From positions 1 to 37,733 of the forward strand of contig JAKALA010000038.1 in the NCBI GenBank assembly GCA_021813325.1: a stretch of 37,733 nucleotides of DNA, written 5' to 3'. Both the position numbers and the translations under genes were made by a program. The notes beneath the pieces were generated by a model that saw only the letters and a program-made list of their open reading frames with translations, was not told the origin of the DNA and did no database searches. Shown piece after piece: positions 1-37,733 of the stretch. Numbering within the stretch: position 1 is the stretch's first letter; the number at the start of each line of letters is the position of its first letter. Source of the stretch: a bacterium (GTDB taxonomy: Bacteria > Verrucomicrobiota > Verrucomicrobiia > Limisphaerales > UBA11358).

Positions 1-272
1 GTGTTCGCCGCGCGCTGGCGCGCTTCGGTCGGGGCTTCGCCCCTCCCTGCGCCCGCCCGCGCGGAACAACCAAAACCATGAACCAAAACTCTCATAGCAA
101 CTGGATCAATAAATGGGGGCTTGCCACGGGCACTCCACTGTCTTCTGAGCCGCAAGCTACTAATGCACAAGCACTAAAACTCCGGTTCGAGAATCGTGTC
201 CGGCCTCTTTTCTTTTGCCTGCAGGCTGATTATCGCATGATTTCATGCGGCTTTCCGGCCTATTGAAACAGG
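1..272. other. intergenic, left edge
   Basis: The first 65 bases are strongly GC-rich and contain a short perfect hairpin (GGGGC TTC GCCCC near 33-45). The rest is ordinary composition. A 62-codon plus-strand frame (78-266) has no recognisable motif, no ribosome-binding site and ends just before hisS stops on the other strand; I do not support it as a gene. What lies upstream is outside the window. Confidence 0.4.
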
Positions 273-1511
273 CTAACCAAGGTGATTTTTGGCTCCCGCC
301 ATGCCCGTGACGATTTCATCGCGCGTCTTGGTATCGCGAATGCGGACGTAATCGTCATTTTCAAGTTTTGCGGTATGCGCCACTTTCAACTCTTGGGCAC
401 GCTTTATTTGCTTGTCCAATTTGGTGGCCGTAAGCGGATAATCAACCGCAAAACCCGCCGCCCGCAAATCATGCACCAGTTTCAAGGAAATGGGCCGCAA
501 TGCCTCGTCCTGAATGAGCACATACACATCCATTGGAGCATCGAACTTTGGCAATAACCCACGTGCCTTGAGCAACTCCAAAAGCACAACATCACCCATG
601 CCGAAGCCGAGCGCCGCTAGGTCCACTTTGCCACCGCTGATCAACTTGACCAGATTATTGTAGCGTCCGCCGCCGGCAATCGCACGGAATTCGCCTTTGC
701 AATCGAATGCTTCAAATACCACTCCCGTGTAGTAAGCCAAGCCACGAATCACCCGATAATCGACTTTCACGAATTCACGGAGACCCCGGGCACCAAGGTT
801 CTTCAGAATGGTATCCAGTTCCAAAGTGGGATTGCCTTCATTGATAAATTCCGTGACCTTGGCCATGGAAAAGTTCATGGCTGACAATTTTCGCTCGGTT
901 TCCTCGGGCGGAGTCCGTTCCAGTTTATCAATCACCTGGAAAAAATCGTATTCGTGAGCGTGATCGCCGCCGCCCTGCCTAAAGAAATCCTGCCACGCAT
1001 TGCGACTGCTCAAGCGAATGACAAAATCTTCGGAAGTGAGCCCAAACGCGCGCAAGGTGTCGATGAGCAACGCAATCAATTCCGCGTCGGCAGCCGGATC
1101 GGTTTCGCCAATCAGGTCTGCGTTGAATTGAAAGTGTTCGCGCAGTCGCCCCTTCTGCTGGCGTTCGTAGCGGAATAGCTGAGGCATGGCAAACCATTTG
1201 ATTGGCTTTTTGTAATTGCGCTCGTGCGCGGCCACCATCCGCGCGAGCGTAGGCGTCATTTCCGGCCGGAGTGAAATATCGCGATCGCCCTTGTCTTTAA
1301 AATTATACAATTGTCCGACAATCTCCTCGCCACTTTTCGTGGTAAACAATTCCAGCGGTTCCAGCGGCGGCCCATCATACTCACGAAAACCATAGCGTTT
1401 GGCCACCGTTCGCCATTTTTCAAAAATATATTGGCGCGCATCCGCACTCCAAACGTCCGGGTGCGGAAGCGGTTCAGGATAAAAATCACGAAAACCAGGC
1501 AGTCGTTCCAT
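273..1511 (-). CDS. hisS: histidyl-tRNA synthetase
   Basis: This enzyme charges tRNA-His with histidine in the cytoplasm. The 412-residue product has the class II catalytic fold: LRPEMTPT (about 81-88), motif 2 FRYERQQKGR (113-122), the histidine-binding stretch RGLAYYTG (256-263), GGGRYNNL (280-287), and a C-terminal anticodon-binding domain of about 90 residues. The length fits the family. The ATG start gives the usual N-terminus beginning LPGFRDFYP. One oddity: motif 3 reads GFGMGDVVL (302-310), so the Arg usually found there is not visible; I believe some related lineages share this but cannot check. The HU-type gene lies about 170 bases upstream in the same direction. Confidence 0.95.
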   Translation of the reverse strand: MERLPGFRDFYPEPLPHPDVWSADARQYIFEKWRTVAKRYGFREYDGPPLEPLELFTTKSGEEIVGQLYNFKDKGDRDISLRPEMTPTLARMVAAHERNYKKPIKWFAMPQLFRYERQQKGRLREHFQFNADLIGETDPAADAELIALLIDTLRAFGLTSEDFVIRLSSRNAWQDFFRQGGGDHAHEYDFFQVIDKLERTPPEETERKLSAMNFSMAKVTEFINEGNPTLELDTILKNLGARGLREFVKVDYRVIRGLAYYTGVVFEAFDCKGEFRAIAGGGRYNNLVKLISGGKVDLAALGFGMGDVVLLELLKARGLLPKFDAPMDVYVLIQDEALRPISLKLVHDLRAAGFAVDYPLTATKLDKQIKRAQELKVAHTAKLENDDYVRIRDTKTRDEIVTGMAGAKNHLG

Positions 1512-1678
1512 GTCTGGAGGTTAAGGGAAAACAAAAAAATAGGAAAGCCGGAAGCCGGAGCCAAAGCGCTGGAATTTTTGGGGGAAGAAAAGCACCCTAA
1601 AAACCACGCCTCGCCAGTTATTGCACTCCCGCAATCTAGCGCCGTTGGCAATTCCGCCAATCACACGGAACAAATGGG

Positions 1679-1978
1679 TTATGCTGCCGGCGTGAGCTTG
1701 AGCACCTCCGCCCGCATTTCCTTGCCGGCCTTGAATTTTACCATGGCACGAGCGGGGATGGGAACATCCGTCTCCGGCTTGTTTGGGTTTCGCCCCACCC
1801 TGGCCTTGCGAATTTTAACGTCAAACACGCCGAAATTACGCAATTCCACCTTGTCCCCCTTGGCGAGCGCTTCGGCAATGTGATCGAGGGTTTTTTGCAC
1901 CACATCAAAGACTTGGGTCTGGATCAGGCCAGTCTCCTCGCTGATGCGAATGACAATATCTCGCTTGGTTAAGGTCAT
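1679..1978 (-). CDS. HU/IHF-family DNA-binding protein
   Basis: This is a 99-residue nucleoid protein that binds and bends DNA as a dimer. It starts MTLTKRDI, has the helical dimerisation part (about 1-45), then the beta-arm region with VELRNFGVFDVK and ARVGRNP (about 50-70) and the P-containing arm tip, and ends with a short helix. These are the HU/IHF signature features. The frame stays open upstream to a TTG at 2086, but the ATG at 1978 gives exactly the family length and is preferred. There is no clear Shine-Dalgarno sequence. HU and IHF-alpha cannot be told apart by eye. Confidence 0.92.
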   Translation of the reverse strand: MTLTKRDIVIRISEETGLIQTQVFDVVQKTLDHIAEALAKGDKVELRNFGVFDVKIRKARVGRNPNKPETDVPIPARAMVKFKAGKEMRAEVLKLTPAA

Positions 1979-2505
1979 GTTTTTGTTGGGAGTTTGAGTT
2001 GAGTTTTGGCTGACTACATGAGCCATGCTTAAAAGCGCGGCCCAAAGTTTTCTTACAGACCGAGTTAACGAGGAAGTTCGCGCCAAGGGAAAGATCTGTC
2101 AAACAACTTGTGGCAGTTTCTAACCCACCGAGGATTTTTTTGAATCGTGCCGACAAATCCTTCTGCCAACCGAAAAGGCTGACCTGAATTGGGCTTTGTT
2201 TCATGGCCTCTGATAAAGATCATCAATTACCTTTTACCGGCAAAAGTCGAGCAAAAAATCAGAGAAAATTGAAAGAAAACGCTTTAGAATCAAATCTTTG
2301 GGACACCCCAATGATCGCAATTCAATATAATATAACATTCGGGACAATTTTTTGAAGACTCACCACAAAAGTAATATTTTATAGTCAAGTGTCACGTTTT
2401 GTCGGAGCAAGATTGTAACAATTTCACAGGAACAGATGCATCCAACAACATGTCGCAAGCCGATTTCCTACAAGAATTTTTAGTGGCATTTCCACCTAAA
2501 ATTCA
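1979..2505. other. intergenic upstream of the HU gene
   Basis: About 530 bases without a supported gene. The part from roughly 2215 to 2400 is AT-rich and is the likely place for the HU promoter on the minus strand, but I could not pick out one convincing -35/-10 pair. Small frames here have no coding signals. Confidence 0.4.
2474..2503 (-). terminator. possible terminator hairpin after the GspC-like gene
   Basis: Immediately downstream of the stop at 2506, the minus strand can pair GAATTTTAGGTGG with CCACTAAAAATTC, with one bulge on each side and a short loop. The AT-rich base of the stem could provide the U-tract. This is weaker than the other terminators in the window. Confidence 0.4.
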
Positions 2506-3243
2506 TCACGGCGCCGGCGGACCCCCATTTGCACTGCCGTCACCTACTACCTGCGGTGTGATGGGTGTAGGTGGAATCAACGCAGCAGCCGGATTACCTT
2601 CTTTAATCCATTGAGCACGTTGCGCTTCCATCATAATAATCCTTGCCTCGGGAGTAATATTTTGCAAAGAGCTATTCTGGTTCGCACCTTGTGATCCCCC
2701 AATATTTGAGCCATTTATAGGGGGTTCTCCACCGACCATTGGGGGAACCGAACCTGGCAATCCAGGTCTGCCGGATGGCATTTGCGGAGCGTGCGGGCCA
2801 CCAGTTGCAGGCCCCAAGATCCCACCACCACCACTGGCTGACGCTGCAACCAACGAAAGATTTTGAACTTCACCGTGATTGTTAAATGTAATCATGGCGG
2901 CCTTTTCATCAATTTTTACGACTTCAATGTCATTCTGGCGCTCCCCCTCGCTTAAAATATAGCTTTGATCCTTGGGCGGTTGTCCCGGGCGTGCAACCCC
3001 TGCCACTTTGAAAAGCACCTGCACCTTGCCCAGCAAATTCATGATCCCGTTGGGGATAATTTTAATGGGCGGATCTTTTGGCGTTGGATCTACGGCTGGC
3101 CCGGTTGGAATTGGCACCAAGCCAAAAACATTTCGCGCCACTACCGATGAATAGGGATTGTCATTGCCAGCAGCGGCATTCGCTCTTGGCAGACCGATCA
3201 AAGCGAACAAACTAAAATAGATGCAGGCAAAGGTAATTTTCAT
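2506..3243 (-). CDS. secreted/periplasmic protein, GspC/PilP-like
   Basis: This is a 245-residue exported protein of uncertain function. It has a signal peptide (about 1-23, ending RANA-A). Next comes a domain with VVARNVFGLVP (about 34-44) and a beta-rich section with LLGKVQVLFKVAG, SYILSEGERQND, VEVVKID-type strands and ITFNNHGEVQNL. This resembles the homology region of type II secretion GspC or type IV pilus PilP proteins, which begin near an ARNPFGL motif and carry a G..I.EV.I core. The C-terminal 100 residues are low-complexity, rich in Gly, Pro, Asn and Ala. No other secretion or pilus genes are nearby, so the role is inferred only from this domain pattern. Confidence 0.6.
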   Translation of the reverse strand: MKITFACIYFSLFALIGLPRANAAAGNDNPYSSVVARNVFGLVPIPTGPAVDPTPKDPPIKIIPNGIMNLLGKVQVLFKVAGVARPGQPPKDQSYILSEGERQNDIEVVKIDEKAAMITFNNHGEVQNLSLVAASASGGGGILGPATGGPHAPQMPSGRPGLPGSVPPMVGGEPPINGSNIGGSQGANQNSSLQNITPEARIIMMEAQRAQWIKEGNPAAALIPPTPITPQVVGDGSANGGPPAP

Positions 3244-3380
3244 GACCGATGTAGCAATACTACACCAATAGGCGGGAAAGGTTGCGAACTAAATGTAAAA
3301 AACCAAGCCAAATCCAGACAGGCTTTATGGAGCTAACTTTTGAAGTGATTTGCAACGCCCAAAATTGATTAAAACAATTT

Positions 3381-3551
3381 CCGCCATGGAAACCGCGAAA
3401 TACCCGGAATATACGAACCGGCATGGGTTTCGGAACCATTACTCGATTCACCTGGTGGATGAAGGGATTTTACGATCTAACAGACTCGCTTTGGCCTTTG
3501 TTTTCGCGGGGTTGGCGTGGTTTGCGGTTTATCCCAACTGCGGAGTTTAGG
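3381..3551 (+). repeat. dispersed inverted-repeat element, copy 1
   Basis: This 171-base stretch reappears in reverse orientation at 19389-19551. Shared blocks include the left end AAACCGCGAA, the internal GGGTTTCGGAACCATT and GGTGAAGGGATTT-like segments, and the right end GCGGTTTATCCCAAC plus GGAGTTTAGG. The two ends are imperfect inverted repeats of each other: AAACCGCGAA at 3390-3399 against GTTTGCGGTTT-like sequence at 3520-3530. That gives a MITE-like or REP-like foldback layout with no room for a protein. Confidence 0.8.
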
Positions 3552-3604
3552 TTTATATCGGAACAACGATTTCAGAACCTCAAACTGCATTGTGCCTTAT
3601 TGAA

Positions 3605-3637
3605 TGCAAAAACCCTGCTGGCGAACCAGCAGGGTTT
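3605..3637 (-). terminator. rho-independent terminator of the PEP-CTERM gene
   Basis: A perfect 12-base-pair stem (AAACCCTGCTGG at 3610-3621 with CCAGCAGGGTTT at 3626-3637) with a four-base loop. On the minus strand it is followed by a short T-run. It lies about 20 bases after the stop of the PEP-CTERM gene. Confidence 0.85.
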
Positions 3638-3656
3638 CGTGAAAACTAACTTTTAA

Positions 3657-4322
3657 TTATTTGCGGCGGCGGATCAACAAGAGCGAGGCACCACCCAAGG
3701 CCACCAACGCCAACGTCGTCGGTTCCGGAACCGGTGAAACACCGCTTAACATCCAGCCACTTGCAATCTGCCCCGTCGAACCAAACAGCGCAGCAGCAGG
3801 CGAGGCCGGGGTTCCCACACCACCAGAAGCAACTTGACCGGTGGAGGAAACTCCGTAGTAACCAGCAGATGTCCAACCAGTGCTGAGTTGAGACGTAATC
3901 TGAGACCAAGTAGTTCCCAACGACGCCGACCAACCAACCAACTCGACATACTTTGTAGAACCAGCGGCCCAACCATCAACAGCCACACCATTAGCGCCAC
4001 CATTGCCTGTGATGCCACCTGCAATAAGCGTATAATTATTACCAACTAAATTTACACCTCCAGTTTGAGCAACCGTCCAACCACCAGTCAGAGGATTTGA
4101 CGAAGTTGGAGCTGCCGACGACATTAATAATGCAAAATAATAGCTGTTTGCGGTTTTATCCATCAAACCGGTAGTTGTGCCATTTTGGCCAACCCCAGTC
4201 CCAGTTCCATTTGTGGAAACCAAATAGGACGAACCAATGTTGTAGAACTTAATAGTGCCTTGCGCACTAGCAACAGCTAAACCGGCTAGAACAACAGCCA
4301 CTGACAGAACAAGTTTTTTCAT
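3657..4322 (-). CDS. PEP-CTERM sorting-signal protein
   Basis: This is a 221-residue exported protein starting MKKLVLSV, with a signal peptide ending ASA-Q (about 21). The middle is Gly/Thr/Ser/Asn-rich and beta-like. The C-terminus has the full sorting signal: VPEPTTLAL, a hydrophobic segment (about 202-217), then IRRRK. In species with this system the signal is recognised by an exosortase and the protein goes to the cell surface or extracellular matrix. A longer frame begins at 4388, but the ATG at 4322 gives a clean signal peptide and avoids overlapping the upstream gene. No exosortase gene is in the window. The passenger function is unknown. Confidence 0.88.
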   Translation of the reverse strand: MKKLVLSVAVVLAGLAVASAQGTIKFYNIGSSYLVSTNGTGTGVGQNGTTTGLMDKTANSYYFALLMSSAAPTSSNPLTGGWTVAQTGGVNLVGNNYTLIAGGITGNGGANGVAVDGWAAGSTKYVELVGWSASLGTTWSQITSQLSTGWTSAGYYGVSSTGQVASGGVGTPASPAAALFGSTGQIASGWMLSGVSPVPEPTTLALVALGGASLLLIRRRK

Positions 4323-4360
4323 ATTTTTAGGTTTATTTGAGTTGTTATTGTAAAAACAAT

Positions 4361-5041
4361 TTATTGCAGCGTCATATTTTGCGTCCACTGCTCATCAGCA
4401 GTGGCTTGATAAAAGAAACCCTGACCTACCGATAACGCTGGAGAAACACCAATAGTAGCACCATCAGGATAGAGCCAACTCCCCTTACTGAAATAGGTAT
4501 AAGTTTGATATTGCGCCCCATCCCAAAGCAAAACCGCATCACCTGCCTGCAATGGCAAATTAAGGTTAGTATCTTCCAACGAAGAAACACCAATCGGCGG
4601 CACAGAACCCACCAGATTGTAAACGCCACCTTTAAATGTTATAGGCGCGTTAGTATTAGAAAGAACCACAGATCCAACATACGTATTGGTTTCAGTAGCA
4701 CTCGCTTGAAAAAATAAGCCCTGCCCCACTTTTAACTGCGGAGCCGCACCAAGCGTAACACCATCCGGATACAACCAACTACCCTGAGCAAAATAGGTGT
4801 AAGTATCGTAGGAAACACCCGTCCAAATCAAAATCGCATCACCGGCCTGCAAAACAGGAAAAACCTCTTCAGCGGAATTCGTAGAACTAACAGAAAGCGG
4901 AACCGAAACCTGCGTATATTGACCACCCACAAATTTTTGGTTCACATAACCCACAACGTTTTGTGAGTAAACCGGCTGAGCTTGGGTTGAAATCACGCCA
5001 GCAGCCAGTGCCGCCGCCGCGATTAGTAGTGTTTTTTTCAT
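4361..5041 (-). CDS. exported tandem-repeat protein, Verrucomicrobiota type
   Basis: This 226-residue protein has a signal peptide MKKTLLIAAAALAAG... ending TQA-Q (about 22), followed by YSQNVVGYVN, an N-terminal motif I associate with abundant exported proteins of this phylum. The mature part is an internal duplication: LQAGDA, TYTYF, GSWLYPDG and VGQG-F-QA occur in the same order twice, at about residues 65-113 and 164-212. This suggests two copies of a beta-rich domain. The PEP-CTERM gene follows 38 bases downstream on the same strand, so the two may be co-transcribed. No enzyme motif is visible. Confidence 0.8.
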   Translation of the reverse strand: MKKTLLIAAAALAAGVISTQAQPVYSQNVVGYVNQKFVGGQYTQVSVPLSVSSTNSAEEVFPVLQAGDAILIWTGVSYDTYTYFAQGSWLYPDGVTLGAAPQLKVGQGLFFQASATETNTYVGSVVLSNTNAPITFKGGVYNLVGSVPPIGVSSLEDTNLNLPLQAGDAVLLWDGAQYQTYTYFSKGSWLYPDGATIGVSPALSVGQGFFYQATADEQWTQNMTLQ

Positions 5042-5179
5042 TTGTTTTTAGTGTGTTGTGTTATTGCTAGTTACCGTGTGTGACCTACTTTTACAGAGTC
5101 GCAAGGGAGGGTCAATATTTTTTTAAATTATTTTGAACAATTATTCATCCGCATTTCCAAGTCAGAACTCGACACGACA

Positions 5180-5470
5180 ACCATAGCACCAGCAGTGCCA
5201 AAGAAAATGAACGCTGGTGGGCTTCTCGATTACGAACTCTTCACGCGGAAGGAAAGATCATCTACGTCCGACTGAACATCCCGCAGCTTGCCCGCCTCGG
5301 ACTGTTTTCCCGGGTCAACCCAAGGGCGTGGTTTGGCGGACATGTTTCATTCCAGCACGCCCGGTTCGTTTTCGGTCAGGGATGGACCACGCCAGCTATG
5401 TCAGGCAAAGTTGAACCAAGTTTGAGCAATCAGGCCGGAACAAGTCTTTGTTCCGGCTGTTTTATTTTTT
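5180..5470 (+). ncRNA. candidate structured non-coding RNA
   Basis: Three perfect paired segments lie in a row: CACCAGC (5187-5193) with GCTGGTG (5213-5219), GTCCGA (5266-5271) with TCGGAC (5297-5302), and GGGCGTG (5324-5330) with CACGCCC (5356-5362). They are followed by a strong terminator (5434-5470) pointing the same way. No annotated gene would otherwise own that terminator. I saw no tmRNA, 6S, SRP or RNase P signatures. An alternative frame with no stop from about 5130 to 5490 gives protein-like sequence but has no ATG or GTG start, so a decayed coding fragment is the main alternative. Confidence 0.4.
5434..5470 (+). terminator. strong rho-independent terminator
   Basis: A perfect 9-base-pair stem GCCGGAACA (5434-5442) with TGTTCCGGC (5449-5457), a six-base loop, then TGTTTTATTTTTT. 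It lies upstream of glcD on the same strand and so terminates something starting within 5042-5430. Confidence 0.88.
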
Positions 5471-5562
5471 CCGCCCTGTAGTAGTCCATTCTGCATGAAC
5501 TCAAATAGCCTTGGCGACACAGTGTATTCGGTGAACACTGTTGCAAATGGAATTGACGTTAA

Positions 5563-6933
5563 ATGATCGCTAAAAAACAATTAACCCAGCTCAAAAAACT
5601 TCTGCCCGGGGAAATTCTGCTCGAACCGGCAACTTTAAAAAAACACTCCGGCGACAAATGGTTTGCCACGCACCTGCCCGACGCCGTCGCCCTACCCCGC
5701 TCCACCAGCTCGGTGGCAAAAATTTTGGCGTTCGCCCACAAACATAAAATTCCCGTCACCCCGCGCGGCGCCGGCCACGGCTACGTCGGCGGCTGCGTGC
5801 CCATACACGGCGGCATCGCCTTGTCGATGGAACGCTTGGACAAAATTTTGGAAATCAATCCGCGTGATTTTGCCGCCGTTGTTCAACCGGCTGTGGTCAC
5901 CGCCGAACTCCAGGAAAAATGCGAGCGCCGGGGATTGTTTTATCCGCCCGACCCAGCCAGCCGCGCCAACAACTCCATCGGTGGCAACATCGCCACCAAC
6001 GCCGGCGGCCCGCGCTGCTTGAAATACGGCGTCACCCGCGACTACGTGCTTGGCCTCGAAGTCGTGCTGGCCGACGGATCCATCTGCCGGCTCGGCGGGC
6101 GCACGCACAAAAACAAAACCGGCTTTGACCTGCACCGGCTGTTCGTCGGCTCGGAAGGTTTGCTGGGGGTCATCACCGAAGCCACCCTAAAGCTCATTCC
6201 GCTCCCGCCGTTCCGCGCCAATCTGGCCGTCGGCTTCAATTCCATGAATGCCGCGGTCCGCGCCTTACAATCCATCTTCGCCGGAGGCTTCCTGCCCTGC
6301 GCAACGGAATTGGCGGATGAATTCACGCTGGCCGCCGCCGCCAAACGCACCGGCAGCAAGCGGCTGCTGGGCTGCAAAGCCCATCTCATCGTGGAACTGG
6401 ACGGACAGGTAAAATCCGTGCGCCAGGAAATCGCGGCGGTGGAAAAAATCATGCGCCGGCAAACGCCGCTGTTTGTGGAGCGCGGCCTGGGCGCCCACGA
6501 ATGCGAAGCCGTGTGGCAGATTCGCCGGGAATTTTCCTACGCGCTGCGCGACACGGGCTTGACCAAGCTCAACGAGGATATTGTTGTTCCGCGCGGCAAG
6601 CTGGAGGCGCTTTTCAAATTTGCCGCGTCACTGCAAAAGCGACACAAACTCCGGCTCGCCTGCTTTGGCCACGCTGGCGACGGGAATATTCACACCAACG
6701 TGATGGTGGATTACACGCAACCGGGCGTGAAGCAGCGTGCAGAAAAATGCCTGGACGAGCTATTCTCCTGGGTGATTAAAGCCGGCGGCAGCATCACGGG
6801 TGAACACGGCATTGGCCTGGCCAAAAAGCGCTGGTGGCCGCAGGCCGTGACCGCCGAAACACTGAAGCTTCATCGCACCGTCAAACAGGCGCTCGATCCG
6901 CATGGGGTTTTGAATCCCGGCAAATTTGTTTGA
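5563..6933 (+). CDS. glcD: FAD-linked oxidase, glycolate oxidase subunit GlcD type
   Basis: This is a 456-residue flavoprotein of the GlcD/D-lactate dehydrogenase family, which oxidises 2-hydroxy acids such as glycolate or D-lactate. The N-terminal FAD-binding (PCMH) domain shows PRGAGHGYVGG (about 66-76), the SIGGNIATNAGG stretch, KYGVTRDYVLGLEVVL and GSEGLLGVITE. The C-terminal domain shows FGHAGDGNIHTN and ITGEHGIGLAKK, carrying the conserved His residues, and ends HGVLNPGKF. No GlcE or GlcF gene is adjacent, so the physiological partner and exact substrate are unknown; a stand-alone D-lactate or 2-hydroxy-acid dehydrogenase is equally possible. Confidence 0.9.
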   Translation: MIAKKQLTQLKKLLPGEILLEPATLKKHSGDKWFATHLPDAVALPRSTSSVAKILAFAHKHKIPVTPRGAGHGYVGGCVPIHGGIALSMERLDKILEINPRDFAAVVQPAVVTAELQEKCERRGLFYPPDPASRANNSIGGNIATNAGGPRCLKYGVTRDYVLGLEVVLADGSICRLGGRTHKNKTGFDLHRLFVGSEGLLGVITEATLKLIPLPPFRANLAVGFNSMNAAVRALQSIFAGGFLPCATELADEFTLAAAAKRTGSKRLLGCKAHLIVELDGQVKSVRQEIAAVEKIMRRQTPLFVERGLGAHECEAVWQIRREFSYALRDTGLTKLNEDIVVPRGKLEALFKFAASLQKRHKLRLACFGHAGDGNIHTNVMVDYTQPGVKQRAEKCLDELFSWVIKAGGSITGEHGIGLAKKRWWPQAVTAETLKLHRTVKQALDPHGVLNPGKFV

Positions 6934-7015
6934 CCCCAGCGGAGAGACTGGGTCCGCAAGTCCCCAACTGCATCGGAACAGGGACTCGTCGCGTTCGTCC
7001 CACCCCAATTTTCGA

Positions 7016-7483
7016 TCATGGATTCTTCAAGCGGAAGAATACGTTGCCCACCGGATTGGTCACGCTCAGGTAATTCGTGCCGCCCGTCAGCGTAGGGCTG
7101 CCGCTGTTAGCCCAACTCCCAATCGGGGTGGCCAGATTGCCACCTTGCACCAGATGCCAACCCGATACGTCCTGCCAGTAAATCGTCACCGTATTGCCGG
7201 CCTGTGAAATGTAAAGCTTGGGGGCGCCAGGCGTCTGCACGACTTGGATCAACGCCCAAAAACCGCCCGTCAAAGCATAGCTGCCACCGCTGAGAACATT
7301 GCTGCCGGCCTCGCTTTGCCCAATGGTGCCAGTGACTTGGTAAGTCCCGCCGGTGCTTGTGCCGCCACCGCCGGAAATTTTATACCAGTCCACCGAATAG
7401 CTTTGGGCCAGAGCCACCACGCAACCGGCGGCCAAAGCCAACGCGAATACCGCCGCCACTTTGATTTTAGAAAGGGTTTTCAT
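7016..7483 (-). CDS. small exported protein, Verrucomicrobiota type
   Basis: This is a 155-residue exported protein. The signal peptide starts MKTLSKIK and ends VALA-Q (about 27). The mature protein opens YSVDWYKISGGGGTSTGG, continues with TGTIGQ and LSGGSYALTGGFW, and ends with VFFRLKNP. This pattern recurs in exported proteins of the phylum and I recognise it only as such; no enzymatic motif is visible. The frame is open upstream to 7567, but the ATG at 7483 gives a proper signal peptide. Confidence 0.72.
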   Translation of the reverse strand: MKTLSKIKVAAVFALALAAGCVVALAQSYSVDWYKISGGGGTSTGGTYQVTGTIGQSEAGSNVLSGGSYALTGGFWALIQVVQTPGAPKLYISQAGNTVTIYWQDVSGWHLVQGGNLATPIGSWANSGSPTLTGGTNYLSVTNPVGNVFFRLKNP

Positions 7484-7677
7484 GCCCGATTTAAATTTTT
7501 TTGAAATACTGCCCTTAAACCGGCAGCCGGTCAACGTGCCGATTGGCAGCCGGAAACTCAAAAGCACCGGCAGTCAGCATTTATAAACAGCGCAGACCTT
7601 GCATCCATTGTGGGTCGGGGAGCAAGCCTGCCGGTTAAACAACCGTATTTCCCCGATTTTGGCTTCAGATTTAACCG

Positions 7678-9696
7678 CTATTCACCATGCGAAACGTGTT
7701 TTTGGGTCAAAGCTTGCGCGAGATTTTTCTGAGCCTGTTCAAAATCGGGCTTCAACTGAGCTGCCTTTTGAAATTCAAATATGGCGGCATCCAATTGTTT
7801 ATATTGAAACAGAATGATGCCAAGATTGTTGTGCGCTTCGGCGTTGTTGGGTTCCAAGCGCAAAGTTTCTTGGTATTGGCAGGCGGCGGCCTGTAGCCGG
7901 CCCAGCTTAAAGAGCGCGTTGCCCAGATTGTAGTGGGCGCCGGCATGATCCGGGTTGAGCCGAACTGTTTCTTGATATTGTTGCAAGGCGGCGTCCGGCT
8001 GGCCGGCCTGGCTCAGTTCCACTCCCAGGTTGTAACACGCTTCGGCATTGGTTGGCTGCAAATGAAGGCAGTCCCGAAAAGCGGCGATCGCTTCGTTGAT
8101 CTGCCCAATTTTGCTAAACGCAATTCCCAAATCATAACGGGCCTGGGGATCGTCGGGCTTAAACCCGGCCGCCGCTTGAAATTGCGGAATGGCCTGTGGG
8201 AATTGAGCGTCCTTGAGGTAAAGCAAACCCAGATTGAAATGCGCCGCATAGGTTGGGCACAGGCGGATGGCGGTTTGGTATTGACTGATTGCCTCGGCGT
8301 CCTGACCCCGCTTTTCCAGGGCATAAGCCAGATTGTAGCAAATGGAATAATTGTCTCCGGCCACCGTCAGGGCACGGCGAAAAAGAGTTTCTCCGTCACG
8401 CCAATATCCGATTTGTCGATGCGTCAAAGCCAGACATGCCAGCAACGACACCGCCGCCCCCGGAATCAAAATCATCGGGCGGTGGCGCCATGAACCGCTC
8501 CATTCGCCGATTCCCCACACGAACATCACAAAGACGCCGATTGATGGAATGTAGGTGTAACGATCGGCCATCGCCTGGGTGCCAACTTGCACCAGACCGA
8601 TCACCGGCAACAATGTCACGCCGAACCACAACCAGCCAACCAGCAAATATGGCCGGCGTTGATGCCATCGAAATACCAAAACCGAAGCGCCCGCCAGCAG
8701 GATCGCCGCCAAACCAACCTTCCAAACCACCAACCGGCTTGGGTAGGGGTAAAACACAATCAAGTCCGACGGCCAGACCAACTTTTCGAGATAACGGCCA
8801 TACGCAATAACCGCATTTCCAACGCGCATGCCCAGTGGATACGCCTGAATGGTCCCGACCGACTCCCCCCGGCTCTGGGCGACAAAGGTGAGCACACCAT
8901 CAATCGCCGCCAGCAGTAAAAACGGAATTTTTTCGCACACGAATGGAACCAAATTTTTGATGGAAATCCCCTTGTTCTGCCACCGGTTCAGCGGCCAGAA
9001 ATCCAGCAGCAGCAATCCCAGCGGCCAGGTTACCAGCATCGGTTTGCTCATCAACCCGAGCGCAAAAAACATTAGGGAAAACCCGTAGCTGGAGTCCCGG
9101 CGAACATTTCGAAACAAACCGGTCCCTGCCGGACTCGGCGTGGCAACTTCAATTTTCCGAACATACTGGACGTAGCATATCAAGGCCAAGACTCCAAAAA
9201 ATGCGCTCAGGACGTCCTTGCGTTCAGCCACCCAGGCAACCGACTCCACATGGAGCGGATGCCAGCCGAACAACGCCGCCACCATAAAGCTCCGCCAGAT
9301 GGCTCCAGTTGCCCCGCGCAAAAATAAAAAAATCAGCACCGTGTCAACCGCATGGAACATCACGTTGACCAAGTGCGGACCCCATGTGTTCAGGCCAAAA
9401 AACTGACAATCCAACATGTGGGACATCCAGGTGATCGGGTGCCAGTTGGAGGCATATCCACTCACCAATGCCCATTGTAAATTGGCCAGCGTCCATCCCG
9501 TGGTCACATGCGAATTGCCCGCGACATAAAGCCCGTCATCGTAAACAAACCCATTCTTCAACGCCGGCCAATAAAGTAGCATTGTCACCAGTGCCAGCAA
9601 TGCGGCCAGCGTTCCCGGCAATAATTTTTTGCCGTCCGTTTTCCGGAAACCTGAAACCGGTTGAGCCGCCTTGGCCTTATTCAACAGCAAACGCAT
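7678..9696 (-). CDS. TMTC-like GT-C membrane protein with TPR tail
   Basis: This is a 672-residue integral membrane protein. The N-terminal two thirds have about ten hydrophobic segments. The first external loop carries FVYDDGLYV, where GT-C glycosyltransferases keep their acidic catalytic residues, followed by WHPITWMSHMLDCQFFG and WHPLHVESVAWVAERKDVLS, the signature of the TMTC/O-mannosyltransferase-like family. Residues from about 450 to the end are seven TPR units with repeated YNLG and NAEA motifs. Family members are thought to move sugars from a polyprenyl-linked donor onto exported proteins; the TPR part may bind the acceptor. The substrate is unknown. Confidence 0.85.
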   Translation of the reverse strand: MRLLLNKAKAAQPVSGFRKTDGKKLLPGTLAALLALVTMLLYWPALKNGFVYDDGLYVAGNSHVTTGWTLANLQWALVSGYASNWHPITWMSHMLDCQFFGLNTWGPHLVNVMFHAVDTVLIFLFLRGATGAIWRSFMVAALFGWHPLHVESVAWVAERKDVLSAFFGVLALICYVQYVRKIEVATPSPAGTGLFRNVRRDSSYGFSLMFFALGLMSKPMLVTWPLGLLLLDFWPLNRWQNKGISIKNLVPFVCEKIPFLLLAAIDGVLTFVAQSRGESVGTIQAYPLGMRVGNAVIAYGRYLEKLVWPSDLIVFYPYPSRLVVWKVGLAAILLAGASVLVFRWHQRRPYLLVGWLWFGVTLLPVIGLVQVGTQAMADRYTYIPSIGVFVMFVWGIGEWSGSWRHRPMILIPGAAVSLLACLALTHRQIGYWRDGETLFRRALTVAGDNYSICYNLAYALEKRGQDAEAISQYQTAIRLCPTYAAHFNLGLLYLKDAQFPQAIPQFQAAAGFKPDDPQARYDLGIAFSKIGQINEAIAAFRDCLHLQPTNAEACYNLGVELSQAGQPDAALQQYQETVRLNPDHAGAHYNLGNALFKLGRLQAAACQYQETLRLEPNNAEAHNNLGIILFQYKQLDAAIFEFQKAAQLKPDFEQAQKNLAQALTQKHVSHGE

Positions 9697-9796
9697 AGAA
9701 TTTCACGACTTTGGAAAACAAATGTAGCATGGTTTCAGGCCGATAAAGTTGCCGGCTGTGAAAACCGCAACAAAGTCATTGCCGGGATTGGAAAAT

Positions 9797-10777
9797 TCAA
9801 CTTGCACAAGAATGGATGATTTTCAAGGCCGAAGCTTTCACCGCCTCCGCCAACTTCCCGGGCTTTAAAACGCGTGCCTCTCCGCCCCAGCTCAACACCC
9901 AGCGTTCCACTTCGGCCAGACTGGACAGGCTCAGGCTCAGTTCCACCCCGCCGTCTTTCAAATCACGCAAGGCCTGTGAATCATGCCATTTTTTTTCCCG
10001 AATGTAATCGGCGGCGCGGGGGGTGAACCGCAAAACCACCTCGTATTTCTCGTGCCCGGCATGCACCCCGAAGCTGTCGCGCAACCGCTGCTCCAACGAA
10101 AATTTTCGCGACCGCTCGAAGGTTTTCCCGGTGCGCTTTGCGGATTGAATCCGCGCGGGCGCAAAGGTGCGAAGATCCTTTCGCGCATGATCAAAGGCGA
10201 AGAGAAACCATTCGCCGTTGATATTTGCCAGGTGATACGGATCAATGATGCGCGTTTCAGCAGCCTGACCGGGCTTGCGGTAGCTCAACTCCAATTGCTG
10301 CCGCTGCGAAACCGCCTTGGCCAGCGCATCAAAAATTTCCAGATTTAGAATCGGCTCGGCGCGGGTGCGGAAAGAAATGGTTTGTTCGATGTCTGCCAGA
10401 TTCAGGGAAATGGTGTCCGGCAGGGCCTGCTCCATTTTTCGAATGGCGGAGAGCAGCGGCTTTTCAAAACTGGTGCCGCGATATTGCTGGAGCGCTTTTT
10501 CCGCCACCACCAGAGCGAAAATTTCGCCCTCGGTAATTTGCAGAGTGGGAAAGGCGTTTACTTCGGAGGTGTAGTAAAATCCCTTGCGCGCGGGGTCATA
10601 CGCCAGCGGCAAATTGAGCCGGTCGCGCATGAATTCCAGGTCGCGATGGATGGTTTTGGAAGCGACCTCGATTTCCCGAGCCAGCGCCGGGGCCGTGGGA
10701 TATTTACCCGCCTGGATTGCCTGATGAATCCGGAGCATCCGCTCCAGCGGCGGCCGCGAAGTGGGCACCGGATTCAT
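9797..10777 (-). CDS. WYL-domain transcriptional regulator
   Basis: This is a 326-residue YafY-type regulator. An N-terminal winged helix-turn-helix (about 12-70, with ALAREIEVASKTIHRDLEFM) is followed by the WYL effector domain (about 140-215, with GEWFLFAFDHARKDLRTF and ARIQ) and the C-terminal WCX-like region. Such proteins often sense nucleic acid or nucleotide ligands and control DNA-damage, defence or metabolic genes. The ATG lies only 9 bases after the rho stop on the same strand, so it is probably co-transcribed with rho. Its targets are unknown. Confidence 0.88.
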   Translation of the reverse strand: MNPVPTSRPPLERMLRIHQAIQAGKYPTAPALAREIEVASKTIHRDLEFMRDRLNLPLAYDPARKGFYYTSEVNAFPTLQITEGEIFALVVAEKALQQYRGTSFEKPLLSAIRKMEQALPDTISLNLADIEQTISFRTRAEPILNLEIFDALAKAVSQRQQLELSYRKPGQAAETRIIDPYHLANINGEWFLFAFDHARKDLRTFAPARIQSAKRTGKTFERSRKFSLEQRLRDSFGVHAGHEKYEVVLRFTPRAADYIREKKWHDSQALRDLKDGGVELSLSLSSLAEVERWVLSWGGEARVLKPGKLAEAVKASALKIIHSCAS

Positions 10778-10786
10778 CGGAAAAGG

Positions 10787-11935
10787 TTACGATCCCTTGT
10801 CCAGCTTGGTCAGCAGATCCTCGTTGGTCCGATGCTTCTTGAGCGCAGCCGTCAGGGTTTCCATCGCCTCGATGGGATTCAAATCCACCATGGTGCGACG
10901 GAGCTTGCGAATGGCATCAATGTGTTTCGGCGGGAATAATTTTTCTTCCTTGCGCGTGCCGCTCTTGGGAATGTCAATCGCCGGATACAAACGGCGGTCG
11001 GAAAGTTTGCGGTCCAAAATCAATTCCATGTTACCCGTGCCTTTGAATTCCTGGAAAATCAGCTCGTCCATGCGCGAGCCGGTATCAATGAGCGCCGTGG
11101 CGATGATCGTGAGCGAACCGCCATTCTCAATCTTGCGGGCGGAGGCAAACATTTTGCGGGGAATTTCCAAGGCGCGGGCGTCCACACCGCCGGACATGGT
11201 GCGGCCGCTGCCGCCGTGGGCGCTGTTGTAAGCGCGAGCAATGCGGGTCAATGAATCCATCAGCACGAAAACGTCCTTGCCGGATTCCACCAACCGCCGG
11301 CACCGCTCGATCATGAAACGGGACAGCCGCACGTGCGTTTCGATTTCCATGTCGTTGGAGGAGGCGACAACTTCGGCCTTCACTGAGCGCTGAAAATCGG
11401 TGACTTCTTCGGGACGCTCGTCAATCAACAGCACCAAGGCATGCACCTCGGGATGATTGGTCGTCACGGCGTTGCAAATCTGCTTGAGGATGGTGGTTTT
11501 GCCGGTGCGCGGCGGCGCGACAATCAATCCGCGCGTGCCTTTGCCGATGGGCGTCACCAAATCAATGACGCGGGTTTCAATCAAATCCGGCGTGGTTTCC
11601 AGGTTGAATTTTTCAATCGGATCAATCGAAGTTAAATTCTCAAAGCGCACCGCTTTGGTGTAATCCTGAAATGGCATTTCGTTGACCTTGTCCACCGCCT
11701 TGAGCTGGGGACTGGTGCCGCGATGCGGCGGCTGGGTTGGCCCCTCAATGAAACTTCCCTCGCGCAAGTAGCTGCGGCGGATGGTGTCAGGCGTTACAAA
11801 AATATCCGTAGGCTTGGGATGAAAATGGTTCTGGGCCGTGCGGAGAAACCCAAAACCCTTCTCAGAGATTTCAAGATAGCCACAGCCGTAATTGGGGTTA
11901 ACGGCCTTGTCGCCGTTAGCTTGCGTGTCGTTCAT
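10787..11935 (-). CDS. rho: transcription termination factor Rho
   Basis: This is a 382-residue hexameric RNA helicase that ends transcription. The N-terminal cold-shock-like RNA-binding domain is visible as GYLEISEKGFGFLR and DIFVTPDTIRR (about 20-54). The ATPase domain has the Walker A APPRTGKTT (140-148), Walker B region LVLLIDERPEEVTDF, and SGGVDARAL, RMDELIFQEFKGTGN and LDRKLSDRRLYPAID. The long charged N-terminal extension of some Rho proteins is absent. The WYL regulator follows immediately. There is no obvious Shine-Dalgarno sequence. Confidence 0.97.
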   Translation of the reverse strand: MNDTQANGDKAVNPNYGCGYLEISEKGFGFLRTAQNHFHPKPTDIFVTPDTIRRSYLREGSFIEGPTQPPHRGTSPQLKAVDKVNEMPFQDYTKAVRFENLTSIDPIEKFNLETTPDLIETRVIDLVTPIGKGTRGLIVAPPRTGKTTILKQICNAVTTNHPEVHALVLLIDERPEEVTDFQRSVKAEVVASSNDMEIETHVRLSRFMIERCRRLVESGKDVFVLMDSLTRIARAYNSAHGGSGRTMSGGVDARALEIPRKMFASARKIENGGSLTIIATALIDTGSRMDELIFQEFKGTGNMELILDRKLSDRRLYPAIDIPKSGTRKEEKLFPPKHIDAIRKLRRTMVDLNPIEAMETLTAALKKHRTNEDLLTKLDKGS

Positions 11936-12090
11936 AAACGTTAATTCGCCGAAGGCTGAAACCCTTCCGAATAATTGCTGGAAAAGTGAATTTTAGAAAA
12001 ACGTTAGCGGCACCAAACCGCGAACTGGAACCTTCGACGGATGGTTAATTAATGCCAAACCCGCAAAAAAGCAATAAGTATTTTCGGCCC

Positions 12091-12136
12091 GCTAAAACAA
12101 AAAGGCGCGCCAATTCTATCAAAATTGACGCGCCAA
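12091..12136 (-). terminator. terminator of cysK
   Basis: The stem pairs GGCGCG (12104-12109) and CAATT (12111-12115) with AATTG (12123-12127) and CGCGCC (12129-12134), with a single mismatch between the blocks. It is followed on the minus strand by TTTTTGTTTT. It lies 17 bases after the cysK stop. Confidence 0.88.
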
Positions 12137-12151
12137 AAGGGTTTAAAAAGT

Positions 12152-13135
12152 TCAACCGCCCACTTCAGCCCGCGCTTCCGCCGCCAGCGCCGTGCTGAGA
12201 TAACGCTCACCCGTCGAACAGGCTACGGTAACAATAGTTTTGCCTTTGTTCTCCGGACGTTTGGCAACTTCAATCGCAGCCACCACGTTGGCCCCCGTGG
12301 AAATCCCCACCAAAATGCCTTCCTCTTTGGCCAGCCGGCGCGCCATGGCGAAGGCATCATCGTTCGTGACTTGGATACACTCAATGATTTGTGGATTGCC
12401 CGAGGCATCCTTCAAATGGAGATTTTTGGGCACAAAGCCCGCGCCCGTTCCCTGAATTTTATGCGGGCCGGGTTTCACGGGCTGGCCCGCCAAAGTTTGC
12501 GAAATCACGGGGGAATCTTTCGGTTCAACGGCGATGGCTTGAAAGGCTGGTTTTTTGTTTTTGATGACCTCAGTTACTCCCGTGAGTGTTCCGCCGGTGC
12601 CAACGGCAGAAATAAAGATGTCAACCTGACCGTCAGTATCTTCCCAAATTTCAACCGCCGTCGTCTTGGAATGAATGGCCGGGTTTGCCGGATTTTCGAA
12701 CTGCTGCGGAATCCATGAGTCGGCCGTTTCTTTGGCGATGGCCTCCGCGCGAGCGATGGCGCCCTTCATGCCCTCGGCGCCCGGAGTCAGCACCAGCTTG
12801 GCCCCCAGCATGGCCAGCAAGGTGCGTCGCTCCAGCGACATGGTCTCGGGCATGGTGAGAATCAACTTGTAACCCTTGGCCGCCGCCACAAATGCCAGGG
12901 CAATTCCCGTGTTGCCGCTGGTCGGCTCGATGATCGTGGTATTTTTGTTTATAACGCCCCGCTTTTCGGCGTCTTCAATCATCGCGGCGCCGATACGATC
13001 CTTGACGCTGCTCAACGGATTAAAAAACTCGCATTTGAGCAGGACTGTCGCATCCGCACCCGCAGTGACTTTATTGAGCTTAACAAGCGGTGTTCGTCCG
13101 ACGGTTTCAACGATGTTATTGTAGATGCGTCCCAT
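12152..13135 (-). CDS. cysK: cysteine synthase (O-acetylserine sulfhydrylase)
   Basis: This 327-residue PLP enzyme makes cysteine from O-acetylserine and sulfide. It starts [13 protein letters not shown]. Visible signatures are NPLSSVKDR with the PLP-binding Lys (about 45), the substrate loop [11 protein letters not shown], the phosphate-binding [10 protein letters not shown], and [11 protein letters not shown]. The frame continues upstream to a TTG at 13174, but the ATG at 13135 matches the family N-terminus. A strong terminator follows. The candidate large RNA ends about 165 bases upstream in the same direction. Confidence 0.95.
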
Positions 13136-13298
13136 AATAATGTTTGATTGAATGATTAAGCTGCTTGTTTGCAATCTTGGCTAAAAGATACTGTCCGGCA
13201 AGTATTAATTCTGTTGGAAAATTTGAACGGGGCGTCGGAATGGCGATGCCGCTGAAATTCCGGGGCATTCCCAAACAATCGATTGAGCCGTTCACGCT

Positions 13299-13341
13299 TA
13301 AAACAATAAGTCCCTGCCCAACCTTTCGGTCAGACAGGGAC
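13299..13341 (-). terminator. minus-strand terminator closing the large RNA candidate
   Basis: The outer stem GTCCCTG (13310-13316) pairs with CAGGGAC (13335-13341). Inside, on the minus strand, ACC-GAAA-GGT forms a GNRA-capped helix. It is followed on the minus strand by TTATTGTTTT. No protein gene ends here, so it appears to terminate the structured transcript upstream. Confidence 0.8.
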
Positions 13342-14130
13342 AAATGGGGGATGGGAGTTCGCCAAGCTCTCTTTCCCGTGCCAGCATTGGGCGCTCCCTT
13401 TTCAGGGGCTGCTGGATTCCCGACGCCATTCTCCACGGCAAGCGGAGTTGCCGGCCTCGTAGCAGGGCCGTCCGGCGGCTTGCGCCGCGCGGATTTCGAG
13501 TGAGGCTTTTCAGCTCGCTTCGGCTGATGGTTGCGCCACCGGCTTACGAACCAGGTCAAGACACGCCTGCGATGCGTGTTCGCGTCTTGACCACTGGCCC
13601 CGGGTCAGCCACCGCTTTTGACGGTGCGTTCGCCCTTGGCCACGGGTCTCGCCTCTTCTCTCTCACGTTGCTTTTTTCTCACAGTCCAGCGGTGTCGTTT
13701 TTAACATCGCCGGCTCTTGGAAGTTTTTCACGGAACCTGCCAAGTTCCCGTGTTCTCCCCGATACGCACGCTCCTTTTGTCCGCCTTTCGGCGTTTTTCG
13801 CTGGGCGGTAATGATTGGATTCAAATCCGCCAGAGCCATCCGCACCGTGCTGATCCACAGTAGCAACTGATCACCCTCTGGATGACTGCGATTCGCTCAT
13901 GCCTGAAACCGGCTTGAACTACTTGACTCAGCTTGAAGTGGTTTCTTTTCACTTCTTGCTGCCGAGTCCCTCATTCGCATTTAACGGTGTGCGAACACCG
14001 TCAGAGGAACTGGTGAATTCTGCCTCCGTCGCGCCTGATGGCGCGGGTTGGAGGAGTCGGAGCAACCAGCCTGATCCGACTTTTCCCCAGTCACCTGGGA
14101 TTATCCTGTAACGAACAACTTTGCTTTTAC
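13300..14130 (-). ncRNA. candidate large structured non-coding RNA
   Basis: About 800 bases with no supported gene but a dense series of perfect short hairpins. Plus-strand stem limits are: 13381-13415 (CCAGCA/TGCTGG enclosing CCC/GGG), 13436-13453, 13475-13488 (GCGGC stem, GCAA loop on the minus strand), 13554-13592 (GGTCAAGA/TCTTGACC enclosing CACGC/GCGTG), 13610-13626, 13729-13752, 13782-13793 (CGCC stem, GAAA loop), 13984-14001, 14030-14045, 14056-14080 and 14086-14099. The GNRA loops and the terminator at 13299-13341 all point to the minus strand. AT-rich DNA at about 14150-14230 could hold the promoter. I found no RNase P, tmRNA, SRP or group II domain V signature. The family is unknown to me. 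Confidence 0.6.
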
Positions 14131-14810
14131 CCGCCGCTGCCCGCTACGTTCTTTCAATGAACTGAAATAATATTAACACGAATTCAAAATTTGCCCATCA
14201 ATTGATATACACCGGTTGTTCACCAATCAAACTGATTTGCCCTTTTCCATCCATCCGGGAAAAATCAGGGGGGATTAAGAAATTTCCGCGCTCCTGATCC
14301 AACCTTATTCACCGGCAAAGTCATGTTGAAAATTCCGTTGTGAACAAGTTCCCAACCGCGCTTTGAATAATTTGATAAAAAAACGAACCGATAGATCGCC
14401 ATTTACATAACTGGGAAATTTGTCACAAGCTTCGGAAAGCGACGATGGCCGGTCGGATGTTGTCGAAGCCCAGGCCAACCATGACGCCAGCCTTGCCGGC
14501 AGGACGTGGGCGCCCAGCGTCGGCAGATCGGCATCCCTACAGCCCTAACCCAAAGTCGCGGAGCGCACGGCGGCGGGCACAACCCGGTGGGCTTTCCTTG
14601 CCACCCCGCGACTGGCAGAAAACGGTTTGTTCAGCGAGGCTTCCGGTGAACCGCCGAAACCAGCACACGAACCGTTTGTGCCCCCATTCCCAATTCGCCT
14701 TTCGGGCTTAGCAGGCGATCTGCTGCAAATTGATTTGAGATTGTTTGTCCCGCGTCAAGCAATCGGCAATCCTGGTGCTTGAGGTTGCTCAATGCCATTA
14801 AGTTTCCCGA
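14131..14810. other. gene-free region, probably decayed DNA
   Basis: About 680 bases. The first 100 are AT-rich and may carry the promoter of the large RNA. The remainder (about 14440-14720) is GC-richer with broken frames on both strands and no motif I recognise. It sits downstream of the truncated ABC exporter and may be the debris of a larger lost region. Confidence 0.4.
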
Positions 14811-15071
14811 TCATTTAATCAAGAGCTTTGTAACGCACCCAATGGCAAACTCCGCTGGATCTGATCTCGCCGCCAGATTGCGCGGTGAGTTTCGAGTAAG
14901 CGGCAAACTCAGCAAACTACCGGTGAACAGTGATACCAAGGCCGCGGAAAAGCGCAGTCGATAAGGCCGCAAATACCGGAACAATTCCAGCGCCTGCCGG
15001 AGCGATTCCCGGTTCAGCTTGGTTTTGGGAAGCTCCACTCCAGCCCGGTCATTGCGTGAGTAACGCGCCAT
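14811..15071 (-). pseudogene. truncated ABC exporter (permease-ATPase) N-terminus
   Basis: The 86-codon frame begins with about 57 residues typical of the start of MsbA/LmrA-type ABC exporters: LRQALELFRYLRPYRLRF leading into the first membrane segment ALVSLFTGSLLSL. After that the sequence loses the family pattern and stops. Five further membrane segments and the ATP-binding domain are absent, and I cannot find them in the following 600 bases. It lies in line with the two minus-strand genes upstream, so it probably was the last gene of that group before a deletion. Confidence 0.6.
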
Positions 15072-15113
15072 TGGGCGATGTTAGCGAATGGCGCATTCAT
15101 GGCGAGTCTGGAG

Positions 15114-15662
15114 TCAATCGGAGGAAATTCCCAACAGTTGACCGGCAGGCTCCTTGGTCGGGTCCCAATATTTGATGGCGCGAATGCGCCGGTCGGAGCC
15201 GAGTTCCAATACGGTGACCCGATTGGCTTGCAGCGGAAAATTCTGGAGCATGGCCGCGGAATCAACCAGACCAACGCGGTGAGGATATTTCCGCATTTTT
15301 GGGAAAGCAAACCAACGGGCAACCGCCGGCATTTTGTGAATGTCCATCACAAAACAGGCTTGATGCTTCTCGAGAAATCCACCACCAGCCACCGTGAACT
15401 GCTGATTGGCAGAGGTGGCGCAGGCTCGTTCCACCGCAATGAGCAGATACCGGACGCCATTGGTAAAAATTAATTCTTTGCCAAATTGATCTTTGACGAC
15501 AATCACCGGCGCGAGATCGCCCACAACTAATTGAGCAGCGTGAGCAGAGAAGTTAAACAAGCTTGTGCCCAGCACCAGCGCCAGACAAAGGCGTCGGAAC
15601 AGGATCAAAGGATTAAACAGCTTGAACCCAATCACACCGCAGTTAGACGCTGATGTCTTCAT
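15114..15662 (-). CDS. exported protein, possible thioredoxin fold, unknown function
   Basis: This is a 182-residue protein with a signal peptide or anchor (hydrophobic about 24-42, ending AHA-A). The mature part starts VVGDLAPVIVVKDQFGKEL, reminiscent of peroxiredoxin/AhpC-like proteins, then GVRYLLIAVERACATSANQQ. The CxxC or peroxidatic Cys of that fold is not in place, so catalysis by the usual route is unlikely. The C-terminal part (KYPHRVGLVDSA, VTVLELGSDRRIRAIKYWD) fits the later strands of the fold. Its start overlaps the end of the deaminase gene by 20 bases, implying translational coupling. Confidence 0.6.
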   Translation of the reverse strand: MKTSASNCGVIGFKLFNPLILFRRLCLALVLGTSLFNFSAHAAQLVVGDLAPVIVVKDQFGKELIFTNGVRYLLIAVERACATSANQQFTVAGGGFLEKHQACFVMDIHKMPAVARWFAFPKMRKYPHRVGLVDSAAMLQNFPLQANRVTVLELGSDRRIRAIKYWDPTKEPAGQLLGISSD

Positions 15663-16080
15663 TCCATAATTCCGGCCGGGCTTTGATGAAATCCCGCATC
15701 ATCCGAATGCAAGCCGGATCATTAAGAATCTCCAGTTGGACACCTTGAGAGCGGACATAATTTTCCGGCCCCTGAAACGTCACGTTTTCGCCAATGACAA
15801 TGCGCGGAATTTTGTAAAGCAACGCGGCACCGCTGCACATGGGACAGGGCGACAAGGTGGAATACAAGATGCAACGGGCATAAACGGACGCCTTGAGGCG
15901 ACCGGCGTTTTCGAGGCAGTTCATCTCGGCATGATGAATCACACTGCCGTGTTGCACTCGCTGATTATGACCGCGGCCGATGATTTTCCCATCCAGCACC
16001 AAGATTGATCCGATGGGAATTCCCCCCGCAGCGAGTCCTTTGCGGGCTTCATCCATGGCGGCTTGAAGAAACGGGTCCAT
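15643..16080 (-). CDS. cytosine deaminase, FCY1-like
   Basis: This is a 145-residue zinc deaminase. The zinc site is HAE (H50, E52) and PCPMC (C79, C82). The flanking sequence is close to yeast cytosine deaminase Fcy1 as I remember it: GRGHN, LENAGRL, LYSTLSPCPMCSGA, YKIPRIVIGENV, and an ending with RPELWNEDI. TadA-type tRNA deaminases lack this C-terminal pattern. The likely reaction is cytosine to uracil in pyrimidine salvage. The bacterial codA product is an unrelated, larger amidohydrolase, so this is the eukaryote-like solution. Guanine deaminase or another nucleoside deaminase remains possible. Confidence 0.82.
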   Translation of the reverse strand: MDPFLQAAMDEARKGLAAGGIPIGSILVLDGKIIGRGHNQRVQHGSVIHHAEMNCLENAGRLKASVYARCILYSTLSPCPMCSGAALLYKIPRIVIGENVTFQGPENYVRSQGVQLEILNDPACIRMMRDFIKARPELWNEDISV

Positions 16081-16150
16081 TTTTCACTCCACACTGCACC
16101 GGCTCGGCTTGGAAGCAAGTGCAAAGATTTCCCAAGACCCCGTGTCGTTG

Positions 16151-17914
16151 CTATTCAGACGTCGGCACCAGTTTCAAGCTGCGCAGATTCATCGGTTGCC
16201 AGCCGGCGCTGACCGGTTTCACGGTCAAAGTCACGACTCCGGGCGCGGCGACTTCCAATATTCCGTTGAGTTTTACCTTTTGAAAATGGGTGTAATCGCC
16301 CGTGTTGGGAGCGGTGCCGGTCACTTTTTGATTTCCCAGCAACACCTCAAAATTTCCCGAGCCCAACGCCGCGATGTCCGACGTCAGTTGAAATTTGCCG
16401 GGTTGGGTCACGCGAAACGTCCAGCTCGCCTGATCGGATGGATTGGTCCAGAAACCGATGTTGTCCTTGCCGCCGCCGGATTCGTAGCGCAGCCCGCCGA
16501 CTAAATCCGCATCCATGGCCGAAAGTTCAATCGCGCCATCCGCGCCCTGGTGCAGGTAGGTGGGAATGACTTCCGGCTGACCTTTGATCTCCAGAACGAC
16601 GGTCGAAGAAACCGGGTCGGGCGCGGTTCTTGGAACCTCAATCACCACATCATCGCCGTCTCGCCGGAGATTCAAAATGTCGCCGGTGGCCAGCAAGCGG
16701 GCGGACGTGGCGACATTCTTGAGACCGGGGACGACAAGTTTTCCGTCATCAGGCCAGTTGAACACATGCAAATAGAGCGTCGAACTGTCGCCCTTCACCT
16801 TTTTGGTGCAACGTCCCCAGGCCAGTTTCTTGAACGGACTGGCGGTGGTGTCATAAATGCCGTCGCCGTTCACCTTCATCCAGGCACCCACCTCCTTGAG
16901 CCGCTCAATGCTAGGATCAGGAATCAAACCTTCACTCGTCGGGCCGACATTCAGCAGATAATTGCCGCCTTTGCTGGCGATATCCACCAGGTTGCGAATG
17001 ATGGTTTCAATGGATTTCCAATTGTGATCGTGGGTTTTGAACCCCCAAGTGTCGTTCATGGTCATGCAGGTTTCCCAGTCGCGTCCGGGAAAACCGGTGG
17101 GGGGAATAAACTGTTCGGGCGTTTCGGTGTCGCCTTGATAACCACCGCCCAGACGGTTGTTGTGAATGATGCCGGGTTTCAGTTTTAGAACGGCGATCAA
17201 TTTATCCGCGTTTTCCTTGCTCATGTCGCAGGGCGTGTCCCACCACAGCACCACCGGGAATTCGCCGTAATTGGACAACAATTCCTTCACCTGCGGGACC
17301 GCGACCTTGTCCACGTAATCATTCATGTCGTGCTTTTGAGCCGGATCCCAACTGCCGGCGCATTCCGCACCGCCGTTGTTCCAATCCTGCGCCTGGGAAT
17401 AATAGAACCCGAGTTTGATGCCGTATTTGCGGCACGCGGCAGCCAACGGCTTCAGCACATCTTTTCCATAAGGCGTGGCCTTGACGATGTTCCAAGCGCT
17501 GGCCTGGGAATTAAAATTCGCGAACCCGTCATGGTGTTTGGCGGTGATCACGATATATTTCATGCCGGCCTCCTTGGCCAGACGCACCCAGTCGTCGGCA
17601 TTGTATTTCACCGGGTTATATTCCTTGGCGAAGCGCTGGTATTCGGCCATGGGAATTTTGGCGTCGCTCATGATCCATTCGCCCAGTCCGCCAATTTCCT
17701 TTCCGTGATAGACGCCCGCCGGAACTGAATAAACGCCCCAGTGAATGAACATGCCGAAGCGCGCCTCGCGCCACCACTGCATGCGGGCATCGCGTTGCGC
17801 CGGGGTTTCGTGGGCGTATGGATCCGGCGAATCAGCCGCAAAAACAGCGCAGTTGATCAACGAGACCAGCAGCAGGCTGGCCAGAACGACTTTGGTTTGA
17901 AGGCGGGTTGGCAT
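16151..17914 (-). CDS. alpha-L-fucosidase, GH29
   Basis: This is a 587-residue exported glycoside hydrolase removing alpha-L-fucose from glycans. The signal peptide ends VFA-A (about 26). GH29 hallmarks are MQWWREARFGMFIHWGVYS (45-63), GMKYIVITAKHHDGFANF and VVLWWDTPCD, with the probable nucleophile Asp at 226. KGGNYLLNVGPTSEGLIP marks the end of the barrel domain. Residues from about 460 to the end form a second beta-rich, probably carbohydrate-binding module. Other polysaccharide genes are not adjacent, and no acid/base residue can be assigned by eye. Confidence 0.93.
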   Translation of the reverse strand: MPTRLQTKVVLASLLLVSLINCAVFAADSPDPYAHETPAQRDARMQWWREARFGMFIHWGVYSVPAGVYHGKEIGGLGEWIMSDAKIPMAEYQRFAKEYNPVKYNADDWVRLAKEAGMKYIVITAKHHDGFANFNSQASAWNIVKATPYGKDVLKPLAAACRKYGIKLGFYYSQAQDWNNGGAECAGSWDPAQKHDMNDYVDKVAVPQVKELLSNYGEFPVVLWWDTPCDMSKENADKLIAVLKLKPGIIHNNRLGGGYQGDTETPEQFIPPTGFPGRDWETCMTMNDTWGFKTHDHNWKSIETIIRNLVDIASKGGNYLLNVGPTSEGLIPDPSIERLKEVGAWMKVNGDGIYDTTASPFKKLAWGRCTKKVKGDSSTLYLHVFNWPDDGKLVVPGLKNVATSARLLATGDILNLRRDGDDVVIEVPRTAPDPVSSTVVLEIKGQPEVIPTYLHQGADGAIELSAMDADLVGGLRYESGGGKDNIGFWTNPSDQASWTFRVTQPGKFQLTSDIAALGSGNFEVLLGNQKVTGTAPNTGDYTHFQKVKLNGILEVAAPGVVTLTVKPVSAGWQPMNLRSLKLVPTSE

Positions 17915-18100
17915 AGGTTAATTATTTCATTGGCGGACAGTTTTCAGGCAGATAAATCTCCCAATTCCTGCCCGGGAATTGGTTGCGCGAAAAGGTGCTG
18001 TGGCCTCATCATAGGCCAACCTCCCCCCCCGCGTCATCATCAATGAGCAAAAATTGTGTCCGCACTTCATTTTTTTGGAAAAACCGTTATAATCCACCCC

Positions 18101-18412
18101 ATGCCTGTCATGGCCATGCCCGAGACCCTGCCGGACATTAAGAAGGAAACGCGGCCTGATTCCACCACCAGTTTGGAACCGGGATACCTGGTCATTTGCT
18201 GGGATGATCCTGTGAATCTGATGGACTATGTCACGCACGTTTTTCAAGTCGTGTTTGGCTGGCACCGGCAAAAAGCGGAAACGCACATGCTCGAAGTGCA
18301 TGAGACCGGCCGCAGCGTCCTGCTGCGCGAAGGGATGGAAAAAGCGGAATTTTACGTGCATCAATTGCACAAATACAATTTGCACGCCACGTTGGAACGG
18401 GACGCATCATGA
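18101..18412 (+). CDS. clpS: ATP-dependent Clp protease adaptor ClpS
   Basis: ClpS binds ClpA or ClpC and delivers N-degron substrates. The 103-residue frame shows a variable N-terminus, then LVICWDDPVNLMDYVTHVFQ (matching the D-D/N-x-x-x-M-Y-V core), KAETHMLEVHETGRSVLL, and the C-terminal EKAEFYVHQLHKYNLHATLE. The start could be 18101, 18110 or 18116 (three in-frame ATGs) or an upstream GTG at 18056. The stop overlaps the next gene in an ATGA, so the two are translationally coupled. Confidence 0.93.
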   Translation: MPVMAMPETLPDIKKETRPDSTTSLEPGYLVICWDDPVNLMDYVTHVFQVVFGWHRQKAETHMLEVHETGRSVLLREGMEKAEFYVHQLHKYNLHATLERDAS

Positions 18413-18897
18413 AACTCATCCGGTTGGGCCGGCAAAAACTCAAATTTGAAATTGGCGAGGAGGAAAAGGAACTCCTTTTCCAAGTGCTGCTGTTTTATCC
18501 GCTGGTGCCGGCCACCCACCATCGGCTCAATCAAGACCGGCGCATTCCCGACCCCAACGGAAATCAGCAGCTCCTGGAATCCGCGCTGCGCGACCAGCAA
18601 CAGGAAAACCGGGCTTTATTGGCCAAGTTGCTGAAACAGCCCCGCCGGTTCACCCAATCCGAAGGCGGTTACTACGTGAGCTTCAGCCGTCCCGAAGTGG
18701 AATGGCTGTTGCAAGTGCTCAACGACGTGCGGGTCGGCAGTTGGCTGGCGCTCGGATCGCCGCTGCATCAACTGGAAATCCAGAAAGGGATGAGCAAACC
18801 CAAGGCGCAAAAAATTCTGGCCATGGATATTGCCGGCTATTTCCAAATGGCTTTTCTCCAAGCGCTCCAAAAATACTCCCCGACGATGAATGACTAA
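18409..18897 (+). CDS. DUF2017-like protein coupled to clpS
   Basis: This is a 162-residue cytoplasmic protein. It starts MKLIRLGRQKLKFEIGEEEKE, is helical overall, has a central LLESALRDQQQENRALLAKLL and ends with a helix carrying a YFQMAFLQAL stretch. The pattern and the ATGA overlap with clpS match the DUF2017 family, which often accompanies clpS. The biochemical role is unknown; an accessory role in Clp-dependent proteolysis is inference from position. Confidence 0.7.
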   Translation: MKLIRLGRQKLKFEIGEEEKELLFQVLLFYPLVPATHHRLNQDRRIPDPNGNQQLLESALRDQQQENRALLAKLLKQPRRFTQSEGGYYVSFSRPEVEWLLQVLNDVRVGSWLALGSPLHQLEIQKGMSKPKAQKILAMDIAGYFQMAFLQALQKYSPTMND

Positions 18898-18944
18898 GCC
18901 GGAACGATCCAGTTGCGTAAATTTCCAGTAGGAATGACGGATTC

Positions 18945-19333
18945 ATGCTTGGAAGGATGTCACGCCACCAAGTCCGCTGGGCGGGATGGCGGACAGTCGC
19001 CAGCGCAAAGGTGTTCAAGCTCGCATTTTTCCAACTGGCCGAGCCGCCGTTGTCGCAGCCCACCCGAGTTGTAGGCGGCGATGGGCAGACGAGGCATCGC
19101 CTCCGTGCCCAGAAGTTAGCCAGGCAGAGGCGCTTAATGCCAAACGGCTCCCCCAGTTCCCGAATGCGGTTTTCCAAATCGGCCCGGCCATGATATTGCC
19201 GCCAGACGTTCAGGGCGCTCATGCTCCGTGGCAAATTAGTGCCCCGCGTTTGAAACCGATAGCCGGGAACCTCCAGCAAAGTCTTGCCACCCGCCGCAGG
19301 CCGTGGGGCGATGCGCGGCCGGATCACCATCAC
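18945..19333 (-). pseudogene. remnant of an IS1380-like DDE transposase
   Basis: The minus strand encodes KTLLEVPGYRFQTRGTNLP, then VWRQYHGRADLENRIRELG and FGIKRLCLANFW, which is the C-terminal part of IS1380/DDE-group-1 transposases. After that the reading continues in another frame (PIAAYN, then RRLGQLEKCEL, then TLRWRL-like sequence), so at least one frameshift is present. The N-terminal half and the inverted repeats are missing. The frame that runs on into 18719-18944 is only a shadow of the DUF2017-like gene. Confidence 0.75.
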
Positions 19334-19388
19334 CCCCCGCCTCCGGTTGGTCCGCCTCCGCTCGAAACTCCAAAACTGGTTTGTTTAT

Positions 19389-19551
19389 CCTAAACTCCGC
19401 GGTTGGGATAAACCGCGAACCCCGCCAACCCCGCGAAAACCAAGGCCAAAGCAAGTCTGTGAGACCGCCAAATCCCTTCACCCACCCGGGGAATGGTTCC
19501 GAAACCCTGGCCGGTTCGCGTATTCCGCGTGTTTCGCGGTTTCCCTGGCGG
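19389..19551 (-). repeat. dispersed inverted-repeat element, copy 2
   Basis: The reverse complement of this 163-base stretch matches copy 1 at 3381-3551 along its whole length. The terminal blocks are better preserved as inverted repeats here: AAACCGCGAACCCCGCC at about 19410-19426 against GCGTGTTTCGCGGTTT at 19527-19542. It lies between the transposase remnant and the metal-transport island. Confidence 0.8.
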
Positions 19552-19583
19552 CATCTAGTTTTATCATCTACCTAGGTTCGCCA

Positions 19584-19613
19584 AACGATGCTCGCTCTTT
19601 CAACTGCATCGTT
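19584..19613. repeat. perfect 8-bp inverted repeat
   Basis: AACGATGC (19584-19591) and GCATCGTT (19606-19613) are separated by 14 bases. It lies about 85 bases before the putative promoter of the first metal-leader gene and could be an operator or a leftover hairpin. It is not present before the second copy of that gene. Confidence 0.45.
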
Positions 19614-19669
19614 CCGGCTAAGGACAGTGGCAAGATGCGCCCCGCGCCGGCAATTGAATTGGATGCGGC

Positions 19670-19697
19670 TTGTTTTCCCAATGCCGCGTGCTAGATT
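19670..19697 (+). promoter_or_regulatory. putative sigma70-type promoter, copy 1
   Basis: TTGTTT (19670-19675), a 16-base spacer, then TAGATT (19692-19697) preceded by TGC, which resembles an extended -10. The same bases occur in copy 2. The gene start lies only about 10 bases downstream of the -10 box. Confidence 0.45.
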
Positions 19698-19706
19698 CCA
19701 CTCGGT

Positions 19707-20033
19707 TTGAGGCGAAACATTTCCAGAATATTGAAACGGGGACGCGTTCCATTCGCGGCGTTCTCCATTCTGCTCATATTGCTGTTGAATCTGCTGGCCG
19801 CCGCGCCAGCCTTGCACGAATGGCTTCACAAGGACGCGGAACAGGCCGGGCATGAATGCGCCGTCACCCTGTTTGCCCACGGACAGGTGGCTGTCTCCGC
19901 CATCGCCGTCACGGCCGTGGCGCCGGTATTTCTTGAAATCCGCCCCCCGCTGGCTCCTGATTTTATCCCCCATTCTGCGAGCGCCGTTCTCCCTCCGGGT
20001 CGCGCTCCGCCGGTTTTCTTCCTCCCTTCCTAA
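19707..20033 (+). CDS. small exported His/Cys protein, metal-leader copy 1
   Basis: This is a 108-residue protein of unknown function. It has a basic N-terminus (MRRNISRILKRGR), a hydrophobic signal/anchor (about 15-35, LLILLLNLLAAAPA), then LHEWLHKDAEQAGHECAVTL with His, Asp and Cys residues that could bind metal, FAHGQV, and a Pro-rich tail. The second copy at 24554 is equally long and differs at about 19 residues while keeping the H, D, H, C, H pattern, which supports it being translated and selected. The start is TTG and no Shine-Dalgarno sequence is seen. It heads a porin-ZnuABC gene group. A DUF2946-like metal-linked role is a guess. Confidence 0.7.
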   Translation: MRRNISRILKRGRVPFAAFSILLILLLNLLAAAPALHEWLHKDAEQAGHECAVTLFAHGQVAVSAIAVTAVAPVFLEIRPPLAPDFIPHSASAVLPPGRAPPVFFLPS

Positions 20034-20039
20034 AGTTCG

Positions 20040-20075
20040 CCGGTCTTAACGGACCGGTCTTCGTTCGTTTGTTTG
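20040..20075 (+). terminator. hairpin after the leader gene, possible attenuator, copy 1
   Basis: CCGGTC (20040-20045) pairs with GACCGG (20052-20057). It is followed by TCTTCGTTCGTTTGTTTG, which is T-rich but interrupted. The stem is kept in copy 2 (24887-24904), where the loop bases differ. It lies between the small gene and the transport genes, so it could be a partial terminator or attenuator. Confidence 0.5.
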
Positions 20076-20136
20076 TATAACCAAATACTTTTGGCATGTC
20101 GCCGTGTGGCGGTGTGCCGTGTGGAGAATCGAAACC

Positions 20137-21591
20137 ATGAAATCATTGAAGTTTGTTGGAATGGCCGTGTTGGCTTCCGCGCTCGTGTCTGGCACGAATT
20201 TGCCTGCCCAGGAAACCAATCAACCCATCGCCAGCCGGCCGGCCGGCGAAGTGGAGCAATTGAAACGGCAGTTGCAGCAGATGCAGGAAAGCTTCGCCCG
20301 GCAGCAGGCCGAGCAGCAAAAACAGATTGAAGCGCTCTCGAAACAGATCAAGGCGCTGACCAAAGCGCAGCCCGCGCCAACCACCATCCCCTCGCCGCCG
20401 CCGGCCAATATCGCCGGCGCAACCAACACGGTGACACCGGACCAATTCCGGTGGTTGAGCGACAAGGTGGACGAAGTGGTCGCGGCCCAGAAAAAAACCT
20501 TGATGAGCGAATTCAATCCTGCCATCGGCCTGGTGGGCGAAACCATTTTCTCCCAGCAAAGCAAAGGTTCGGCCCAGAACGGCACCGGATATGCCGGCGG
20601 GTTTGACGCTTACCAGCGCTCGGTGGAGTTGAACGCCACCGCTGCGGTGTATCCGTTTGCCAAAGGCTGGGTGGTGGCCAACGGTTCGGCGGATGCCGCC
20701 ACCGGCGAAACATCGCTGGGCATCGAGGAAGCGGCGGTTCAAACCACGTCCCTGCCGTGGAATTTGACGCTGACCGCAGGCCAGTTCTTCGGCGAATTCG
20801 GACGTCTGTCCTACATTCACGATCATGAACTGCCGTTTGTGAACCGGCCGATGGTGCTGGATCAATACGTCGGCGGCGAATCCAAGACCGCTGGCGCGCA
20901 GGCCAGCTTGCTGCTGCCGATTGAACATTATGTGAACCTGACGGCGGGATTGGGCACCCAGTTAGGCGATGATCCCGATGCGATTGGCACCTATCGTTCC
21001 TTCGGTGCGGTGAATTATTTCGGGCGGCTCTCGACGTATTTCGACTTGAGTGACAACTGGAATGTGGAATGCGGTTTATCGGGCCTGTTCAATCCGGATT
21101 CCGGCAATGTCAACGGTGTCCTGCAGCCGGATGGCTTGACTTCGTTGACCGCCACCAAACGGCAGGTGGTGGACGCCGATTTCAAGTTGAGCTATGTGCC
21201 GCTGCGCGACAACCAGTTCAACAGCCTCACCTGGGGCAATGAATTCCTTTACAGCGACAATCAATATCTGGCCACACCGACCGCCGGCGGCAGTGCCTAC
21301 GCCGACACGGTTGGCGCCTGGGGCATGTATTCCTATCTCGCCTACAAGTGGAGCCGGAGTTGGCGCGCCGGATTCCTGTTTGAATACCTTCAAAACGATC
21401 AGGATGGCGCCGCGCGGACCTATGGTTACTCACCCTACCTCACCTGGGCCATCAGCCACTGGAACCAGCTTCGCCTGCAATACACGCACACTCAGCCCAA
21501 TGTCGCCTCGGGCATTCAGCCCAATGACGCCGTTTACCTGCAATGGAGCTGGATCATTGGCTCGCATTCCCACGGCTGGACTCAACGCTAA
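20137..21591 (+). CDS. outer-membrane porin with coiled-coil N-terminus
   Basis: This is a 484-residue exported protein. The signal peptide starts MKSLKFVG and ends LPA-Q (about 26). Residues about 38-75 form a coiled coil (EQLKRQLQQMQESFARQQAEQ, then KQIEALSKQIKAL). The rest is a beta-barrel with alternating aromatic and polar strands, ending YLQWSWIIGSHSHGWTQR. A trimerising coiled coil before a barrel is common in porins. It directly precedes znuA, with 23 bases between, so it is likely the outer-membrane gate for the metal taken up by ZnuABC. That role is inferred from position. The upstream frame to 20104 is not needed. Confidence 0.78.
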   Translation: MKSLKFVGMAVLASALVSGTNLPAQETNQPIASRPAGEVEQLKRQLQQMQESFARQQAEQQKQIEALSKQIKALTKAQPAPTTIPSPPPANIAGATNTVTPDQFRWLSDKVDEVVAAQKKTLMSEFNPAIGLVGETIFSQQSKGSAQNGTGYAGGFDAYQRSVELNATAAVYPFAKGWVVANGSADAATGETSLGIEEAAVQTTSLPWNLTLTAGQFFGEFGRLSYIHDHELPFVNRPMVLDQYVGGESKTAGAQASLLLPIEHYVNLTAGLGTQLGDDPDAIGTYRSFGAVNYFGRLSTYFDLSDNWNVECGLSGLFNPDSGNVNGVLQPDGLTSLTATKRQVVDADFKLSYVPLRDNQFNSLTWGNEFLYSDNQYLATPTAGGSAYADTVGAWGMYSYLAYKWSRSWRAGFLFEYLQNDQDGAARTYGYSPYLTWAISHWNQLRLQYTHTQPNVASGIQPNDAVYLQWSWIIGSHSHGWTQR

Positions 21592-21614
21592 AACCTGAAA
21601 GGAAAAATTTGATT

Positions 21615-22526
21615 ATGAAATTGAAACTGTCCTTTGTCGCGCTCCTCGCCGCTGTGCTGGGAACCGCGCCAGTTAACGCCGCCAAAATTCGCGTGGTCAC
21701 CACGCTGACCGATCTCGCGGATTTCGCCCGCAACGTCGGTGGCGACCAAGTGGAGGTTCGCAGTCTCGCCACCGGCATCGAAGACACCCACGGCGTGCCG
21801 ATGAAGCCAAGCTTCGTGCCGCTGCTCAACCGGGCCGACCTGGTGGTGCTCGCGGGCTTCGATTGTGAACACGCGTTCCTGCCAGCCTTGCTGGACGCGA
21901 GCCGCAATCCGCGCATTCAACTGGGCCAGCCGGGCTACGTCGATTGCTCCAAAGGCATTGATCCGGTGGAAGCGCCCACCTCCACCGATCATTCGGAAGG
22001 CGATGTGCATCCTTACGGCAATCCGCATTACATGCTGGATCCCGTGATGGCCAAAACCGCCGTCAGCAACATCTGCGACGCCTTCGTGACCGCCGCGCCG
22101 CAATATGCCGCCGACTTCAAGAAAAACCGCGATGCCTACCTCGCCAAGCTCGCCGCCAAGATCATGGAGTGGAAGGCGGAAATGGCCCCGTATAAAGGCG
22201 CCAAATTCGTTTCCTATCATGAACACTGGCCCTATTTCGCCGCCCGGTTCGGGCTGGACTACGTGGGCACCATCGAACTCAAACCGGGAATTGATCCCAC
22301 CCCCCGGCACATTGAAGAGTTGATTGGCGAAATGAAAGCGCAACACGTTCCGATCGTCGTGCGTGAACCGCAGTTCCCCGAAAAAGTGCCGGCGCTCATT
22401 GCCAAACAAACCGGCGCCACGCTCATCAAGCTGCCCATCATGCCCGGCGGCGTGCCTGACACGGACACCTACATCAAGGAAATGGATTACATCGTCAATA
22501 CGATGGCCAATGCGTTGAAAAAATAA
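21615..22526 (+). CDS. znuA: metal ABC transporter, periplasmic binding protein
   Basis: This is a 303-residue cluster A-I (ZnuA/MntA/TroA) solute-binding protein. The signal peptide ends VNA-A (about 22). Candidate metal ligands are H59 (EDTHGVPMKPSF), H138 (GNPHYMLDP), H202/H204 (YHEHWPYFAARFG) and an acidic residue near the C-terminus. The long His-rich loop of many ZnuA proteins is reduced to a short HSEGDVHPYGNPH region. Zinc is the most likely substrate; manganese cannot be excluded. The ATG at 21615 is chosen because it opens a signal peptide; the frame upstream overlaps the porin. Confidence 0.9.
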   Translation: MKLKLSFVALLAAVLGTAPVNAAKIRVVTTLTDLADFARNVGGDQVEVRSLATGIEDTHGVPMKPSFVPLLNRADLVVLAGFDCEHAFLPALLDASRNPRIQLGQPGYVDCSKGIDPVEAPTSTDHSEGDVHPYGNPHYMLDPVMAKTAVSNICDAFVTAAPQYAADFKKNRDAYLAKLAAKIMEWKAEMAPYKGAKFVSYHEHWPYFAARFGLDYVGTIELKPGIDPTPRHIEELIGEMKAQHVPIVVREPQFPEKVPALIAKQTGATLIKLPIMPGGVPDTDTYIKEMDYIVNTMANALKK

Positions 22527-22532
22527 ACGAGC

Positions 22533-22590
22533 GGTAGGGCGCGAAACTCCGTGCGCGCTGTCCTTACCAAGCGGAACTGCGCGCCCTACC
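22533..22590. repeat. REP-like palindrome between znuA and znuC
   Basis: GGTAGGGCGCG (22533-22543) and CGCGCCCTACC (22580-22590) form a perfect 11-base-pair inverted repeat around a 36-base centre that is itself GC-rich. It fills nearly the whole znuA-znuC gap. Similar GTAGGGCGCG palindromes are, to my memory, scattered in genomes of this phylum. Confidence 0.7.
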
Positions 22591-22599
22591 CAAAGCAAA

Positions 22600-23601
22600 A
22601 TGAACGATCCCATCATCACCCTGGAAAACCTGGCCATTGGCTACAATGGTCAGGCGGTTCTGTCGGGCATTTCCCTTGCCGTTGCCCGGGGCAGTTTCAC
22701 CGCCATCCTCGGCGCCAACGGCACCGGTAAATCCACGCTGCTTAAAACCCTGCTTGGCTTGCAACCCGTCGTCAGTGGCCAGATCAAAATCCAGCCGCCG
22801 GCCAACTTTGGCTACGTGCCGCAGGCCATCCAGTTTGATCCGCTGTATCCGCTCACCGGCTTTGACGTGGCGTTGATGGGCACATTCCGCCGCGCAGGTG
22901 CCATGCGGTTTCCCTCGCGAGCCGACAAAGATTTTGTTCACGAATGTCTGCAGGCCACCGCCGCCACCGAGTTCGCAAACAAAAAATTCAGCCAGCTCTC
23001 CGGCGGCCAGAAACAGCGCGTCCTCATTGCCCGGGCACTGGCCACCAAACCGGACATTCTTGTGCTGGACGAGCCAACCGCCGGCGTGGATGTGAAAGCG
23101 ACCCACGCGCTGCTGGAATTCATTTCACAAATTCACGCGGAACGAAAACTGACCGTGCTCCTGGTCACGCACGATCTGCCGCTCGTCATGAAACACGCGC
23201 AACAAATTATCTGGCTGCACAACGGCGAGGTGCTGCACGGCACGGTGGCCGAGCTATTCACGCCCCAACGCATGTCGGAAATTTTTGAAATGGAGGTTGG
23301 CGGATATGGAATCGCTCGAAGAAATTCTTTCGCCGGATTTTCTCCTGCGCAACTCGGTTTATACCAACCTCATCATCGGCTTTGCCTGTCCGCTCGTCGG
23401 CGTGTTTCTCGTGCTCCGGCGACTGGTGTTCATTGGCGTGGCGTTGCCGCAAATTTCCTCCACCGGCATTGCCGTGGCGTTGACCGTGCCATTCTGGTTG
23501 GGAGCCAATCCGGCTCATGCCGAGCACAGCGAACATCTCATAGCCTTTGGCGGCTCCATGTTTTTCTCGCTCGCCGCCATTCTATTGCTCGCCTTTTTTG
23601 A
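22600..23601 (+). CDS. znuC: metal ABC transporter, ATP-binding protein
   Basis: This is an ABC ATPase energising metal import with ZnuB. Walker A GANGTGKSTLL (about 43-53), Q-loop YVPQ, signature LSGGQKQR, Walker B ILVLDEPTAG, and the switch His in LLVTHDLP are all present within the first 200 residues. The family-like part ends near residue 235. The frame then has no stop where one is expected and runs 296 bases into znuB, giving a 333-residue product whose last ~98 residues are out-of-frame znuB sequence. Either this extension is real, or a frame error has removed the normal stop. Confidence 0.88.
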   Translation: MNDPIITLENLAIGYNGQAVLSGISLAVARGSFTAILGANGTGKSTLLKTLLGLQPVVSGQIKIQPPANFGYVPQAIQFDPLYPLTGFDVALMGTFRRAGAMRFPSRADKDFVHECLQATAATEFANKKFSQLSGGQKQRVLIARALATKPDILVLDEPTAGVDVKATHALLEFISQIHAERKLTVLLVTHDLPLVMKHAQQIIWLHNGEVLHGTVAELFTPQRMSEIFEMEVGGYGIARRNSFAGFSPAQLGLYQPHHRLCLSARRRVSRAPATGVHWRGVAANFLHRHCRGVDRAILVGSQSGSCRAQRTSHSLWRLHVFLARRHSIARLF

Positions 23602-24169
23602 ACGGCGCGGACGCGGCCTGCCCGAAGGCCGGTTGGGCGCGGCGTATGTGGTGGCCTCGGCCCTGAGTATTTTGTTGCTTTCGAAAAATCGCTACGCGGA
23701 AGTCGGCTGGCTGGATTTACTGAAGGGCGAAATCATCACCATCGACAACTACGACCTCATCACCACCGGCATCACTCTGGTCGTGGTGTTGGCAATCCTC
23801 ATCCTGTTCAACAAGGAATTTCTGCTGGTGTCATTTGATCGCGCCATGGCGGCCACGCTCGGCAAAAACGTTTTGTTCTGGGACATCTTGATTTACCTGC
23901 TCATTGGCGTGACGGTTTCCATCGCCGTGTTGAGCGTCGGTCCGTTGATTGCGTTTGCCTTCCTGCTCATTCCGGCGCTCATCGCCCACTTGTTCGCCCG
24001 CACCATGCGCCAGTTCATGATCATCGCGCCACTGATCGGCGGGGTTTGTGCCTTCTTCGGTTTCTGGCTGGCCTATAAATGGGATTGGCCGGTCGGGCCA
24101 ACCGATGTCGTGATGCTGGGCACGGTGTGTTTTGCCGGATTTATAACGAAAAAGATTTTTAGCCGATAA
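23306..24169 (+). CDS. znuB: metal ABC transporter, permease
   Basis: This is the membrane subunit of the metal importer, of the ABC-3 (ZnuB/MntB) family, 287 residues from the ATG at 23306. It has about eight hydrophobic segments. Motifs include LRNSVYTNLIIGFACPLVG near the start, LRRLVFIGVALPQISSTGIA, the central GEIITI region, and LSVGPLIAFAFLLIPAL. The ATG is preceded by GGAGG (23290-23294) at suitable spacing, one of the few clear Shine-Dalgarno sequences in the window; the frame is also open to a TTG at 23285. Confidence 0.92.
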   Translation: MESLEEILSPDFLLRNSVYTNLIIGFACPLVGVFLVLRRLVFIGVALPQISSTGIAVALTVPFWLGANPAHAEHSEHLIAFGGSMFFSLAAILLLAFFERRGRGLPEGRLGAAYVVASALSILLLSKNRYAEVGWLDLLKGEIITIDNYDLITTGITLVVVLAILILFNKEFLLVSFDRAMAATLGKNVLFWDILIYLLIGVTVSIAVLSVGPLIAFAFLLIPALIAHLFARTMRQFMIIAPLIGGVCAFFGFWLAYKWDWPVGPTDVVMLGTVCFAGFITKKIFSR

Positions 24170-24185
24170 AGCGAAACAGCAGCCG

Positions 24186-24475
24186 TCAATCCGGCGCATA
24201 CATAACGTAACCGCGTGGCGGCGCCAAAAAATCGGCGTTACCCGAGCTATCCGTCCATATTCCCGCCGGCACGCTCAAGTCCGCTTTTCCGCGCCACGCC
24301 GCCGGTTTGAAACCAGTATTCTGCCAGCGCGTTCGCACTGTGTCACCGGCCTCGCTGGCGGTGTTGTTCAACCCAAACACCAGTCCCGGCAACAAGTGAT
24401 CCGCGACTTTGCCGTCAACGGCGAATTCGATGACGTCGTCTGCCTGGTCGGCATGGATTATCAAGGGCTGAATTT
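24186..24475 (-). pseudogene. C-terminal remnant of an alpha-amylase-like enzyme
   Basis: About 90 codons on the minus strand give VADHLLPGLVFGLNN, VRTRWQNT, PAAWRGKAD, and an ending with WTDSSGNADFLAPPRGYVMY. This resembles the C-terminal beta domain of GH13 alpha-amylases, which ends APPRGYAVY. The catalytic barrel is missing: homology stops within about 20 bases of the left edge of the second 415-bp leader module (24490). The natural stop is at 24186 and the upstream end is closed by an in-frame stop, so the gene looks cut by the event that placed the module there. Confidence 0.6.
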
Positions 24476-24516
24476 ATAAAGCGGGCGCTCGCGCCGGCAA
24501 TTGAATTGGATGCGGC

Positions 24517-24544
24517 TTGTTTTCCCAATGCCGCGTGCTAGATT
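24517..24544 (+). promoter_or_regulatory. putative sigma70-type promoter, copy 2
   Basis: The sequence is identical to copy 1: TTGTTT (24517-24522), a 16-base spacer and TAGATT (24539-24544) with an upstream TGC. Conservation between two otherwise diverged copies is modest support for function. Confidence 0.45.
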
Positions 24545-24553
24545 CCACTCGGT

Positions 24554-24880
24554 TTGAGGCGAAACATTTCCAGAATATTGAAACGGGGACGCGCTCCATT
24601 CGCGGCGCTCTCCATTCTGCTCATATTGCTGTTGAATCTGCTGGCCGCTGCGCCAGCCTTGCATAGATATTTCCACGAAGATGCGGGCCAGGCCGGGCAT
24701 GCATGCGCCGTCACCCTGTTTGCCCACGGACAGGTGGCTGCCGCCACCATCGCCGTCACGTCCGTGGCGCCGGTATTTCTTGAAATCCGCCCCGCGCTGG
24801 CTCCCGATTTTATTGCCCAGTCTCCCAGCGCCGTTCTCCCTCCGGGTCGCGCTCCGCCGGTTTCCTTCCTCCACGCCTAA
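24554..24880 (+). CDS. small exported His/Cys protein, metal-leader copy 2
   Basis: This is a 108-residue paralogue of the product at 19707. Changes cluster in the segment after the anchor (LHRYFHEDAGQAGHACAVTL instead of LHEWLHKDAEQAGHECAVTL) and in the C-terminal tail. The His, Asp, Cys and HG positions and the whole hydrophobic anchor are kept. It starts with TTG and is followed after 110 bases by the outer-membrane gene of a CzcCBA-type efflux system. A periplasmic metal-binding or sensing role for both copies is inference. Confidence 0.7.
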   Translation: MRRNISRILKRGRAPFAALSILLILLLNLLAAAPALHRYFHEDAGQAGHACAVTLFAHGQVAAATIAVTSVAPVFLEIRPALAPDFIAQSPSAVLPPGRAPPVSFLHA

Positions 24881-24990
24881 AGTTCGCCGGTCTTTGCGGA
24901 CCGGATTTCGGTGATTCATTCTAGCTGAATGCTTTCGGCGCTATCGCCTTGGTGGATTGTGCCGTTTGAAAAACGAGGAAACCGTGCGTC

Positions 24991-26574
24991 ATGCAAAATT
25001 CAATTTCGATGCGGGAAACATCCCGCGGGTTAGACCATAAAGAGAAACTCCGGCCCGCCCGGCGGATTGACCATTTCACGAATTGGCGCATGTGGCCGGG
25101 ATTGGCCGCCACGGTCTGCCTGCTGTTACCCGGCTGCGCCGTCGGGCCGGATTTTAGAACACCGCCGGCCCCGGCGGACAGCGGCTACACCGCCCGACCG
25201 CTCCAAACGACGACCGATGCCCCCCATGTGGCCGGTGGCAATGCCCAAAGTTTTGTCGAAGGACGCGACATCGCCGGTGACTGGTGGACGCTGTTTCATT
25301 CCGGGGAACTCAACCGGCTGATCGCACAGGCCCTCACGAACAACCCCGACCTGAAGGCGGCACAAGCAGCCTTGTTGGCGGCTCATGAAAACGTTCTGGC
25401 TCAACGGGGCGGCTACTTTCCCACAGTGACGGCCACTTTTTCGGCCAGCCGGCAGAAACAACCACAAACGCTCGCCCCGGTGCCCAACTATCCCGTCGTG
25501 CCGCAGGAATTCCAATACAACCTCTTTACTCCGCAAGTCAGCGTTTCGTATGTGCCGGATGTGTTTGGCCTGAACCGGCGGACCCTGGAGTCGTTCAAGG
25601 CGCAGGAGCAGGGAGTTCATTACCAGATGATCGCCACCTACACCACGCTGACCGCCAACGTGGTGGTGACGGCAATTCAAAAGGCGGCGGTGCAGGCGCA
25701 AATTGACGCGACCCGCCAGTTGATTGATTTGAATTCCAACATGGTGCAGATCCTGCGCTATCAACGAATCAAGGGATATGCCAGCCAGCTTGACCTGGTC
25801 GCGCAGGAATCGCAGCTCGCGCAAACTGCCGCCGCCCTGCCGCCATTGATGAAGCAGATGGCGCAGCTCCGCGATCAGTTGGCAGTTCTGGTGGGCCGTT
25901 TCCCGAATCAGGCGCCGGGCGCGGCCTTCGCGCTGGCAAACCTCAAATTGCCGGCGGAGTTGCCGGTTAGTTTGCCATCGGAATTGGTGGCGCAGCGGCC
26001 CGATGTTTTGCAGGCGGAGGCCAATCTCCACGCCGCCAGCGCGCAAATCGGCATCGCCATCGCCAACCGGCTGCCGAACATTGAATTGACGGCCAGCGCC
26101 GGCAATGACGCCTTGGCGTTCGAAAAATTATTCACTTCCGGCACGGGCTTTTGGGGGTTGGGCGCGGCGGCGGCCGCGCCGCTGTTCCAAGGCGGTCAGC
26201 TATTGCATCAAGAACGGGCCGCCAAGGCCGCCTACACGCAGGCGGCCGAACAATATCGCAGCACCGTGCTGACGGCATTTCAAAATGTCGCCGACACGTT
26301 GACGGCGTTGCAACAGGATGCCGAGGCTTTGCAGGCCGCCGCCAACGCGGCGAACGATGCTCGCATCACTTTGAATCTTTCCCAGCGCCAGTGGCATGAC
26401 GGATACATCAGCTATCTGGCGCTCTTAAATGCAAAACAAGCCTACCAACAAGCCCGGATCAGTCTAATTCAGGCCCAGGCGGATCGATATGCCGACACGG
26501 CGGCACTGTTTCAGGCGCTGGGCGGTGGCTGGTGGCATCGTCCGGATTTAACCAAGGATACTTATGAGAAATGA
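24991..26574 (+). CDS. czcC: RND efflux outer-membrane lipoprotein (CzcC/CusC/NodT type)
   Basis: This 527-residue protein forms the outer-membrane channel of a tripartite efflux pump. It has a lipobox LLPGC (lipidated Cys near 49) followed by AVGPDFRTPPAP, a hallmark of the NodT/OprM family. Two long repeats follow, each with coiled-coil helices (ALTNNPDLKAAQAALLAA; YRSTVLTAFQNVADTLTALQ). RPDVLQAEANLHAASAQIG is the usual mid-protein motif. The start may be 24991 or a later ATG (25009 or near the signal peptide), since 24991 gives a long N-terminus. It overlaps the adaptor gene by 11 bases. Confidence 0.92.
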   Translation: MQNSISMRETSRGLDHKEKLRPARRIDHFTNWRMWPGLAATVCLLLPGCAVGPDFRTPPAPADSGYTARPLQTTTDAPHVAGGNAQSFVEGRDIAGDWWTLFHSGELNRLIAQALTNNPDLKAAQAALLAAHENVLAQRGGYFPTVTATFSASRQKQPQTLAPVPNYPVVPQEFQYNLFTPQVSVSYVPDVFGLNRRTLESFKAQEQGVHYQMIATYTTLTANVVVTAIQKAAVQAQIDATRQLIDLNSNMVQILRYQRIKGYASQLDLVAQESQLAQTAAALPPLMKQMAQLRDQLAVLVGRFPNQAPGAAFALANLKLPAELPVSLPSELVAQRPDVLQAEANLHAASAQIGIAIANRLPNIELTASAGNDALAFEKLFTSGTGFWGLGAAAAAPLFQGGQLLHQERAAKAAYTQAAEQYRSTVLTAFQNVADTLTALQQDAEALQAAANAANDARITLNLSQRQWHDGYISYLALLNAKQAYQQARISLIQAQADRYADTAALFQALGGGWWHRPDLTKDTYEK

Positions 26575-27757
26575 AATGTTTCACCTGCGGAAGTGGACGG
26601 CACATTGCTTCCATCGTCTGTGCGGCTGGTCGGCCGGGGCAATGGCGCTCGCCGGTCTGGCGTGTTTCACCGGCTGTTCGCCCAAGGCTGAGCCGGGCGT
26701 GCCAATGCCGTCCATGACCGTGAGTAATGTAACTCTCACGGCAACCCAGCGGGAAAAAATCCATCTCCACACCGTGACGACATCGCAATATCGCAAGACG
26801 ATTGAAACCACGGGCGTGATTGATTTTGACAACGATCAAGCGACCAGTGTGCTGGCGCCGTTTGGCGGACCCGTGACGCAACTTCTGGTTGCCATTGGCG
26901 ACCAGGTCAAAGCGGGCGACCCGTTGGCCCGGGTGGTCTCGCCCGACTTTGCCGCCGCCATCAGCGCTTACCGCAAAGCACTATCCACCGCGCAGACCCT
27001 GCGGCGGGTGGCCGACGTGGACAAGGATTTGCTGAAGCACAACGGTATTGCCGGGCGCGAAGCGGAGCAGGCGCAAAGCGACGCCGCCAACGCCGAGGCG
27101 GACCGCGACGCCGCCCTGCAAACCCTCGTCTCGCTCAACCTTGATCCGCAGACCATCCAAGACCTGCAAGCCGGCCGGCCGGTGGCGCGGCCGGAAGGCA
27201 CCATTCGCTCGCCGATCGCAGGCACCGTGGTGGAAAAATTTATCACTCCCGGCGAACTGCTTGCAGCGGGTTCGACGCCGTGTTTCACCGTGGCGGATTT
27301 GTCGCGGGTCTGGGTGATGGCGCAAATGTTCGGTTCCGATCTCAACGGCATTCAAGTGGGCGATTCCGCGGAGGTGGAAACCGGCAATGGCACCAACGCA
27401 TTCTCCGGCCAGGTGGACAATATTTCCGCGCTGGTGGATCCGGACACCCGCTCCGTGATGGTGCGAGTGGTGGCGAACAACCCGGGCGATGTTCTCAAGA
27501 AACAAATGTATGTGCGCGTGCAAATCCATTCCCACCAGGAACGCACGGGGCTGCTGGTGCCGATTTCGGCGATTTTGCACGACGACGAGAATCTCCCGTT
27601 TGTTTACGTGGCGCAACCGGATGGCAGTTTCGCCCGGCGGCAGGTGGCCATGGGGAGCCGGGTGGCTGATGACTACGAAATCACGGACGGATTGAATGCC
27701 GGCGACCAGATCGTGGTGGAAGGCGGCATCTTCCTTCAATTCATGCAAAACCAATGA
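26564..27757 (+). CDS. czcB: RND efflux periplasmic adaptor (CzcB/CusB type)
   Basis: This is a 397-residue membrane-fusion protein linking the pump to the outer-membrane channel. The N-terminus is hydrophobic with a lipobox-like CFTGC (Cys near 45). Next come ETTGVIDFDNDQATSVLAPF, the lipoyl half-motif VTQLLVAIGDQVKAGDPLAR, a helical hairpin with many Ala residues, the second lipoyl half RSPIAGTVVEKFITPGE, and beta-barrel segments. The pattern fits heavy-metal adaptors (CzcB/CusB). The Met-rich copper-binding N-terminus of CusB is not obvious. Its stop overlaps the pump start in an ATGA. Confidence 0.9.
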   Translation: MRNEMFHLRKWTAHCFHRLCGWSAGAMALAGLACFTGCSPKAEPGVPMPSMTVSNVTLTATQREKIHLHTVTTSQYRKTIETTGVIDFDNDQATSVLAPFGGPVTQLLVAIGDQVKAGDPLARVVSPDFAAAISAYRKALSTAQTLRRVADVDKDLLKHNGIAGREAEQAQSDAANAEADRDAALQTLVSLNLDPQTIQDLQAGRPVARPEGTIRSPIAGTVVEKFITPGELLAAGSTPCFTVADLSRVWVMAQMFGSDLNGIQVGDSAEVETGNGTNAFSGQVDNISALVDPDTRSVMVRVVANNPGDVLKKQMYVRVQIHSHQERTGLLVPISAILHDDENLPFVYVAQPDGSFARRQVAMGSRVADDYEITDGLNAGDQIVVEGGIFLQFMQNQ

Positions 27758-30700
27758 ACGAGTCCTTCCTTCCATCCGGGCCGGCGCCGCGAACGGCTTC
27801 GATCATGAACCGGATCGTGGCTTCCTCCTTGCGGCAGCGCTTTCTGGTGATCCTCATGACGCTGGTTTTGATCGGTGCGGGCACGCACTCCCTTGAACGG
27901 TTGCCGGTGGATGCGTATCCCGACCTGTCACCGCCGGCGGTCGAGATCATCACCCAATGGCCCGGACACGCCGCCGAGGAGGTGGAACGGTTGATCACCG
28001 TGCCCATCGAGGTGGAAATGAACGGCGTGCCGCGGACGACCAAGCAGCGGTCCATTTCCTTGTATGGATTGTCCGATGTGATTCTTACGTTCAAAGACGG
28101 CACGGACAATTATTTTGCGCGGCAGCGGGTTTTTAATCGTTTGTCCGACCTCAGCCTCCCGAGTGGAGCGACGCCCTCGGTCTCGCCCCTGTCGTCGCCC
28201 TCGGGCCTGATCTATCGTTACATGCTGCAAAGTTCCGACCGCTCGCCGATGGAACTCAAGACGCTTGAAGATTGGACCGTCGAGCCGGCTTACAAATCGG
28301 TTCCCGGCGTGGCGGACGATTCCGGTTTTGGCGGCGGCACCATGCAATATCAGGTGCTGCTCGATCCGGCGAAGCTGGCCGGAGTCGGACTGTCGGTGCT
28401 GCAAGTGGAGAGTTCGCTGGCGGCGAACAACGGCAATGCCGGCGGCGGATTTTATTCGCAAGGCGGCCAGTTCTACTACGTGCGCGGCCTGGGGCGGATG
28501 AAAACATTGGACGACATCCGCAACGTGGTGGTGGCCGTCCACAACGGCACGCCGGTGTTGCTCAAGAATGTCGGCCGCGTCGTCATCGGCATCGCCCCGC
28601 GTCTGGGCGAATTCGGTTACCAGAAACAAAATGACTGCGTGGAAGGCGTCATCATGTTGCGCACGGGCGACAAGACGCAGGATGTCTTGAAACGGGTGGA
28701 GGCAAAAACCACCGAACTCAACCACCAGATCCTGCCCAAAGACGTCAAAATTCTTCCCTTTTACGACCGCAGCGATTTGATCGCGATGACGACGCAGGTC
28801 GTAAAGCAGAATTTGCTACGCGGCATGTTGCTGGTGGTCGTGGTGCTCGTCTTTTTCCTTTACGATTTCCGGGCGGGCTTGATCGTGGCCACGGCTATCC
28901 CGCTGTCGCTGCTGTTTGCGTTTATTTGTCTCGATGTTCAAAAAGCCTCGGCCAATTTGCTGTCCATCGGGGCGGTGGATTTTGGCATCCTGGTGGATGG
29001 CGCGGTGGTGATGGTGGAAAACATTTACCGGCGAATCGCCGCGCGCAAAGGAACGCCGTTGAATGTCCTGGAAATCGTCCGGGCCGCGGCGGCGGAAGTG
29101 GACCGTCCACTGTTTTATGCGGTTGCAGTTATCGTCGCCGGTTTTCTGCCGATCTATGTGCTGGCCGGACCGTCCGGAACCTTGTTCAAGCCGATGGCCG
29201 ACACCATGGTGTTTGCGCTGGTCGGCTCGCTGCTGGTCACGTTGACGCTGCTGCCGGTGCTGTGCGCCTGGTTCATGCGCCGGGGCGTGCGGGAACGCCG
29301 GAACGCCGCTTTTGAAACCATCAAAGCGGTTTACACCAAGGGGCTGGACTTTTGCCTGGCGCGGCCCTGGACGACAACCATGGCCTCGGTGCTGTTGCTG
29401 GCGGGTTCGTTGCTGCTGGTTCCGCGCATCGGTGCCGAGTTCATGCCGCATCTGGATGAAGGCGCATTGTGGGTGCGCGCCACGATGCCCTACACCATTT
29501 CGTTCGATGAATCGGCCAAGATTACGCCGCAAATCCGCACGGTGTTGAGTTCATTTCCGGAAGTCACCACCGTGGCCTCGGAATTGGGCCGGCCCGATGA
29601 CGGCACGGATCCCACCGGGTTTTTCAATGTTGAATTCTACGTCGGCCTCAAACCCTATTCGCAATGGACCGGGCCTTGCCACACCAAAGCCAAATTAATT
29701 GAAGCCATCAACCAAAAGCTCCAGCAATTTCCCGGCATCATCTTTAACTACACCCAGCCGGCGGAAGACGCGGTGGACGAGGCGGAATCGGGCCTGAAAA
29801 GCGCCCTGGCCGTCAAGGTATTTGGCTCCAACCTGGCCACCCTGGAGGAGAAGGGCAAAGCGATCAAAAAGATTCTGGAGCATGTCCGGGGCATCAAGGA
29901 TGTCACCCTGGTGAAGGAACTCGGCCAGCCCAGTCTGACCATCGAAATTGACCGCGCCAAGATCGCCCGCTATGGGCTGAATGTCGCCGACATCAATGCG
30001 TTGATCACAACTGCCGTTGGCGGCGACGTGGCGACCCAAGTGGTGCAAGACGAAAAGCAGTTTGATCTGGTGGTTCGCCTGGAACGTGAATACCGGGACA
30101 ACCCCTCAGAGATCGGTAATATTTTGGTGCCCACGCCGGGCGGACAGCAGATTCCGCTCAAGGAATTTGCCGACATCAAGGTGGCTGACGGCGCCGCCTT
30201 CATTTATCGCCAGGATAATTCGCGTTACATCGGCGTTCAGTTCTCGGTGGAGGGACGCGACCTGGCCAGCGCCGTCCAGGACGCCATCCAACAGGTTAAA
30301 GAAAAAATTTCCCTGCCGCAGGGTTATCGCGTGGATTGGGGCGGAGAATACAAGGAATACACCGCCTCGCGCCGCCAAATGCAGGTTATCCTGCCGTTGA
30401 CCTTGTGTTTGATATTTCTTCTATTGTTCGCGCTTTACAGCAACATCAAATTCCCCCTGATCACCGTGCTGGGCGTATTGTTATCAGCCCCGGTGGGCGG
30501 CCTGATGGCTCTTTGGCTCACCGGCACGCCGTTTTCAGTTTCGTCCGGCATCGGGTTCCTGGCCTTGTTTGGTGTCTCGGTGCAGACTGCGGTGGTCTAT
30601 ATCTCCTACGTCAACGAACTGCGCCGCAACGGAGCTGGTTTGGCCGGGGCGATCCGGGAAGGGGCCATTTTGCGGTTGCGCCCGATCATGATGACGGCGC

Positions 30701-30879
30701 TGGTGGCCGCGCTGGGATTATTGCCGTCCGCGCTTGCCACCGGCGTGGGCACGGACACCCAACGACCCTTCGCGCTGGTTATTGTTAGCGGGCTTTTTAC
30801 ACGGCTGCTGATCAGCATTTTTCTGATGCCGGTGCTTTACACCCTCGTCGCCCGACCGGGCGACCGGCTGGAAGTGTGA
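27754..30879 (+). CDS. czcA: heavy-metal RND efflux pump (CzcA/CusA family)
   Basis: This is a 1041-residue inner-membrane proton-driven pump. It has the HME-RND layout of a first membrane helix, a large periplasmic domain, helices 2-7, a second periplasmic domain and helices 8-12. The proton-relay motif in helix 4, AVDFGILVDGAVVMVEN (about 407-423), carries the D, D and E residues diagnostic of CzcA-like metal pumps. Other markers are LPVDAYPDLSPPAVEI, IGAEFMPHLDEGALWVRA, and SVSSGIGFLALFGVSVQTAV. Substrate choice (Zn/Co/Cd, Cu/Ag or Ni) cannot be read from the sequence by eye. Confidence 0.95.
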   Translation: MNESFLPSGPAPRTASIMNRIVASSLRQRFLVILMTLVLIGAGTHSLERLPVDAYPDLSPPAVEIITQWPGHAAEEVERLITVPIEVEMNGVPRTTKQRSISLYGLSDVILTFKDGTDNYFARQRVFNRLSDLSLPSGATPSVSPLSSPSGLIYRYMLQSSDRSPMELKTLEDWTVEPAYKSVPGVADDSGFGGGTMQYQVLLDPAKLAGVGLSVLQVESSLAANNGNAGGGFYSQGGQFYYVRGLGRMKTLDDIRNVVVAVHNGTPVLLKNVGRVVIGIAPRLGEFGYQKQNDCVEGVIMLRTGDKTQDVLKRVEAKTTELNHQILPKDVKILPFYDRSDLIAMTTQVVKQNLLRGMLLVVVVLVFFLYDFRAGLIVATAIPLSLLFAFICLDVQKASANLLSIGAVDFGILVDGAVVMVENIYRRIAARKGTPLNVLEIVRAAAAEVDRPLFYAVAVIVAGFLPIYVLAGPSGTLFKPMADTMVFALVGSLLVTLTLLPVLCAWFMRRGVRERRNAAFETIKAVYTKGLDFCLARPWTTTMASVLLLAGSLLLVPRIGAEFMPHLDEGALWVRATMPYTISFDESAKITPQIRTVLSSFPEVTTVASELGRPDDGTDPTGFFNVEFYVGLKPYSQWTGPCHTKAKLIEAINQKLQQFPGIIFNYTQPAEDAVDEAESGLKSALAVKVFGSNLATLEEKGKAIKKILEHVRGIKDVTLVKELGQPSLTIEIDRAKIARYGLNVADINALITTAVGGDVATQVVQDEKQFDLVVRLEREYRDNPSEIGNILVPTPGGQQIPLKEFADIKVADGAAFIYRQDNSRYIGVQFSVEGRDLASAVQDAIQQVKEKISLPQGYRVDWGGEYKEYTASRRQMQVILPLTLCLIFLLLFALYSNIKFPLITVLGVLLSAPVGGLMALWLTGTPFSVSSGIGFLALFGVSVQTAVVYISYVNELRRNGAGLAGAIREGAILRLRPIMMTALVAALGLLPSALATGVGTDTQRPFALVIVSGLFTRLLISIFLMPVLYTLVARPGDRLEV

Positions 30880-30911
30880 TTGAAATCGCTGTCGTTGCGC
30901 GCAAACAATAA

Positions 30912-30948
30912 CGGCGGTTGCAGGTGCAACCGCCGGTTGAATTTTTTA
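30912..30948 (+). terminator. terminator between czcA and icd
   Basis: A perfect 10-base-pair stem CGGCGGTTGC (30912-30921) with GCAACCGCCG (30926-30935), loop AGGT, then GTTGAATTTTTT. On the other strand the stem is followed by TTATTGTTTG, so it may act in both directions between these convergent genes. Confidence 0.85.
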
Positions 30949-30982
30949 AGCTCGTTTTAAGTCGGTGATCAAGCGCGCGGCT

Positions 30983-32248
30983 TTACATGTGCGCGATGAT
31001 GTTGTCGCCGAAGGCCGAACACTTGATTTCGGTGGCGCCGTCCATGAGACGGGCGAAATCGTAGGTGACTTTCTTGGAGCCGATCGCACCGTTCAAACCT
31101 TTCAGGATGAGATCAGCCGCTTCGGTCCAGCCCAGGTAACGCAGCATCATTTCACCGGAAAGAACAACGGAGCCGGGATTCACCTGGTCTTTGTTGGCGT
31201 ATTTCGGTGCGGTGCCATGGGTGGCTTCAAAAATCGCGTGGCCAGAGACGTAGTTGATATTGCCGCCGGGCGCGATGCCGATGCCGCCGACCTGCGCCGC
31301 GAGCGCGTCGCTCAAATAATCGCCGTTCAAGTTCAGCGTGGCGATCACGTCGAAATCCGTCGGGCGCGTGAGCACCTGCTGGAGCGTGATGTCGGCGATG
31401 GCGTCCTTGATGACGATGCCGGCGCCGGGTTTGCCTTCGGGAATTTTGCACCACGGGCCACCATCAATTTCCACCGCGCCGAATTCAGTTTTGGCGAGTT
31501 CATAACCCCAGTCGCGGAAGGCACCTTCGGTGTATTTCATGATGTTGCCCTTGTGGACAATCGTCACCGATTTCTTTTTGTTGGTGATGGCATATTCAAT
31601 GGCCGAACGAATCAAGCGCTGCGTGCCGGTCTTGGAGACGGGCTTGATGCCGATGCCAACGATGTCAGGCGTTTCGCCGAAGCGGATTTTTTTGAAATCC
31701 TTCGGAAAATTCGCCTTAAGAAATTCCACCGTCTTGAGCGCGGCTTCCTTGCCGGCTTCGAAGTCAATGCCCGCGTAAATGTCCTCAGTGTTTTCGCGGA
31801 AGATGACCATGTCCACCTTCTCGGGATGCTTCACGGGCGAGGGCACGCCGGTGAAATACTGCACGGGGCGCAGGCAGACGTAGAGATCGAGCATCTGGCG
31901 CAGCGCGACGTTCAGCGAGCGGATGCCGCCGCCGACCGGTGTGGTAAGCGGTCCTTTGATGCCCACGAGAAATTCCTTGAACGCCTCGACGGTGTCATCC
32001 GGCAGCCAGTTGTCGAACTTGTTCTTGGCCGCTTCGCCGGCGAAGACTTCCATCCACGCGATCTTTTTTTTGCCGCCGTAGGCTTTTTCCACGGCCGCAT
32101 CCATGACCCGCACGCTCGCCGCCCAGATGTCCGGCCCCGTGCCATCGCCTCGGATAAAGGGGATGATGGGTTGATCCGGCACGTTGAGCTTGCCGTTTTG
32201 AATCGAGATTTTCCCGCCAGTGGGAACAGTGCATGTGCTATAGGCCAT
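30983..32248 (-). CDS. icd: isocitrate dehydrogenase (NADP-dependent)
   Basis: This 421-residue TCA-cycle enzyme converts isocitrate to 2-oxoglutarate. The substrate loop [13 protein letters not shown] carries the Ser phosphorylated in some bacteria. [50 protein letters not shown] and [14 protein letters not shown] are typical. The Lys-Tyr in GTAPKY is the pair that selects NADP in the E. coli enzyme. The ATG at 32248 matches the family start; the longer frame to 32332 is not needed. Confidence 0.96.
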
Positions 32249-32409
32249 AATTTGAATTAAGTTATTAAATTCCTTTCCCAAATGAAAATGCCGAATGCGG
32301 CCAAAATCAAGGAAAGAACGCGTGCCGGTCACATTTAGCGGGGCGGTCTGGTAAAACCCGGCGAATCCGAGGCTTTGCCCGAAGCTGATTCACGACTAGA
32401 CTCACACGG

Positions 32410-33150
32410 TTGTCAACGAAACCACCAGATCATTATGCGACGCTTGGGCTGCACCGGCGATGCACGGAAGCGCAAATCCGCGCGGCCTATCGCCTGCTCG
32501 CCAAGCAGCATCATCCGGACGTGAATCAAAGTTCACGCGATGCCCTGACCCGCACCCAGGAATTGAACGCCGCGTATGCAATCTTGAGTGATCCGGCGAG
32601 ACGGCAGGCTTACGACCAGGAATTGGCTTCGGCACAAAATTTCCAACCTCGAATCTCCCGTCAGCCGCCAGCCGTGAACATTTCCCAGGAAGTTCACCTG
32701 GCGTTGCTGGACTTTCTGCGGGGCACCTCGTTGCCAGTGCAGGTCAGCGATCCCGGCAACCCAAGCGGGCCGGAAACTTATCAACTGATTGTGCCGCCCG
32801 GCACGGCGCCAGGCACACGCCTGCGTTTGCCGAGAAGCGAACCGTTTGCCCGCGGGTTTATTCTGGTGCGACTCAAAGCCCGCCCGGATTTTCGATTCAA
32901 GCCACGCGGTTCCGACTTGCGGTGCGATTTAAAAATCACTTTTCAACGCGCCACGCAAGGCGGCGTTGAAGTCCTGCGGGGAATCGACGGACGCACATTG
33001 CGGGTCCATATTCCAAAAAATATTTCCCGCGATGAAATCCTGCGCCTCGACGGCGAGGGATTGCCCAAATCACGCGGCGGGCGCGGCGATCTTTTGGTGC
33101 GTATAAAATACAATCCCCAAGTGCGCATCACCCGCCGCCCCCGCCGATAA
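32410..33150 (+). CDS. DnaJ-like co-chaperone (CbpA/DnaJ without zinc domain)
   Basis: This is a 246-residue J-domain protein that would stimulate a DnaK partner. The J-domain (about 7-70) has HYATLGLHRRCTEAQIRAAYR, the catalytic HPD (35-37) and LNAAYAILSDPARRQAYD. There is no Gly/Phe region of normal length and no CxxCxGxG zinc repeats. The C-terminal substrate-binding halves are present (LIVPPGTAPGTRLRLP; IDGRTLRVHIPKNIS; LRLDGEGLPKSRGGRGDLLV). The start is TTG, since no ATG lies nearby in frame. No DnaK is in the window. Confidence 0.9.
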   Translation: MSTKPPDHYATLGLHRRCTEAQIRAAYRLLAKQHHPDVNQSSRDALTRTQELNAAYAILSDPARRQAYDQELASAQNFQPRISRQPPAVNISQEVHLALLDFLRGTSLPVQVSDPGNPSGPETYQLIVPPGTAPGTRLRLPRSEPFARGFILVRLKARPDFRFKPRGSDLRCDLKITFQRATQGGVEVLRGIDGRTLRVHIPKNISRDEILRLDGEGLPKSRGGRGDLLVRIKYNPQVRITRRPRR

Positions 33151-33499
33151 CTTTTGCGGACAACCGGCACTTTCATTTTTCTTTGAACAAAACGGGCCTC
33201 AAAGCGTCGAATGAAGTGTTAGGTTTTCATTTGGTTCTGTTTGTTTGAAGAGTCTGGCTGCTGGTTTGAGCCAGACTCTTTTTTATTTTAAAACAGGATT
33301 TCACCCAAAAAATCCCCCTTTTGAAGGACACTTCATTTGCACCGTTGGCGGTCATCCCAACCGGGATAGAGCGCCGCGCTTGCCCAACTCATAAAAATCC
33401 AATGGGTTAATCAGGACGGGCGGGGTTCAACTTATGACCGCGCTGAAAATATTCCTGTGGAGTTGGATGATTGGGGCTGGGCTTTGCACCGTCGCTGAC
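33151..33499. other. intergenic between dnaJ-like and the split hypothetical gene
   Basis: About 350 bases. It holds the terminator at 33248-33290 and a short plus-strand frame from 33434 that is antisense to the next gene. I see no further gene or structured element. Confidence 0.5.
33248..33290 (+). terminator. strong rho-independent terminator
   Basis: A perfect 12-base-pair stem AAGAGTCTGGCT (33248-33259) with AGCCAGACTCTT (33269-33280), then TTTTATTTTA. It lies about 100 bases after the dnaJ-like stop and most simply ends that transcript. Confidence 0.88.
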
Positions 33500-34179
33500 C
33501 TAGTAATCGCCCCGCGGCACACCCAATCGCGAGCCGGCGAGTTCAGTGTCATGCCACAGGAGGATGAGTTCGTTGAGATTGTCCAGCCAGGGCATGACGC
33601 GGTTTTCCAGCGCGTCGGAAATTCTCACCGTGTCGCCCGACTGACAGGCGGCATCGACATCGCAAATGATGACGGCAATCTGCTCCAGTTGCCATTTGCG
33701 CAGTTGCTTGAGCGAAACCGCCCGTTGGCCGGCCCGCACAAATGATCCGGCAAAAAACTCATGGTGAGAATGGGATCTTTCATGAGCCGCGCCATGTCCC
33801 ACCAGAGTTCACAGGCCACGGACGCTTCATTGATCAACACCAGCGTCAGCGACGCTTCCACGCGCTGGCGCACGTGTTCCGCCTGCTGCCAGGCTTTTTT
33901 CAAGACCAGCAGCGGGCCGTCGTCCAGCGAGACAGATTCCGCATCCACCCGCGAAAAACCGGGCATCGGCGGAGCCGAAAGCGAGAGGTCGATCGCGATG
34001 CCGTCCACTTTCAACGAAAACAAAACATGCTGTTTGCTCAAGGCTAGGGTTTCCAGGAAACAGCGGATTGAATTGAGTGTATTTCGCTCTGAAGGAATTG
34101 CCACTGGCGCGCCATCCAGAAAAGCCACGAGGTCACCCTTTGATGCCTTCGACGTGTAAAAATTATTCGGGGCCGCCAT
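33500..34179 (-). CDS. hypothetical protein interrupted by a frame change
   Basis: Two minus-strand frames read as one protein. The first (from ATG at 34179) runs MAAPNNFYTSKASKGDL to WWDMARLMKDPILTMSF. At 33752-33757 there is T6 followed by G on the coding strand. Past it the -1 frame continues sensibly as FFAGSFVRAGQRAVSLKQL and on to a stop at 33500, while the original frame degenerates into Ser/Arg/Pro-rich sequence. The combined product would be about 225 residues. The heptamer T-TTT-TTG is in the phase required for -1 slippage. No family is recognised. It could be programmed frameshifting, a recent mutation or a sequencing error. Confidence 0.6.
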
Positions 34180-34244
34180 GACACCTACCGTATCGGATTT
34201 CCCGCGAGAAACCTGACCGAAACTTATTCACAATTTATTGACAC

Positions 34245-35132
34245 TCACTTGGCTGCGTTGGCACCCTTCACGCGAAGCCGGATGGAATACAGCGATTCGC
34301 TGGCGGTGATAAACAAGGTTTGGTGATCCGGCCCGCCGAAACTCACGTTGGCCGACCACGACTCGGGCACATCAATGTGATCGATTTGTTTGCCAAGCTT
34401 ATCGAAAACGGTCACGCCGTGGCCGGTCAAATAAAGATTGCCCTCGGCGTCGATGGTCATGCCATCAGAACCGAGCGAACAGAAAAGGGTTTTGTTCGTG
34501 AGCGAACCATCAGACTGGATGTCGTATCGCCAGGTTTTGCCCGCCCGGATGTCAGCGACGTAAAGATTCCTGCCATCCGGTGTTCCGGTGATGCCATTGG
34601 GCTGTTTCAAATCATCGATGACACGCTTCAGCTCTTTGCGATTCGCCGAAAGCCAGAAGACATCCTCGCCGGGCATGGCCATCTTGTCGTGATCCCACCA
34701 GGTCCGGCGATAAAATGGGTCGGTAAAATACAAGCCGCCGTCTGGCGCCGGCCATACGTCGTTGGGACCATTGAAATACTTGCCCTGAAAATTGGTCACC
34801 AACACCGTCACGGTTTTGTCCGGCGCAATGCTCCAGAGTTCATTATGGCCATCGGCACAGGCGATCAGATTCCCCTTGGCGTCGAAGCACATCCCATTGG
34901 CGTAACTCGACGGCTGGAGAAAGGCGGAAAGCTTGCCCTGCGCGCTCCATTCCATGATTCGGTTGTTGGGCTGATCCACAAAAAAGAGATTCCCGTGCGC
35001 ATCCACCGTCGGGCCTTCGGTAAACTTGAAATCGCCGGCCAGTTTCTCCAGCCTGGCACCGGGAGCAACCACGCTGTCGGCCCAAACCGCAAGGGCGGAT
35101 GAAATCAAAACGGCGGCAACAAAAATCTTCAT
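34245..35132 (-). CDS. SMP-30/gluconolactonase-family exported protein
   Basis: This is a 295-residue six-bladed beta-propeller, probably a sugar lactonase. The signal peptide starts MKIFVAAVL and ends VWA-D (about 19). Metal-site markers of the family are GDFKFTEGPTVDAHGNLFF (Glu), FNGPNDVWPAPDGGLYFTDP (Asn/Asp) and GSDGMTIDAEGNLYL (Asp). Substrates in this family range from gluconolactone to other lactones, so the exact one is open. The ATG at 35132 is chosen for the signal peptide. No sugar dehydrogenase is adjacent. Confidence 0.9.
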   Translation of the reverse strand: MKIFVAAVLISSALAVWADSVVAPGARLEKLAGDFKFTEGPTVDAHGNLFFVDQPNNRIMEWSAQGKLSAFLQPSSYANGMCFDAKGNLIACADGHNELWSIAPDKTVTVLVTNFQGKYFNGPNDVWPAPDGGLYFTDPFYRRTWWDHDKMAMPGEDVFWLSANRKELKRVIDDLKQPNGITGTPDGRNLYVADIRAGKTWRYDIQSDGSLTNKTLFCSLGSDGMTIDAEGNLYLTGHGVTVFDKLGKQIDHIDVPESWSANVSFGGPDHQTLFITASESLYSIRLRVKGANAAK

Positions 35133-35226
35133 GGTCCGGGCAATCTGACGGGATTTCGCGCATGAATCCACCAAAATCGTTCCTTGTTTTTGGCCCCCGC
35201 TTGCCGCATCTTGCACAAGTTTAACG

Positions 35227-35688
35227 ATGAGTCAGCAAACTCAAAAAGCCGTTCGCTTTCTGCTAAGCTGGATTAACAACACCGTGGCGGTGCTGGTGGC
35301 CGTCATTGTATTGAACAAAGGCTTTTCATACGAAGGCCGGATGGTAAATCTGCTGGTGGCCTCGCTGTTGCTGGGTATTCTAAACGCCTTTGTGCGACCG
35401 ATCTTGATGCTGATCGCGCTGCCACTGCTGATTTTCACGCTGGGATTGTTCACGTTGGTGATCAATGCCCTGTTGCTCTATCTGGTGGGCGCGCTGATGC
35501 AGCCGCATTTTCAGGTGAAGAGTTTTGGCTACGCGTTCCTGGGCGCGTTGATCATCAGCATCATTTCCACCGCCTTGAATGTGTTATCCGGCAACGCCAA
35601 AGTTTCCGTCAAACACCACCAAAACCCCGGCGCCAAAAAAGGCCCGGATAAAAACAACGACGGCAACGGCCCGGTCATCGATGTTTAA
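35227..35688 (+). CDS. small membrane protein, phage-holin-4 superfamily type
   Basis: This is a 153-residue inner-membrane protein with four hydrophobic segments (about 10-30, 37-60, 62-90, 100-122). LLLGILNAFVRPIL and LPLLIFTLGLFTLVINALLLY are the conserved stretch of the holin-4_2 superfamily (also DUF360/YvlD-like). The charged tail (KKGPDKNNDGNG) is cytoplasmic. There are no phage genes around, so this is a housekeeping member of unknown role rather than a lysis protein. It converges on trmB with a 4-base overlap. Confidence 0.85.
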   Translation: MSQQTQKAVRFLLSWINNTVAVLVAVIVLNKGFSYEGRMVNLLVASLLLGILNAFVRPILMLIALPLLIFTLGLFTLVINALLLYLVGALMQPHFQVKSFGYAFLGALIISIISTALNVLSGNAKVSVKHHQNPGAKKGPDKNNDGNGPVIDV

Positions 35689-36293
35689 GCCGCCGGTCGC
35701 AGTCGATAGGCTGCCCGCCGCGTGGGAATGCCCCGGGCATTAAAATCCCGCTCAAAATCGGTGGTCAATTCCGCCAGTTCCGCCGGGGTTTCCACCGGGC
35801 CGAACGCCGGTGCCGCGCCAAACACCTCGTTCATCTGCTGAAAGTAATCCTGGTCGTCGGTTCGCAAATAAACCACCCCGCCGGCCAGCAGCGTTCGCCC
35901 GGCCAGCGCGGGAAATTTTTCATTGATAAGCCGGAAACGGCGATGCTTCTTCTTCGGCCACGGGTCCGGGAAGTAAATATGCAAAGCCGTGGCACAATTG
36001 GGCGGCAGCAAGTATTCGAGGAAATAAGCGGATTCAATCCGCACCCCGCGCAGGTTGTTTAATCCCAACCGCCGGCCTTTGCGATCCAATTTTTGAATGC
36101 GCCCGAGCAGGCGTTCCACCCCGATAAAATTTTGCAGGGGATGCCGGCGCGCGTATTCGACCAGAAATGAAGCGTCGCCACAGCCCAGCTCCACTTCCAG
36201 CGGACGGACGGCATCAAATAGCCTAGCCAGATTAATTCGCTCCAGAATGGAGGGCAAATCATGGAGCAATGAATTTGATGCGGGTAAATTCAC
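35685..36293 (-). CDS. trmB: tRNA (guanine-N7-)-methyltransferase
   Basis: This 202-residue SAM-dependent enzyme makes m7G46 in tRNA. The SAM site is VELGCGDASFLVEYARR (about 33-49), followed by NFIGVERLLGRIQKL. The TrmB signature IYFPDPWPKKKHRRFRLI (about 107-124) contains the catalytic Asp, and LRTDDQDYFQQM follows. The length is short but complete. A perfect palindrome lies about 20 bases before the start. Confidence 0.94.
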   Translation of the reverse strand: MNLPASNSLLHDLPSILERINLARLFDAVRPLEVELGCGDASFLVEYARRHPLQNFIGVERLLGRIQKLDRKGRRLGLNNLRGVRIESAYFLEYLLPPNCATALHIYFPDPWPKKKHRRFRLINEKFPALAGRTLLAGGVVYLRTDDQDYFQQMNEVFGAAPAFGPVETPAELAELTTDFERDFNARGIPTRRAAYRLRPAA

Positions 36294-36314
36294 GGAGGAG
36301 TGAAACGCGACAAC

Positions 36315-36326
36315 ACTGACGTCAGT
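36315..36326. promoter_or_regulatory. perfect 12-bp palindrome upstream of trmB
   Basis: ACTGACGTCAGT, 22 bases before the trmB start. It could be an operator for a dimeric regulator, but one palindrome of this length can arise by chance. Confidence 0.3.
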
Positions 36327-36427
36327 CTGCCCATCAATAACGTAAAAGCTTAACGACCAGAAGCAAAAATGTCTTACTTGCCCTCCGGGCCATGCCGGCT
36401 AAAACACTTGAAATGCGGGCGAAAGAA

Positions 36428-36733
36428 TCAGGCCAGTTCCTGATTCGCCGGCTGGGTGGCGGCGGGCAATTTCTCGGACGCCTCAATCATCTCCCCCACC
36501 ACTTTCTTGAACTCGGCGAGGCCGGTGGACGGTATGATGATCGAATTGCGGCGACCGCCAATTTCTTCGGTGATGCGCAGTAAGCGGCCACGGGGATTTT
36601 CTCTAAGCGTTAAAATAAAGGTCTTCCGTTCAATCTGAATGATGCCGGACTTTAAGGTGTCTTCCGTCACGCGGGGTTTCGGCGGCATTTGAGACCAGCT
36701 CCGGAAAGGCGAGTAGTGATCATTTGAAATCAT
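36428..36733 (-). CDS. PUR-alpha-like RNA/DNA-binding protein (DUF3276 type)
   Basis: This is a 101-residue protein. After a short N-terminus it has DTLKSGIIQIERKTFILTL, NPRGRLLRITEEIGGRRNSIIIP, and SGLAEFKKVVGEMIEA, which is the bacterial PUR repeat (as in Borrelia BpuR and DUF3276 proteins): four beta strands and a helix that bind single-stranded nucleic acids. The Ala/Pro/Gln-rich tail is disordered. The ATG at 36733 or the one at codon 16 (MPPKPR) could be used. Confidence 0.75.
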   Translation of the reverse strand: MISNDHYSPFRSWSQMPPKPRVTEDTLKSGIIQIERKTFILTLRENPRGRLLRITEEIGGRRNSIIIPSTGLAEFKKVVGEMIEASEKLPAATQPANQELA

Positions 36734-37138
36734 AAAAGCTTAGTTAGCAAATTAATCTGGCGTAAAACTAAACTGCGTTTCCCACAAAAGCAACCCCATC
36801 GTGAAGCCACCTCCTCAGGCATGACCTTCCCCATCACCCTGTTTTCCAAAGCAAGCATAAATGGGTCAGCTCCGCCCCACGCCCTAGACCAGCCCTACTG
36901 TCCTGACACCTTCACCCCCCAATGGGGCGGAACCGACAAATCACCTCCAAGAACAGGGAGTCCCTACTCCTTCCCCCCTGTCCTTGCCATTCACTTATTA
37001 CTACGTTCGGAAATAGAATATCTTTCAAAAAATTTGAAATATTTTAAAAAAATTTCAGCCAACGGATGGTTCAGCCCATTTTAAGTGGGTTTTGGAAGGA
37101 TTTTACCCGAAAATCAGGGATTGCTAAATAGGTATTGA
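36734..37138. other. intergenic left of the insertion-sequence remnants
   Basis: About 400 bases. A plus-strand 87-codon frame (36821-37084) has no motif, poor start context and uneven composition, and is not supported. The stretch 37010-37070 is very AT-rich. No clear IS end is visible. Confidence 0.4.
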
Positions 37139-37613
37139 TTAGCATTTTTCGAGCAGGTAGAATGAAAGGCTGGCCGCCAAATTGCGGAACGATTTGCTGT
37201 AGCAATGGGTTTTGCGCCGCAGCCGGGCCAGATAAACCCGGATTCGATTGTTGGCGCTTTCTATGGTGAAGGTGCGGGCTTTGCCTTGCTGGTGGCGGGC
37301 GGCGGCAAAGATTTGGCCGTAGGGGTGCCAGAAATCGGTGCAGTAGGTGATGTGCTCCCCATGCGGAAGTTGCGCATCCAGTTGGCGGGCTGTTTGGGGG
37401 CCACGATCCCCCAGCGCCCAGCCGCACATCTGCTTGGTAGCACGATCAATAGCCCACCACAGCCAGCAAGCTTCTTTTTTTACCAACATACGTCCATAAT
37501 TCATCCGCCTCCACCCATTCCACCTCGGCCGCAGGGACACTGGCCAGGGCCTTGTCAGCCACTTCTGCCTGCACCCAATTCATGACCGAGTTATGGCTCA
37601 CCCCGGCTAGTAT
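37139..37613 (-). pseudogene. IS1-family transposase, frameshifted and 5'-truncated
   Basis: The minus strand first reads LAGVSHNSVMNWVQAEVADK (the InsA-type helix-turn-helix end) and VEADELWTYVGKK (first catalytic Asp). After an A7 run on the coding strand (37475-37481) the sense continues in another frame as ACWLWWAIDRATKQMCGWAL, GDRGP, YCTDFWHPYG (second Asp), then ANNRIRVYLARLRRKTHCYS and KSFRNLAASLSFYL. This is the InsB core of IS1 transposases. The phase change needs +1 at A7, unlike the known -1 shift of IS1, so mutation is likely. The zinc-finger N-terminus is missing. Confidence 0.8.
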
Positions 37614-37733
37614 CTACTTGCAAAGACTGGCGTATTTACTGGTGAGGCCTTTTGGATAAACTTTGACCTTTGTCCATTCAAAGGGGGCGGCGGTCTGATT
37701 GTAAGACTTGATAAAGGTGTCAATGGCTTGGCA
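37614..37733 (-). pseudogene. C-terminal end of an IS630-like transposase (partial)
   Basis: The last 39 codons of a frame entering from the right edge: AIDTFIKSYNQTAAPFEWTK, then VKVYPKG and a TAG stop. The NQTA-PF-WTK motif is typical of the very end of IS630/Tc1-mariner transposases. It runs directly into the IS1-type sequence with no spacer, so one element has been cut by the other or by a deletion. The rest is outside the window. Confidence 0.6.

Follow-up and report, generated by a model that had tools for sequence, protein, structure and literature searches.

The block at positions 13300-14130 of the window, by which is meant the whole 37,733-nt stretch of DNA analysed, is, on the strength of a covariance-model match, the gene of the MISL RNA, a catalogued large bacterial RNA, in a Verrucomicrobiota genome. 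The minus strand of 13354-14106, a body of 753 nt, scores 589 bits with cmscan (Rfam 15) for RF03079 (MISL RNA), whose cut-off is 274.6, and the alignment spans the entire model (positions 1-751 of 751). This was the sole Rfam 15 match within the window, and a permissive scan of 12800-14600, with E-values up to 5, listed besides MISL just one sub-threshold sRNA. It is this match, and not the number of hairpins, that is decisive for the identity. An earlier note on the same DNA had taken the block for a possible undescribed large RNA and had itself proposed the Rfam comparison, which refutes the word "undescribed". A new class of RNA would agree with a large, dense and gene-free block that ends in a terminator, and with the few searchable papers in which the MISL family is mentioned; its probability is nevertheless practically nil in view of the full-length match, and it was rejected. 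The family is said to stem from work of Weinberg and colleagues that appeared in 2017 in Nucleic Acids Research. In the searchable literature, with most subscription papers outside its scope, almost nothing was found on MISL, no mention of RF03079 and no text joining MISL with "Weinberg" and "ncRNA". Chemical mapping of MISL RNA appears in figure legends of the Ribonanza study (PMC10925082).

That the minus strand encodes a large structured RNA, as the earlier note held, is borne out by the RF03079 match and by a dense minus-strand fold. The model has 177 pairs, 171 of which fall on bases of the window, where 157 are standard pairs. The minimum free energy (MFE) of 13354-14106 on the minus strand is -313.3 kcal/mol; 40 dinucleotide shuffles average -272.2 with an sd of 8.5, which gives z = -4.8, while the plus strand reaches z = -2.9. 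The twelve or more perfect hairpins reported for the block depend on the stem length required: with loops of 3-8 nt, 13300-14130 has nine if a perfect Watson-Crick stem must measure 5 bp or more, and 13 if stems of 4 bp are admitted. Shuffling that block 200 times gave a mean of 4.0 (sd 1.84, maximum 9), and at least nine hairpins were reached by 5 of 93 windows of 831 nt taken along the whole sequence at a step of 400, some of which overlap the block; by itself, therefore, the hairpin density is only moderately unusual. GNRA loops, said to read correctly on the minus strand only, do lie mostly there, but not exclusively (two minus-strand loops to one plus-strand loop where the stem must have 5 bp or more, four to one where 4 bp suffice). 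The proposed likeness to the ornate RNAs GOLLD, ROOL and OLE is reasonable as to kind, but no match to their covariance models was listed in the Rfam scans, where MISL alone stood above its cut-off. In size class and in its elaborate, pseudoknotted structure MISL is comparable to these RNAs as described in PMC12286853; ROOL and GOLLD are encoded by phages or prophages according to that paper, whereas the MISL gene described here is chromosomal.

A single copy of MISL is present in the assembly of the source genome, which is 95% complete. With this genome counted, the RNA was found in 24 of 288 genomes sampled across the phylum (23 over the cut-off) and in 128 of 293 sampled within the order (122 over the cut-off); it was found in none of 14 control genomes. 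A pattern scan of named genomes returned at least 118 MISL stretches and, among the matches listed, 117 are titled Verrucomicrobiota or member groups, with many Opitutales/Opitutaceae, subdivision 3 and Limisphaerales, some of these titled groups being ones that we take to belong to Verrucomicrobiota; one listed match (L038) is titled "bacterium" only. Two full copies occur in one genome (G155) and a second, shorter match in another (G516), and three genomes (G485, G538, G308) have partial matches, some of them at contig ends. Full-length match, nested structure, size and Verrucomicrobiota hosts are thus common to the block and to the catalogued family. As a member of the family the block is not different; a conserved 5' element, a leader hairpin, a cluster of DnaA-box-like words and five further helices lie beyond what the Rfam match displays.

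At its 3' end the RNA is followed by an intrinsic terminator hairpin on the minus strand (13310-13341), which continues into the U-rich tail TTATTGTTTT, so that the terminator named in the earlier note stands. A terminator-like hairpin is found just 3' of MISL in 104 of 116 homologous loci versus 9 of 322 control windows. The description of the block as gene-free holds as well. Three mechanical open reading frames run over it, and frame-shifting indels break them in 109, 116 and 109 of 116 homologues. The variability at the three codon positions is 0.189/0.222/0.268, 0.274/0.249/0.226 and 0.188/0.170/0.240; the slightly more variable third position of two of the frames is outweighed by the indels, and a protein-coding block was rejected. 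As a coding test, tblastn has to be read with the fact that conservation of the RNA itself gives translated matches.

The genes around MISL vary (names outside the window's proteins were read by eye from sequence). In the window, all on the minus strand, a cysteine-synthase-type gene of the PALP family (12152-13174) lies directly downstream, followed by the gene for the Rho transcription termination factor (10787-11935), and genes for a cytidine-deaminase-family protein (15643-16080) and an alpha-L-fucosidase (16151-17914) lie upstream. Across the 117 loci, whose flanks vary in length, no universal partner gene was seen and no neighbour family exceeds 25 loci: a helicase-like gene, called by eye, is upstream in 25, a cysK-like gene is downstream on the same strand in 17, and other families reach at most 15. 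A Rho-like protein, also called by eye, is encoded downstream of MISL in eight of the 117 loci. The position of the PALP-family gene, on the same strand and directly downstream, and the recurrence of its homologue in those 17 loci would be expected if MISL were a cis-acting, riboswitch-like leader of gene 12152-13174. Such a role is very improbable, as a terminator separates the RNA from the gene, and one likewise follows MISL in the 104 loci mentioned; in 100 of 117 loci the gene was not seen in the flank examined, which measured at least 900 nt in 103, and elsewhere MISL is flanked by unrelated genes, in either orientation. The lack of a universal partner gene instead suggests that MISL probably acts in trans, and varied neighbours, terminator and lack of a conserved frame make a stand-alone, trans-acting RNA the best reading. 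It is likely that MISL is transcribed alone and would work in trans as a structural RNA, compact and pseudoknotted, either by itself or together with a housekeeping protein.

At the other end, judged from conservation across the family, the gene starts upstream of the Rfam boundary with a conserved leader, and the conserved unit passes the upper edge first drawn for the block to reach about 14162. The leader begins with a boxA-like 5' element of 15 nt, GTTCATTGAAAGAAC (14148-14162, minus strand), which has no other copy in the assembly of the source genome. Elements of the GTTCnTTGAnAGAAC type mostly lie 59-60 nt upstream of the MISL start, the exact ones at 39-117 nt. Among the 111 loci with at least 120 nt of upstream sequence (the viral contig L144 and five other loci, with less, are left out of these counts), GTTCnTTGAnAGAA occurs within two mismatches in all 111 and exactly in 95, and no exact copy was found elsewhere in those loci, MISL body excluded, in 1.115 Mb on both strands. 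In 10 of 10 MISL-bearing genomes searched there is exactly one copy of the 15-nt element, adjoining MISL, and its reversed control has no match in those genomes. Between the element and MISL lies a leader hairpin, P0 (14108-14147, minus strand). In the 107 leaders of 30-75 nt, the only lengths counted, the MFE fold contains a closing P0 hairpin in every case, versus 36.6 expected from shuffles; the hairpin covaries, with 40 distinct outer stems among the leaders. Two MISL-bearing RNA-phage contigs include 46 and 61 nt of sequence ahead of the Rfam start, in keeping with an RNA whose 5' end lies further upstream.

The 5' element shares with the boxA of rRNA leaders, the site of a Nus factor complex, a GTTCnTTGA core close to the start of a long untranslated RNA, although the MISL element has a variable fifth base and, after the core, a GAAC arm. 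The gamma-proteobacterial boxA consensus is GYTCTTTAANA, and boxA serves genes beyond rRNA according to a survey which left out non-coding RNAs (PMC5725501). For boxA and NusB on structured noncoding RNA, the searchable literature gave rRNA only, most subscription papers being outside its scope. Candidate rRNA sites of relatives were sought with a bacterial 16S rRNA model, which matched in only 5 of 14 genomes: that of the source genome is a fragment without the 5' end, and no match was obtained in G018, G099, G274, G122, G091, G271, G128, G210 and G169, some of them single-contig. All three loci with enough sequence before the 16S gene (L270, L271, L272) have a one-mismatch GTTCnTTGAnA site within 200 nt, at 133-181 nt upstream, a criterion that also matches elsewhere (L271 at +1151 and -1387, L270 at -4081). 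A one-mismatch site also follows the 16S gene in L269, L270 and L271, and the 16S fragment of the source genome (L273) is followed by an exact one. With respect to these rRNA sites the MISL element differs in its fifth base and has the additional GAAC arm.

That arm forms near-invariant inverted repeats (GTTC...GAAC), and the element adjoins MISL once per genome in the ten genomes searched; both features would suit an operator bound by some protein at the DNA level, or else a small hairpin at the 5' end of the RNA (GUUC...GAAC). This is a serious alternative, though the less probable one. Four loci (L020, L021, L022, L080) keep the TCTTTGA core with one or more of the four arm pairs disrupted, and three of them (L021, L022, L080) carry GATCTTTGA, a variant which recurs in one rRNA leader of the phylum. 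We therefore lean, with modest confidence, towards a putative boxA, a resemblance that suggests antitermination: with boxA and Nus factors, RNA polymerase would reach the end of a long RNA that is not translated before Rho could stop it, as in rRNA.

Further upstream, words resembling the DnaA box, whose consensus is TTATNCACA, are found at 14216-14224 (TTGTTCACC, plus strand), 14305-14313 (TTATTCACC, plus strand) and 14339-14347 (TTGTTCACA, minus strand). All three are near matches, none of them has the strict TTATNCACA form, and the first two belong to a family-wide enrichment. Throughout the family such words cluster 60-240 nt upstream of MISL. The pattern TTATNCACM occurs at 4.1 per kb in the interval 60-120 nt upstream, 10.8 at 120-180 (72 words in 49 of 111 loci), 5.5 at 180-240 and 0.3 at 240-340; it is absent further out, at 340-1500 nt, and its downstream density is 0.02 per kb. 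Three permuted control patterns never exceed 0.15 per kb, whichever bin is taken. Of 108 loci, 99 have one or more words of the form TTATNCACM or TTGTTCACM, and in an unbiased count of upstream 8-mers TTATTCAC ranks first, in 83 loci. As a reference, TTATTCACA was looked for at main dnaA-gene loci and is present in 7 of 9, the locus of a dnaA paralogue that has no box (L350) being left out, versus seven TTATNCACM in a 190-kb background of G385. The promoter-like DNA that the earlier note had placed beside the block was not recovered: no promoter of the sigma-70 type emerged from a consensus scan of 13200-14400, and upstream promoter scores of that type in the family are hardly better than those of shuffles (7.32 versus 7.20).

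A cluster of DnaA-like words could also mark a replication origin, with MISL beside oriC. This is extremely improbable, given that MISL and dnaA are 0.16-2.2 Mb apart in seven genomes that each consist of a single contig, taken as circular, and 0.28 Mb apart in G128, and that in G274 the sampled GC skew turns at about 1.4 and 3.4 Mb with MISL at 3.14 Mb; in G385 the sampled skew was too noisy to place turning points. The cluster is thus probably not the origin. It is proposed, tentatively and with chances a little short of even, that DnaA influences the MISL promoter, on which these putative sites would act.

Within the body, covariation points to structure beyond the displayed model. From 175 MISL loci 25 partial ones were dropped, and the 150 full-length sequences were reduced, at below 95% identity, to 117 with a mean pairwise identity of 65%, one of which (L144) is a chimeric viral contig. 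Covariation was scored with our own R-scape-like script, and not with R-scape, as an APC-corrected G-test with a tree-based null and 12 null alignments; paired fractions and compensatory changes were counted on alignments of related sequences. Compensatory changes, which the earlier note had put forward as a check, are present in the model pairs as well as in the extra helices. In the 117 sequences, 19 pairs have E of at most 0.5, and 16 of them belong to the model; outside it fall 241-439, with a score higher than any in the null alignments, 643-678 (E 0.08) and 427-536 (E 0.25). A search for stacks gave five unmodelled helices with scores of 64-157, an extension of a model hairpin at 49, and 32 for the next unmodelled stack. 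In the 117 sequences the five helices, A-E, are 94.5-100% paired with 11-32 compensatory changes on the tree, versus 0-10 for slid controls.

In what follows, MISL position n corresponds to window position 14107-n, and all arms are on the minus strand. Helix A pairs MISL 38-42 (14065-14069) with 253-257 (13850-13854); it is 99.1% paired in the 117 sequences, with 15 compensatory changes (at most 3 when slid), and 100% paired in a separate alignment of 24 sequences. Its last pair, 42-253, and the innermost pair of the model, 36-42, compete for the same base. Helix B joins 113-117 (13990-13994) to 128-132 (13975-13979) and is 94.5% paired with 15 changes (slid, at most 5); it is the weakest of the five because it is just 72.6% paired in the 24-sequence alignment. 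Helix C, between 239-244 (13863-13868) and 436-441 (13666-13671), has standard bases in five of its six pairs in the window and is 97.2% paired with 32 changes (slid, at most 10); it contains the pair 241-439. Helix D connects 423-428 (13679-13684) with 535-540 (13567-13572), the latter inside the loop of a model hairpin, and is 96.5% paired with 20 changes (slid, at most 10), including the pair 427-536. In helix E, 643-647 (13460-13464), again inside a model-hairpin loop, pairs with 679-683 (13424-13428): all sequences are paired in both alignments, with 11 changes in the 117 (slid, at most 2). The pair 643-678 belongs to another register and was not used in support of helix E. The outward extension of the model hairpin, 394-400 with 415-421 (13686-13713), is nested and covaries, being 83.9% paired with 26 changes (slid, at most 10) and 82.1% paired in the 24-sequence alignment. 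In that alignment A-E and the extension together are 90.1% paired versus 28-46% when slid, a level that none of 500 shuffles attains, and 23 of their 34 pairs change on both sides; sequences of common descent can exceed such shuffles, and the structure was derived from sequences that overlap with this set.

Helix A crosses helix C, loops of model hairpins take part in B, D and E, and A also uses a model loop; the extra helices are therefore predicted pseudoknots. They are absent from the nested structure displayed by cmscan, whose structure line cannot be expected to show any pseudoknot, and they may already be annotated elsewhere. Three other stacks were dropped. The contact 713-717 with 744-748 is 82.1% paired with five changes (slid, up to 3), and 231-233 with 641-643 is 98.0% paired with four changes, yet its slid versions reach 94% and three changes. 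The third, 162-166 with 198-202 (window 13941-13945 and 13905-13909), is 95.9% paired with two compensatory changes, versus up to six when slid; it could be a GAAAC-GUUUC loop-loop contact, without clear covariation.

As read from conservation and covariation, the unit consists of the DnaA-like cluster, the 15-nt element, P0, the 753-nt body, the five extra helices and the terminator. That the whole is a MISL gene in a unit of leader, helices and terminator is held with considerable confidence; the boxA, the DnaA sites and action in trans are presumed parts of this reading, at the strengths given above. A more speculative extension, itself rather unlikely, would make of MISL a growth-linked, abundant housekeeping RNA expressed in the manner of rRNA, with a promoter tuned by DnaA, boxA and Nus factors countering Rho, and a pseudoknotted RNA particle as the product. 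The identity of MISL was already known; leader and extra helices are additions to the family, possibly reported before. In practical terms, the leader beyond the Rfam boundary allows constructs for expression or structural studies to be given better-founded ends, and a three-dimensional model of the RNA is constrained by the five helices. Should the boxA and DnaA readings be true, an orphan RNA would be linked with the replication cycle as well as with transcription of the rRNA type, its function would become testable, and rRNA-type antitermination would serve, unusually, a stand-alone structured RNA.

Pieces of MISL were also found on three ssRNA-phage contigs and on one 15-kb DNA-phage contig, whose gene was read by eye. 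In all four (L144, L145, L255, L256) the piece is in the sense orientation at the 5' end, and the cut point is different in each. Of the two tested against Rfam, L144 reaches 543 bits, above the cut-off, and L145 lies below it; the pieces in L145, L255 and L256 rest on nhmmer. The sense orientation and 5' position in the three ssRNA-phage contigs would be expected if RNA phages had truly captured MISL as genetic cargo, and in a control with a 23S-rRNA pattern the pieces lie instead on the 3' side of the phages. Such a capture is nonetheless highly unlikely: apart from the differing cut points and the piece on a DNA phage, no MISL was found in 79 replicase relatives of L144 (the best 80 of 295, L144 included), many of whose contigs do not extend as far as the 5' end, and similar phage chimeras are formed by pieces of other RNAs. 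Both matches of the 23S control (L339, L340) are ssRNA-phage contigs, and among 51 matches to an RNase P pattern, the one followed (L325; two ends of L307 were also inspected) is a fragment joined to a phage capsid-like gene; both controls were assessed from the pattern matches and by eye. The MISL, 23S and RNase P pieces are all accounted for by template switching or misassembly that involves abundant RNAs, and the fusions are therefore probably chimeras of this kind. RNA phages have no DNA stage; the pieces on their contigs suggest that MISL is transcribed, carry-over of DNA into an RNA library being a possible alternative. The nearest relative of L144 (L176) starts inside the phage genome, and its contig begins beyond the region of the junction.
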